Assembly (NCBI GenBank): GCA_945865815.1
Contig: CAMBFR010000029.1
Coordinates: 1-37,526, forward strand
DNA length: 37,526 nt
DNA from: Candidatus Sulfopaludibacter sp. SbA3
GTDB taxonomy: Bacteria > Acidobacteriota > Terriglobia > 20CM-2-55-15
Direction: 5' to 3'
The notes beneath the pieces were generated by a model. It made no database searches, was not told the DNA's origin, and saw nothing but the letters and a program-made list of their open reading frames with translations. Positions 1 through 37,526 of the stretch are shown in pieces. Both the position numbers and the translations under genes were made by a program. Each line of letters begins with the position of its first letter. The first letter of the stretch is position 1.

Positions 1-42
1 GCCCCGTGCCAGGCACCAACAAGAACTTTTCTTTTGAACTTT

Positions 43-78
43 GCACGGGGCTGAAGCCCCGCGCCCACAGATATCCGG
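43..78. repeat. Intergenic palindromic repeat, copy 1
   Basis: A GC-rich inverted repeat: positions 43-51 pair with 56-64 (one mismatch) around a TGAA loop. It is followed by CGCCCACAG and then ATATCCGG. The same core (GGGGCTGAAGCCCCGCGCCC) and the same ATATCCGG tail recur near 25919, with related copies at 17431 and 36269. In addition, GCCCCGTGC at 1-9 is the exact reverse complement of 43-51, so an alternative longer hairpin is possible. It lies upstream of the TonB-dependent receptor gene. Confidence 0.6.
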
Positions 79-172
79 CATAACTAGAAGTCCACGAATT
101 TACACTGGAGATTCCAGAGTCAGGCAGTTCACAATCGTCGGACTACCAATGAGGGAATGAGGGGTAACACCA

Positions 173-3100
173 ATGAGGGTACTGTCTCGAACGAGATTCC
201 ACTGCGCCGTGGCCGCCTTTGTACTTTTCTTTGGAACATCCACACCGCTTTACGCACAGTCCGCCACGATTACCGGAAGCATCACCGATCAATCGGGCGC
301 CGTTCTCCGCGGTGCAATGATCACGGTGACCAATCTCGGAACGAACGCCACGCGCAGCTTTGTAACCAACAACAGGGGTGAGTACAGCGTGCCGCTGCTG
401 CCAGCCGGCGTTTATGCGGTCCAGGCGGAGTTGCCGGGATTCAAGACCAACGTCGCGGACAACATTGAGCTTCACGTGAACGCAACACTGAGGATCGACA
501 TGTCGCTCACCGTGGGCCAGATCCAGGAGCGCGTCCTCGTAACGGATGCCGCGCCGATCCTGCGCTCCGAAACGTCCTCGATGGATTACATCGTCGACAA
601 TCGCGCCATCATGGAGCTGCCGTTGAACGGGCGTCAGTTCGAGTCGCTGGCTCAACTGGTGCCGGGGACCGCTTCCCCTGCTCCGGGTTCCGCGCTAAGC
701 ACGCGAGGCGGCTTCAATGCCGGCGCAAGAGAAACCTCAAACTCCACGACGCTGGATGGCATCGATAACAACGATCCGGCCATCAATAACTTCACGTTAA
801 GACCTATCCTCGACGCGATTCAGGAATTCAGGATCATCACAAATTCCTCGACCGCGGAATTCGGCCGCGCTGCAGGCGCACAGGTGATCATCGGGACAAA
901 GTCCGGAACGAACCGGTTCCATGGCGCGGCATGGGAGTTCCTGCGTAACGACAAGCTGGATGCGCGAGACTTCTTCAATACGAGGGGCGCAAAACCGCCA
1001 TACCGGCGGAACCAGTTCGGCGCGACGCTTGGCGGCCCGATTTCGTTTCCCGGATTTAACGGCCGTAACAAGGCGTTTTTTTTCGCCGCATACGAAGGGA
1101 CACTCCGCCGGCAGCAGTTCACAAATTTGCAGCAGGTCCCACCCGTGGATTTCCTTCAGGGCAATTTTCTGGCACTGAACCGTGCGCTGACCAATCCATT
1201 TACTCGCGCACCGTTTCAGACCAGCCAGATACCCGCTGACCTGATTCATCCGGTCGCCAGGAGAATTATTGACCGTGGCTCGTTCCCCCTTCCGACGACG
1301 GCGCCCCCGGGACCAAGCAACTACCTTGCGGTAAATCCATTTTCCCAGGACCTGAATCAATTCAGCGGCCGCGTGGATTACCTGTTGAACGAATCGAACA
1401 GTCTTTTTGCCCGTTATGGGTTTGCCATGGACGAGCTGATGGTGCCGTGCTCCGGGAATCTTCAAACCTCATGTGTCCCGGGATTCGGCCATACCGATAC
1501 AACCCGGGCACACTCCGCTTCGTTGACCGACATTCATATTTTCTCGTCGCGGACGGCGCTGGAAGTACGTCTTGGATTCAATCGCCAGCTGCAGCCCCGC
1601 GTTGCCCTCACGTCCAGCACACGCAATGTCTCCGCCGACGTTGGAATCCCCGCATCGGACGATCCTCGGAATTTCGGGCATCCGCAGATCATCATCACCG
1701 GGTTCAGCAGCATCGGCGATCGTCCTTTCCAGAACCGGGCGGCAACGACTGTCGAATCGATTGCGAACGTCAGCCATACAACCGGATCGCACACTCTGAA
1801 GGCCGGCGCCGATCTCAGGCGAATCATGTTTTATGCGGGGACCAACGGCCGGGAGACCCTGCGATTCGATGGCCGGTGGACAGGCAATGCCTTCGCCGAT
1901 TTCCTTGTGGGCCTGCCCAGCCAGACCTCACGCGACCTGAGCGACAGCTTCCGCTACCACGTGATGAATTCGTATAACGCCTTCGTCCATGATGATTTCA
2001 AATTTTCGGATCGCCTGACGCTGAACCTTGGGTTGCGTTACGAATACAACGCACCCGATGTGGAAAAGCAGGATCGGATGGCGCAGTTCAACGTGGTCAC
2101 GCTGCAATACGACATTGCAAACAGGAACGGCGCTTCACGGGCATTGTATGAAGCCGACAGAAGCAACTTTGCTCCGCGCGTTGGTTTTGCGTTCCGGCCC
2201 GGGTCAGACCGGGCGTCCTTTCGGGGCGCCTACGGCGTGTACTACGACCTCGCGATAATGGGCAACCAGCTGTCGTTTGTCCGAACGGGACCGCCGTTCC
2301 AGATGCCGCAACAGTTCAATGCCTCGGGTGATCCGCGTGACCTCACGCTTTCCGAACCATTCGCGAATTCCCGGCTCAGCGTGAATCCGATCTTCGATTC
2401 GCCGGCCATCCACCCGAATTTCCGTGACGCTTACATTCAGCAGTGGAACATCGGTTATGAGCGGGCCATCGGCGGCGACCTCGTGTACGAAATCGGATAT
2501 CTGGGCAGCAAGGGAACGCGGCTATCGAAGGTAGTCGATGTAAATCAGGCGTTCCCGGGGCCGGGCGCCGTGCAATCGAGGCGTCCATTTCCGCAATACG
2601 GTGCGGTGCTTCTGCTCGACAGCTCAGGCAATTCAAACTACAACGCCCTGGTAAGCCGCGTCGAGCGCCGATCTTCGAATGGATTGTCCTTCCTTGCCTC
2701 TTACACGTGGAGTCACGCGATCGACGACGCGGCGCCGGGCAGCGTCACACAGGACGTAAGAAATCAGAGGGCCGAAAGGGGAAGTTCCGATTTCGATGCG
2801 CGGCATCGGCTGGCGCTCAGCTACATCTATGCGCTTCCCTTTGGCTTTCAAGTCTCCGGCATAACGACCTTTCAGTCGGGCCGTCCCATCTTCGTCCAGT
2901 TGAGCCCGTCCACCCAGAACAGCCAGACCGGCTCGACACGCGATCGGCCCAACGTCACCGGAGTGCCGGCTGTCATCGAGAATCAGGGAAACAAGACCGT
3001 ATATTTGAACCCTGCATCGTTCGTGGCGCCGCCCGCGGGCACGTTTGGGAACGCGCCTAGAAATTATTTTGAAGGGCCGGGAACGAACAATTGGGACTTT

Positions 3101-3286
3101 GCCCTCACCAAGACGTTCAACGCGGAGAGACTCAATGTGCAGTTCCGGGCAGAGCTTTTCAATGCCTTCAATCGGACCTCTCTGAACCAGCCGAACAGGT
3201 TTGCCGACGCGCCGGCCTTCGGCACGATCACCAGCACACTCCGGGAAAACCGTCAGGTTCAGTTCGGCGTGAAGATTACGTATTAG
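173..3286 (+). CDS. TonB-dependent receptor, Oar-like, with carboxypeptidase-regulatory domain
   Basis: Predicted outer-membrane beta-barrel transporter of 1037 residues that would take up a bulky ligand using TonB/ExbBD energy; the ligand is unknown. A signal peptide (about 1-28, ending LYA|QS) precedes a carboxypeptidase-regulatory-like beta-sandwich (about 30-110, ATITGSITDQSGAVL). A plug-like segment follows (about 120-240, including MELPLNGRQFESLAQLVPG), then a long barrel containing the family's typical NRFHGAAWEFLRNDKLDARD stretch, and an aromatic C-terminus ending KITY. This architecture and length match the large paralogous Oar/CarboxypepD_reg receptors known to be abundant in Acidobacteriota. 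The ATG at 173 has GAGGGG 8 nt upstream. No TonB box could be assigned by eye, and no SusD-like partner is adjacent. The family call is firm; the substrate is not inferable. Confidence 0.93.
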   Translation: MRVLSRTRFHCAVAAFVLFFGTSTPLYAQSATITGSITDQSGAVLRGAMITVTNLGTNATRSFVTNNRGEYSVPLLPAGVYAVQAELPGFKTNVADNIELHVNATLRIDMSLTVGQIQERVLVTDAAPILRSETSSMDYIVDNRAIMELPLNGRQFESLAQLVPGTASPAPGSALSTRGGFNAGARETSNSTTLDGIDNNDPAINNFTLRPILDAIQEFRIITNSSTAEFGRAAGAQVIIGTKSGTNRFHGAAWEFLRNDKLDARDFFNTRGAKPPYRRNQFGATLGGPISFPGFNGRNKAFFFAAYEGTLRRQQFTNLQQVPPVDFLQGNFLALNRALTNPFTRAPFQTSQIPADLIHPVARRIIDRGSFPLPTTAPPGPSNYLAVNPFSQDLNQFSGRVDYLLNESNSLFARYGFAMDELMVPCSGNLQTSCVPGFGHTDTTRAHSASLTDIHIFSSRTALEVRLGFNRQLQPRVALTSSTRNVSADVGIPASDDPRNFGHPQIIITGFSSIGDRPFQNRAATTVESIANVSHTTGSHTLKAGADLRRIMFYAGTNGRETLRFDGRWTGNAFADFLVGLPSQTSRDLSDSFRYHVMNSYNAFVHDDFKFSDRLTLNLGLRYEYNAPDVEKQDRMAQFNVVTLQYDIANRNGASRALYEADRSNFAPRVGFAFRPGSDRASFRGAYGVYYDLAIMGNQLSFVRTGPPFQMPQQFNASGDPRDLTLSEPFANSRLSVNPIFDSPAIHPNFRDAYIQQWNIGYERAIGGDLVYEIGYLGSKGTRLSKVVDVNQAFPGPGAVQSRRPFPQYGAVLLLDSSGNSNYNALVSRVERRSSNGLSFLASYTWSHAIDDAAPGSVTQDVRNQRAERGSSDFDARHRLALSYIYALPFGFQVSGITTFQSGRPIFVQLSPSTQNSQTGSTRDRPNVTGVPAVIENQGNKTVYLNPASFVAPPAGTFGNAPRNYFEGPGTNNWDFALTKTFNAERLNVQFRAELFNAFNRTSLNQPNRFADAPAFGTITSTLRENRQVQFGVKITY

Positions 3287-3337
3287 CAGCCCACCCCGAT
3301 CATGTGTAATCCCTCCCTAAAGAAGTAGATTTCGGTT

Positions 3338-3559
3338 CTACGGTGTGCTCTGGAGGCTGAGTCTTTCCCATTCTTCTGTTTGGCGGGCCGCATCGGCGAT
3401 GGTTCGGTGCTTGTGCACACCGGGAGGAAAGCGGCGAGGATAGATACGATCCGAAAGCTCCCAAAGCGATTTTATTGCCGACCAGAGACGGGGGTCGTTT
3501 CCATCGAGCCACACGCTTTGTTCTGCCTCGTCGAGCGAGCGGAGCCGGCGAATGGGCAT
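3338..3559 (-). CDS. Small partner protein of a nucleotidyltransferase pair
   Basis: A 73-residue soluble protein with no signal or membrane segment. It is rich in charged residues and Trp (DEAEQSVWLDGNDPRLW) and has a central FPPGVHKHRTI segment. Its ATG shares an A with the TAA stop of the upstream AbiEii-like gene (TAATG overlap at 3557-3561), which implies translational coupling. I recognise the FPPGV-KHR pattern as typical of short proteins encoded directly after AbiEii-like nucleotidyltransferases. No function is established from the sequence; a toxin-antitoxin role is inferred only from the pairing. Confidence 0.6.
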   Translation of the reverse strand: MPIRRLRSLDEAEQSVWLDGNDPRLWSAIKSLWELSDRIYPRRFPPGVHKHRTIADAARQTEEWERLSLQSTP

Positions 3560-3933
3560 TAATCCTCCAATTTGAATTGCCGGCGCAATCGGTCGGCGTC
3601 CGCCTTATCCTGAAGGCGAACGGTGTCCTTCTTCATTCGGTACAGCATTCGTGGCGTTGCCACTGGAACGCTGATTCCTTCCACGTTGCGGTCTTCAACC
3701 TCAATATCGTCGAAACCGAATGCTTCTCCCAAACGACTAAGGATATCGATGTGAAACGTCCCAGACGGCGGAACGTACTGAATCGCGGGATATTGGCCCG
3801 AAAGATCGGCTGCACTGATCTCATCGATCGAAGGATCGTCGAACACTGAATGCAACGCTTTTCGCAGACGATGGACGTTCTCTTCGTCCGCGGCCACAAA
3901 GATGTCGAGAAGGATAGGAGATTTAAAGACCAC
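3559..3933 (-). CDS. AbiEii-like nucleotidyltransferase, probably truncated at the N-terminus
   Basis: The 124 residues read from a GTG at 3933 resemble the middle and C-terminal part of nucleotidyltransferase-fold AbiEii/AbiGii-type proteins. They include LDIFVAADEENVHRLRKAL, a YPAIQYVPPSGTFHIDIL strand pair and the C-terminal TPRMLYRMKKDTVRLQDKAD helix. The expected N-terminal GG/GS motif and full D-x-D metal-binding pair are missing. Upstream in frame only a short IAAELLFREVPAHS stretch precedes a TAG. No convincing Shine-Dalgarno precedes the GTG. An IS91 transposase lies immediately upstream in the gene's reading direction, so disruption by that element is plausible. The product is probably catalytically inactive, and the gene may be a pseudogene. 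Confidence 0.6.
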   Translation of the reverse strand: MVFKSPILLDIFVAADEENVHRLRKALHSVFDDPSIDEISAADLSGQYPAIQYVPPSGTFHIDILSRLGEAFGFDDIEVEDRNVEGISVPVATPRMLYRMKKDTVRLQDKADADRLRRQFKLED

Positions 3934-4159
3934 GCTATGGGCCGGGACTTCCCGGAAGAGGAGTTCCGCAGCGATCTATAAGCCCGATTATGTCGACCAC
4001 TCGGGGAAATCCGGTCCATGGGTCAGGAACACGCGGTGTTGGCGGGCCGAAGGCCCGTGAGCCCAGGGAAATTGCGAGGGGAGCAGACACACGGATATTT
4101 GCTGGTGCTGGACCGATCTTGTCGGAACTACGGAGTTACAGTTTGCAAAAGGGAAGTGT

Positions 4160-5665
4160 TCAGGAATTGCTGGAACGTTCCGGCCGGGCTGGCGCCAGCG
4201 GTGGAGGTCTGGACGGAAGCCTCAGGCAATCCAAAATTTTCCGCGCTGCTTCGGGCGCCATGATCACAGTAAGAATACGCATCGATCCGCCGCAACGATC
4301 ACATTGAAGAACGTCCACCAGGAAAACTCTTCTCATCAACTGAGACCATGAGTAGTTGCGTGCGGGTGAAATACGCTTCTGCGACTCGATCTCAAGTGGA
4401 GCGTCGGCATACTCGGCGGGTTCCGCGTCAGCGCGGACGACCGAACTTCTGGCCGTCTGCGTCCGCACCTCGGGAACGACTCCGGCCCGCCACGCTGCGG
4501 CCGGTCCAAACACCCCTTGATACCTTACCAGATGCGCCCTCGGTGCAGGCACGAGCGCCGCGAGTCTGGCAACCAGGTCCTCTGGTTCGAAGACCACTTC
4601 CGTGGCGCCATTTCGCCAGGGCCGTTTCAGCCGGTAGGAGAGCCGCCCATCAGGCAAGCGCGACAAGCGATCGGTCGCGAGGGCAGGACGAGCGGCGTAT
4701 CGACACAACCTTTCAAGTCGAGCCCGATCTTTGGCTGGAACGGCGACATCCGCGTGCAAGCTAAAACCGGCAAGTGTCGCGCACCTTGGGCCGGAGTGAG
4801 AACCCAGGGCCTCTGGGTCGATCTGGTCGCCAAGAGTGGCAAGCCGCTTTCCAGCGTTGGGGCCGGCCGCGATCCTTCCCTGCACGGAGGCAGCCGCAAT
4901 CGCCGCAAGCCCGGGGTTATCGCGAAACAGCGGATCCGCCTCTTCGAAGTCGGAATCCGACAGGCCGCGGCGTTTGATCAGCATTTGGATTCTTCGGGCC
5001 GAATCGGCCACAACGTCTGCCACTTCGTCGTCATCCGGAGCAGGCAACTCGTGAAATTCAGGTTCGCCGCCCGCGCCCGCGCCAGCCGCGTATATGCCGT
5101 CAATCGCCAGCATATGGAAATGGGGAGTGAGATTCAGGGCGGATCCAAACCTCTGGATGAACGTCACGGCGCCACACCGTGTCCGCGCCAGTCCAAGCCG
5201 GTCACGGGCTCGCGCCCGCAGTGAGCCGAATACGCACCGCGCGAATGCGCCAACGACATCCCCCATCAGTGGGGCGTCGAAGGCGAGCCTGTAGCGTAGC
5301 GCGAAGGGCAGGGAGAGTACCCATTGCCGAACCGGTACTACTGGAAAGACGTTGTCCACCAGATGCGCCGCGGTGTCCGCCATGCGTCGCCCGCCGCATG
5401 ACGAACAGAAGCCACGCTTCTTGCAGGAAAATGGCACCAGCCGGTCCTTCCCGCACGCATCGCAGTGGACGCGTAGGAAACCGCGCGCAAGGACCCCGCA
5501 GTCCAGGAATGCACGGAACTCCTGCTCTACAAATCCGGGTAGCTCCCGGTCAAGCTCTCGCCGCCGCGCCAGAAACGTTTCCAGCTGTCCGGCGACGACC
5601 TGGTACAGGAGACTCCGTTCGGGGTTGCGGGGCTGGTAGCATTTCTCGGCGGCCATCGCGGCCAC
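4160..5665 (-). CDS. IS91-family transposase (HUH/Y1 rolling-circle type)
   Basis: 501 residues. The N-terminal zinc-binding module (about 65-95) has CDACGKDRLVPFSCKKRGFC and CGGRRMAD. It is followed by VRQWVLSLPFALRYRLAF and the HUH-like metal motif LTPHFHMLAIDG. A probable catalytic tyrosine sits in LCRYAARPALATDRLSRL, and a conserved LKRPWRNGATEVVFEP / RAHLVRYQGVFGP block comes later. The C-terminus carries a second Cys pair (CDRCGGSMRIL). All hallmark blocks of the family are present and the frame is intact, so it may be active. The start is either the GTG at 5665 or the ATG at 5656. No tyrosine-recombinase partner, which some relatives have, is adjacent. The element sits between a truncated AbiEii-like gene and an AAA_14 ATPase, in an accessory patch. 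Confidence 0.9.
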   Translation of the reverse strand: MAAMAAEKCYQPRNPERSLLYQVVAGQLETFLARRRELDRELPGFVEQEFRAFLDCGVLARGFLRVHCDACGKDRLVPFSCKKRGFCSSCGGRRMADTAAHLVDNVFPVVPVRQWVLSLPFALRYRLAFDAPLMGDVVGAFARCVFGSLRARARDRLGLARTRCGAVTFIQRFGSALNLTPHFHMLAIDGIYAAGAGAGGEPEFHELPAPDDDEVADVVADSARRIQMLIKRRGLSDSDFEEADPLFRDNPGLAAIAAASVQGRIAAGPNAGKRLATLGDQIDPEALGSHSGPRCATLAGFSLHADVAVPAKDRARLERLCRYAARPALATDRLSRLPDGRLSYRLKRPWRNGATEVVFEPEDLVARLAALVPAPRAHLVRYQGVFGPAAAWRAGVVPEVRTQTARSSVVRADAEPAEYADAPLEIESQKRISPARNYSWSQLMRRVFLVDVLQCDRCGGSMRILTVIMAPEAARKILDCLRLPSRPPPLAPARPERSSNS

Positions 5666-5741
5666 TTCGAACGCACGTTGCCGGACAATTCCGCCACCGT
5701 GGATTCAAGGTCTTCCCACCAGCCGGCATAAGAAGTCCGGC

Positions 5742-5784
5742 GATAACGCGACATTCAAGTCGCCATTGTCCCGGATAACGCGAC
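5742..5784. repeat. Direct repeats at the IS91 flank
   Basis: GATAACGCGAC occurs at 5742-5752 and again at 5774-5784, a 32-bp period, each preceded by CCGG-like sequence and followed by AYTTTC-like sequence. The repeats lie just upstream of the transposase start and are probably part of the terminal (terIS-side) region of the element. A function as a protein-binding site is inference. Confidence 0.5.
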
Positions 5785-5948
5785 TTTCCTTTGAGCCGAG
5801 GAATTCAAAAGCCCACGCGGCCCGTTTCAACGTCGAGTGAGAAACGTTGCGTAGCACACCGCGAGAATGGCCTGTCGCGGCCCAGGCTGAAGGCGCCGCC
5901 GCACCCCAACGGGCCGATCCCGCCTGAAGGATCCGCGGCGTGGAAGGA

Positions 5949-7139
5949 TCAGTTGCCGGTCCAGGAGAACGCAGCCAGGCCGGACCACGGCAGCAACTCG
6001 CCCATGCTTCGCTTTTGGGCTTCCTCGCCTCCGTACACGACAATCGCATGAACGGGCTTTGAACGAGTTGCCCGCTTGGACTCCAGGCTGTGCCGTAACT
6101 GATCAAGGGCGGAAAAATAGCCACTGGAAGGTGTGCGGCCAGCCTTCACTTCAACGGCCAGGATCTTCGATCCACGGTCAATGACGAAATCCACTTCTGT
6201 TCCAGACCGGTCTCGATAGAAGAACATGGAAGGGGTCTCGCCCCGGTTCGCATAAATCTTGAAAATCTCCGACGCCACCCAGGATTCGAAGATCGCGCCC
6301 CTCAGCGGATGAAGTTCGAGTTGGCCGGGTTCCCGGATGCCGAGCAGGTAGCACAACAAGCCCGTGTCGTAGAAATACAACTTTGGTGTCTTGATCAGGC
6401 GTTTCCCAATATTGACGTGCAGGGGCGGCAATCGAAACGCGATATAGGTTGCTTCGAGCACGGAAATCCAACTGCGGGCCGTCGCGTGTGTGATGCCGCA
6501 TTCCGCGCCGAGTCCGGAAAGGTTCAGCAACTGACCCGAACGTCCGGCGCACATTCTGAGAAAAGTCTGAAATGCCAGCAGATCGCCCACCTGAAGCACT
6601 TGCCTCACATCGCGTTCGACATACGTCGCCACATAACTTGCGATCCACTCTGCTGCCGGCAGGTTGCGGTCGAAGATCCTCGGGTATCCACCGGTCAAGA
6701 GGACTTCATCAAGCGACTGTGGCGGCTTGGGAAACCGGCGCACTTCCGCCATCGCCAAGGGTAACAGTTTCAACAAGGCGGAACGTCCGGCAAGCGTCTG
6801 CGTGACGCCCGCCAGCAATCCCAGGTTTTGCGAACCTGTGAGGATAAACCGGCCGGGCGCGGGATTGCTGTCCACCGACTCCTGTATGTAAGAAAGGAGG
6901 CTTGGAGCGCGCTGAATCTCGTCAATCACGGCGCCTGCGAGGAAGCGACCGAGAAAGCCTCGCGGATCAGTCCGCGCGTACTCCTGCTGATCCGGCGGTT
7001 CCAGCGAGGCATAAGTCATCTGTGGAAATGCCGCGCGGCAAATCGTGGTCTTGCCGGATTGCCGGGGCCCCGTCAGGGTCACCACGGGGTGCCGGGATGC
7101 GACGTCGATCAGATGAGGTTGGAGATCACGCTGAATCAT
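5949..7139 (-). CDS. AAA_14 ATPase with C-terminal DUF4143 domain
   Basis: A P-loop ATPase of about 396 residues. The Walker A motif GPRQSGKTT lies about 30 residues in, and a Walker B-like AVIDEIQRAP follows. A sensor-like FILTGSQN is next, then a winged-helix-like region (LSGLGAECGITHATARSWI). The DUF4143 C-terminal half resembles a PD-(D/E)xK nuclease fold (GTEVDFVI then AVEVKAG). The start at 7139 (MIQRDLQPHL) matches where this family normally begins; an in-frame ATG at 7160 would add 7 residues. Neither has a good Shine-Dalgarno. The gene stands alone on the minus strand behind a 27-bp palindrome (7169-7195). The family is widespread, usually solitary and functionally poorly understood, with links to defence or mobile contexts only suspected. 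Confidence 0.88.
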   Translation of the reverse strand: MIQRDLQPHLIDVASRHPVVTLTGPRQSGKTTICRAAFPQMTYASLEPPDQQEYARTDPRGFLGRFLAGAVIDEIQRAPSLLSYIQESVDSNPAPGRFILTGSQNLGLLAGVTQTLAGRSALLKLLPLAMAEVRRFPKPPQSLDEVLLTGGYPRIFDRNLPAAEWIASYVATYVERDVRQVLQVGDLLAFQTFLRMCAGRSGQLLNLSGLGAECGITHATARSWISVLEATYIAFRLPPLHVNIGKRLIKTPKLYFYDTGLLCYLLGIREPGQLELHPLRGAIFESWVASEIFKIYANRGETPSMFFYRDRSGTEVDFVIDRGSKILAVEVKAGRTPSSGYFSALDQLRHSLESKRATRSKPVHAIVVYGGEEAQKRSMGELLPWSGLAAFSWTGN

Positions 7140-7168
7140 CGCAACGCTATGATACCGCATGCAGTATG

Positions 7169-7195
7169 CTGATTGATAATTGAATTATCAATCAG
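7169..7195. promoter_or_regulatory. 27-bp palindrome upstream of the AAA_14 ATPase gene
   Basis: CTGATTGATAATT (7169-7181) and AATTATCAATCAG (7183-7195) are exact reverse complements separated by a single G. The AT-rich site stands out from its GC-rich surroundings and lies 9 to 30 bp upstream of the two possible starts of the ATPase gene. Its position and symmetry fit an operator for a dimeric regulator that would occlude the promoter. It could alternatively be a recombination or recognition site. Confidence 0.6.
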
Positions 7196-7224
7196 CCGTG
7201 TACCTCGGCTGTTGCGCCGCAGCC

Positions 7225-9474
7225 TCAGAAATTGAACAGATTCGTCAATTTGACAATGAACGCGCGCTCCACGAACTGTTTGGTGCGTGTGTCGCGGCGC
7301 TCGTTGTAAACAAGGTAGAGATCGCTCAGCGGATGGTGAATGAAGTTGAAGCGGATGTTCGAACTCACCTGGTGCGTGTCCGCGTTGTACTGAAAGTACG
7401 CGTTGATGAACAAACGCGGTGAAAATCCGTAAAGAAGGCGGGCGCCAACGAGCGTTGTTGCAAACGAGCCATTCGTCAGGTTCACGCGGTTGTGGGTGGT
7501 GTCCAGATTGATGTTCAGACGATAGTTCGGCCGCAATCCAAGCGCGCCGCCGAACGACTTGCGGTGGCCGTCCCAGAACTCACCGAACGTCGTATTGACG
7601 TTTCCGGCGATCTTCCCACGCTGGCTGCTGTTGTATCGCACCACGTATTCGCGGTATTGGTAATCGCCCGCGGCAATCGGAAGATCCGAGTCGTGTCCCT
7701 GGCGCGTGGACCGGATCAGGAATGAGTTCAGCAAGCGGTCAAAATTCTCGTTAACAGAGAACTGGATGTTTCCGCCGTTCTGGAGCTGAGCTCCAAGATT
7801 GATCCCCTGGGTTCGCGTCTCCACTTTTCCGCTCCCGCCTTCAACGTAGTCCAGGTTGCTTGTGAAGATGAGGTTTCGGATCGTTCGACTCGTTCTCAGG
7901 CGCGGCAGCCATGAGAAGTCTCCGGAGTACTGCGTCATGTTCCGGCGGCGGATGAATCCCATCTCCGGATTGAAATTGGTCTGAACGGCGTTATATTCCG
8001 CCCCAAAGGTCAACTCGTCGTCGCGCCAGGCAGTGGCGAACTTTCTGGCCTGATTCTTGCCGGACTTGCCCGGCGAGTCACTCTTGAGAAGGAACGTGTC
8101 GAACTCCAGCCTGTCAAAGAACTGGAAGTGGGCGTCGGGACCATACACGCGGTTGTAGTCGCCAGGCGTTGTGGAATCGCGATTCGTCACGAGCGCGCCA
8201 AGCCATGAGCTTGTCGAAAAACTTCTTTTGACCCGGCCCACGAGATAGTTATTGGATGGTATCGAGCGCGTGGCATCGGTAAAGCTCTCGGTCTTCATGG
8301 CCAGAAAGCCGGTTTCGTATTGGCCGATTCTTCCCGAGACGCGAGTTCCTCCAATGATCGGGATCGGCGTTCCGCCGCTGAGACCGATGGAACGGCTGAA
8401 GAAGGGAACCAGGTTGGCGTTTCCACCGCCCTGAAAACTGCTGCCGCCGCCAAAGTTGAAAATGCCGGCGTTTTCGAGAAAGAAATCGCGCTTTTCAGGA
8501 AAGAAAAGATTGAACCGTGTGAGATTCACCTGCTGCTGATCGACTTCGACCTGCGCGAAATCGGTCCGGTACGTGGCATCGAGAGTGAGCGACGGCGTCA
8601 GGCTGTACTTCGCATCGACTCCGCCATCGTAGTCCTTCAGCGTCCGGACCTGGCTGTTCGCGCCTCGAAGCTGCGTGATTCCGGCCGTGGCGAACGGCTT
8701 GACTCTAATGTTGCGGCCCTGACGGGTGTCCTCAAATCCTTTCAACGTACCGGACTGGGAGACCCGGCTCATGCTGTATCGAATCGGAATGGGCGACCAG
8801 AAACTCTGCTCGTTTCGACGAACAATGAAACGGCTCATGTTCACTCCCCATTCCTCGGACGGAGGCTGCGAAAACCGGAGCGTCTTGAAGGGAATTACGA
8901 ACTCGGCGACCCAGCTTTCGTTCGTCGTGCTGACCTTGACGTCCCAAACACTGTCCCAGTCATTATTGAACTGGCTGTTGTTGGTGATTTGCGAGTCTCG
9001 TTTGGCGCCCGCGGGATTCGTGCCGAATTGAAATGCGGACCGGCGGTCATGCAGGCTGTCGAGGATCATGGCGACGCCGTCGGACTCCTGGGAAGTAAAG
9101 TCTTCCCTCAGGACAACGACATTGTCAGTGGGATCCGAATCATAACAAATGAAGCCGACGTAGAGATTGTCGTCATCATAGAGGAAGCGAACTTCGGTTC
9201 GTTCCGATGACGGCTCGCCCGCTCGCGGCAGCGACGTGATGAAGCCCGTTGCAGGCATGGCCTGTTGCCAGGCCGGCTCATCCAGACGCCCATCGACGGC
9301 GATTCGTTCTGTGACTCGAACGACCGATACGACCTTTTCCAGACGGATCGCTTCGTAGTCCAGTTCCACAGGAGGCGTTCCGTTGGCGTTCCCGCTTCCA
9401 CCCGGCCGCGCCTGCGGAAACGCCAACACCGCGGAAGCCATAAAGACCACGAATAGCCGCAGGACGGGGTTCAT
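7225..9474 (-). CDS. DUF5916 outer-membrane protein with CBM9-like domain
   Basis: 749 residues with a signal peptide (about 1-19, VLAFPQA). A CBM9-like beta-sandwich (about 50-230) includes IAVDGRLDEPAWQQAMPATG, VRFLYDDDNLYVGFICYDSD and DGVAMILDSLHDRR. The DUF5916 part follows as a probable beta-barrel (about 260-749), with a KRDFFLENAGIFNFGGG motif and alternating strands. The C-terminus LTNLFNF has the terminal Phe expected of outer-membrane proteins. The family is common in Bacteroidota, Gemmatimonadota and Acidobacteriota, and its substrate is unknown; carbohydrate binding is suggested only by the CBM9 similarity. The gene follows the bicupin gene on the same strand with a 58-nt gap, so cotranscription is possible but not shown. 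Confidence 0.88.
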   Translation of the reverse strand: MNPVLRLFVVFMASAVLAFPQARPGGSGNANGTPPVELDYEAIRLEKVVSVVRVTERIAVDGRLDEPAWQQAMPATGFITSLPRAGEPSSERTEVRFLYDDDNLYVGFICYDSDPTDNVVVLREDFTSQESDGVAMILDSLHDRRSAFQFGTNPAGAKRDSQITNNSQFNNDWDSVWDVKVSTTNESWVAEFVIPFKTLRFSQPPSEEWGVNMSRFIVRRNEQSFWSPIPIRYSMSRVSQSGTLKGFEDTRQGRNIRVKPFATAGITQLRGANSQVRTLKDYDGGVDAKYSLTPSLTLDATYRTDFAQVEVDQQQVNLTRFNLFFPEKRDFFLENAGIFNFGGGSSFQGGGNANLVPFFSRSIGLSGGTPIPIIGGTRVSGRIGQYETGFLAMKTESFTDATRSIPSNNYLVGRVKRSFSTSSWLGALVTNRDSTTPGDYNRVYGPDAHFQFFDRLEFDTFLLKSDSPGKSGKNQARKFATAWRDDELTFGAEYNAVQTNFNPEMGFIRRRNMTQYSGDFSWLPRLRTSRTIRNLIFTSNLDYVEGGSGKVETRTQGINLGAQLQNGGNIQFSVNENFDRLLNSFLIRSTRQGHDSDLPIAAGDYQYREYVVRYNSSQRGKIAGNVNTTFGEFWDGHRKSFGGALGLRPNYRLNINLDTTHNRVNLTNGSFATTLVGARLLYGFSPRLFINAYFQYNADTHQVSSNIRFNFIHHPLSDLYLVYNERRDTRTKQFVERAFIVKLTNLFNF

Positions 9475-9532
9475 GTGCTGCGTATGCTATCAAACGCCTG
9501 TATCGGAGCGCCAAACCATTGAAGTGCGGCGC

Positions 9533-10225
9533 TCAGCGAGCTTCGATCTCAACTGCGTGCGCCTCTGCAGTTCCTCGAGCGGTAAACCGGTGGGACTCGC
9601 CGGGAGGAATCAGGACCCATTGGCCCGGCTTATCCAGGACTCTTTGCGCGCCTTCATCACGCGCTGCCGTTTCACCGGCGACTAATACCACAATGGTTGG
9701 TGTGGTGTGGCTATGGGCGGGCAGGCTTGCGCCGGCTGCAACATGTACGTCGTAAACTCGAAATGCGCGTGTCTGGTTGAGTAATTTCGCGCCACCGCCA
9801 GATATCGGAGCAGGGTCGGACCAGCCGCTTTTCCGCAGGTTCTCGACGGCGATCAGGCGATAGAGACTGTTTCCGAGGTTCTGCAGCGTGTGGCTGTCGG
9901 GTTTTCCGGAATACTCCGTTATGTTGGGCTCGCCCACGAGACGGGTCCGCGGGGCGCCCCATTCCGCACCCTTGGGCCGAGTTCTCGTTTGTGGACAGCT
10001 GATGCAGACAGTAGCGATATCGTTCAGATGGGAGTGTTCCAGAGTGGTATCGCCGGCCGTTACATTGACGTCCAGTACACGGAGCGCCTCGTTTGCGAAT
10101 ACGAGCCGGTGCCGCGGTTCCTGTTCAACCGGCACCTGGGCAGCTCCGATTGAAGACAAACCGGCTACGAACAAACATAGGAAGGCCAGACGGTTCAGAC
10201 ATTCAAAGAATTTCTTGCTTCTCAT
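9533..10225 (-). CDS. Exported bicupin-like protein
   Basis: About 230 residues. The start is taken at the ATG at 10225 because GAAGGTG precedes it at good spacing; a GTG at 10240 is in frame. A signal peptide (FLCLFVAGLSSIGAAQ) is followed by two cupin-like halves. The N-terminal one has LRVLDVNVTAGDTTLEHSH, and the C-terminal one has YDVHVAAGASLPAHSH and PGQWVLIPPGESHRF. The paired HxH and downstream His suggest a metal site in the C-terminal cupin; the N-terminal half retains EHSH only. Probably periplasmic. No substrate can be deduced. It lies 77 nt downstream of ssb, with a terminator-like hairpin between them. Confidence 0.78.
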   Translation of the reverse strand: MRSKKFFECLNRLAFLCLFVAGLSSIGAAQVPVEQEPRHRLVFANEALRVLDVNVTAGDTTLEHSHLNDIATVCISCPQTRTRPKGAEWGAPRTRLVGEPNITEYSGKPDSHTLQNLGNSLYRLIAVENLRKSGWSDPAPISGGGAKLLNQTRAFRVYDVHVAAGASLPAHSHTTPTIVVLVAGETAARDEGAQRVLDKPGQWVLIPPGESHRFTARGTAEAHAVEIEAR

Positions 10226-10266
10226 ATGGGTCACCTTCACCGGGAATACGAAGCGTGAAGAGGAAA

Positions 10267-10287
10267 GGCGCGGTCATACGCCGCGCC
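10267..10287 (-). terminator. Hairpin downstream of ssb
   Basis: On the minus strand GGCGCGG, a 7-nt loop and CCGCGCC form a 7-bp GC stem, 15 nt after the ssb stop and followed by TTTCCT. This fits a weak intrinsic terminator that would end the tol-pal/ssb transcript before the bicupin gene. The T-run is short and broken. Confidence 0.4.
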
Positions 10288-10302
10288 CGCCGAAGAAGTT
10301 GG

Positions 10303-10740
10303 TCAGAAGGGGATATCGTCGTCGGTGATCGTGCCTCCGCCCGCAACGGGAGCTGCTTCTGCCGTGGCCGTGCGGCGCGGGCCGGAACCTGCGCCCTCGC
10401 CGGCGCCACCGCCCAGTAAAACCATATCGCGAGCGCGAACCTCCGTGGTCTTGCGCTTGTTTCCGTCCTGGTCGTCCCACTCGCGCGTTTGCAGGCTTCC
10501 TTCGATGTAGACCAGACGCCCCTTTGTCAGGTACTGGTTGCAGATTTCGGCCAGCCGGTCCCAAACGACAATGCTATGCCATTCGGTCCGTTCCTGGCGT
10601 TCACCGGAGCCTTTATCGGTCCATGAATCATCCGTTGCCATCGAGAAGCGGCAAAACGGAGTGCCGGTGGCGGTGTATTTCATTTCCGGGTCCCGGCCAA
10701 GCCGTCCGACCAGGATGACTTTATTAACTGACTTTCCCAT
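10303..10740 (-). CDS. ssb: Single-stranded DNA-binding protein
   Basis: 145 residues. The N-terminal OB fold (1-110) carries the SSB signature [38 protein letters not shown] and [18 protein letters not shown] short Gly/Ala-rich linker leads to the acidic tail DDDIPF, the conserved peptide through which SSB recruits replication and repair partners. All elements are present and the length is slightly shorter than the E. coli protein. The gene lies 31 nt downstream of cpoB on the same strand, so it may be the last gene of the tol-pal transcript. Confidence 0.97.
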
Positions 10741-10771
10741 GTGGTCCTCGGTCTTTCTTTAGTCTTTGCCG

Positions 10772-11575
10772 TTATCGCCGAGCCGGTGGAGCGCTGAGCT
10801 CACGCACCTTCTGGGTCGAATTTGTGGCTTCGATCGTGTTCGGAAAATCAGTGACAATTTTCCTGAAAACCGCGAGTGCTTCCGGGCGTTGGTTCAATTC
10901 GGCGTGGGCAAGACCTTTCTTGTAAAGGGCAGCCCTAGTTTTATCGTTTGGTGGATAGTTCTGCAAGAACATATCGTACTCAACCAGAGCCTGGTCGAAT
11001 TTCTTCTGGTTGTAGTACGCATCGCCGATGGATAAGCGCGCCTCGAACGCCAACGGATCGGCTGGAAACTTCGCCAGAAGCTCCTGGAAGCCTCCGATGG
11101 CCAGATCGTAGTTACCGACGAGATAGTCGGTCATGGCTGTTCGCCGCAGGTCCTCCACCGTGGCCAGCGGCTCGGAGGTCACTTTCATTGCAGTAATCTG
11201 CTGGGAGACGGAACTAAGCTGGCCCCGCACGGCGGTGAAGCCCTCGGCGAGCGCGTCGACATCCTTGTCAACGTTGCTTACGGCGACGCGCAGTTCCGCC
11301 GCCGTCTTGTCATTGGCGTCCTTCACACTATCGATGGCCTGGTTGATCCTCTGGAGATTTGCGGAAAGTCCATTCACCTGATCGACCACTTTCTCCAGCA
11401 GTCCCTGCATCACGGCATTTTTCGAGTCCAGAGTGCTCTGTAGCTGGTTCATCTGTTGCGAAAGCCGGATCATGTCGGCCTGAAGCTGCAATATCTCTCG
11501 ATTCTGTGGATAGGCCGGCCCTGCCGCGAGCAGGATAAGCATGCCGGCCACTACGAGTCGGATCGATATATTCAA
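10772..11575 (-). CDS. cpoB: Tol-Pal system protein CpoB (YbgF)
   Basis: About 267 residues, periplasmic. The TTG at 11575 is preferred: GGAGGC sits just upstream, it lies 26 nt after the pal stop, and it places the signal peptide (NISIRLVVAGMLILLAAGPA) at the N-terminus. Longer in-frame starts would overlap pal. After cleavage near AYPQ comes a Gln/Leu-rich coiled coil (about 25-140), then TPR-like repeats (about 150-260; LVGNYDLAIGGFQELLAKFP, AYYNQKKFDQALVEYDMFL). Known homologues bind TolA and link outer-membrane constriction to septal peptidoglycan synthesis. The position directly after pal is the usual one. Confidence 0.9.
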   Translation of the reverse strand: MNISIRLVVAGMLILLAAGPAYPQNREILQLQADMIRLSQQMNQLQSTLDSKNAVMQGLLEKVVDQVNGLSANLQRINQAIDSVKDANDKTAAELRVAVSNVDKDVDALAEGFTAVRGQLSSVSQQITAMKVTSEPLATVEDLRRTAMTDYLVGNYDLAIGGFQELLAKFPADPLAFEARLSIGDAYYNQKKFDQALVEYDMFLQNYPPNDKTRAALYKKGLAHAELNQRPEALAVFRKIVTDFPNTIEATNSTQKVRELSAPPARR

Positions 11576-11601
11576 TGGTCTGCCTCCCAGCAAAAGTGGT
11601 C

Positions 11602-12369
11602 TTAGGGATTTAGAACAAAAGCCCCTCTGCGATTCCTCGAATAGCAGTCTTCGTTCATATCCCGGCATTCCGGCCGTTCCTCGCCGTACGTGATCACGTT
11701 GATGCGACCCTCGGCAATGCCTTGTGAGATCAGGAACTGCTTGACCGCGTTGGCGCGGCGGTCGCCCAGGCCCAGGTTGTATTCCTGGCTGCCACGCTCG
11801 TCGGCGTGCCCTTCGACAGTGATTCTTACAGCGCCTTGCTGCCGCAGAAAATTCGCGTTGCCCTGCAGCCGGCCGACCTGATCGGGACGAATGTCGGACT
11901 TGTCGTAATCAAACAGAACGTTTTGAACGTTCTGCCGGAACAGATCGGCAATCGAGGGCGCGGGCGGCGCCGGTCTGGGCGGAGCAGCGGCTGGCGGTGG
12001 CGGAGGAACATTGACCGTTATGCGAACAGTGTCCGTCGCGGTGCCGCCGGGGCCGGTCGCGGTGGCCGTGTAGGTAACCGAGGAGACGGGCGTAACCTGC
12101 CGGTTTCCGTTTCCGGGAACATTGCCGATGCCGGGTTCAATAGCGACGTTGGCGGCATTGGTTGCCTGCCAGGTCAAAGTCGTTCCTTGTCCACGCTGAA
12201 CGGTTTCCGGCGCCGCGCTCAGAGTCATTGTCGGAGCCGGCGGCGGTGGCGGCGCTGGCGCCGGCGGTGGCGGTGGCGGTGGCGGGGCAGCCACGGGTTT
12301 TCGGCAAGAGACCGTTACCAACAACAATACGATTAGCAATGTGATTAGCCGTGAATTTGCTTTGATCAC
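11602..12369 (-). CDS. pal: Peptidoglycan-associated lipoprotein with extra Ig-like domain
   Basis: 255 residues from the GTG at 12369, chosen because AGGAGG lies 8 nt upstream; a TTG two codons earlier would be too close. A lipoprotein signal ends in the lipobox VTVSC. It is followed by a Pro-rich linker and an unusual beta-rich domain (about 47-125; TMTLSAAPETVQRGQGTTL to TATDTVRITV) resembling bacterial Ig/PKD folds, then a second Pro/Ala linker. The OmpA-like peptidoglycan-binding domain (about 145-255) has VLFDYDKSDIRPDQ, VEGHADERGSQEYN and LGDRRANAVKQFL. Pal tethers the outer membrane to peptidoglycan and binds TolB, encoded just upstream. The added domain makes it much longer than the roughly 170-residue classical Pal. 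Confidence 0.94.
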   Translation of the reverse strand: MIKANSRLITLLIVLLLVTVSCRKPVAAPPPPPPPPAPAPPPPPAPTMTLSAAPETVQRGQGTTLTWQATNAANVAIEPGIGNVPGNGNRQVTPVSSVTYTATATGPGGTATDTVRITVNVPPPPPAAAPPRPAPPAPSIADLFRQNVQNVLFDYDKSDIRPDQVGRLQGNANFLRQQGAVRITVEGHADERGSQEYNLGLGDRRANAVKQFLISQGIAEGRINVITYGEERPECRDMNEDCYSRNRRGAFVLNP

Positions 12370-12402
12370 CGTCAAAACCTCCTGAAGAATTGAACCGGAT
12401 TC

Positions 12403-13746
12403 TTATTTTCCAATATATCCGGACCAGGCCGGACTTTCATTTTTACCGCTTCTTGTAAGCTGACGAATCTTGGTGCCATCCGCCAACATCGAGTAAATCT
12501 GACGCGTGCCATTGCGGCTGGACTCAAATGCGAGATGCAGGCCATCCGGCGCCCATGTCGGCCTCTCATTATCGCCTGCGTCTTTGGTCAACTGCACGAT
12601 CGTTCCAGTCGACAAATTGTACAAATACAGGTCAAACGGCAGTCCCCGCTTTTGCCATGCAAATGCGATGTTCTGGCCATCGGGCGACCATGCCGGGTTT
12701 TGCGCGCTTCCGCCATCCTGAATAATACGGCGAACGTCGGTTCCTTCGGCATCCATAATATATATCTGCGGCGTGCCGCTGCGGTCGGACACAAAGGCTA
12801 ACTCCCGGCCCGTCCGCGGATTCCAGACCGGGGAAATGTCGACACCCCGGGATTGGGTCACCCGGCGTGAATTCCTTCCATTCCAGTCGGCAACATAGAT
12901 TTCCGGGCCATCATTGCTGTCGCGGCTGCTGGCAAAAGCGATTCGTCCACCATCCGGAGACCACGAGGGAGTGGTGGTCAGGCCGGCGGATCGCTGGAAA
13001 GGCAGTTCGCCATGGTCGATGCGCGAAATAATTTCGATATCGGGATTATTCCGGCGGTAGCTGGTAAAGGCGAGTTTTTCGCCATCGGGCGACCATGCGG
13101 GTGTCAGTACGATCGTCCGGTGCGCCGTGAGGGGGTAGGCGTTATTGCCGTCATAATCCATCACGTATAGTTCTTTGTTGCCGCTATTCGTCCGGTCCGT
13201 CACAAACGCAAGCTTTGTCTGCGAAACACCCCGGATTCCGCCGCCGATCCGCTGAATGATTTCGTCGGCCAACTGATGCGCGACAAGGCGCGCGAGTTCT
13301 TCCGTGTCGGGTCCCGCAAATCGTGTCCCGAACACCTCGCGGCTTTGTGGGTTCTTCAGATCCCATAACCGCGCTTCGACGACAAATGTTCCGCCCCCGG
13401 TCCGCGAGTTTCCGAACGTGATGAATTGCGCGTCAACGGCGGGAGTAATCCACTCGTCCGGAATGACCTGGGCCGGCGCGGAAAACTGGCCCAGCGGATA
13501 GAAGCTGCGGCTGACCAGCGTGACGACACCGGAATAATCGAGATCGTCCCAGAGCACCTGGTTGAAGATTCGCGTGAGTTCCACGCTCTTCGCATCCTGC
13601 GCCGCGGGTTGAAACTCGGGGACCGCAAGTTTGACGCCTACAACACCGGTGCGAGTTCCAGTCTGTATCTGAGGCTCCTGGGACTGCACCGCGAGCGGCG
13701 CCAGCAGCAGAACCAAGAGAGCCAGACTCGACAGTATTTTTCTCAT
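12403..13746 (-). CDS. tolB: Tol-Pal translocation protein TolB
   Basis: 447 residues with a signal peptide (about 1-22, LVLLLAPLAVQSQ). The N-terminal TolB domain (about 30-170) includes NQVLWDDLDYSGVV and ELARLVAHQLADEIIQRIGG. It is followed by a six-bladed PD40/WD40-like propeller whose blades carry the recurring TPAWSPDGEKLAFTS / NPAWSPDGQNIAFAW pattern. The periplasmic propeller is known to bind Pal and colicins. The ATG overlaps the tolA stop as ATGA (13743-13746), indicating coupled translation, and pal starts 33 nt after its stop. Confidence 0.96.
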   Translation of the reverse strand: MRKILSSLALLVLLLAPLAVQSQEPQIQTGTRTGVVGVKLAVPEFQPAAQDAKSVELTRIFNQVLWDDLDYSGVVTLVSRSFYPLGQFSAPAQVIPDEWITPAVDAQFITFGNSRTGGGTFVVEARLWDLKNPQSREVFGTRFAGPDTEELARLVAHQLADEIIQRIGGGIRGVSQTKLAFVTDRTNSGNKELYVMDYDGNNAYPLTAHRTIVLTPAWSPDGEKLAFTSYRRNNPDIEIISRIDHGELPFQRSAGLTTTPSWSPDGGRIAFASSRDSNDGPEIYVADWNGRNSRRVTQSRGVDISPVWNPRTGRELAFVSDRSGTPQIYIMDAEGTDVRRIIQDGGSAQNPAWSPDGQNIAFAWQKRGLPFDLYLYNLSTGTIVQLTKDAGDNERPTWAPDGLHLAFESSRNGTRQIYSMLADGTKIRQLTRSGKNESPAWSGYIGK

Positions 13747-14537
13747 CGTACGTACTCGAAATAGAAGCTGACTGTAATGTTGGATCCGCGAAAATCGCCC
13801 GGCAATGCCGGCAACGGATTCGACGCAAGAATTGCGCGCAAGGCGGAGCGATCCAAAGAGGGAATTCCGCTCGATTGCTTCACTTCGGCCGCTGAAACCG
13901 ACCCGTCGCGTCCTATTACAAATGTCAGGTAGACGCGGGGAGCAGTCCGGATTCCGCTATCCACCAGCGACTGCAGCCAGTTTTGCGAAATCCTCCGCGT
14001 AATGGCCTGCACATACCAGCCGTAACGTTCGCCAAATGCGCCATCGCCGAAACCGACGCCGAGCGAGCCCGCCCCGGCCTGAAACTGTCCATAACTCAGC
14101 GCTGGGCGGCCACCCTGGCCAAACGGAATGGCATTGTCGGGAGCGGGCGGCGCCTCGACAGGAGCCGGCTGCCGCGGCGGCGGAGGAGTCCGGGCCGGCC
14201 TTGGCGGCGCCGTGGTCTTGACAGGAGCCGTCGTTTCCGGAATAGGCTCGGCATCCTCAGGCGGAGGTGGCGGCGGCGCCGTCTCCGTATTGTAAAAACC
14301 GGCGGATGGATTTGCCGGCGCATCTGGCTGAACCACTGCTGGTGCAGGAAGGTTAATCCCCGACATGCTTCCGGTGATGCTCACGCCGATAGCATCACCG
14401 CTGGATGTCTCGGTTCCCCAGGAACCACCCTGAACAGGAAACAAAGATGGCGAAAAGACAAGCAACGTAAGCAGGGCAATGTGAAACACGACCGACATCG
14501 TGAGAAAACGGTCGAATTTTTCGCCGTTACGTTTCAT
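13743..14537 (-). CDS. tolA: TolA/TonB-family energy-transducing protein
   Basis: About 264 residues from the ATG at 14537, which lies 7 nt after the tolR stop with AAGGAG overlapping that stop. A short cytoplasmic N-terminus is followed by one membrane helix (about 11-30, LTMSVVFHIALLTLLVF). A long Pro-rich periplasmic stretch (about 65-150; APPPPPPEDAEPIPET) comes next, and then a TonB-like C-terminal domain (about 175-264) with TAPRVYLTFVIGRDGSVSAA and SSGIPSLDRSALRAIL. In the Tol system this protein spans the periplasm and pulls on Pal/TolB using force from TolQ-TolR. The C-terminal domain is TonB-like rather than enterobacterial TolA-like, so tolA is assigned from operon position. Confidence 0.88.
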   Translation of the reverse strand: MKRNGEKFDRFLTMSVVFHIALLTLLVFSPSLFPVQGGSWGTETSSGDAIGVSITGSMSGINLPAPAVVQPDAPANPSAGFYNTETAPPPPPPEDAEPIPETTAPVKTTAPPRPARTPPPPRQPAPVEAPPAPDNAIPFGQGGRPALSYGQFQAGAGSLGVGFGDGAFGERYGWYVQAITRRISQNWLQSLVDSGIRTAPRVYLTFVIGRDGSVSAAEVKQSSGIPSLDRSALRAILASNPLPALPGDFRGSNITVSFYFEYVR

Positions 14538-14544
14538 CTTCTCC

Positions 14545-14970
14545 TTAGCGTCTGCGTGGCTGTTCCAGCGGTTGTGTAACCACGCTGATGTTCTGGATAC
14601 CGGCAAGCTTCAGGCTGTCCATCACTGCGGCAATCGTCCCAAACGGCACCGATTGATCGGCGCGCAGATAAATACTCTGACGGGATGGATCCAGAAGCTG
14701 CTCACGGATTTTCTGTCCGAGTTCATTTACATTGACCGCGGTGTTCTGCAGGTACAGCTTCTGCTCCCGGTCGATCGAAACCACAAGCTTCTCTTCGGCG
14801 ATCTCGCGAACAACCTGGGTCCTGGGAACATCGACTTCGATACCGGATTGTATGACCGGGGCCGTTATCATGAAGATAACGAGCAGCACCAGCATGATAT
14901 CGATGAACGGGATCATGTTGATCTCCGCCAGTGTCGTCTGCGTTTTGCCGTCCCGGGTTGTTATCGCCAT
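14545..14970 (-). CDS. tolR: TolR, ExbD/TolR-family proton-channel protein
   Basis: 141 residues. The single N-terminal membrane helix (about 18-40, MIPFIDIMLVLLVIFMITAP) contains the conserved Asp that takes part in proton flow. The periplasmic ExbD-like domain follows (SGIEVDVPRTQ, IYLRADQSVPFGTIAAVMD). The ATG overlaps the tolQ stop as TAATG (14968-14972). With TolQ it forms the inner-membrane motor of the Tol-Pal system. Confidence 0.95.
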   Translation of the reverse strand: MAITTRDGKTQTTLAEINMIPFIDIMLVLLVIFMITAPVIQSGIEVDVPRTQVVREIAEEKLVVSIDREQKLYLQNTAVNVNELGQKIREQLLDPSRQSIYLRADQSVPFGTIAAVMDSLKLAGIQNISVVTQPLEQPRRR

Positions 14971-15653
14971 TAAATGCCATCCCTTTCCGCATTCGCAAGC
15001 ATCTCGACCTGCAAATCGTCGAGTTCGCCTCCGAGGTTACGCAACTGGTAGACGAAGTGGTTGTATGCGATGACTGCGGGAATCGCCGCGAAAAGGCCGA
15101 ATGCGGTGGCAATGAGGGCTTCGGCGATTCCGGGAGCTACCGCGCGCAGCGTCGCCACGTTCGTTGTTGCCAGGCCGGTAAATGATCTCATGACGCCCCA
15201 CACGGTACCCAGCAATCCGACGAATGGCGTGACCGAAGCCGTCGTCGCCAGAAATGTCATCCGGCTCTCAAGCAATGTGAGCTGGGCGGCGGAAGCCCGA
15301 GTCAGGGCGCGCTGAAGTGTGGCGACGCTTATCGAGGCGGTTTTCAGGGCGAGCGAACCTTGTCCGGCCGACCGGCTCTGTCCGGGCCGCAGCAGATCAG
15401 CTCCGGCATTGAAAACCGGAACCAGAGGAGTGAACCGAAGGGTTTCGCAGGCCGTCGCGATTTCCGACAGGCTCTGGCCCTTGCGAAAAATCTTCCAGAA
15501 CAATTCCGACTCCTGGCGAACTTTTTTGAAATGCATCACTTTGGACAGGATGATTCCCCACGACCAGACAGAAAACACCAGCAGCACAAGGAGAATCAAC
15601 CGGTTCACGGGACCGGTGTTGCGGAGCAACTCGATCAAATTGATGTCATTCAA
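14970..15653 (-). CDS. tolQ: TolQ, MotA/TolQ/ExbB-family proton-channel protein
   Basis: 227 residues with three membrane helices: about 15-37 (NRLILLVLLVFSVWSWGIIL), about 135-155 (TFLATTASVTPFVGLLGTVW) and about 168-195 (ALIATAFGLFAAIPAVIAYN). The family's TPFVGLLGTVWGVMRSF signature is intact. A cytoplasmic loop of about 95 residues lies between the first two helices, as expected. Gene order tolQ-tolR-tolA-tolB-pal-cpoB with two overlapping junctions supports the assignment to the cell-envelope constriction machine rather than to iron uptake. AAGAGGAT lies in the Shine-Dalgarno region. Upstream is a structured leader (15671-15728) and the divergent recN gene. Confidence 0.95.
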   Translation of the reverse strand: MNDINLIELLRNTGPVNRLILLVLLVFSVWSWGIILSKVMHFKKVRQESELFWKIFRKGQSLSEIATACETLRFTPLVPVFNAGADLLRPGQSRSAGQGSLALKTASISVATLQRALTRASAAQLTLLESRMTFLATTASVTPFVGLLGTVWGVMRSFTGLATTNVATLRAVAPGIAEALIATAFGLFAAIPAVIAYNHFVYQLRNLGGELDDLQVEMLANAERDGI

Positions 15654-15670
15654 TTGTCTATCCTCTTATT

Positions 15671-15728
15671 CCTTGATGGCTGCGCCCTATCGGGCTTGCA
15701 TTCGCAGCCGCTCATGAAACGATCAAGG
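15671..15728 (-). promoter_or_regulatory. Nested inverted repeats in the tolQ leader
   Basis: In the transcript direction of tolQ, CCTTGAT pairs with ATCAAGG (15722-15728 with 15671-15677). Inside it GGCTGCG pairs with CGCAGCC (15703-15709 with 15678-15684). An inner GCCC/GGGC hairpin closes on GATA. The fold ends 17 nt before the tolQ ATG, next to the Shine-Dalgarno. It could be an mRNA structure that modulates tolQ translation, or a promoter-region operator for the divergent tolQ/recN pair. Confidence 0.4.
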
Positions 15729-15780
15729 TACCCTCTTCATCATTGAAAGATCAACCCCGATGGCTTATAACCGCTCGGGT

Positions 15781-17424
15781 ATGTTGCGCTTCCTTCGCGT
15801 CAGAAATTTCGCCCTCATTGACCAGCTCGAACTCCACTTTGACGAGGGTTTCAACCTGCTTTCCGGAGAGACCGGCGCCGGCAAGTCAATCCTGGTGGAT
15901 GCGCTCAGCCTGCTTGCCGGATCGAAAGCATCATCCGAAATGGTAAGGACGGGGGAGACGCGCGCCATTGTCGAAGCGGTCTTCGAAACGAACCTCACAA
16001 AGGAACTCGAGAACCTCGGCCTCGATTCTGAAGATTCGCAGGTTGTCATTCGGCGTGAAATCTCCGGCGATGAACGCAATCGCGTCTACATCAATAATCA
16101 ACCCAGCACGGTCGCAACACTGCGGGAACTGGCTCCCGCGCTGCTCGACATCCATGGACAGCATGAGCAACAGACGTTGCTCGAAAACGCAAACCAGCTT
16201 TCGTTAATCGACCTGTTCGCCGGCTCCGCCGGCCTCGCCTCCGAAGTCCGCAACGCATTTGCGGCCATCCAGCAAAAAGAGGCCGCGCTCGCCGCGCTCG
16301 TTGCCGATCACGCGCGAAAACTCGAACGAATGGACCTGCTCCGCTTTCAGCACGACGAAATTCAGAAAGCCAATCCGAAACCGGATGAAACGGACCAGGT
16401 TCGAAGCCGCCTGGAAGTCCTCGCTCATGCCGGAAAGCTTCTCGAAGCCGCGACAAACAGCTACGAGACCCTTTATGAATCCGAAGCGTCGGTGCTTGCA
16501 CTGATGTCGCAGACACAGAAGTGGCTGCGCGACGCTGCGCAACACGATACGCGGTTGTCGCCAATTCTCGAGCAGGCAGAAGCGGCTCGCATCTCCATAC
16601 AAGACATTGCCTATGCTCTGCGGGACTATGCGAACCAGGTCGACGCGGATCCCCAGGAGCTTGAGCGCGTACAGGCACGCATGGCCGAGTTGGAACGGCT
16701 CCACCGCAAATATGGACCGAACCTATTGGAGCACCTTGAAAAGGTAAGCCGCGAAATGGACAGCATAGGTCTTACCGAGGCGAAAAAAGAGGAGCTTCAG
16801 CAGGATATCGCCAGGCAGCGCCAGCAGTATGACGCCGCGGCCAAGCAGTTGAGCAAGAAGCGAAGGGCGGCTTCCAGAAAACTCGAAACCGCGATCGAAC
16901 GCGAGCTTCACTCGCTGGCAATGCCCCATGCGGAGTTCAAGATCCGCTGGTCGGATCTCGATCCGGGCAGAGCGAGCGGCATTGACCGGCCCGAGCTTGT
17001 CATCTCCGCGAATCCCGGCGAAGAGCCCCGCCCGCTGGAAAAGATCGCCTCCGGCGGAGAGTTGTCCCGCATCATGCTTGCCCTCAGGACCGTCCTGGCG
17101 GTCGACCGGGCGCACAAAACCCTCGTTTTCGATGAAGTGGATGCCGGAGTGGGCGGGAAGGCCGCCGAGACTGTAGGCCGAAAGCTGAAGGAACTGTCGG
17201 GACGCTACCAGATTCTTTGCGTCACACATCTGGCCCAGATTGCCGCATTCGCGGATTATCAGTATCGGATTGAGAAGCTCGTCATCGATGGAAGGTCCGT
17301 CACCCGCGTAGAACCACTGACTGGTGACGCGCGGATCGAGGAACTTGCCCGAATGATGAGCGGCTCGCGAGTGACGGATGCGGCGCGCCAGCACGTGAAG
17401 GAATTACTGGCAGGGAAGTCCTGA
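15781..17424 (+). CDS. recN: DNA repair protein RecN
   Basis: An SMC-like ATPase for double-strand-break repair, 547 residues. The Walker A motif GETGAGKS follows the classic MLRFLRVRNFALIDQLEL start. Two long coiled-coil arms (about 150-350) flank the middle. The C-terminal head has the ABC signature ASGGELSRIMLAL, Walker B TLVFDEVDAGVGG and the ILCVTHLAQIAAFAD switch. I chose the ATG at 15781 because RecN proteins begin at this conserved segment; an ATG at 15760 would add seven residues, and neither has a strong Shine-Dalgarno. It is divergent from tolQ and ends 6 nt before palindrome copy 2. Confidence 0.95.
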   Translation: MLRFLRVRNFALIDQLELHFDEGFNLLSGETGAGKSILVDALSLLAGSKASSEMVRTGETRAIVEAVFETNLTKELENLGLDSEDSQVVIRREISGDERNRVYINNQPSTVATLRELAPALLDIHGQHEQQTLLENANQLSLIDLFAGSAGLASEVRNAFAAIQQKEAALAALVADHARKLERMDLLRFQHDEIQKANPKPDETDQVRSRLEVLAHAGKLLEAATNSYETLYESEASVLALMSQTQKWLRDAAQHDTRLSPILEQAEAARISIQDIAYALRDYANQVDADPQELERVQARMAELERLHRKYGPNLLEHLEKVSREMDSIGLTEAKKEELQQDIARQRQQYDAAAKQLSKKRRAASRKLETAIERELHSLAMPHAEFKIRWSDLDPGRASGIDRPELVISANPGEEPRPLEKIASGGELSRIMLALRTVLAVDRAHKTLVFDEVDAGVGGKAAETVGRKLKELSGRYQILCVTHLAQIAAFADYQYRIEKLVIDGRSVTRVEPLTGDARIEELARMMSGSRVTDAARQHVKELLAGKS

Positions 17425-17430
17425 TCTCAC

Positions 17431-17470
17431 CTGTGGGCGCGGGGCTTCAGCTTCAGCCCCGCGCCCACAG
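17431..17470. repeat. Intergenic palindromic repeat, copy 2
   Basis: A perfect 16-bp inverted repeat: CTGTGGGCGCGGGGCT at 17431-17446 and its reverse complement at 17455-17470, around TCAGCTTC. It differs from copies 1 and 3 by a duplicated six-base CTTCAG unit in the loop region. It starts 6 nt after the recN stop and could act as a terminator stem, although no T-run follows. Confidence 0.75.
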
Positions 17471-17557
17471 TGTAATGCCCGGATCCAGGCGGCGCAGTTG
17501 CATTTTCGGCCCGAAAGTATATACATTGCCTAAAGTCGCAGAGCCGGGAGGACATTT

Positions 17558-18046
17558 TTGGAAATTGAAATGAAGATCCGGGGCCTGATGATGGACCCCA
17601 TGACGAACATGCCGATCGTCATCCTGAAGGAGGCTGCCGGAGCCGGGATACTTCCCATCTGGGTGGGCGTGCCCGAAGCCAATGCGATTGCGCTGGAAAT
17701 CGAAAAAGTTGTCACTCCCCGCCCGATGACCCACGACCTGCTGAAGAACGTTCTCGTTGGCCTGGACACCTCTGTTCGCAAAGTGGTCGTCACCAGCATC
17801 AAAGAAGACACTTTCTATGCGCTCATCTGGATCGAACGCAATGGAATGCTCATTTCCATCGATTCACGTCCGAGCGATGCCCTCGCGCTGGCCCTCCGGA
17901 TCGACTGCCCCATATTCGTCGAGGATGAAGTATTAAAGTCTTCGAAGAATCCGGGAGGAACCCAGGACAAAATCAACAATGAAGAGCTCAAGCGCTGGCT
18001 TGAAAATCTGAACGACGAAGACCTCGGCAGCAAATACAAGATGTAA
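17558..18046 (+). CDS. Bifunctional nuclease family protein (DUF151)
   Basis: 162 residues starting at a TTG (17558) with GGGAGGA 5 nt upstream, a strong Shine-Dalgarno that decides the start. The DUF151 core spans about 1-130: MTNMPIVILKEAAG, LPIWVGVPEANAIALEIE, RPMTHDLLKNVL and SIDSRPSDALALALR. These are the conserved blocks of the family whose plant members show DNase and RNase activity. The C-terminal tail is charged (EELKRWLENLNDEDLG) and resembles the UVR-like extension seen in bacterial members. It follows recN and palindrome copy 2, and converges on cofE with an 18-nt gap. Confidence 0.9.
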   Translation: MEIEMKIRGLMMDPMTNMPIVILKEAAGAGILPIWVGVPEANAIALEIEKVVTPRPMTHDLLKNVLVGLDTSVRKVVVTSIKEDTFYALIWIERNGMLISIDSRPSDALALALRIDCPIFVEDEVLKSSKNPGGTQDKINNEELKRWLENLNDEDLGSKYKM

Positions 18047-18064
18047 CGAAAGGCAGCTCGGCCC

Positions 18065-18796
18065 TCACAGAAACAGATCTTTCTGCGGATCCCTCAACAA
18101 GACACGAATATCCGCATCCGACTCCTCCCACGGAAAACCCCGTATCAACGCCGCCGGAATACTTTCCGCTTTACCCATGACCAATCCGGCAGCCGCAGCG
18201 AGCGCATCGACTGTTGCGAGAACGGTGACGTTCATTGGATGGCCGTATGCATCGGGTTTTCCACGATAGTCGGCCAGGGGCGGCACGCGGGCCACGCCGA
18301 TCGCCGTGTCCACCAGGCCTTCACGCCATGGCCGTCCGAACGTGTCTGTGATGATGACGCCGCAGCCAAGACGGCGCGCCAGCGTCCATGCGGACCGATC
18401 CGGATCCTTCGGCAGTAACGTCACGCTGTCGGCGTCTTCGACATTCGAGCGATCCACGCCCGCGTTCGCACAGATAAAACCGTGGTGCGTTTCGCAGATC
18501 AGGACTTCTCCACGCATGCGCACGATACGCCTGGACTCCCGGAGGACCACTTCGATCATGCGGGCATCCTTCTTCAGTTCCCGGGCAATGGATTCGCTGA
18601 AGCCGGATGGCTCTATCTCGGCCAGGCGGATGATCCGTCCCTCGGCTTTCGAAACTACCTTCTGGGTGACAACGAGAATATCGCCGCTTTGAAGAGCAAG
18701 GCCCGACGCTTGAATCGCGTCCTGCAACAACTGGGCCAGATCCATGCCAGGGCGGACTTCCGGAATGTGATGTACCGGGAAGATTTCCAGTTTCAT
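18065..18796 (-). CDS. cofE: Coenzyme F420-0:L-glutamate ligase
   Basis: About 243 residues from the ATG at 18796, chosen because it overlaps the cofC TGA (ATGA); an ATG at 18823 would run 31 nt into cofC. CofE adds the gamma-linked glutamates to F420-0 in a GTP-dependent reaction. Recognisable blocks are SGDILVVTQKVVSKAEGR near the N-terminus, ETHHGFICANAGVDRSNV in the middle, and GCGVIITDTFGRPWREG followed by VARVPPLADYRGKPDAYG. The length matches single-domain archaeal-type CofE; there is no fused nitroreductase-like domain as in mycobacterial FbiB. It is the last gene of the cofD-cofC-cofE operon. Confidence 0.94.
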   Translation of the reverse strand: MKLEIFPVHHIPEVRPGMDLAQLLQDAIQASGLALQSGDILVVTQKVVSKAEGRIIRLAEIEPSGFSESIARELKKDARMIEVVLRESRRIVRMRGEVLICETHHGFICANAGVDRSNVEDADSVTLLPKDPDRSAWTLARRLGCGVIITDTFGRPWREGLVDTAIGVARVPPLADYRGKPDAYGHPMNVTVLATVDALAAAAGLVMGKAESIPAALIRGFPWEESDADIRVLLRDPQKDLFL

Positions 18797-19440
18797 CGGC
18801 GCAGGCCGTTGAGGTACTTCCATGTAGCGGAGTCCCGGTCTTTCTCTCCGGAATCGTCCATGAAGTGCGCGACGTCTTCCGGTGTATCGATGTCAAAAGC
18901 CACACCCGGCACACTGAGCACCTCAGCTCGCAGTCCAGCGGCCCAGGCCTTTGAAAGGTGCCTGCGAAAACTTCCTTCCCCATATTCCACGGCGATTCGC
19001 GCGGGCAGTTTGAAGACGAGCCCGTTTGTTCCAGTGCCGTCCCTGGATGGAAGAATCGTGAACGGCTCACTGACACTCGAGATGACGAAATCGATTTCTC
19101 CTGGAGTGAGCGTAGGCAGATCTAATGCCAGGGAGAAAACGATCGACGCTCCTGAAGCGTTCGTTGCGAGCCTTTCCAGCATATGGTTCACGGCCGCGCT
19201 GTGGCCATCCACCGATTCCTCGGTCACGACATCGAACCCAAAGGGCCGAGCCATCGCCGCGGCCTCTGCGCTTGCCGTAAAAACAATGATGCGGTCGGGA
19301 ACACGGCAGCCGGCCAGGGCGCGCAGCACGTCGGAAAACATGGCCCGGGCAAGTCCGGCGCGTTGTTCGGGAGCCAGCGCATGGGTCAGGCGCTGCTTGG
19401 CATTGCTGAAATCCTTGACGGGAAGAAGAACTGTCTTCAT
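18793..19440 (-). CDS. cofC: 2-phospho-L-lactate (or PEP) guanylyltransferase
   Basis: 215 residues of the MobA-like nucleotidyltransferase fold. The N-terminal LPVKDFSNAKQRL loop binds the guanine nucleotide, SLALDLPTLTPGEID provides the metal-binding Asp, and LPSRDGTGTNGLVF and YGEGSFRRH line the acceptor site. DIDTPEDVAHF is the usual C-terminal motif. CofC/FbiD enzymes activate 2-phospholactate, phosphoenolpyruvate or 3-phosphoglycerate with GTP; which one is used here cannot be read from the sequence. The gene is 10 nt downstream of cofD and overlaps cofE. Confidence 0.93.
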   Translation of the reverse strand: MKTVLLPVKDFSNAKQRLTHALAPEQRAGLARAMFSDVLRALAGCRVPDRIIVFTASAEAAAMARPFGFDVVTEESVDGHSAAVNHMLERLATNASGASIVFSLALDLPTLTPGEIDFVISSVSEPFTILPSRDGTGTNGLVFKLPARIAVEYGEGSFRRHLSKAWAAGLRAEVLSVPGVAFDIDTPEDVAHFMDDSGEKDRDSATWKYLNGLRR

Positions 19441-19450
19441 TTGCAGCCGC

Positions 19451-20383
19451 TCATCCGTTCACGCCGAGAGCGAACTCGGCAAGCCGGCGGGCATTCTCGA
19501 TATCGGGCATCAGGATGTCGGTTACATGGACTCCGAGCGTGTCATACCGGATTGAGGCAGCCAGCGCCGCGTCGGTTTCATGGATGATGACATCGTCCAG
19601 AAAATCCTTGTAGCAGCGTACCACACCGGCCGGAGAGACCTCGTAACCGCAGGCCTCCATCAGCTTTGCGGCCGGACCGCTCACCGGGGCAGTGCCGATG
19701 ATCGGACTGATGGCGATAATGTCGGCGCGCGTGCATCGAAGGGCGTCACGAATTGCCGGAACCGCGAGGATCGGTCCGATGCTTGTGATCGGGTTACTGG
19801 GCGCAATGAAGATGGCCTTCGCCTCCCGGATCGACGATACCACCGAAATGGGTGCGCGCGCTTCCGCCGCGCCCGAGTAAATCACGCTTCGAACATCCGG
19901 TTGCCAGCGGTCGCGTACAAAAAATTCCTGGAAGGAAATCAGTCCCTCGGGCGTGTCGATTTTCGTGCGGACACGGTCATTCGATGCAGGCAACACTTTG
20001 GCCTGCACGCCAAAAAGCAATGCGAGGCGCTCGGTAACGTCGCCAAGCGTCAGACCGCCCCGAAGCAGTTCGGTGCGAGTCAGGTGTGTAGCCAGATCCG
20101 CATCGCCAAGCTGGAACCATGACGGCATACCCAGCGGCTTGATAGCTTCCAGACACCGGAAAGTTTCATTGCGAAGACCCCATCCGCGTTCGGCGTCGAG
20201 TCGGCCCGAAAGGGCGTACAGGATGGTATCGACGTCGGGACTTATATGCAGGCCCCACATTTCCGTATCGTCGCCAACGTTGACGATGACATGCACCTCC
20301 TCGGGCGGAAGCACTGCCGTCAGGCCACGAAGAAACTTGGCCGCCCCGGTTCCACCCGCAAGTACGGTGTAATGATTCGCCAC
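19451..20383 (-). CDS. cofD: 2-phospho-L-lactate transferase
   Basis: 310 residues. CofD transfers the phospholactyl (or enolpyruvyl) moiety from the GDP-activated intermediate made by CofC to the deazaflavin FO, giving F420-0 or dehydro-F420-0. The nucleotide-binding N-terminus has LAGGTGAAKFLRGL, followed by VIVNVGDDTEMWGLHISPDVDT and LGDADLATHLTRTELLRGG. Later blocks include FIAPSNPITSIGPIL and ISPIIGTAPVSGPAAKLM, all family hallmarks. The gene is first in the operon. FO synthase (fbiC or cofG/cofH) is not in this window, so FO must come from genes elsewhere or the pathway is incomplete. Confidence 0.95.
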   Translation of the reverse strand: MANHYTVLAGGTGAAKFLRGLTAVLPPEEVHVIVNVGDDTEMWGLHISPDVDTILYALSGRLDAERGWGLRNETFRCLEAIKPLGMPSWFQLGDADLATHLTRTELLRGGLTLGDVTERLALLFGVQAKVLPASNDRVRTKIDTPEGLISFQEFFVRDRWQPDVRSVIYSGAAEARAPISVVSSIREAKAIFIAPSNPITSIGPILAVPAIRDALRCTRADIIAISPIIGTAPVSGPAAKLMEACGYEVSPAGVVRCYKDFLDDVIIHETDAALAASIRYDTLGVHVTDILMPDIENARRLAEFALGVNG

Positions 20384-20425
20384 GAGCTGATTTTACGCGG
20401 TGCGTCAGGCGGGTGGCACAAAAAG

Positions 20426-20860
20426 TCACAGTGGCATCCGCCACGCTGAAATAACACATCCAGTGGCTCTGACGATGTGCCGGTAGCCATCCACGCCTGT
20501 TTCGTACGTCCAGCCCAGCCAGTCCGAGTAGAATTTTTCCGCCTTGTCTGCATCGGATGTACTGATGTCCGCCCAGCACAGCGCATTGACATCGCGATTC
20601 AACCCCGCAATCGTCTGCGCTTCGAGTTCGAAGCGCTCTTTCATGTCGGGATTATCGGAGAAGTGCGGAGTAGGAACCTTGATGGCGGCAGTTCGGTTCA
20701 GTCGGCTGTCGGTGGCGCAGTCGACCCGCACCCTGACGCCTTCACCGATCAGCGAGGGAACTTCGTACGGTCCGGGCTTTGTGCCCCTCGGAAGAGGCAT
20801 TGGATTTTTCCAGAGGTTTCCGTCAGTGCCGGCGATCGCGCGTTTTCTTGAGCTGTTCAA
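20426..20860 (-). pseudogene. Chimeric remnant: Ser/Thr kinase N-terminus joined to a glyoxalase fragment
   Basis: One continuous 144-codon frame made of two unrelated pieces. Residues about 21-90 look like the start of an acidobacterial protein kinase (GTKPGPYEVPSLIGEG, NRTAAIKVPTPHFSDNPD, RFELEAQTIAGLN). The Gly-rich loop is degraded (GEGVRVRVD rather than a GxGxxG-V pattern), and everything after the alphaC helix is missing. Residues about 95-140 look like the N-terminal strand-helix of a VOC/glyoxalase protein (CWADISTSDADKAEKFYSDW, LGWTYET). The first residues overlap the end of the upstream nucleotidyltransferase gene. I read this as a deletion-created fusion of two dead genes; a functional product is unlikely. 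Confidence 0.65.
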
Positions 20861-21284
20861 TGTCGGCCAGATCTTTTGGCCGTCCGGAAGCGCTTTTGTT
20901 GAGCAGCAGGGAGTCGAATCCGATCATTCGAACGGGCTGCCCGTCGATTTCAGCCCCAACGCTGGTTGCGAGTGCTTCCTGGAAACTAACTCCGCTAATG
21001 CCCGTCAGAAGGTCAATGCGGTTGGGAGGCCGGCCGATCTGAACGACCCTGCCGGGTTCCACAAGTGTGGGTTCGAGATCGGCCGTATCTGGCAATCCAA
21101 ACGATCGAAGAACTGCAATGATCCGCGCTCCGTTTTCGGGCTCAGGCCTTACAAAGAAATCCATGTCGCCGGTGAATCGAGGATAGCCGTGATAGGCCAC
21201 GGCATGTCCACCGACAATGACGTACTCAACGCCGTTCGAGTTCATCAATTCGATAAACTCTTTCAAGTCTCTCTGAATCTTCAC
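20823..21284 (-). CDS. Nucleotidyltransferase-fold protein (DUF6036/AbiEii-like)
   Basis: About 153 residues from a GTG at 21284 (KIQRDLKEFIELMNSNGVEY). The nucleotidyltransferase signature is complete: VGGHAVAYHGYPRFTGDMDFF gives the GG loop and the D-x-D metal pair. NRIDLLTGISGVSF and PVRMIGFDSLLLNK follow, as in the DUF6036/MNT-like group. The 5' end overlaps the upstream small ORF by 59 nt in another frame; an internal ATG at 21245 would shorten the overlap, but the conserved region starts before it. By analogy with other short nucleotidyltransferases paired with small proteins, a toxin-antitoxin role is possible but unproven. The C-terminus (DLADIEQLKKTRDRR) is intact. Confidence 0.8.
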   Translation of the reverse strand: MKIQRDLKEFIELMNSNGVEYVIVGGHAVAYHGYPRFTGDMDFFVRPEPENGARIIAVLRSFGLPDTADLEPTLVEPGRVVQIGRPPNRIDLLTGISGVSFQEALATSVGAEIDGQPVRMIGFDSLLLNKSASGRPKDLADIEQLKKTRDRRH

Positions 21285-21420
21285 CTTGCGTCGTCCGATA
21301 CATTTCGATGAGCTCGAGCAAAATCTCAAGACGTTCCTGAGGCGCCAGAGACGCGTAGTATGCATCATCGGCCGCATCTGCTTCGGCTAAACTGTCATAC
21401 GGGCGAATCATGGAATCCAT
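21226..21420 (-). CDS. Small acidic protein paired with the nucleotidyltransferase
   Basis: About 64 residues from the ATG at 21420; in-frame starts at 21453 and 21501 are less likely, and one codon pair downstream another ATG exists. The product is acidic and helical (SLAEADAADDAYYASLAPQE, LEILLELIEMYRTT) and ends RLERVYRIDELERR. I recognise the EYR...RLERVYR pattern from short proteins encoded immediately before DUF6036-type nucleotidyltransferases. Its last 59 nt overlap the start of that gene, suggesting coupled expression. Antitoxin function is inference. Confidence 0.6.
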   Translation of the reverse strand: MDSMIRPYDSLAEADAADDAYYASLAPQERLEILLELIEMYRTTQGEDSERLERVYRIDELERR

Positions 21421-21507
21421 TTTCGGGAGAATATCACGGATAGCCGTGACCATTTGGCAAATCCTGAACCATAGGACAACCGTGGAAGCCGCGCGCCTCA
21501 CCGGGAA

Positions 21508-22170
21508 TTACGTCTTGCCGCTGGTAATCGCGAAGCGGATGCCCTTTAGGTACGCCTCCAGTTCGGCGCGTTCGACATTTTTTCGGATGACGATGGACAG
21601 TTCGGTGGTGTGATCGTCGATCAAAGCGGAGATCTGCTTGATTGCCGCTTCAGCACGTTCCACTTCCTGCAGCAGACCCGCAGAAGGGACGCCTGGATGC
21701 GTGGGGGCCGCTGCCGCGGCTTTGGCCATTTCAGCTTCGGCCCTGGTCTTATAGCTCTCCGCCGGGGCGACTGCCTCGACCGCGGTATTTCTGGCTTCTT
21801 CGATCTCGGAGTTCAGGCGCGCGCGCTGCTCTTCCCATTGCAGGCCTGCCTGCGCGACCCTTTCCACTTCGTGATCGAGCCGCTGCCGTTCCGCGTTCCA
21901 GTTGGCAGTCAAGCCCGCCACTTTCCTTTCGTGCTCCTCCTGGAGTGTTCGGCGAAGATCGCATAACGCGGCGTCCAGGTGTTCGGCCGCCTGCGCCTGA
22001 ATCGACGATTCGGTGTTGTGTACAGCCTGGAGAAGCCGATTCTGGAAATCCGAATCGACCGCTTTGACCTCGTTGATCGTGCGATCGAGAAGCGCGGCCA
22101 ACGTTGCCAGCGCCTCAAGGACATGATCCGTGGAACGCGGTCCCTGGGCGTCCTTTGTCGCTGTCTCCAT
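21508..22170 (-). CDS. Coiled-coil protein of unknown function
   Basis: 220 residues, no signal peptide or membrane segment. It is dominated by heptad-like helices (about 20-140: ALLDRTINEVKAVDSDFQNR, EEHERKVAGLTANWNAERQR, WEEQRARLNSEIEEARNTAV). After an Ala/Pro-rich hinge, a second helical region (about 170-215) runs AGLLQEVERAEAAIKQISAL and ends in ELEAYLKGIRF. The ATG has GGAGG upstream and lies 2 nt after the stop of the alpha/beta-hydrolase gene, so the two are probably cotranscribed. I cannot assign a family; structural or scaffolding roles are possible. Confidence 0.8.
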   Translation of the reverse strand: METATKDAQGPRSTDHVLEALATLAALLDRTINEVKAVDSDFQNRLLQAVHNTESSIQAQAAEHLDAALCDLRRTLQEEHERKVAGLTANWNAERQRLDHEVERVAQAGLQWEEQRARLNSEIEEARNTAVEAVAPAESYKTRAEAEMAKAAAAAPTHPGVPSAGLLQEVERAEAAIKQISALIDDHTTELSIVIRKNVERAELEAYLKGIRFAITSGKT

Positions 22171-22172
22171 TC

Positions 22173-23108
22173 CTACGAGCCTCCGGAAGAACGGGGATTA
22201 TAGCGGACCTTTTCGAGAAATCGGAACACGGAATTCAGGTAGCCGGCCGAATCAACGGCGTAAGCATCGCCATGGCCCGCCCCAGGCACGATCAACAATT
22301 CCTTCGCCGGGCTATGAGCGGCCGCTAGCAGCCTTTGTGCCAGGACAACCGGCATTCGGCGGTCCTGGCCTCCGGCGATGAACAACACCGGGATGTCGCC
22401 GAATTCCCGCACCGCGGCTTCAACGTCACCTTCGTCCGCATCGAACCCCATCCGCAGGCCGGTAATCATAACGATGAGATTCGCGATCGGAAAGGGAGGC
22501 AATCCAAAAATAAGCGTCAGATGGTGGGAAACGGTCTCTCGCAGCGAAAGAAACGAACTGTCGGAAATGACTCCTGCGACGCCCGGACAGTTCCTTGCAG
22601 CCAGCAGGGCAGTCGATGCGCCCATGGAAACTCCCCAGAGTAATTGAGCGCGGTCGCCGGCCCTCTGCTTTACAAATTCCCGGGCCGCGCAGACGTCACG
22701 GCTCTCAAAGATTCCAAGCGTCGTATACTGCCCGCCGCTTGCTCCATGCTTGCGCAAATCGAAAAGCAGCACGCCGTATCCGCGCTTGTTGGACTCCGCC
22801 GCGCGCGACAGAAGCTCAAGCCGGGACCGGTTCAAGCCATGCAGAAAAATGATCACGGGATGACCGGGCTCGCCCGGACTCCACCATCCGCGCAACGGGA
22901 CCCCATCAGTGGCCTGAAATTCAACAGGTGTGACGGGGAGCCCAAGCGCTTCCGGAGTGCTGGCTCCGCGTTCGGGATTCTGAAATCTGCTGTTGGTGAT
23001 GAGATACGAGCCGCCGATGGGGAGGACTACAAACAAGACAAGAGCGATCAGCACAGCAATGGTGATCGCCAGACGGCGCAACCAGCGGTAGATGAAGTCT
23101 CGATTCAT
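22173..23108 (-). CDS. Membrane-anchored alpha/beta hydrolase
   Basis: 311 residues. An N-terminal membrane helix (about 12-35, LAITIAVLIALVLFVVLPIG) anchors a periplasmic or exterior-facing alpha/beta-hydrolase domain (about 60-300). The oxyanion strand is VIIFLHGLNRSR, the nucleophile elbow is WGVSMGAS, the acid is likely the Asp in FIAGGQDRRMP, and the histidine is in VPGAGHGDAY. This layout matches the BAAT/DUF1749-like serine hydrolases often annotated as lysophospholipase or esterase; no specific substrate can be claimed. It lies 18 nt downstream of the zinc-ribbon gene and 2 nt upstream of the coiled-coil gene. Confidence 0.87.
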   Translation of the reverse strand: MNRDFIYRWLRRLAITIAVLIALVLFVVLPIGGSYLITNSRFQNPERGASTPEALGLPVTPVEFQATDGVPLRGWWSPGEPGHPVIIFLHGLNRSRLELLSRAAESNKRGYGVLLFDLRKHGASGGQYTTLGIFESRDVCAAREFVKQRAGDRAQLLWGVSMGASTALLAARNCPGVAGVISDSSFLSLRETVSHHLTLIFGLPPFPIANLIVMITGLRMGFDADEGDVEAAVREFGDIPVLFIAGGQDRRMPVVLAQRLLAAAHSPAKELLIVPGAGHGDAYAVDSAGYLNSVFRFLEKVRYNPRSSGGS

Positions 23109-23126
23109 TTTCTTGATCGCAGCCGC

Positions 23127-23717
23127 TTATTGTTCAACGACGAAGCTGGCAAGCACTTCGTCCTGGTCTTCTCCACGAACCTCGTACGTCACCTTGAAGG
23201 GCGGCTCCGCGGTAATGCTGCCTTCGAGAAAGTAGCGCCGCCTGGCGCCCGGCTCGACGTTATCCGCCAGAACGATTACCAAAGGCAGCGGCCGGCCCTG
23301 CTGAAGAATAATGAGCTTGCGGCCAAGAAAACCTGCAACAACTTCCGATCGCTTGGCAGGCTCGATTTTCGCGCTGAGCTCGATTGGAACGTCTGCCACG
23401 GCGGTTGTGCCGGTATTTTCGACCACCAGCGAGAGGGCCTGTTGGAAAAGGCTGCCGTCGGGAAGGTCCATTTTCCGGTCCTGTTCGAAGGTCCATTTCA
23501 GGTGTGAGTAATCGGCGGCGGCCTGCCGCGGAGCCGCAGTCCATCCAATATAGAGGGCCAGCAGCAGGGCAAAATACGGATAAGGGGTCTTGAGCCTCAG
23601 TTTTTGCGCGGCCAATGACAGCCGCGGATAAGAAGGCCGTCCCAGACGTTTGCCACACTTTGCGCAGAAAACGCTGTCATCCAGAATCTGTGCTCCGCAG
23701 TAACGACAAAAGATCAC
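23127..23717 (-). CDS. Zinc-ribbon membrane protein of unknown function
   Basis: 196 residues. The N-terminal zinc ribbon (1-25) has two Cys pairs (CRYCG and CAKCGKRLG). A short basic linker and a membrane helix (about 47-62, YFALLLALYIGWTA) follow. The extracytoplasmic C-terminal part (about 75-196) has a beta-rich character (LSLVVENTGTTAVADVPIEL, FKVTYEVRGEDQDEV) reminiscent of domains that bind ligands or carry DUF-type sandwich folds. No enzymatic motif is visible. It is probably first in a small operon with the hydrolase and coiled-coil genes, lying 34 nt after the prolyl oligopeptidase stop. Confidence 0.8.
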   Translation of the reverse strand: MIFCRYCGAQILDDSVFCAKCGKRLGRPSYPRLSLAAQKLRLKTPYPYFALLLALYIGWTAAPRQAAADYSHLKWTFEQDRKMDLPDGSLFQQALSLVVENTGTTAVADVPIELSAKIEPAKRSEVVAGFLGRKLIILQQGRPLPLVIVLADNVEPGARRRYFLEGSITAEPPFKVTYEVRGEDQDEVLASFVVEQ

Positions 23718-23751
23718 AAACGTTTCGAACCCTTCATGGCTTCGAAGAATA

Positions 23752-25824
23752 TCAGTATTTCGGCGTCACACCCAGGTTCCACATGATAAACGAATGGATG
23801 TCGGCCGCCTGTTCGATGCTTTTGGCCGTGTTGCTGGCGCCGTGACCCGACCTTGTGTCGATTCGAATCAGGACCGGATTGTCTCCGCCCTGCGCGTACT
23901 GAAGCTCCGCGGCATATTTGAAGGAGTGCGCGGGCACGACGCGATCGTCATGATCCGCGGTTGTAATCAAAGTCGCGGGATACTTCCGGCCTCTTTCGAT
24001 GTTGTGTATCGGCGAATAGGCGTTTAGCACCCTGAATTCCGCTTCGTTGTCGCTCGAGCCGTAGTCCGCAATCCAGTTCCACCCGATCGTGAACTTGTGG
24101 AAGCGCAGCATGTCCATGACGCCTGCCTGCTCGATCACGACCTTGACGAGATCGGGGCGCTGGTTGGCGAGCACGCCCACGAGCAGGCCACCATTTGAGC
24201 CGCCCTGCACGGCGAGCCGCTCAGGCGATGTGTACTTGTTCGCGATCAGATACTCGGCGGCGGCGATGAAGTCATCGAAAACGTTCTGCTTCTTCAGTTT
24301 TGTTCCCGCTTCGTGCCACTTCTCCCCGTACTCGGCGCCTCCACGGATGTTCGCCGAAACGTAGACGACTCCCTGTTCGAGCAGCGCAAGCCGCAGGGGA
24401 TTGAACGATGGCGCGATCGTGTTGTTGAACCCGCCGTAGCCGTACAGCAGGGCCGGATTATTGCCGTCGAGCGTCAGGCCCTTCCTATGCACGATGAACA
24501 TCGGAACGCGCGTGCCGTCGTCCTTGCTCGTGTAGAAGACCTGGCTGGTTTCATATGCGGCGGGCTTGAAGTGGGGAATCTCCGGCATTCGGAACAACGT
24601 GGATTCCCGCGTTGCGATGTCGTAACGGTAAATCGACAGGGGAACGTTGAACGACTGGAATGTATAAAAGATGAATGTGTCGTCGCGCTTGCCGGCAAAG
24701 CCGGTTGCGGCGCCCAGCCCCGGAAGTGCAATTTCATTCTCGAATTTTCCGTCAAGGCCGTACACGTACGCGCGCGTCGTGACGTCCTTCAGATAGGCCG
24801 CAAAAAGTCTTCCACCGGCCGTGCCGGCGGCTTCGAGCGGTTCCGGCCTTTCAGGGAGCACAACCTGCCAGTTGTTTTCCCCCGGATTCTTCGGATCGAT
24901 GAGAACGACCTTCCAGTTCGGAGCGTTTCTGTTGGTTTGCACGAGAATCCGGTCGCCGACATGGTCGATAACGTAATACAGTTCGTCACCCACCTCGGGA
25001 ATCAGCGGAATCCACTCCTTGCCCGGCTGCGCAGCGTCGCGCACGAACAGGGCATCCCCAACCTTTCCCTTGCCGCGGTCGGAGATGTAAAGGAATGCGA
25101 AGCGTTCGTCTTCCGTCGTCATGACCTGATGGAAGCGTTGCGGATTGGCCTTGTCCTCGTAAACAAGTTCGTCCTCGGCCTGCGAGAAGCCGACACGGTG
25201 GTAGTACACCTTGTGATCGTCGTTGGACGACGTGAGTTCCTTGCCCGGCGCGGGAGCATCGTAGCGGCTGTAGTAAAAGCCGTTACCCTGCCATGCGAGA
25301 TCCGAAACCTTCACCCACTTCAAGAGGTCCGGCAGCGTCTTTCTTCCGGCGATTTCCATGACGTGCACTTCCCGCCAGTCGGATCCGCCCTTCGAAATTC
25401 CGTATGCGAAGTACTTGCCGTCCTTCGAAAGCGCAAATTCGGCAAGCTGCGAGGTGCCGTCAGGTGAGAAGTGGTTCGGATCGATCAGGACCTCCGGCGT
25501 TCCTTCCAGGCCCTGCTGCATGTAATACACACTCTGGTTCTGGAGGCCGTCGTTCTTGGCGTAGAAGAAGTGCTGTCCGTTTCGGAAGGGAGCGCCGTAC
25601 CTCGGATAGTTGAAGAGCTTTTCGAGCCGCGCTTTGACATTGGCCCGATAAGGAATCCCTTCGAGATAGGCGAGCGTGACCTTGTTCTGCGCTTCAACCC
25701 AATTCAGAGTCTCCGGGTCGTTGTCGTCTTCGAGCCACCGGTATGGGTCCGGGACCCTCACACCGAAGTAGGTGTCCTCCTGATCGGATCGTCTTGAGTC
25801 GGGATATTGAAGTTTCTGATCCAT
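23752..25824 (-). CDS. Prolyl oligopeptidase (S9A family)
   Basis: 690 residues, close to the usual 680-720 of the family, and without a signal peptide, so probably cytoplasmic. The N-terminal PDPYRWLEDDNDPETLNWVE block and the seven-bladed propeller (about 75-410) precede the alpha/beta-hydrolase domain. The catalytic Ser lies in VQGGSNGGLLVGVL, the Asp in TTADHDDRVVPAHSFKY, and the His in TRSGHGAS. YGYGGFNNTIAPSF and VYVSANIRGGAEYGEKWHEA are other hallmark blocks. The enzyme cleaves short peptides after proline. It is separated from hemF upstream by palindrome copy 3. Confidence 0.95.
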   Translation of the reverse strand: MDQKLQYPDSRRSDQEDTYFGVRVPDPYRWLEDDNDPETLNWVEAQNKVTLAYLEGIPYRANVKARLEKLFNYPRYGAPFRNGQHFFYAKNDGLQNQSVYYMQQGLEGTPEVLIDPNHFSPDGTSQLAEFALSKDGKYFAYGISKGGSDWREVHVMEIAGRKTLPDLLKWVKVSDLAWQGNGFYYSRYDAPAPGKELTSSNDDHKVYYHRVGFSQAEDELVYEDKANPQRFHQVMTTEDERFAFLYISDRGKGKVGDALFVRDAAQPGKEWIPLIPEVGDELYYVIDHVGDRILVQTNRNAPNWKVVLIDPKNPGENNWQVVLPERPEPLEAAGTAGGRLFAAYLKDVTTRAYVYGLDGKFENEIALPGLGAATGFAGKRDDTFIFYTFQSFNVPLSIYRYDIATRESTLFRMPEIPHFKPAAYETSQVFYTSKDDGTRVPMFIVHRKGLTLDGNNPALLYGYGGFNNTIAPSFNPLRLALLEQGVVYVSANIRGGAEYGEKWHEAGTKLKKQNVFDDFIAAAEYLIANKYTSPERLAVQGGSNGGLLVGVLANQRPDLVKVVIEQAGVMDMLRFHKFTIGWNWIADYGSSDNEAEFRVLNAYSPIHNIERGRKYPATLITTADHDDRVVPAHSFKYAAELQYAQGGDNPVLIRIDTRSGHGASNTAKSIEQAADIHSFIMWNLGVTPKY

Positions 25825-25918
25825 AAGATGCGATGAGTATAGTCCGAGCGGATATCGGCCTCTTAGACGGAACCTAGGTTGGGCAATAACATAGGCTAGG
25901 CTGCGCTTTTAGCCCTAC

Positions 25919-25960
25919 CTGTGGGCGCGGGGCTGAATCCACGCGCCCACGGATATCCGG
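25919..25960. repeat. Intergenic palindromic repeat, copy 3
   Basis: GTGGGCGCG at 25921-25929 pairs with CGCGCCCAC at 25942-25950; with one G-A mismatch the stem extends by two inner GC pairs. It is followed by GGATATCCGG, matching the tail of copy 1 in the same orientation. It lies between the stop of hemF (25964) and the start of the prolyl oligopeptidase gene, both on the minus strand. Confidence 0.7.
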
Positions 25961-25963
25961 AAA

Positions 25964-26839
25964 TTACGCCCAGTCTTTCGGATGGAAGAATTCCAGGGCC
26001 GCCTCTTCGACCGATCCTGGTTCGGCCTTGAAGTCGTAAACCCAGCGCACAAGCGGGGGCAGGCTCATCAATATCGATTCGGTGCGGCCGCGGGTTTCGA
26101 GTCCAAAAATCGTTCCGCGGTCGTAGAGCAAATTGAACTCCACGTATCGTCCGCGCCTGTAAAGCTGATATTGGCGCTCGCGTTCGCCATAAGGCTCATT
26201 CATCCGCCGGAGCGCGATCGGCACATAGGCCTCCAGAAACGAGTCTCCCAGATCCCGGACAAACGCGAAATTGCGCTCCGTATCGCCCTCGAGATAATCA
26301 AAGAACACGCCCCCGATTCCGCGCATTTCGGCGCGGTGCTTTAACGTGAAGTATTCATCGCACCACTTCTTGAATCGCGGGTAGAAGTCCGCGCCGTGCT
26401 TGTCGCAGGCGGCCTTCAGTGTGCGGTGAAAATGTTGGGCGTCTTCGGCATGCGGATAACATGGAGTAAGGTCGGTGCCGCCTCCAAACCACGACGACTC
26501 TCCTTTTTCCAGATATCGGAAGTTGGCATGAACCGCGGGCACTGCCGGACTGCGCGGGTGAAACACCAAAGACACGCCTGTGGCAAAAAACTCCGTTCCG
26601 GTACCCAGTGGAATCTTGGCTGCGAACTCCGGTGGCAGACTCCCGTGGACCGAAGAGAAATTCACTCCAGCCTTCTCAAACACGTTTCCTCCTTCCAGAA
26701 CGCGAGTGCGGCCGCCGCCGCCACCCTCACGCGACCACGTATCTTCCCGGAAGGGAGTGCCATCGATCTCCGCGATCGCCTGCGAGATCCGGTGCTGGAG
26801 ATCCTTGAAATAGGTTTCGGCCTTTTCACGCCACGTCAT
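25964..26839 (-). CDS. hemF: Oxygen-dependent coproporphyrinogen III oxidase
   Basis: 291 residues. This haem-biosynthesis enzyme decarboxylates coproporphyrinogen III to protoporphyrinogen IX using O2. The diagnostic blocks are all present: GGGRTRVLEGGNVFEKAGVN, SLVFHPRSPAVPAVHANFRY, SSWFGGGTDLTPCY, RGIGGVFFDYLEGD and GRYVEFNLLYDRGT. The conserved His residues of the active site are retained. The presence of the aerobic form indicates an organism that meets oxygen. The gene is monocistronic or first before the peptidase gene, and diverges from the disulfide oxidoreductase gene with a 38-bp gap that must hold both promoters. Confidence 0.97.
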   Translation of the reverse strand: MTWREKAETYFKDLQHRISQAIAEIDGTPFREDTWSREGGGGGRTRVLEGGNVFEKAGVNFSSVHGSLPPEFAAKIPLGTGTEFFATGVSLVFHPRSPAVPAVHANFRYLEKGESSWFGGGTDLTPCYPHAEDAQHFHRTLKAACDKHGADFYPRFKKWCDEYFTLKHRAEMRGIGGVFFDYLEGDTERNFAFVRDLGDSFLEAYVPIALRRMNEPYGERERQYQLYRRGRYVEFNLLYDRGTIFGLETRGRTESILMSLPPLVRWVYDFKAEPGSVEEAALEFFHPKDWA

Positions 26840-26877
26840 GTGGGGATTATATAGAATTCAAAGGCGTGAGGTGAGAT

Positions 26878-27558
26878 ATGGCCTTTCTGTCCGACGACGA
26901 GCGAAACGAGATCCGGAAAGTGTTCGAGCAACTCCGTGCAGACGTGAAGCTGGTGTACTTCACCGATCGGGACTCGCCCGTGTTCATACCGGGCGAGGAA
27001 TGCGCCACCTGCAAAGACACGCGTCTGCTGCTCGAGGAAGTGGCGGCGTTGTCCGACAAGCTGCACCTCGAGATTCACGAGTTTGCAGCCGGAAGCGAGC
27101 TCGCGCGCGAGCACGGAATTGAGCGAATACCGGCGCTGGTCATATCTTCCGACAGCGTGAAGGGCAAGGTTCGATATTTCGGGATGCCGTCGGGATATGA
27201 ATTCTCGGTTCTGCTCGGCTCAATCATTGATGCGTCACAGGGGACGGCCGGGCTTGCGGAGGAAACCATCGAGGCCCTGAGCGGCATTTCGGCGGACGTT
27301 CACATTCAGGTCTTCGTGACTCCCACCTGACCCTACTGCCCACCAGTGTGCAGGTTGGCACACCAGATGGCGATTGAGAATTCGCACGTGACGGCAGACG
27401 TCGTGGAAGTGACCGAGTTTCCGCCTCTCGTTGAACGATACGCGATCCGTGGTGTGCCGAAGACTGTGATCAATGACAGTGTGGAGTTCGTTGGTTCAGC
27501 CTCGGAAGCGCAATTCATCGGGTATCTGCAGCGTGCCGTTGCGCCTGCACCGAACTGA
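26878..27558 (+). CDS. Protein disulfide oxidoreductase (PDO-like), candidate selenoprotein with UxxC active site
   Basis: Read through one in-frame TGA, this is a 226-residue protein with two thioredoxin folds, the architecture of thermophile PDO/glutaredoxin-like proteins. The N-terminal unit (1-about 115) has a CATC motif (Cys42, Cys45) and a cis-Pro in RIPALV. The C-terminal unit (about 120-226) has FVTPT-TGA-PYC, where the family has TPTCPYC, and a cis-Pro in GVPKTV. The TGA (27328-27330) falls exactly on the first catalytic Cys, at residue 151. Homology continues without shift on both sides (ADVHIQVFVTPT, then CRLAHQMAIENSHVTADVV). A hairpin 15 nt downstream fits a bacterial SECIS. The start ATG has GAGGTGA upstream. 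The likely role is cytosolic thiol-disulfide exchange or reductase activity. The alternative is a recent nonsense mutation (TGC to TGA); no selABCD gene is in the window. Confidence 0.82.
27346..27363 (+). promoter_or_regulatory. Candidate bacterial SECIS hairpin
   Basis: GTGTGC (27346-27351) and GCACAC (27358-27363) form a perfect 6-bp stem closing the loop AGGTTG. Outer GCC/GGC pairs can extend it. The loop's GGT lies 22 nt after the TGA at 27328-27330, within the spacing known for bacterial SECIS elements. The stem and loop closely resemble the E. coli fdhF element, whose apical loop is AGGUCU on a UGC/GCA stem. It would recruit SelB so that the UGA is read as selenocysteine. Confidence 0.7.
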
Positions 27559-27713
27559 CAGGCGTCCCGGTAGTCCCGGCGAAACTGTGCGCGGAAGGGC
27601 TTCTGTTCATCGCCATTTTTGCCATTCAAAGGGATTTTGTGTTTACACGCCGGAAGAACTCCCGCGTGGCCGCAGACTGGAAAATTTAGAAAAGACGTAA
27701 GAGGAACTCAGAG

Positions 27714-29081
27714 ATGTCCAAAATATCTTCATACAACGTTGAAATGTTCGTTGCCTCTGTTCGCAATGAATTCGAATCGAAGCTTCAGGAATGGGTGGAG
27801 ATTCCGACAGTCAGCTCCGATCCCGAACACAGGAACGATATCGAGCGCGGAGCGGATGCGGCTGTTTCGTATCTGCGAGCGTTGGGTGCCCAGGCCGAGA
27901 AGGTGCCGACACCCGGAAATCCCGTCGTTGTCGGTAAGTTTGTGACCGGCGCCGGCCGGCCCACCGTCACGATCTACAACCATCTCGATGTACAGCCGGC
28001 AAACGAACCCCAGTGGACGCGGCCCCCATTCGTTTTCCATAAAGACGGCGATACCTACATCGGCCGAGGGACCACAGACGATAAGGGACCGGCCCTCGCC
28101 GCCCTTTTTGGAGCGCGCTTCGCCGTGGAGCAGGGAATTCCCGTCAATATTCAGTTCATCTGGGAGTTCGAAGAAGAAATCGGAAGTCCTCATTTCGAGC
28201 ACTTCATGAAAGGCAACTACAAGCGTCTGGGCACAAAATCCGTCGCTGTTTCCGATACGATCTGGATCTCCCGGGGAAGGCCCGCCGTGGCTTACGGCCT
28301 GAGGGGCCTGGCGCCCATGAGGCTCATACTTGAAACCGGAACGAAAGATGTACATTCCGGCCTGACAGGCGGAGCCGCTCGAAATCCACTAGGGGAACTG
28401 TGCCAGCTCATTGCCGAATGTTACGACGCGCGAACCGGCAAGGTTCATATCCCGGGTTTTTACGACGATGTGGCCAAGCCCGGCAAAGCGGAAATTGCCA
28501 GCTTTCTGGCATCCGGCTTCAATGTGAAGCGCTTCAAGGATGCTCACGAGTTACTGAAACTGCGAAGCTCGGATGCCGAGGAGATCGTGCGCCGGATCTG
28601 GGCGCAGCCGACATTCGAAGTGCATGGCATCGTGGGTGGCTATACGGGCCCGGGAGTCAAGACAGCCATAGCGCCGAAGGCGGAAGCAAAGATCAGCATG
28701 CGGCTGGTGCCCAATCAGAAGCCCGAAAAGGTGTTTCGTCTCGTCCGAAATTTCATCCGGAAGCACAACCCGGATGTGCAGGTTGAACCGGAGTCCTTTC
28801 TGAGTCCATTCCTCGGGCCGAACAAAGGTCCATACGCCGACGCCGCACGCGACGCCATGCGCACCGCCTTTGGGAAGGACCCGGCCTTCGTTCGTGAAGG
28901 AGGATCGATAGGCGCCGTCGTCACGATGCAACATTATCTGAAAGCGCCAATCGTCTTTCTGGGCCTGAGCCTGCCCGAGCACGGGTACCACGCGCCCAAC
29001 GAAAACTTTGATTGGGAACAGGCCTCGGGCGGAATGCGCATGTTCGCGCGGTACTTCGAGAATATTTCGAAAATGGGTTAG
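27714..29081 (+). CDS. M20-family dipeptidase
   Basis: 455 residues, a dinuclear zinc peptidase of the M20/M25/M40 clan without a signal peptide. Metal ligands are visible in YNHLDVQP (His, with the following Asp), [10 protein letters not shown] (bridging Asp), FEEEIGS (catalytic and metal Glu) and the C-terminal [11 protein letters not shown] (His). The lid domain includes [18 protein letters not shown] with the conserved His and Gly residues. The length and motifs match carnosinase/PepV-like dipeptidases that hydrolyse dipeptides or N-acyl amino acids. A 155-bp gap separates it from the disulfide oxidoreductase gene; no hairpin terminator was evident in that gap. Confidence 0.93.
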
Positions 29082-29193
29082 CCCAGGAGTTCCTCGACCG
29101 AATGAGTTCCACACGATCGTCTTCGGCGAGGATGCCGGCCTCGACCGTCCGGCACCTTCGATATTCGATGATCTTCCACTCGCTTATCCCCAC
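29078..29193 (-). pseudogene. Remnant of a Uma2-family nuclease gene (N-terminus only)
   Basis: On the minus strand, EWKIIEYRRCRTVEAGILAE followed by DDRVELI matches the typical N-terminus of Uma2 (PD-(D/E)xK) proteins. After a frame change VEELLG and a TAA follow, ending just inside the last codons of the M20 gene on the other strand. Only about 35 of the roughly 190 residues of the family remain and no catalytic part survives. Its beginning overlaps the stop of the hypothetical gene at 29184. Confidence 0.5.
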
Positions 29194-29783
29194 TGCTCGC
29201 GTCGTTTGCCGGTCGCCGGATCGGCAAAGTATTCGCCCACTGCAAGGGTTTCGAGAAATGTGCTCCAGACGCGGCTCAGTGCCAACTCATCCTCGGGCCA
29301 GAAATCAAAAACGATGATGGCCATCGTGCAGCCGGCGCGGGCAAGGCAGATACGCGAGCAGGTCTCGTGCGCGTCCGCGGAATTGTAAAACCGCATCTGC
29401 AACCACGCGGCCTCCTGGGGCGGCCGGAGCAGTTGAATCGTTGGACCGCGCCGGATCATGAGTCTCGCATCGGTGGATGCGAGACTCGTGATGTCGTCAA
29501 GAAGAAGGTTCAGAGGTACGCCCGCCACGTGCGGTGAAGTCAGCCGATTCGACAGGATCATGCCGCAATGGTCATCAGGCGTGTGTTGCCGGGTAAGCCG
29601 GACATGCTTTTCGTCCACTGACAGTGCCCAATCCGCCGGAAATTCAAATCGAAGAGCGCCGTTGTCGATGACAAGGATTCGATGGCCGGGCCTGGCCTTC
29701 CATGCTTGCGAGCTCTCGAATTGAAGAACGTGCTTGCTCACGCGTTGAATTGAGCACGCGTGGGGCCACTGCACGAGTTCCAC
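29184..29783 (-). CDS. Hypothetical protein
   Basis: 199 residues from a GTG at 29783; a GTG at 29741 is an alternative start and neither has a clear Shine-Dalgarno. No signal peptide or membrane segment is seen. The protein has a mixed alpha/beta pattern: ILVIDNGALRFEFPADW, KHVRLTRQHTPDDHCGMIL, a central RGPTIQLLRPPQEAAWLQMR and a C-terminal ELALSRVWSTFLETLAVGEY. The FEFPADW...D-x-R layout recalls small PsbP/Mog1-like domains, but I cannot assign a family. It lies between two other poorly known genes and the Uma2 remnant. Confidence 0.65.
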   Translation of the reverse strand: MELVQWPHACSIQRVSKHVLQFESSQAWKARPGHRILVIDNGALRFEFPADWALSVDEKHVRLTRQHTPDDHCGMILSNRLTSPHVAGVPLNLLLDDITSLASTDARLMIRRGPTIQLLRPPQEAAWLQMRFYNSADAHETCSRICLARAGCTMAIIVFDFWPEDELALSRVWSTFLETLAVGEYFADPATGKRREQWG

Positions 29784-29886
29784 GAATCTTGAAGATCGGG
29801 TTTGAAGAGTCCTCGAAATCGGCGACTATGGGGGAAAGTTATCGCGTTTTTCCAGGACGATCAGCGGATCCGGGTTGAAGAAATGG

Positions 29887-30381
29887 CTAACTCGCGGCCG
29901 GAATCTCCCCGGAAACCAGCGAACGGTTGAGGAGGCTTCCATCGGGTGAGGTCACGCGAACCAGCGCCAGCACGTCGATCTCTTCGGACGCTACAAAGGT
30001 TGCCCAGCCGGTCTTGACCGCAACATCCCGGCCCGCGTCGTCGGGCGCCAGCTGTATCTTGATGCGGATGGGATGATCCGGCGCAAGGAAGAATTCGAAA
30101 GAACTCCCAGTCACCGCAAGGTCTCCTTTCTCGTCGAGAAAGCTTGCTTCCATGGGCTCGCCGCGATCATTAAACAGCTTCACAGTCACACGGGTTTCTT
30201 TCCGTGAAGCGGCGGAGAATCCGGTCTCGTAGCGCGAGGCGCCGCTTCCGATCAGAATGTGCCCGTATATGATATTGGGAAAGTATCGAATCTCACTGCC
30301 GGCCGCAGGTATTGCAGCGAGCGAACAGAGGCAAAGAAATGCCGCTGCGGCGGTGAGTGTGTCCCGGCGGGACCGAATCAC
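29887..30381 (-). CDS. Exported hypothetical protein
   Basis: 164 residues from the GTG at 30381, which overlaps the stop of the upstream gene (GTGA), so the two are probably translated together. A signal peptide (about 1-29, LTAAAAFLCLCSLAAIPAAG) precedes a beta-sandwich-like domain (about 30-164). That domain includes IRYFPNIIYGHILIGSGASR, TRVTVKLFNDRGEPMEA and a C-terminal LALVRVTSPDGSLLNRSLVS. The pattern resembles short secreted acidobacterial proteins whose function is unknown; no active-site motif is seen. Confidence is high that it is a gene, low for function. Confidence 0.72.
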   Translation of the reverse strand: MIRSRRDTLTAAAAFLCLCSLAAIPAAGSEIRYFPNIIYGHILIGSGASRYETGFSAASRKETRVTVKLFNDRGEPMEASFLDEKGDLAVTGSSFEFFLAPDHPIRIKIQLAPDDAGRDVAVKTGWATFVASEEIDVLALVRVTSPDGSLLNRSLVSGEIPAAS

Positions 30382-31508
30382 TGTTCGCCTCTGACTACAT
30401 CCCAATACGAAGAAAGCCTGCCTGCGCTGTCATCATCGAGGAAAGGAACGAGCGGCTGGACCAGCGACGTCGAACGGTGTCCCTCCATGTTCAATGGGTG
30501 GATCCGGCCGAAGCTCGGAAAATATGAACGAATGAAAACAGCATTCCCGGAGACCGGCAGGTCCCTGACGTTGTCGATGTAGGCGCCCCATTCGCGCCGC
30601 CCAAACAGGTAAAATTCCACATTCGACGTGTAAAACGTGGAGACGCGCAGCCCATTGCTATTCAGGAACGCTGCCACCTTCCTGAAGGCATCCCTCCCGG
30701 CAAAGTCCCCGACAATAGGGATTAATCGGTTCTCTCCCTCGAACTCCTTTATCCAGAGAAAGAGTTCTTCGGTCGACACGAAACTTTGATAGTTCCCATT
30801 CCGGTCCTTTTCGCGCAAAAGGTCTTCATACGTCGGATACCGAAAGGATGGGAGACGGCCGATGGTCGAGAATCGGAGGTCCAGGTTCTCGGCCGCAAAG
30901 GCCCGATACGTGTATTCGATTTTGCCGAGATCCCCGGGACTCAGATTCAGGCCGTAATCCACAACCAGGGTGTGCTTAACCCACTCAAGGTTCTTCTCAA
31001 ATGCGCCGTCGACAGGCGGGGCTCGGCGTATGGCATCCAGTAATTCAGCGACCGAAGCGGAAGAATCAATATTTGGCGTCTCCTTGGCAAAAAGGAGCCC
31101 CAGGTATTCGGCCCTGGAGGAAGCACGTGCAAGGAGAGCTTTGAACAGCAGGTGCTCCAGCATGTTCTGCCTGCGAATGTCGATGATAATTGCCAGTGCC
31201 GGACGCGCGTGCGCGATGTACGAAAAATTCTGATCGGGCCCCACGCCAATGTAGATGCCTCCCGGCTCGGCCTGCCTGCGCAGCTCGTCCACCACGTGAA
31301 GATAGGACGTCTCGTTTGAAATGAAGTTGTCCGAATCGAAAAAACCTTCCGCCTCCGACCACTCATCGAGGTAGCTCGCAAACTGTTCTTTCGATACCCG
31401 GACATCCGCGGCTGCAACAGGCGCCTGCGGCGTCCACGGCATCATGCCCACTGCGAGCAAAAGAAGCAGTCCGATGCCGAGCATGAAAGCAGAATTCTTG
31501 CCGACCAT
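30378..31508 (-). CDS. Exported hypothetical protein of an uncharacterised LIC_10091-like family
   Basis: 376 residues. The N-terminal hydrophobic segment (about 8-25, MLGIGLLLLLAVGMMP) is a signal peptide or anchor. The mature part has SNETSYLHVVDELRR, GGIYIGVGPDQNFSYIAHAR and ALAIIIDIRRQNMLEHLL, a run I recognise from proteins labelled LIC_10091 family in several phyla. VGPDQNFSYI next to an alternating IIIDIRR strand resembles a Rossmann-type binding loop, but no cofactor can be claimed. The C-terminal half has DNVRDLPVSGNAVFIRSYF. It is coupled to the downstream exported protein by a GTGA overlap. Function unknown. Confidence 0.78.
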   Translation of the reverse strand: MVGKNSAFMLGIGLLLLLAVGMMPWTPQAPVAAADVRVSKEQFASYLDEWSEAEGFFDSDNFISNETSYLHVVDELRRQAEPGGIYIGVGPDQNFSYIAHARPALAIIIDIRRQNMLEHLLFKALLARASSRAEYLGLLFAKETPNIDSSASVAELLDAIRRAPPVDGAFEKNLEWVKHTLVVDYGLNLSPGDLGKIEYTYRAFAAENLDLRFSTIGRLPSFRYPTYEDLLREKDRNGNYQSFVSTEELFLWIKEFEGENRLIPIVGDFAGRDAFRKVAAFLNSNGLRVSTFYTSNVEFYLFGRREWGAYIDNVRDLPVSGNAVFIRSYFPSFGRIHPLNMEGHRSTSLVQPLVPFLDDDSAGRLSSYWDVVRGEQ

Positions 31509-31555
31509 TCAAAAACTATAAACTCGCCTCACTAAATTGTGAATTCGGAATTACA

Positions 31556-32014
31556 ATGTGCAGCGTGAAAGCAGAATTCCAAGTGCGTCCGGCACAACCT
31601 GGGGACATCGAGCAGCTCTGCGCATTTGCCAAAGACTTCCTCAAGAAACTGAATGTGGAGTCGAGCGTGGCCAATGTCCCACTGGTGTTTGAGCGAATCC
31701 TGAGTTCACCCGACCTCGGTATCGTGCTGGTAGCCGATTCCAACAAGGAACTGTGCGGCTATGCGTACGCAGCCTACCTGTGGAGGACCGAGTTCGGCGA
31801 AACCATGGATCTGGTAACGCTCTTCACGGCTGAATCCTGGAGGAAAAAGGGAGTTGGCCGGAGCCTGGTGGCAGGACTCGTTGAAGTCGCCAAACGGCGT
31901 AATATCCGGCGAATCAGCGCGGAAGTACGCCCGGAAAATTTCGCCATCGAGCGGGCGCTGGAGTCCAGCGGATTTGATCCCGAGCGCAGGACGTTGTGGG
32001 GCATGAGCGTTTAG
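31556..32014 (+). CDS. GNAT-family N-acetyltransferase
   Basis: 152 residues with the GNAT fold. The N-terminal strand-helix is VRPAQPGDIEQLCAFAKDFL. GIVLVADSNKELCGYAYAA and TMDLVTLFTAESWRKKGVGR form the central sheet and the acetyl-CoA pyrophosphate loop (RKKGVG). SAEVRPENFAIERALESSGF is the C-terminal part. The substrate (amine, antibiotic or protein N-terminus) cannot be deduced. The gene converges with the minus-strand metallopeptidase gene, overlapping it by 4 nt at their 3' ends, and diverges from the gene at 30378-31508 with a 47-bp gap. Confidence 0.88.
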   Translation: MCSVKAEFQVRPAQPGDIEQLCAFAKDFLKKLNVESSVANVPLVFERILSSPDLGIVLVADSNKELCGYAYAAYLWRTEFGETMDLVTLFTAESWRKKGVGRSLVAGLVEVAKRRNIRRISAEVRPENFAIERALESSGFDPERRTLWGMSV

Positions 32015-32373
32015 TAGCCGAGGTCCTCGAGGTAGTCGTCGTCCAATCCGAAAAAGTGCGCCAGCTCGTGCACGACCGTGATCTTGATCTCCTTTTTGAT
32101 ATCTTCCTCGGTCTCACACTCGTCTTCAATTGGCCTTTGGAATATCCAGATGCAGTCCGGGTGTAGCGGAGCCTCGAACCCGCGCTCGGTCAGCGGGGTT
32201 CCTTCGTAGAGACCGAACAACGTTTCTTCAGGCAGGACTTCCATTCTCTCCAGCAGTTCGCGCGACGGTTCGTCTTCGATAATGACCGTGACGTTTTCAA
32301 GTTTCTCGCGAAACTCTTCAGGCACTTCCCGGATGGCCTCTTGCACGAGTAGTTGGAAGCGTCGCCTGTCCAT
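32011..32373 (-). CDS. Minizincin-type metallopeptidase family protein
   Basis: 120 residues from the ATG at 32373 (MDRRRFQLLVQEAIREVP); an upstream ATG at 32391 would add six residues. The C-terminal zinc motif VVHELAHFFGLDDDYLEDLG gives HExxH plus the downstream acidic residues typical of the short zincin (DUF1025/PF06262) family. IRPIEDECETEEDIKKEI-like acidic helices precede it. The family is common in actinobacteria and acidobacteria; proteolytic activity is inferred from the motif only. The 3' end overlaps the GNAT gene, and the 5' end abuts the KANL3-like hydrolase gene, so those two diverge. Confidence 0.88.
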   Translation of the reverse strand: MDRRRFQLLVQEAIREVPEEFREKLENVTVIIEDEPSRELLERMEVLPEETLFGLYEGTPLTERGFEAPLHPDCIWIFQRPIEDECETEEDIKKEIKITVVHELAHFFGLDDDYLEDLGY

Positions 32374-32391
32374 TGGACTTATCATATCCAC

Positions 32392-33006
32392 ATGAACTGG
32401 GCCGCGTCATCATCCGACTCCTGGGACGGCGAAACCGCGATTATTCTCGCCCATGGAGCAGGGCACGGCATGAACTCTCCTTTCATGACCTATTTCCACC
32501 AGGAGTTGGCCCGCCGCGGATACCTGAGCGTGAAGTTCGATTTTGAATACATGGAACAGAAACGCGGGTTTCCAGATCCCCAGCCGAAGCTCCAGGCACG
32601 CTACCGCGGCGTCATTGAAGGCATCCGCCGCGCATACGCCCCGCGGCGGATCGTCATTGGCGGGAAATCGATGGGCGGGAGAGTGGCCTCCTACATCGCC
32701 TCGGATGTGGAAGACGCGCGCGGCCTGGTGTTTCTGGGGTATCCCCTGCATCCGCCAGGAAAACCCGGTCAGCTCCGCGACGAGCATTTGTATCCATTAC
32801 AGATTCCGATGTTGTTTATCAGCGGCACGAAGGACACATTCGCCGGACGTGAATTAATGGGTCGAGTCGTCATGAGACTTGGCGATCGAGCCACCATGGT
32901 CTGGATCGAAGGTGGAGATCACTCCTTTAAGAAGGGAAGAGGCGGCACGGATTCCCTGCCTGAGGCAGCCGAGGCGATCGATAGCTGGATTCGAAGCGGG
33001 CTTTAG
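32392..33006 (+). CDS. KANL3/Tex30-like alpha/beta hydrolase
   Basis: About 204 residues from the ATG at 32392; a start at 32353 would add 13 residues overlapping the divergent gene. The compact hydrolase domain has AIILAHGAGHGMNSPFM as oxyanion strand and loop, VIGGKSMGGRVAS as nucleophile elbow (Ser), FISGTKDTFAG for the acid, and WIEGGDHSFKKGRG for the His. This layout matches the KANL3/Tex30 family, whose bacterial members are small cytosolic hydrolases with unknown substrates. It converges on the alpha-glucan phosphorylase gene with an overlap of 4 nt at the 3' ends. Confidence 0.88.
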   Translation: MNWAASSSDSWDGETAIILAHGAGHGMNSPFMTYFHQELARRGYLSVKFDFEYMEQKRGFPDPQPKLQARYRGVIEGIRRAYAPRRIVIGGKSMGGRVASYIASDVEDARGLVFLGYPLHPPGKPGQLRDEHLYPLQIPMLFISGTKDTFAGRELMGRVVMRLGDRATMVWIEGGDHSFKKGRGGTDSLPEAAEAIDSWIRSGL

Positions 33007-35135
33007 ACCTTTATCTTTGTACCCGCGAGTGCAGCCGGAACGTACATCCGCGATGCGTAGTCCTTCAGCATCCGGCGGGCGGAGAAACGCGGAACGATCG
33101 ATCGGATCGCTTCCTTTGCCATCTGAATCCAGCCGTGGGGCAAGCCGTTCTGATCGCGGTCGTAGTACAGCGGAACGATCTGCTGTTCCAGGAGTTGATA
33201 GAGAGCATCGGCATCGGCGTCGTCGTCGTAACGAACGTCGAGGTCCTCGGGCGGGCCGCCGATGGCCCAGCCGTTATTCCCGTTATGGCCCTCGTACCAC
33301 CAGCCATCGAGAACGCTGACGTTCAGCACTCCATTCATTCCCGCCTTCTGGCCGCTGGTTCCGCATGCTTCCAGGGGGGGCCGTGGATTGTTCAGCCACA
33401 CATCCACTCCCTGGGTGAAGAAATGAGCGGCGTGCATTTCGTAGTTCTCGACGAACGCCACGTGGCCGGCCATTCCGTTGTCGGCGGCAAGCGAATGGAT
33501 CTGGTGTATGAGATGTTTGCCGTGTTCATCCGCGGGATGTGCCTTGCCCGCAAAAACGATCTGCACGGGCCGCCATCGATCCAGCAGGAGGGACCGGATG
33601 CGGCTCAGGTCGTGAAAAATCATGGCCGCCCGCTTGTACCCGGTAAACCGCCGGGCAAATCCGATGGTGAGTGCATCGGGATCGAGCAGCGTGCCCATTG
33701 AAATCACCTGCCGCCCATCGACACGGTCTTCAGACCATCGAGCGCGGGCGCGTTCCCGCGCAAAGGCCAGAAACTTCCGCTTGAGAAAAAGGTGCACTTC
33801 CCACAAATCCTTGTCCGGAATATCCATGACACGATTCCAGAACGAGATGTCGTCATGTTTTTCCACCCATTCCGGGCCGAGATACCGTTCGAACAGGAGT
33901 CCCAGTTCCGGGGCAATCCAGGTAGGCGCATGAACTCCGTTCGTTACCGACGTAATCGGGATCTCGTCCTGCGGCGTGTCGGGCCAGACCACCTGCCACA
34001 TGCGGCGCGACACACGTCCGTGAAGTTGGCTCACCCCGTTGCGCCCGTTGGCCATCCGCAGCGCGAGTACGGTCATATTGAAGGAATCGCCGAGACGTCC
34101 CAGTTCCATGAACGCCTGCCTGGTAATGCCCAGTTCGTCCCAATACCCCGCGAAATGTTTCTCCATCATCGGGAGTGGGAATTCGTCGTGTCCGGCCGCA
34201 ACCGGTGTGTGAGTCGTAAAGACGCTGGTCATGCGAACCTCTTCTGCCGCGTCTTCGAAGGTGCTTCCCGCCTGGACCAGTTCACGCACGCGTTCGAGCA
34301 GCATGAAGGATGTGTGCCCTTCGTTCGCATGCCACACAATGGGCTGAATTCCGAGTGCCCGGAGGACTCGAACGCCTCCGACTCCGAGCACCATCTCCTG
34401 ACGGATGCGATGGTCTTTGTCCCCGCCGTAAAGGCGCGCGGAGAGCTCGCGATCGCCCTGAGGATTTTCCACGACGTCCGTGTCCATCAGGTATAGCGAC
34501 ACTCCGCCGAGGTTCACCCGCCACACCGCAACGACGATCTTCACGGTGCCGACCTTCAAATCGACCAGGAACGGTGCAGTGCGATCAGGCCCGGCGAACT
34601 CGATCGGCGCCTGTTGCCGCTCGAGCAGTTCGTAGATGTCTTCCTGCCAGCCGTCGGCCTGGATGCGCTGATGAAAATATCCCTGCGGATAGACGAACCC
34701 GGAACCCACCAGGGGGATGCCAAGGTCGCTCGACTCTTTGCAGTGGTCGCCGGCGAGGATTCCCAGGCCGCCCGAATAGATTGGCAGGGAAGTATGCAGG
34801 CCGAATTCGGCAGAGAAGTAAGCGATCGGTTGTTTTGCCAAATCGGGGAATTCACGCGAGAACCACTTGTCGCCGCGGCTTGAACGATCGAGAGTCTGGA
34901 TCGTGACTTCGTACTCCCGCAGAAAATCGGGATCGTGCGAGGCATTGATGAGGCGCTCTGGATCTATCTCATGGAGAAGCCGGACCGGATTGTGCTGAAT
35001 GTTCTTCCAGAGTTGGGCATCCAGCCTTTTGAAGAGCAGTCTCGCCCTGAAGTCCCAACTCCATTTGAGGTTGTAAGCAAGTTCCTCGAGTTGCTGGATT
35101 CGGTCAGGAATTTGCGGGAAACGTCGTGTACCCAT
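33003..35135 (-). CDS. glgP: Alpha-glucan phosphorylase (GT35, short form)
   Basis: 710 residues from the ATG at 35135, which shares an A with the TAA of the aminotransferase gene (TAATG); a GTG at 35162 lies inside that gene and is rejected. The N-terminal DUF3417 region (RIQQLEELAYNLKWSWDFRA) precedes the phosphorylase domain. GGLGILAGDHCKESSDLGIP, WHANEGHTSFMLLERVRELV, ARRFTGYKRAAMI and NPRPPLEACGTSGQKAGMNG are hallmark blocks; the Lys in SGQKAGMNG is the expected PLP ligand. The enzyme releases glucose-1-phosphate from glycogen-like glucans. Other glycogen genes are not in the window. Confidence 0.95.
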   Translation of the reverse strand: MGTRRFPQIPDRIQQLEELAYNLKWSWDFRARLLFKRLDAQLWKNIQHNPVRLLHEIDPERLINASHDPDFLREYEVTIQTLDRSSRGDKWFSREFPDLAKQPIAYFSAEFGLHTSLPIYSGGLGILAGDHCKESSDLGIPLVGSGFVYPQGYFHQRIQADGWQEDIYELLERQQAPIEFAGPDRTAPFLVDLKVGTVKIVVAVWRVNLGGVSLYLMDTDVVENPQGDRELSARLYGGDKDHRIRQEMVLGVGGVRVLRALGIQPIVWHANEGHTSFMLLERVRELVQAGSTFEDAAEEVRMTSVFTTHTPVAAGHDEFPLPMMEKHFAGYWDELGITRQAFMELGRLGDSFNMTVLALRMANGRNGVSQLHGRVSRRMWQVVWPDTPQDEIPITSVTNGVHAPTWIAPELGLLFERYLGPEWVEKHDDISFWNRVMDIPDKDLWEVHLFLKRKFLAFARERARARWSEDRVDGRQVISMGTLLDPDALTIGFARRFTGYKRAAMIFHDLSRIRSLLLDRWRPVQIVFAGKAHPADEHGKHLIHQIHSLAADNGMAGHVAFVENYEMHAAHFFTQGVDVWLNNPRPPLEACGTSGQKAGMNGVLNVSVLDGWWYEGHNGNNGWAIGGPPEDLDVRYDDDADADALYQLLEQQIVPLYYDRDQNGLPHGWIQMAKEAIRSIVPRFSARRMLKDYASRMYVPAALAGTKIKV

Positions 35136-36232
35136 TAGCCGGGTGATCTTACCGTTACGCACTTCTCAAAACTATCAACAAAGTAGGATAGCTCTTCATC
35201 CGACACATGTCCGACGTGACCGATGCGGAATGTCGTTGTCTTGAGTCTGCCCAGTCCTTCGGCGATCTGAATGCCGAAATCGCTGTCGAGCCTGCTCAAC
35301 AACGCCGGAATATCGAAACCTGCCGGCGGTATGACGCCCGTTATTCCGTTACCGGTTTTCAATGCGTAGATTTCCATGCCCAGGCGCTTCACAAGATCGC
35401 GAATGATTCCGGCAACCTCCGCCCGCCTCGCATAGATGCGCTCAGCTCCCTGCGCATTGATGTAATCCAGGGAAGCTTCCACTTGCATGAGCAGCGAAAG
35501 CGACGGCGTGCACGGGACATCGCCCTTGTAGTTCTTCCAGTCCCAGTAGTAACGGAAGGTCTTCGCCTGCGCGGTCTTCTGCCACGCCCGTTCTGCTATT
35601 GCGACAATGCCCAGGCCGGACGGCGTCATCAGGCCTTTCTGGGAGGCGGATATCAGGACATCCACCTTCCAGTCATCCATCTTCATGGGTGAAACAGCCA
35701 AACCGGAAACAGCATCGACAACCAGCAATTTGTCCTGCGAACGAACCAGCTTGCCGATGTCCTCCATATCGATCAGGACGCCGGTCGAGCTTTCGCTCCA
35801 GGTGAGGAATACAACCCGGGCATCGGGCCACTTCGCCATCGCGCGCTCGACATCCGCGGCAGTGGCTCCCGTTCGCCAGTCTACTTCGGCAACACGAACG
35901 GTCAGCCCGTAGGCGTTGGCAATCCCGATCCACCTTTCGGCAAAAGTACCGCCCACCACGACGAGGATCTCCTCGCCAGGCGACGTCAGATTGCAGATGG
36001 CCGATTCCATGGCTCCGGTTCCGGATGAGGCCAGAAACAACACGGTGCTGTCGACGCCCGTCAACCCCATCAGGGGCCGGATGTTTTTGTCGAGCTTGGC
36101 GTTCAGGTCGTGCATCTGCTGGGATCGATGCGAGAATAGCGGCTTATCCCCGGCGGCGCGAACATGGCCGGGCACCTGCATCGGTCCCGGTAAGAAGAGC
36201 AATGGCTTTCTTATCAAGATTCCAGCCTCCAA
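35135..36232 (-). CDS. Class V aminotransferase, alanine-glyoxylate/serine-pyruvate type
   Basis: 365 residues, PLP-dependent fold type I. KPLLFLPGPMQVPGHVRAAG and FSHRSQQMHDLNAKL are the usual N-terminal blocks. FLASSGTGAMESAI binds the cofactor phosphate, VVDAVSGLAVSP carries the Asp, and ISASQKGLMTPSGLGIVAI holds the Schiff-base Lys. The C-terminal GNGITGVIPPAGFD and FRIGHVGHVSDEELSYFV complete the family pattern. Likely reactions are alanine-glyoxylate or serine-glyoxylate transamination; substrate choice cannot be read off. It is first in a two-gene coupled unit with glgP. Its start lies about 40 bp from palindrome copy 4, in the region divergent to the UPF0182 gene. Confidence 0.93.
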   Translation of the reverse strand: MEAGILIRKPLLFLPGPMQVPGHVRAAGDKPLFSHRSQQMHDLNAKLDKNIRPLMGLTGVDSTVLFLASSGTGAMESAICNLTSPGEEILVVVGGTFAERWIGIANAYGLTVRVAEVDWRTGATAADVERAMAKWPDARVVFLTWSESSTGVLIDMEDIGKLVRSQDKLLVVDAVSGLAVSPMKMDDWKVDVLISASQKGLMTPSGLGIVAIAERAWQKTAQAKTFRYYWDWKNYKGDVPCTPSLSLLMQVEASLDYINAQGAERIYARRAEVAGIIRDLVKRLGMEIYALKTGNGITGVIPPAGFDIPALLSRLDSDFGIQIAEGLGRLKTTTFRIGHVGHVSDEELSYFVDSFEKCVTVRSPG

Positions 36233-36268
36233 ACGTGAATCATATCACTCCGGAAACGCCCTCCGACT

Positions 36269-36295
36269 GTGGGCGCGGTCTGTGACCGCGCACAA
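36269..36295. repeat. Intergenic palindromic repeat, copy 4 (variant)
   Basis: GCGCGGTC at 36273-36280 pairs with GACCGCGC at 36284-36291 around TGT, preceded by CTGTGG as in copies 2 and 3. The inner sequence is TCTGTGA rather than CTGAAG, so this is a divergent member or a sister family. It lies in the divergent region between the aminotransferase and UPF0182 genes. Confidence 0.6.
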
Positions 36296-36338
36296 TTTTG
36301 CAGGTTTGGATAGGGATCACAGATACTATTACGCCACC

Positions 36339-37526
36339 ATGCGCCACGAATCCATCGACGGTTCTTTCAATCTGCCCACAGGGCGAGCGGTTGTTCTGCC
36401 CCTGGTGGTTATCGTTTTCGGCCTGCTGGCACTGTTTCAATCGATTTCCTTCTACGTCGAGGGTCTCTGGTTCGAAAGTCTCGGTTTCGAATCCGTCTAC
36501 TGGTACCGGATTCAGGCACAGGGCATCGTGTTTCTGGTCGCTGCCGTCGTATCGGCCCTGGTGATTCGTGCGCTGCTTTTCATGGTTGGGCCGTCGCAGA
36601 GCGCGGCCTGGAACCCTCCGGTTATCCAATTCGGCGGTGAGACCGTGGCCTTTCCTGCGGATCTGAACATCAAACGCCTGGCGTGGCCGGTCGCACTGCT
36701 GATTGGTGTGATGATGGGCCTGTCGTTCAGCAGCAACTGGACTTCGTACGCGTTGTACCTGAACCAACCGGAAACGCCGGGAACCGCCGATCCGATTTTT
36801 GGGGCGCCCCTGTCCTTCTACTTTTTCACCCTGCCGGTGCTGGAGGCCGTGGCCTCCTGGCTGCTCTCGATAGCCATCATCGGCATTGTTGCCGCACTGC
36901 TGTTCTCGGTGACAGATACGAGTCTGCGGTTTCGGGGTATCTCCGTCGCCTTGAGCCTTCTCCTGGGCGCTCTGGCATTCCAGACCTACGTGACCCGGTA
37001 TGGATTGCTCCTCGCCGACCACAGTCTGTTCAGCGGCGTCCGCTACGTCGATCATTCGGTCGTGATTCCAGGACTTCGGTTCGTTATCGGCGCACTCGTG
37101 ATTGGTGCGGCATTCGCGGCCGCAAACATCCGGTTCGGGCGGGTGCGCAATCTGATTGCAGCCGTTGCGACGCCCGCACTGACTTATGCCATTGCAGCCG
37201 TGATTGTCCCGGGATACGTTTCGACTTTCATAGTCCGTCCCAACGAGCTGGTTCGCGAGACTCCGTACATCGCAAATAACATTGAGTTCACGCGAAAGGC
37301 ATTTGGACTCGATCGGGTCGAAGAGATGCCCTTTGAACCGCGAGTCACGAATGCCACATTCGATCCCGTCCAGCACCAGGACACGCTCGATAGTATTCGG
37401 CTGTGGGATTGGCGTGCACTGCAGGCCACCCTGCGCCAGGTCCAGGAGATACGGACCTATTACGACTTTCCCGACATTGATGTGGACCGCTACGTAATTG
37501 ACGGCAAGAAACAGTCCATGATGCTC
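36339..37526 (+). CDS. UPF0182-family membrane protein, 3' end beyond the window
   Basis: The first 396 codons of a larger gene that runs off the window edge; complete UPF0182 proteins are about 900 residues. From the ATG at 36339 there are several membrane helices: about 18-40 (VVLPLVVIVFGLLALFQSIS), 65-85 (GIVFLVAAVVSALVIRALLF), 115-135, 165-195 (AVASWLLSIAIIGIVAALLF), 205-225, 250-270 and 280-300. A soluble stretch follows (about 300 onward) with RPNELVRETPYIANNIEFT, then SIRLWDWRALQATLRQ and TYYDFPDIDVDRYVIDGKK. The WFESLGFESVYWYR motif after the first helix and the PYI-NN-I-TR-AF pattern are characteristic of the family, whose function is unknown. A long open frame on the opposite strand is only its shadow. 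Confidence 0.92.
   Translation, partial: MRHESIDGSFNLPTGRAVVLPLVVIVFGLLALFQSISFYVEGLWFESLGFESVYWYRIQAQGIVFLVAAVVSALVIRALLFMVGPSQSAAWNPPVIQFGGETVAFPADLNIKRLAWPVALLIGVMMGLSFSSNWTSYALYLNQPETPGTADPIFGAPLSFYFFTLPVLEAVASWLLSIAIIGIVAALLFSVTDTSLRFRGISVALSLLLGALAFQTYVTRYGLLLADHSLFSGVRYVDHSVVIPGLRFVIGALVIGAAFAAANIRFGRVRNLIAAVATPALTYAIAAVIVPGYVSTFIVRPNELVRETPYIANNIEFTRKAFGLDRVEEMPFEPRVTNATFDPVQHQDTLDSIRLWDWRALQATLRQVQEIRTYYDFPDIDVDRYVIDGKKQSMML

Follow-up and report, generated by a model that had tools for sequence, protein, structure and literature searches.

A probable selenocysteine-containing PDO from Candidatus Sulfopaludibacter belongs to a UxxC family that is common in Acidobacteriota

A UxxC selenoprotein family is listed in the literature as 'Homolog of AhpF N-terminal domain (Grx-like domain protein)', TIGR02187, and is described as predicted and not experimentally verified (PMC9312934, PMC13188914, PMC1794560). 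The listed example is ABB15282.1, reported from Carboxydothermus hydrogenoformans (PMC9312934, PMC13188914, PMC1794560). Reviews credit the family to a 2004 paper, a 2006 survey counted two members and named Carboxydothermus and Symbiobacterium, and the family has been reported from Asgard archaea too. The gene described here comes from a member of the Acidobacteriota (Candidatus Sulfopaludibacter-like). At 82% identity, the closest named record belongs to the metagenome-assembled 'Candidatus Sulfopaludibacter sp. SbA3', and this genus is placed in the Bryobacterales. The gene falls in the same NCBIfam family as ABB15282.1, with which it was compared by family description, and its predicted selenocysteine (Sec) is likewise the first residue of UxxC.

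The preliminary description of this DNA suggested that a selenoprotein of the protein disulfide oxidoreductase (PDO) type would be unusual among bacterial selenoproteins. That view was overstated, as the family is already listed with a UxxC motif, has its own NCBI model (PDO_seleno_TRX) and is common in the phylum. Thus, the gene is best regarded as a well-supported further example of a selenoprotein family that was predicted two decades ago. What is added here is the frequency of the family in Acidobacteriota and at least seven switches between Sec and Cys; our literature search found no paper describing that frequency, which is weak evidence of absence.

The gene lies in the window, by which we mean the whole 37,526-nucleotide stretch that was analyzed, and its features are listed in Table 1. 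The frame runs from an ATG to a terminal TGA and contains one internal stop, the TGA at codon 151. No second internal stop and no frameshift was found between the two ends of the frame, so the two open stretches in the same register, split by a single TGA, were just as the preliminary description had presented them. The same held for the two redox motifs, an intact CATC in the N-terminal half and a CPYC that reads UPYC in the C-terminal half. The 17 other TGA read-throughs listed in the window, which mechanically resemble redox motifs by motif pattern alone, are random background. Our search found the PDO gene once in the genome, which is 98% complete (4.34 Mb in 193 contigs).

Table 1. Positions of the predicted Sec-containing PDO gene, its parts, its neighbors and other genes discussed in the text (window coordinates unless a contig is given)
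Feature	Position	Strand	Remarks
Sec-containing PDO gene (predicted)	26878..27558	+	TGA at codon 151 read through; 226 codons, then stop TGA
N-terminal redox motif C-A-T-C	27004..27015	+	residues 43-46
Sec codon TGA (predicted)	27328..27330	+	position 1 of C-terminal motif U-P-Y-C (residues 151-154)
P-Y-C, remainder of C-terminal motif	27331..27339	+	includes presumed resolving Cys154
Candidate bacterial SECIS hairpin GUGUGC-AGGUUG-GCACAC	27346..27363	+	6-bp stem, 6-nt loop starting AG
hemF, oxygen-dependent coproporphyrinogen oxidase	25964..26839	-	divergent neighbor; NF003727, 419 bits
M20-type dipeptidase-like gene	27714..29081	+	downstream neighbor; best NCBIfam NF006053, 345 bits, under cut-off of 441
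selD (L021)	own genome, contig C15, 15603-16520	-	TGA at SAGUAGKL
Formate dehydrogenase-like/molybdopterin oxidoreductase gene (L128)	own genome, contig C51, 4027-5304	-	single in-frame TGA at NRTUHAPS
Sec-type PDO gene of G341	contig C126, 182557-183192		

The read-through product matched NCBIfam TIGR02187 (PDO_seleno_TRX) with 248.3 bits against a cut-off of 185 (E 4.5e-74). The match spanned residues 6-219 of the protein and positions 2-208 of the 209-position profile, and each of the two thioredoxin folds carried one redox motif. Pfam Thioredoxin_3 was also matched. The best solved relative was the P. furiosus-type PDO 1A8L (E 1.3e-41), for which the alignment ran through the TGA and both domains, and solved PDO structures aligned across nearly the entire protein. 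Together, these matches substantiated the complete two-thioredoxin-fold PDO architecture that had been proposed for the joined protein. Archaeal and Aquifex-type PDOs (PDB 1A8L, 1J08, 2AYT, 2YWM, and 2HLS) are likewise tandem thioredoxin folds. In 1A8L, a CPYC occupies the place of the UPYC, with Cys in the TGA column, and the N-terminal motif is CQYC instead of CATC. The N-terminal domain of AhpF (PDB 1ZYN and 1HYU) is a homologous tandem thioredoxin-fold region. However, AhpF has a fused reductase domain that is absent here: the frame ends after residue 226, and the product scored 73 bits against an AhpF cut-off of 502.9. In plasmid records, we found just a few distant relatives, with about 25-32% identity among the matches listed.

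The preliminary description placed the TGA exactly where relatives have Cys, and the relatives agreed. Six of the 11 genomes examined from the family, our own included, have the gene, and all six have the TGA, at identities of 61-100%. In the phylum sample, 86 of 396 genomes had a match, and an internal TGA was present in a PDO-type match in 30 of them; the TGA of G296 is a terminal stop. In an alignment of 98 relatives (archaeal ones included), the codon column held TGA in 34 rows, TGC in 40, TGT in 24 and nothing else; two of the TGA rows are duplicates (L090 and L091 repeat L084 and L085), and the check covered the fetched genes, leaving out the TGA genomes G213, G167, G355, G125, and G367 and the second copy of G391. 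In the fetched and aligned relatives, the TGA was invariably in the C-terminal catalytic column, the pattern of an in-frame TGA at a catalytic Cys position with Cys homologues. No stop occurred at an unrelated position in the conserved part of any aligned relative. The N-terminal CxxC is kept in many, although not all, of the Sec-containing relatives. In L058, L059, L062, L065, L067, L069, L070, and L083, only the C-terminal UxxC is present, and the N-terminal CxxC is absent from the matched stretch.

A search of the genome for selA, selB, selC, and selD recovered all four. The tRNA-Sec scored 69.9 bits and was called SeC with anticodon tca (UCA) by ARAGORN, and selB, selA, and selD scored 387, 564, and 362 bits, respectively. 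The tRNA-Sec, selB, selA, and selD genes are spread over four contigs (C16, C43, C13, and C15). Within selD itself, an in-frame TGA lies at SAGUAGKL, the position that is usually Sec or Cys in SelD proteins. The TGA in the formate dehydrogenase-like gene is where formate dehydrogenase is known to carry Sec, which makes this a classic selenoprotein gene. Because these two TGAs are at known Sec sites, the organism needs Sec decoding independently of the PDO gene. Across the phylum sample, selA was over the cut-off in 29 of 30 genomes with the TGA and in 13 of 35 genomes with Cys (Fisher p 2e-7, shared ancestry ignored). The one TGA genome in which selA was not over the cut-off, G341, is likely to have an assembly gap there because its tRNA-Sec match is strong (72.8 bits). 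In a genome of the same genus (G402, 81% complete), no selA match was found and the tRNA-Sec scored 69.5 bits.

In the published model, a bacterial SECIS, the signal for Sec insertion, has an apical loop of 3-9 nt, a stem of 4-16 bp, and a G in loop positions 1-2; the loop lies 16-37 nt after the UGA, and the energy is -7.5 kcal/mol or lower (PMC13188914). The preliminary description called for a SECIS search after the TGA, and a SECIS-like hairpin was found there. Its loop begins 21 nt after the UGA with G as the second nucleotide, and the hairpin alone has an energy of -8.0 kcal/mol, so that every feature falls within the published ranges. Codons 153-166, which contain the hairpin, showed no synonymous differences from the same-genus relative L084 in 13 comparable codons, compared to 31% gene-wide, making this the lowest stretch in the gene. 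A strict no-bulge hairpin test was passed by 19 of the 31 genes with TGA and by 5 of the 64 with Cys (p 6e-8), and the median synonymous-shuffle z was -1.15 for TGA genes and -0.20 for Cys genes (p 9e-6), both p values being rough because related sequences are not independent. Under synonymous recoding, the expected pass rates in the strict test were 16% for TGA genes and 6% for Cys genes. The gene's own hairpin showed no extra stability relative to synonymous recodings (z -0.14), and the 56-nt fold was not unusual relative to shuffled sequence (z -0.33). Since the energy of the hairpin is unexceptional, the candidate SECIS rests on conservation and on its fit to the model. For a single gene such energy comparisons say little; the synonymous conservation and the comparison between TGA and Cys genes are the informative results. 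An Rfam search over the gene returned no family, just a chance match to a CRISPR repeat (E 4.7). In one Cys-type relative (L041, CAYC), whose genome has selA, a hairpin of -7.9 kcal/mol located at 18 nt is still accepted by the SECIS test and is perhaps the remnant of a lost Sec form.

We compared substitution rates on the two sides of the TGA. Relative to L084, dS/dN was 0.60/0.086 before the TGA (150 codons; dN/dS 0.145) and 0.58/0.109 after it (75 codons; dN/dS 0.186). Relative to L085, dN/dS was 0.140 before the TGA and 0.117 after it. The low values downstream indicated that translation continues past the TGA and that purifying selection acts on the codons beyond it. The surroundings of the gene are also conserved in the family. 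The hemF gene adjoins the PDO gene in L084-L086, L088, L090, and L091, and the M20 dipeptidase-like gene lies downstream of it in L085, L086, L090, and L091.

Taken on the sequence evidence, it is very probable that this is one intact gene in which UGA specifies Sec at the active site of a 226-residue two-thioredoxin-fold PDO, decoded through SelB, tRNA-Sec, and a SECIS. The TGA is formally a premature stop and Cys homologues are common, as would be expected if a nonsense mutation had struck a decaying PDO gene. Such a pseudogene is extremely unlikely, and the idea was in effect refuted because the TGA is conserved with purifying selection downstream: it is retained in relatives down to 61% identity, it is always in the catalytic Cys column, the dN/dS after it (0.12-0.19) is similar to that before it, and the frame shows no other sign of decay. 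The earlier preference for Sec insertion over pseudogenization was therefore upheld by the sel genes, the TGA/Cys column, the hairpin, and the lack of decay stops. A sequencing or assembly error that hides a true TGC is hardly conceivable. Although the assembly is a draft of 193 contigs and a single base separates TGA from a Cys codon, the same TGA is found in other genomes of the genus and family that were assembled separately and in many genomes of the phylum sample, and its presence in independent genomes refuted this explanation.

Alternatively, the locus might make two proteins, one of 150 residues that ends with the TGA and one of 70 residues that restarts at a GTG at 27346, or it might use the TGA for regulated truncation. 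A restart product would lack both U151 and C154 despite the conservation of the UPYC segment, and the Cys relatives make one continuous protein. We consider this arrangement very unlikely, even though a GTG-started open reading frame is present at 27346-27558 and, as a matter of general knowledge, some termination at UGA is expected when selenium is scarce. Any kind of read-through would restore the frame, including insertion of Trp or Cys through codon reassignment or suppression. That UGA is read as another residue is nevertheless highly improbable, given that the gene's own terminal stop is TGA (27556-27558) and that the genome combines a complete Sec machinery with TGAs at two classic Sec sites.

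Sec insertion at codon 151 is strongly supported, and the relatives suggest how the protein may work. The UGA would be decoded as Sec by SelB and tRNA-Sec(UCA), directed by the putative SECIS hairpin within the coding sequence just 3' of the UGA. Sec151 and Cys154 would form the C-terminal UPYC pair, which presumably is a selenenylsulfide when oxidized and would exchange with substrate disulfides. By analogy with PDO and AhpF, Sec151 would attack the substrate disulfide, and Cys154 would resolve the mixed selenosulfide. Electrons are presumably passed on by the N-terminal CATC pair, which, again by analogy with PDO and the N-terminal domain of AhpF, may receive them from a thioredoxin reductase-like donor. 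Because several Sec relatives without the N-terminal CxxC keep U-x-x-C, the comparison suggests that the essential redox pair is the C-terminal one.

Because standard annotation splits such genes or labels them broken, the count of acidobacterial selenoproteins is too low. In a tree of 95 sequences, the distribution of Sec and Cys required at least seven changes of state, and Sec was found mainly in two separate clades. Most members of the clade that contains the window's gene have an AGG-type loop about 21-22 nt after the UGA; in the other Sec clade, the loop is mostly of the GGU or CGU type and follows the UGA by 16-18 nt. The repeated switching in acidobacterial PDOs and the differently built SECIS of the two clades could reflect independent gains of Sec, an idea that we put forward tentatively and at somewhat less than even chances; separate gains and several losses of an old Sec form are both possible. 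Within the phylum, Sec and Cys forms of the same redox enzyme occur in close relatives, which provides a natural experiment on what an oxidoreductase gains from Sec. In one genus (g182), for example, L052 has Cys and L056 has Sec at the same site, and both genomes have selA.
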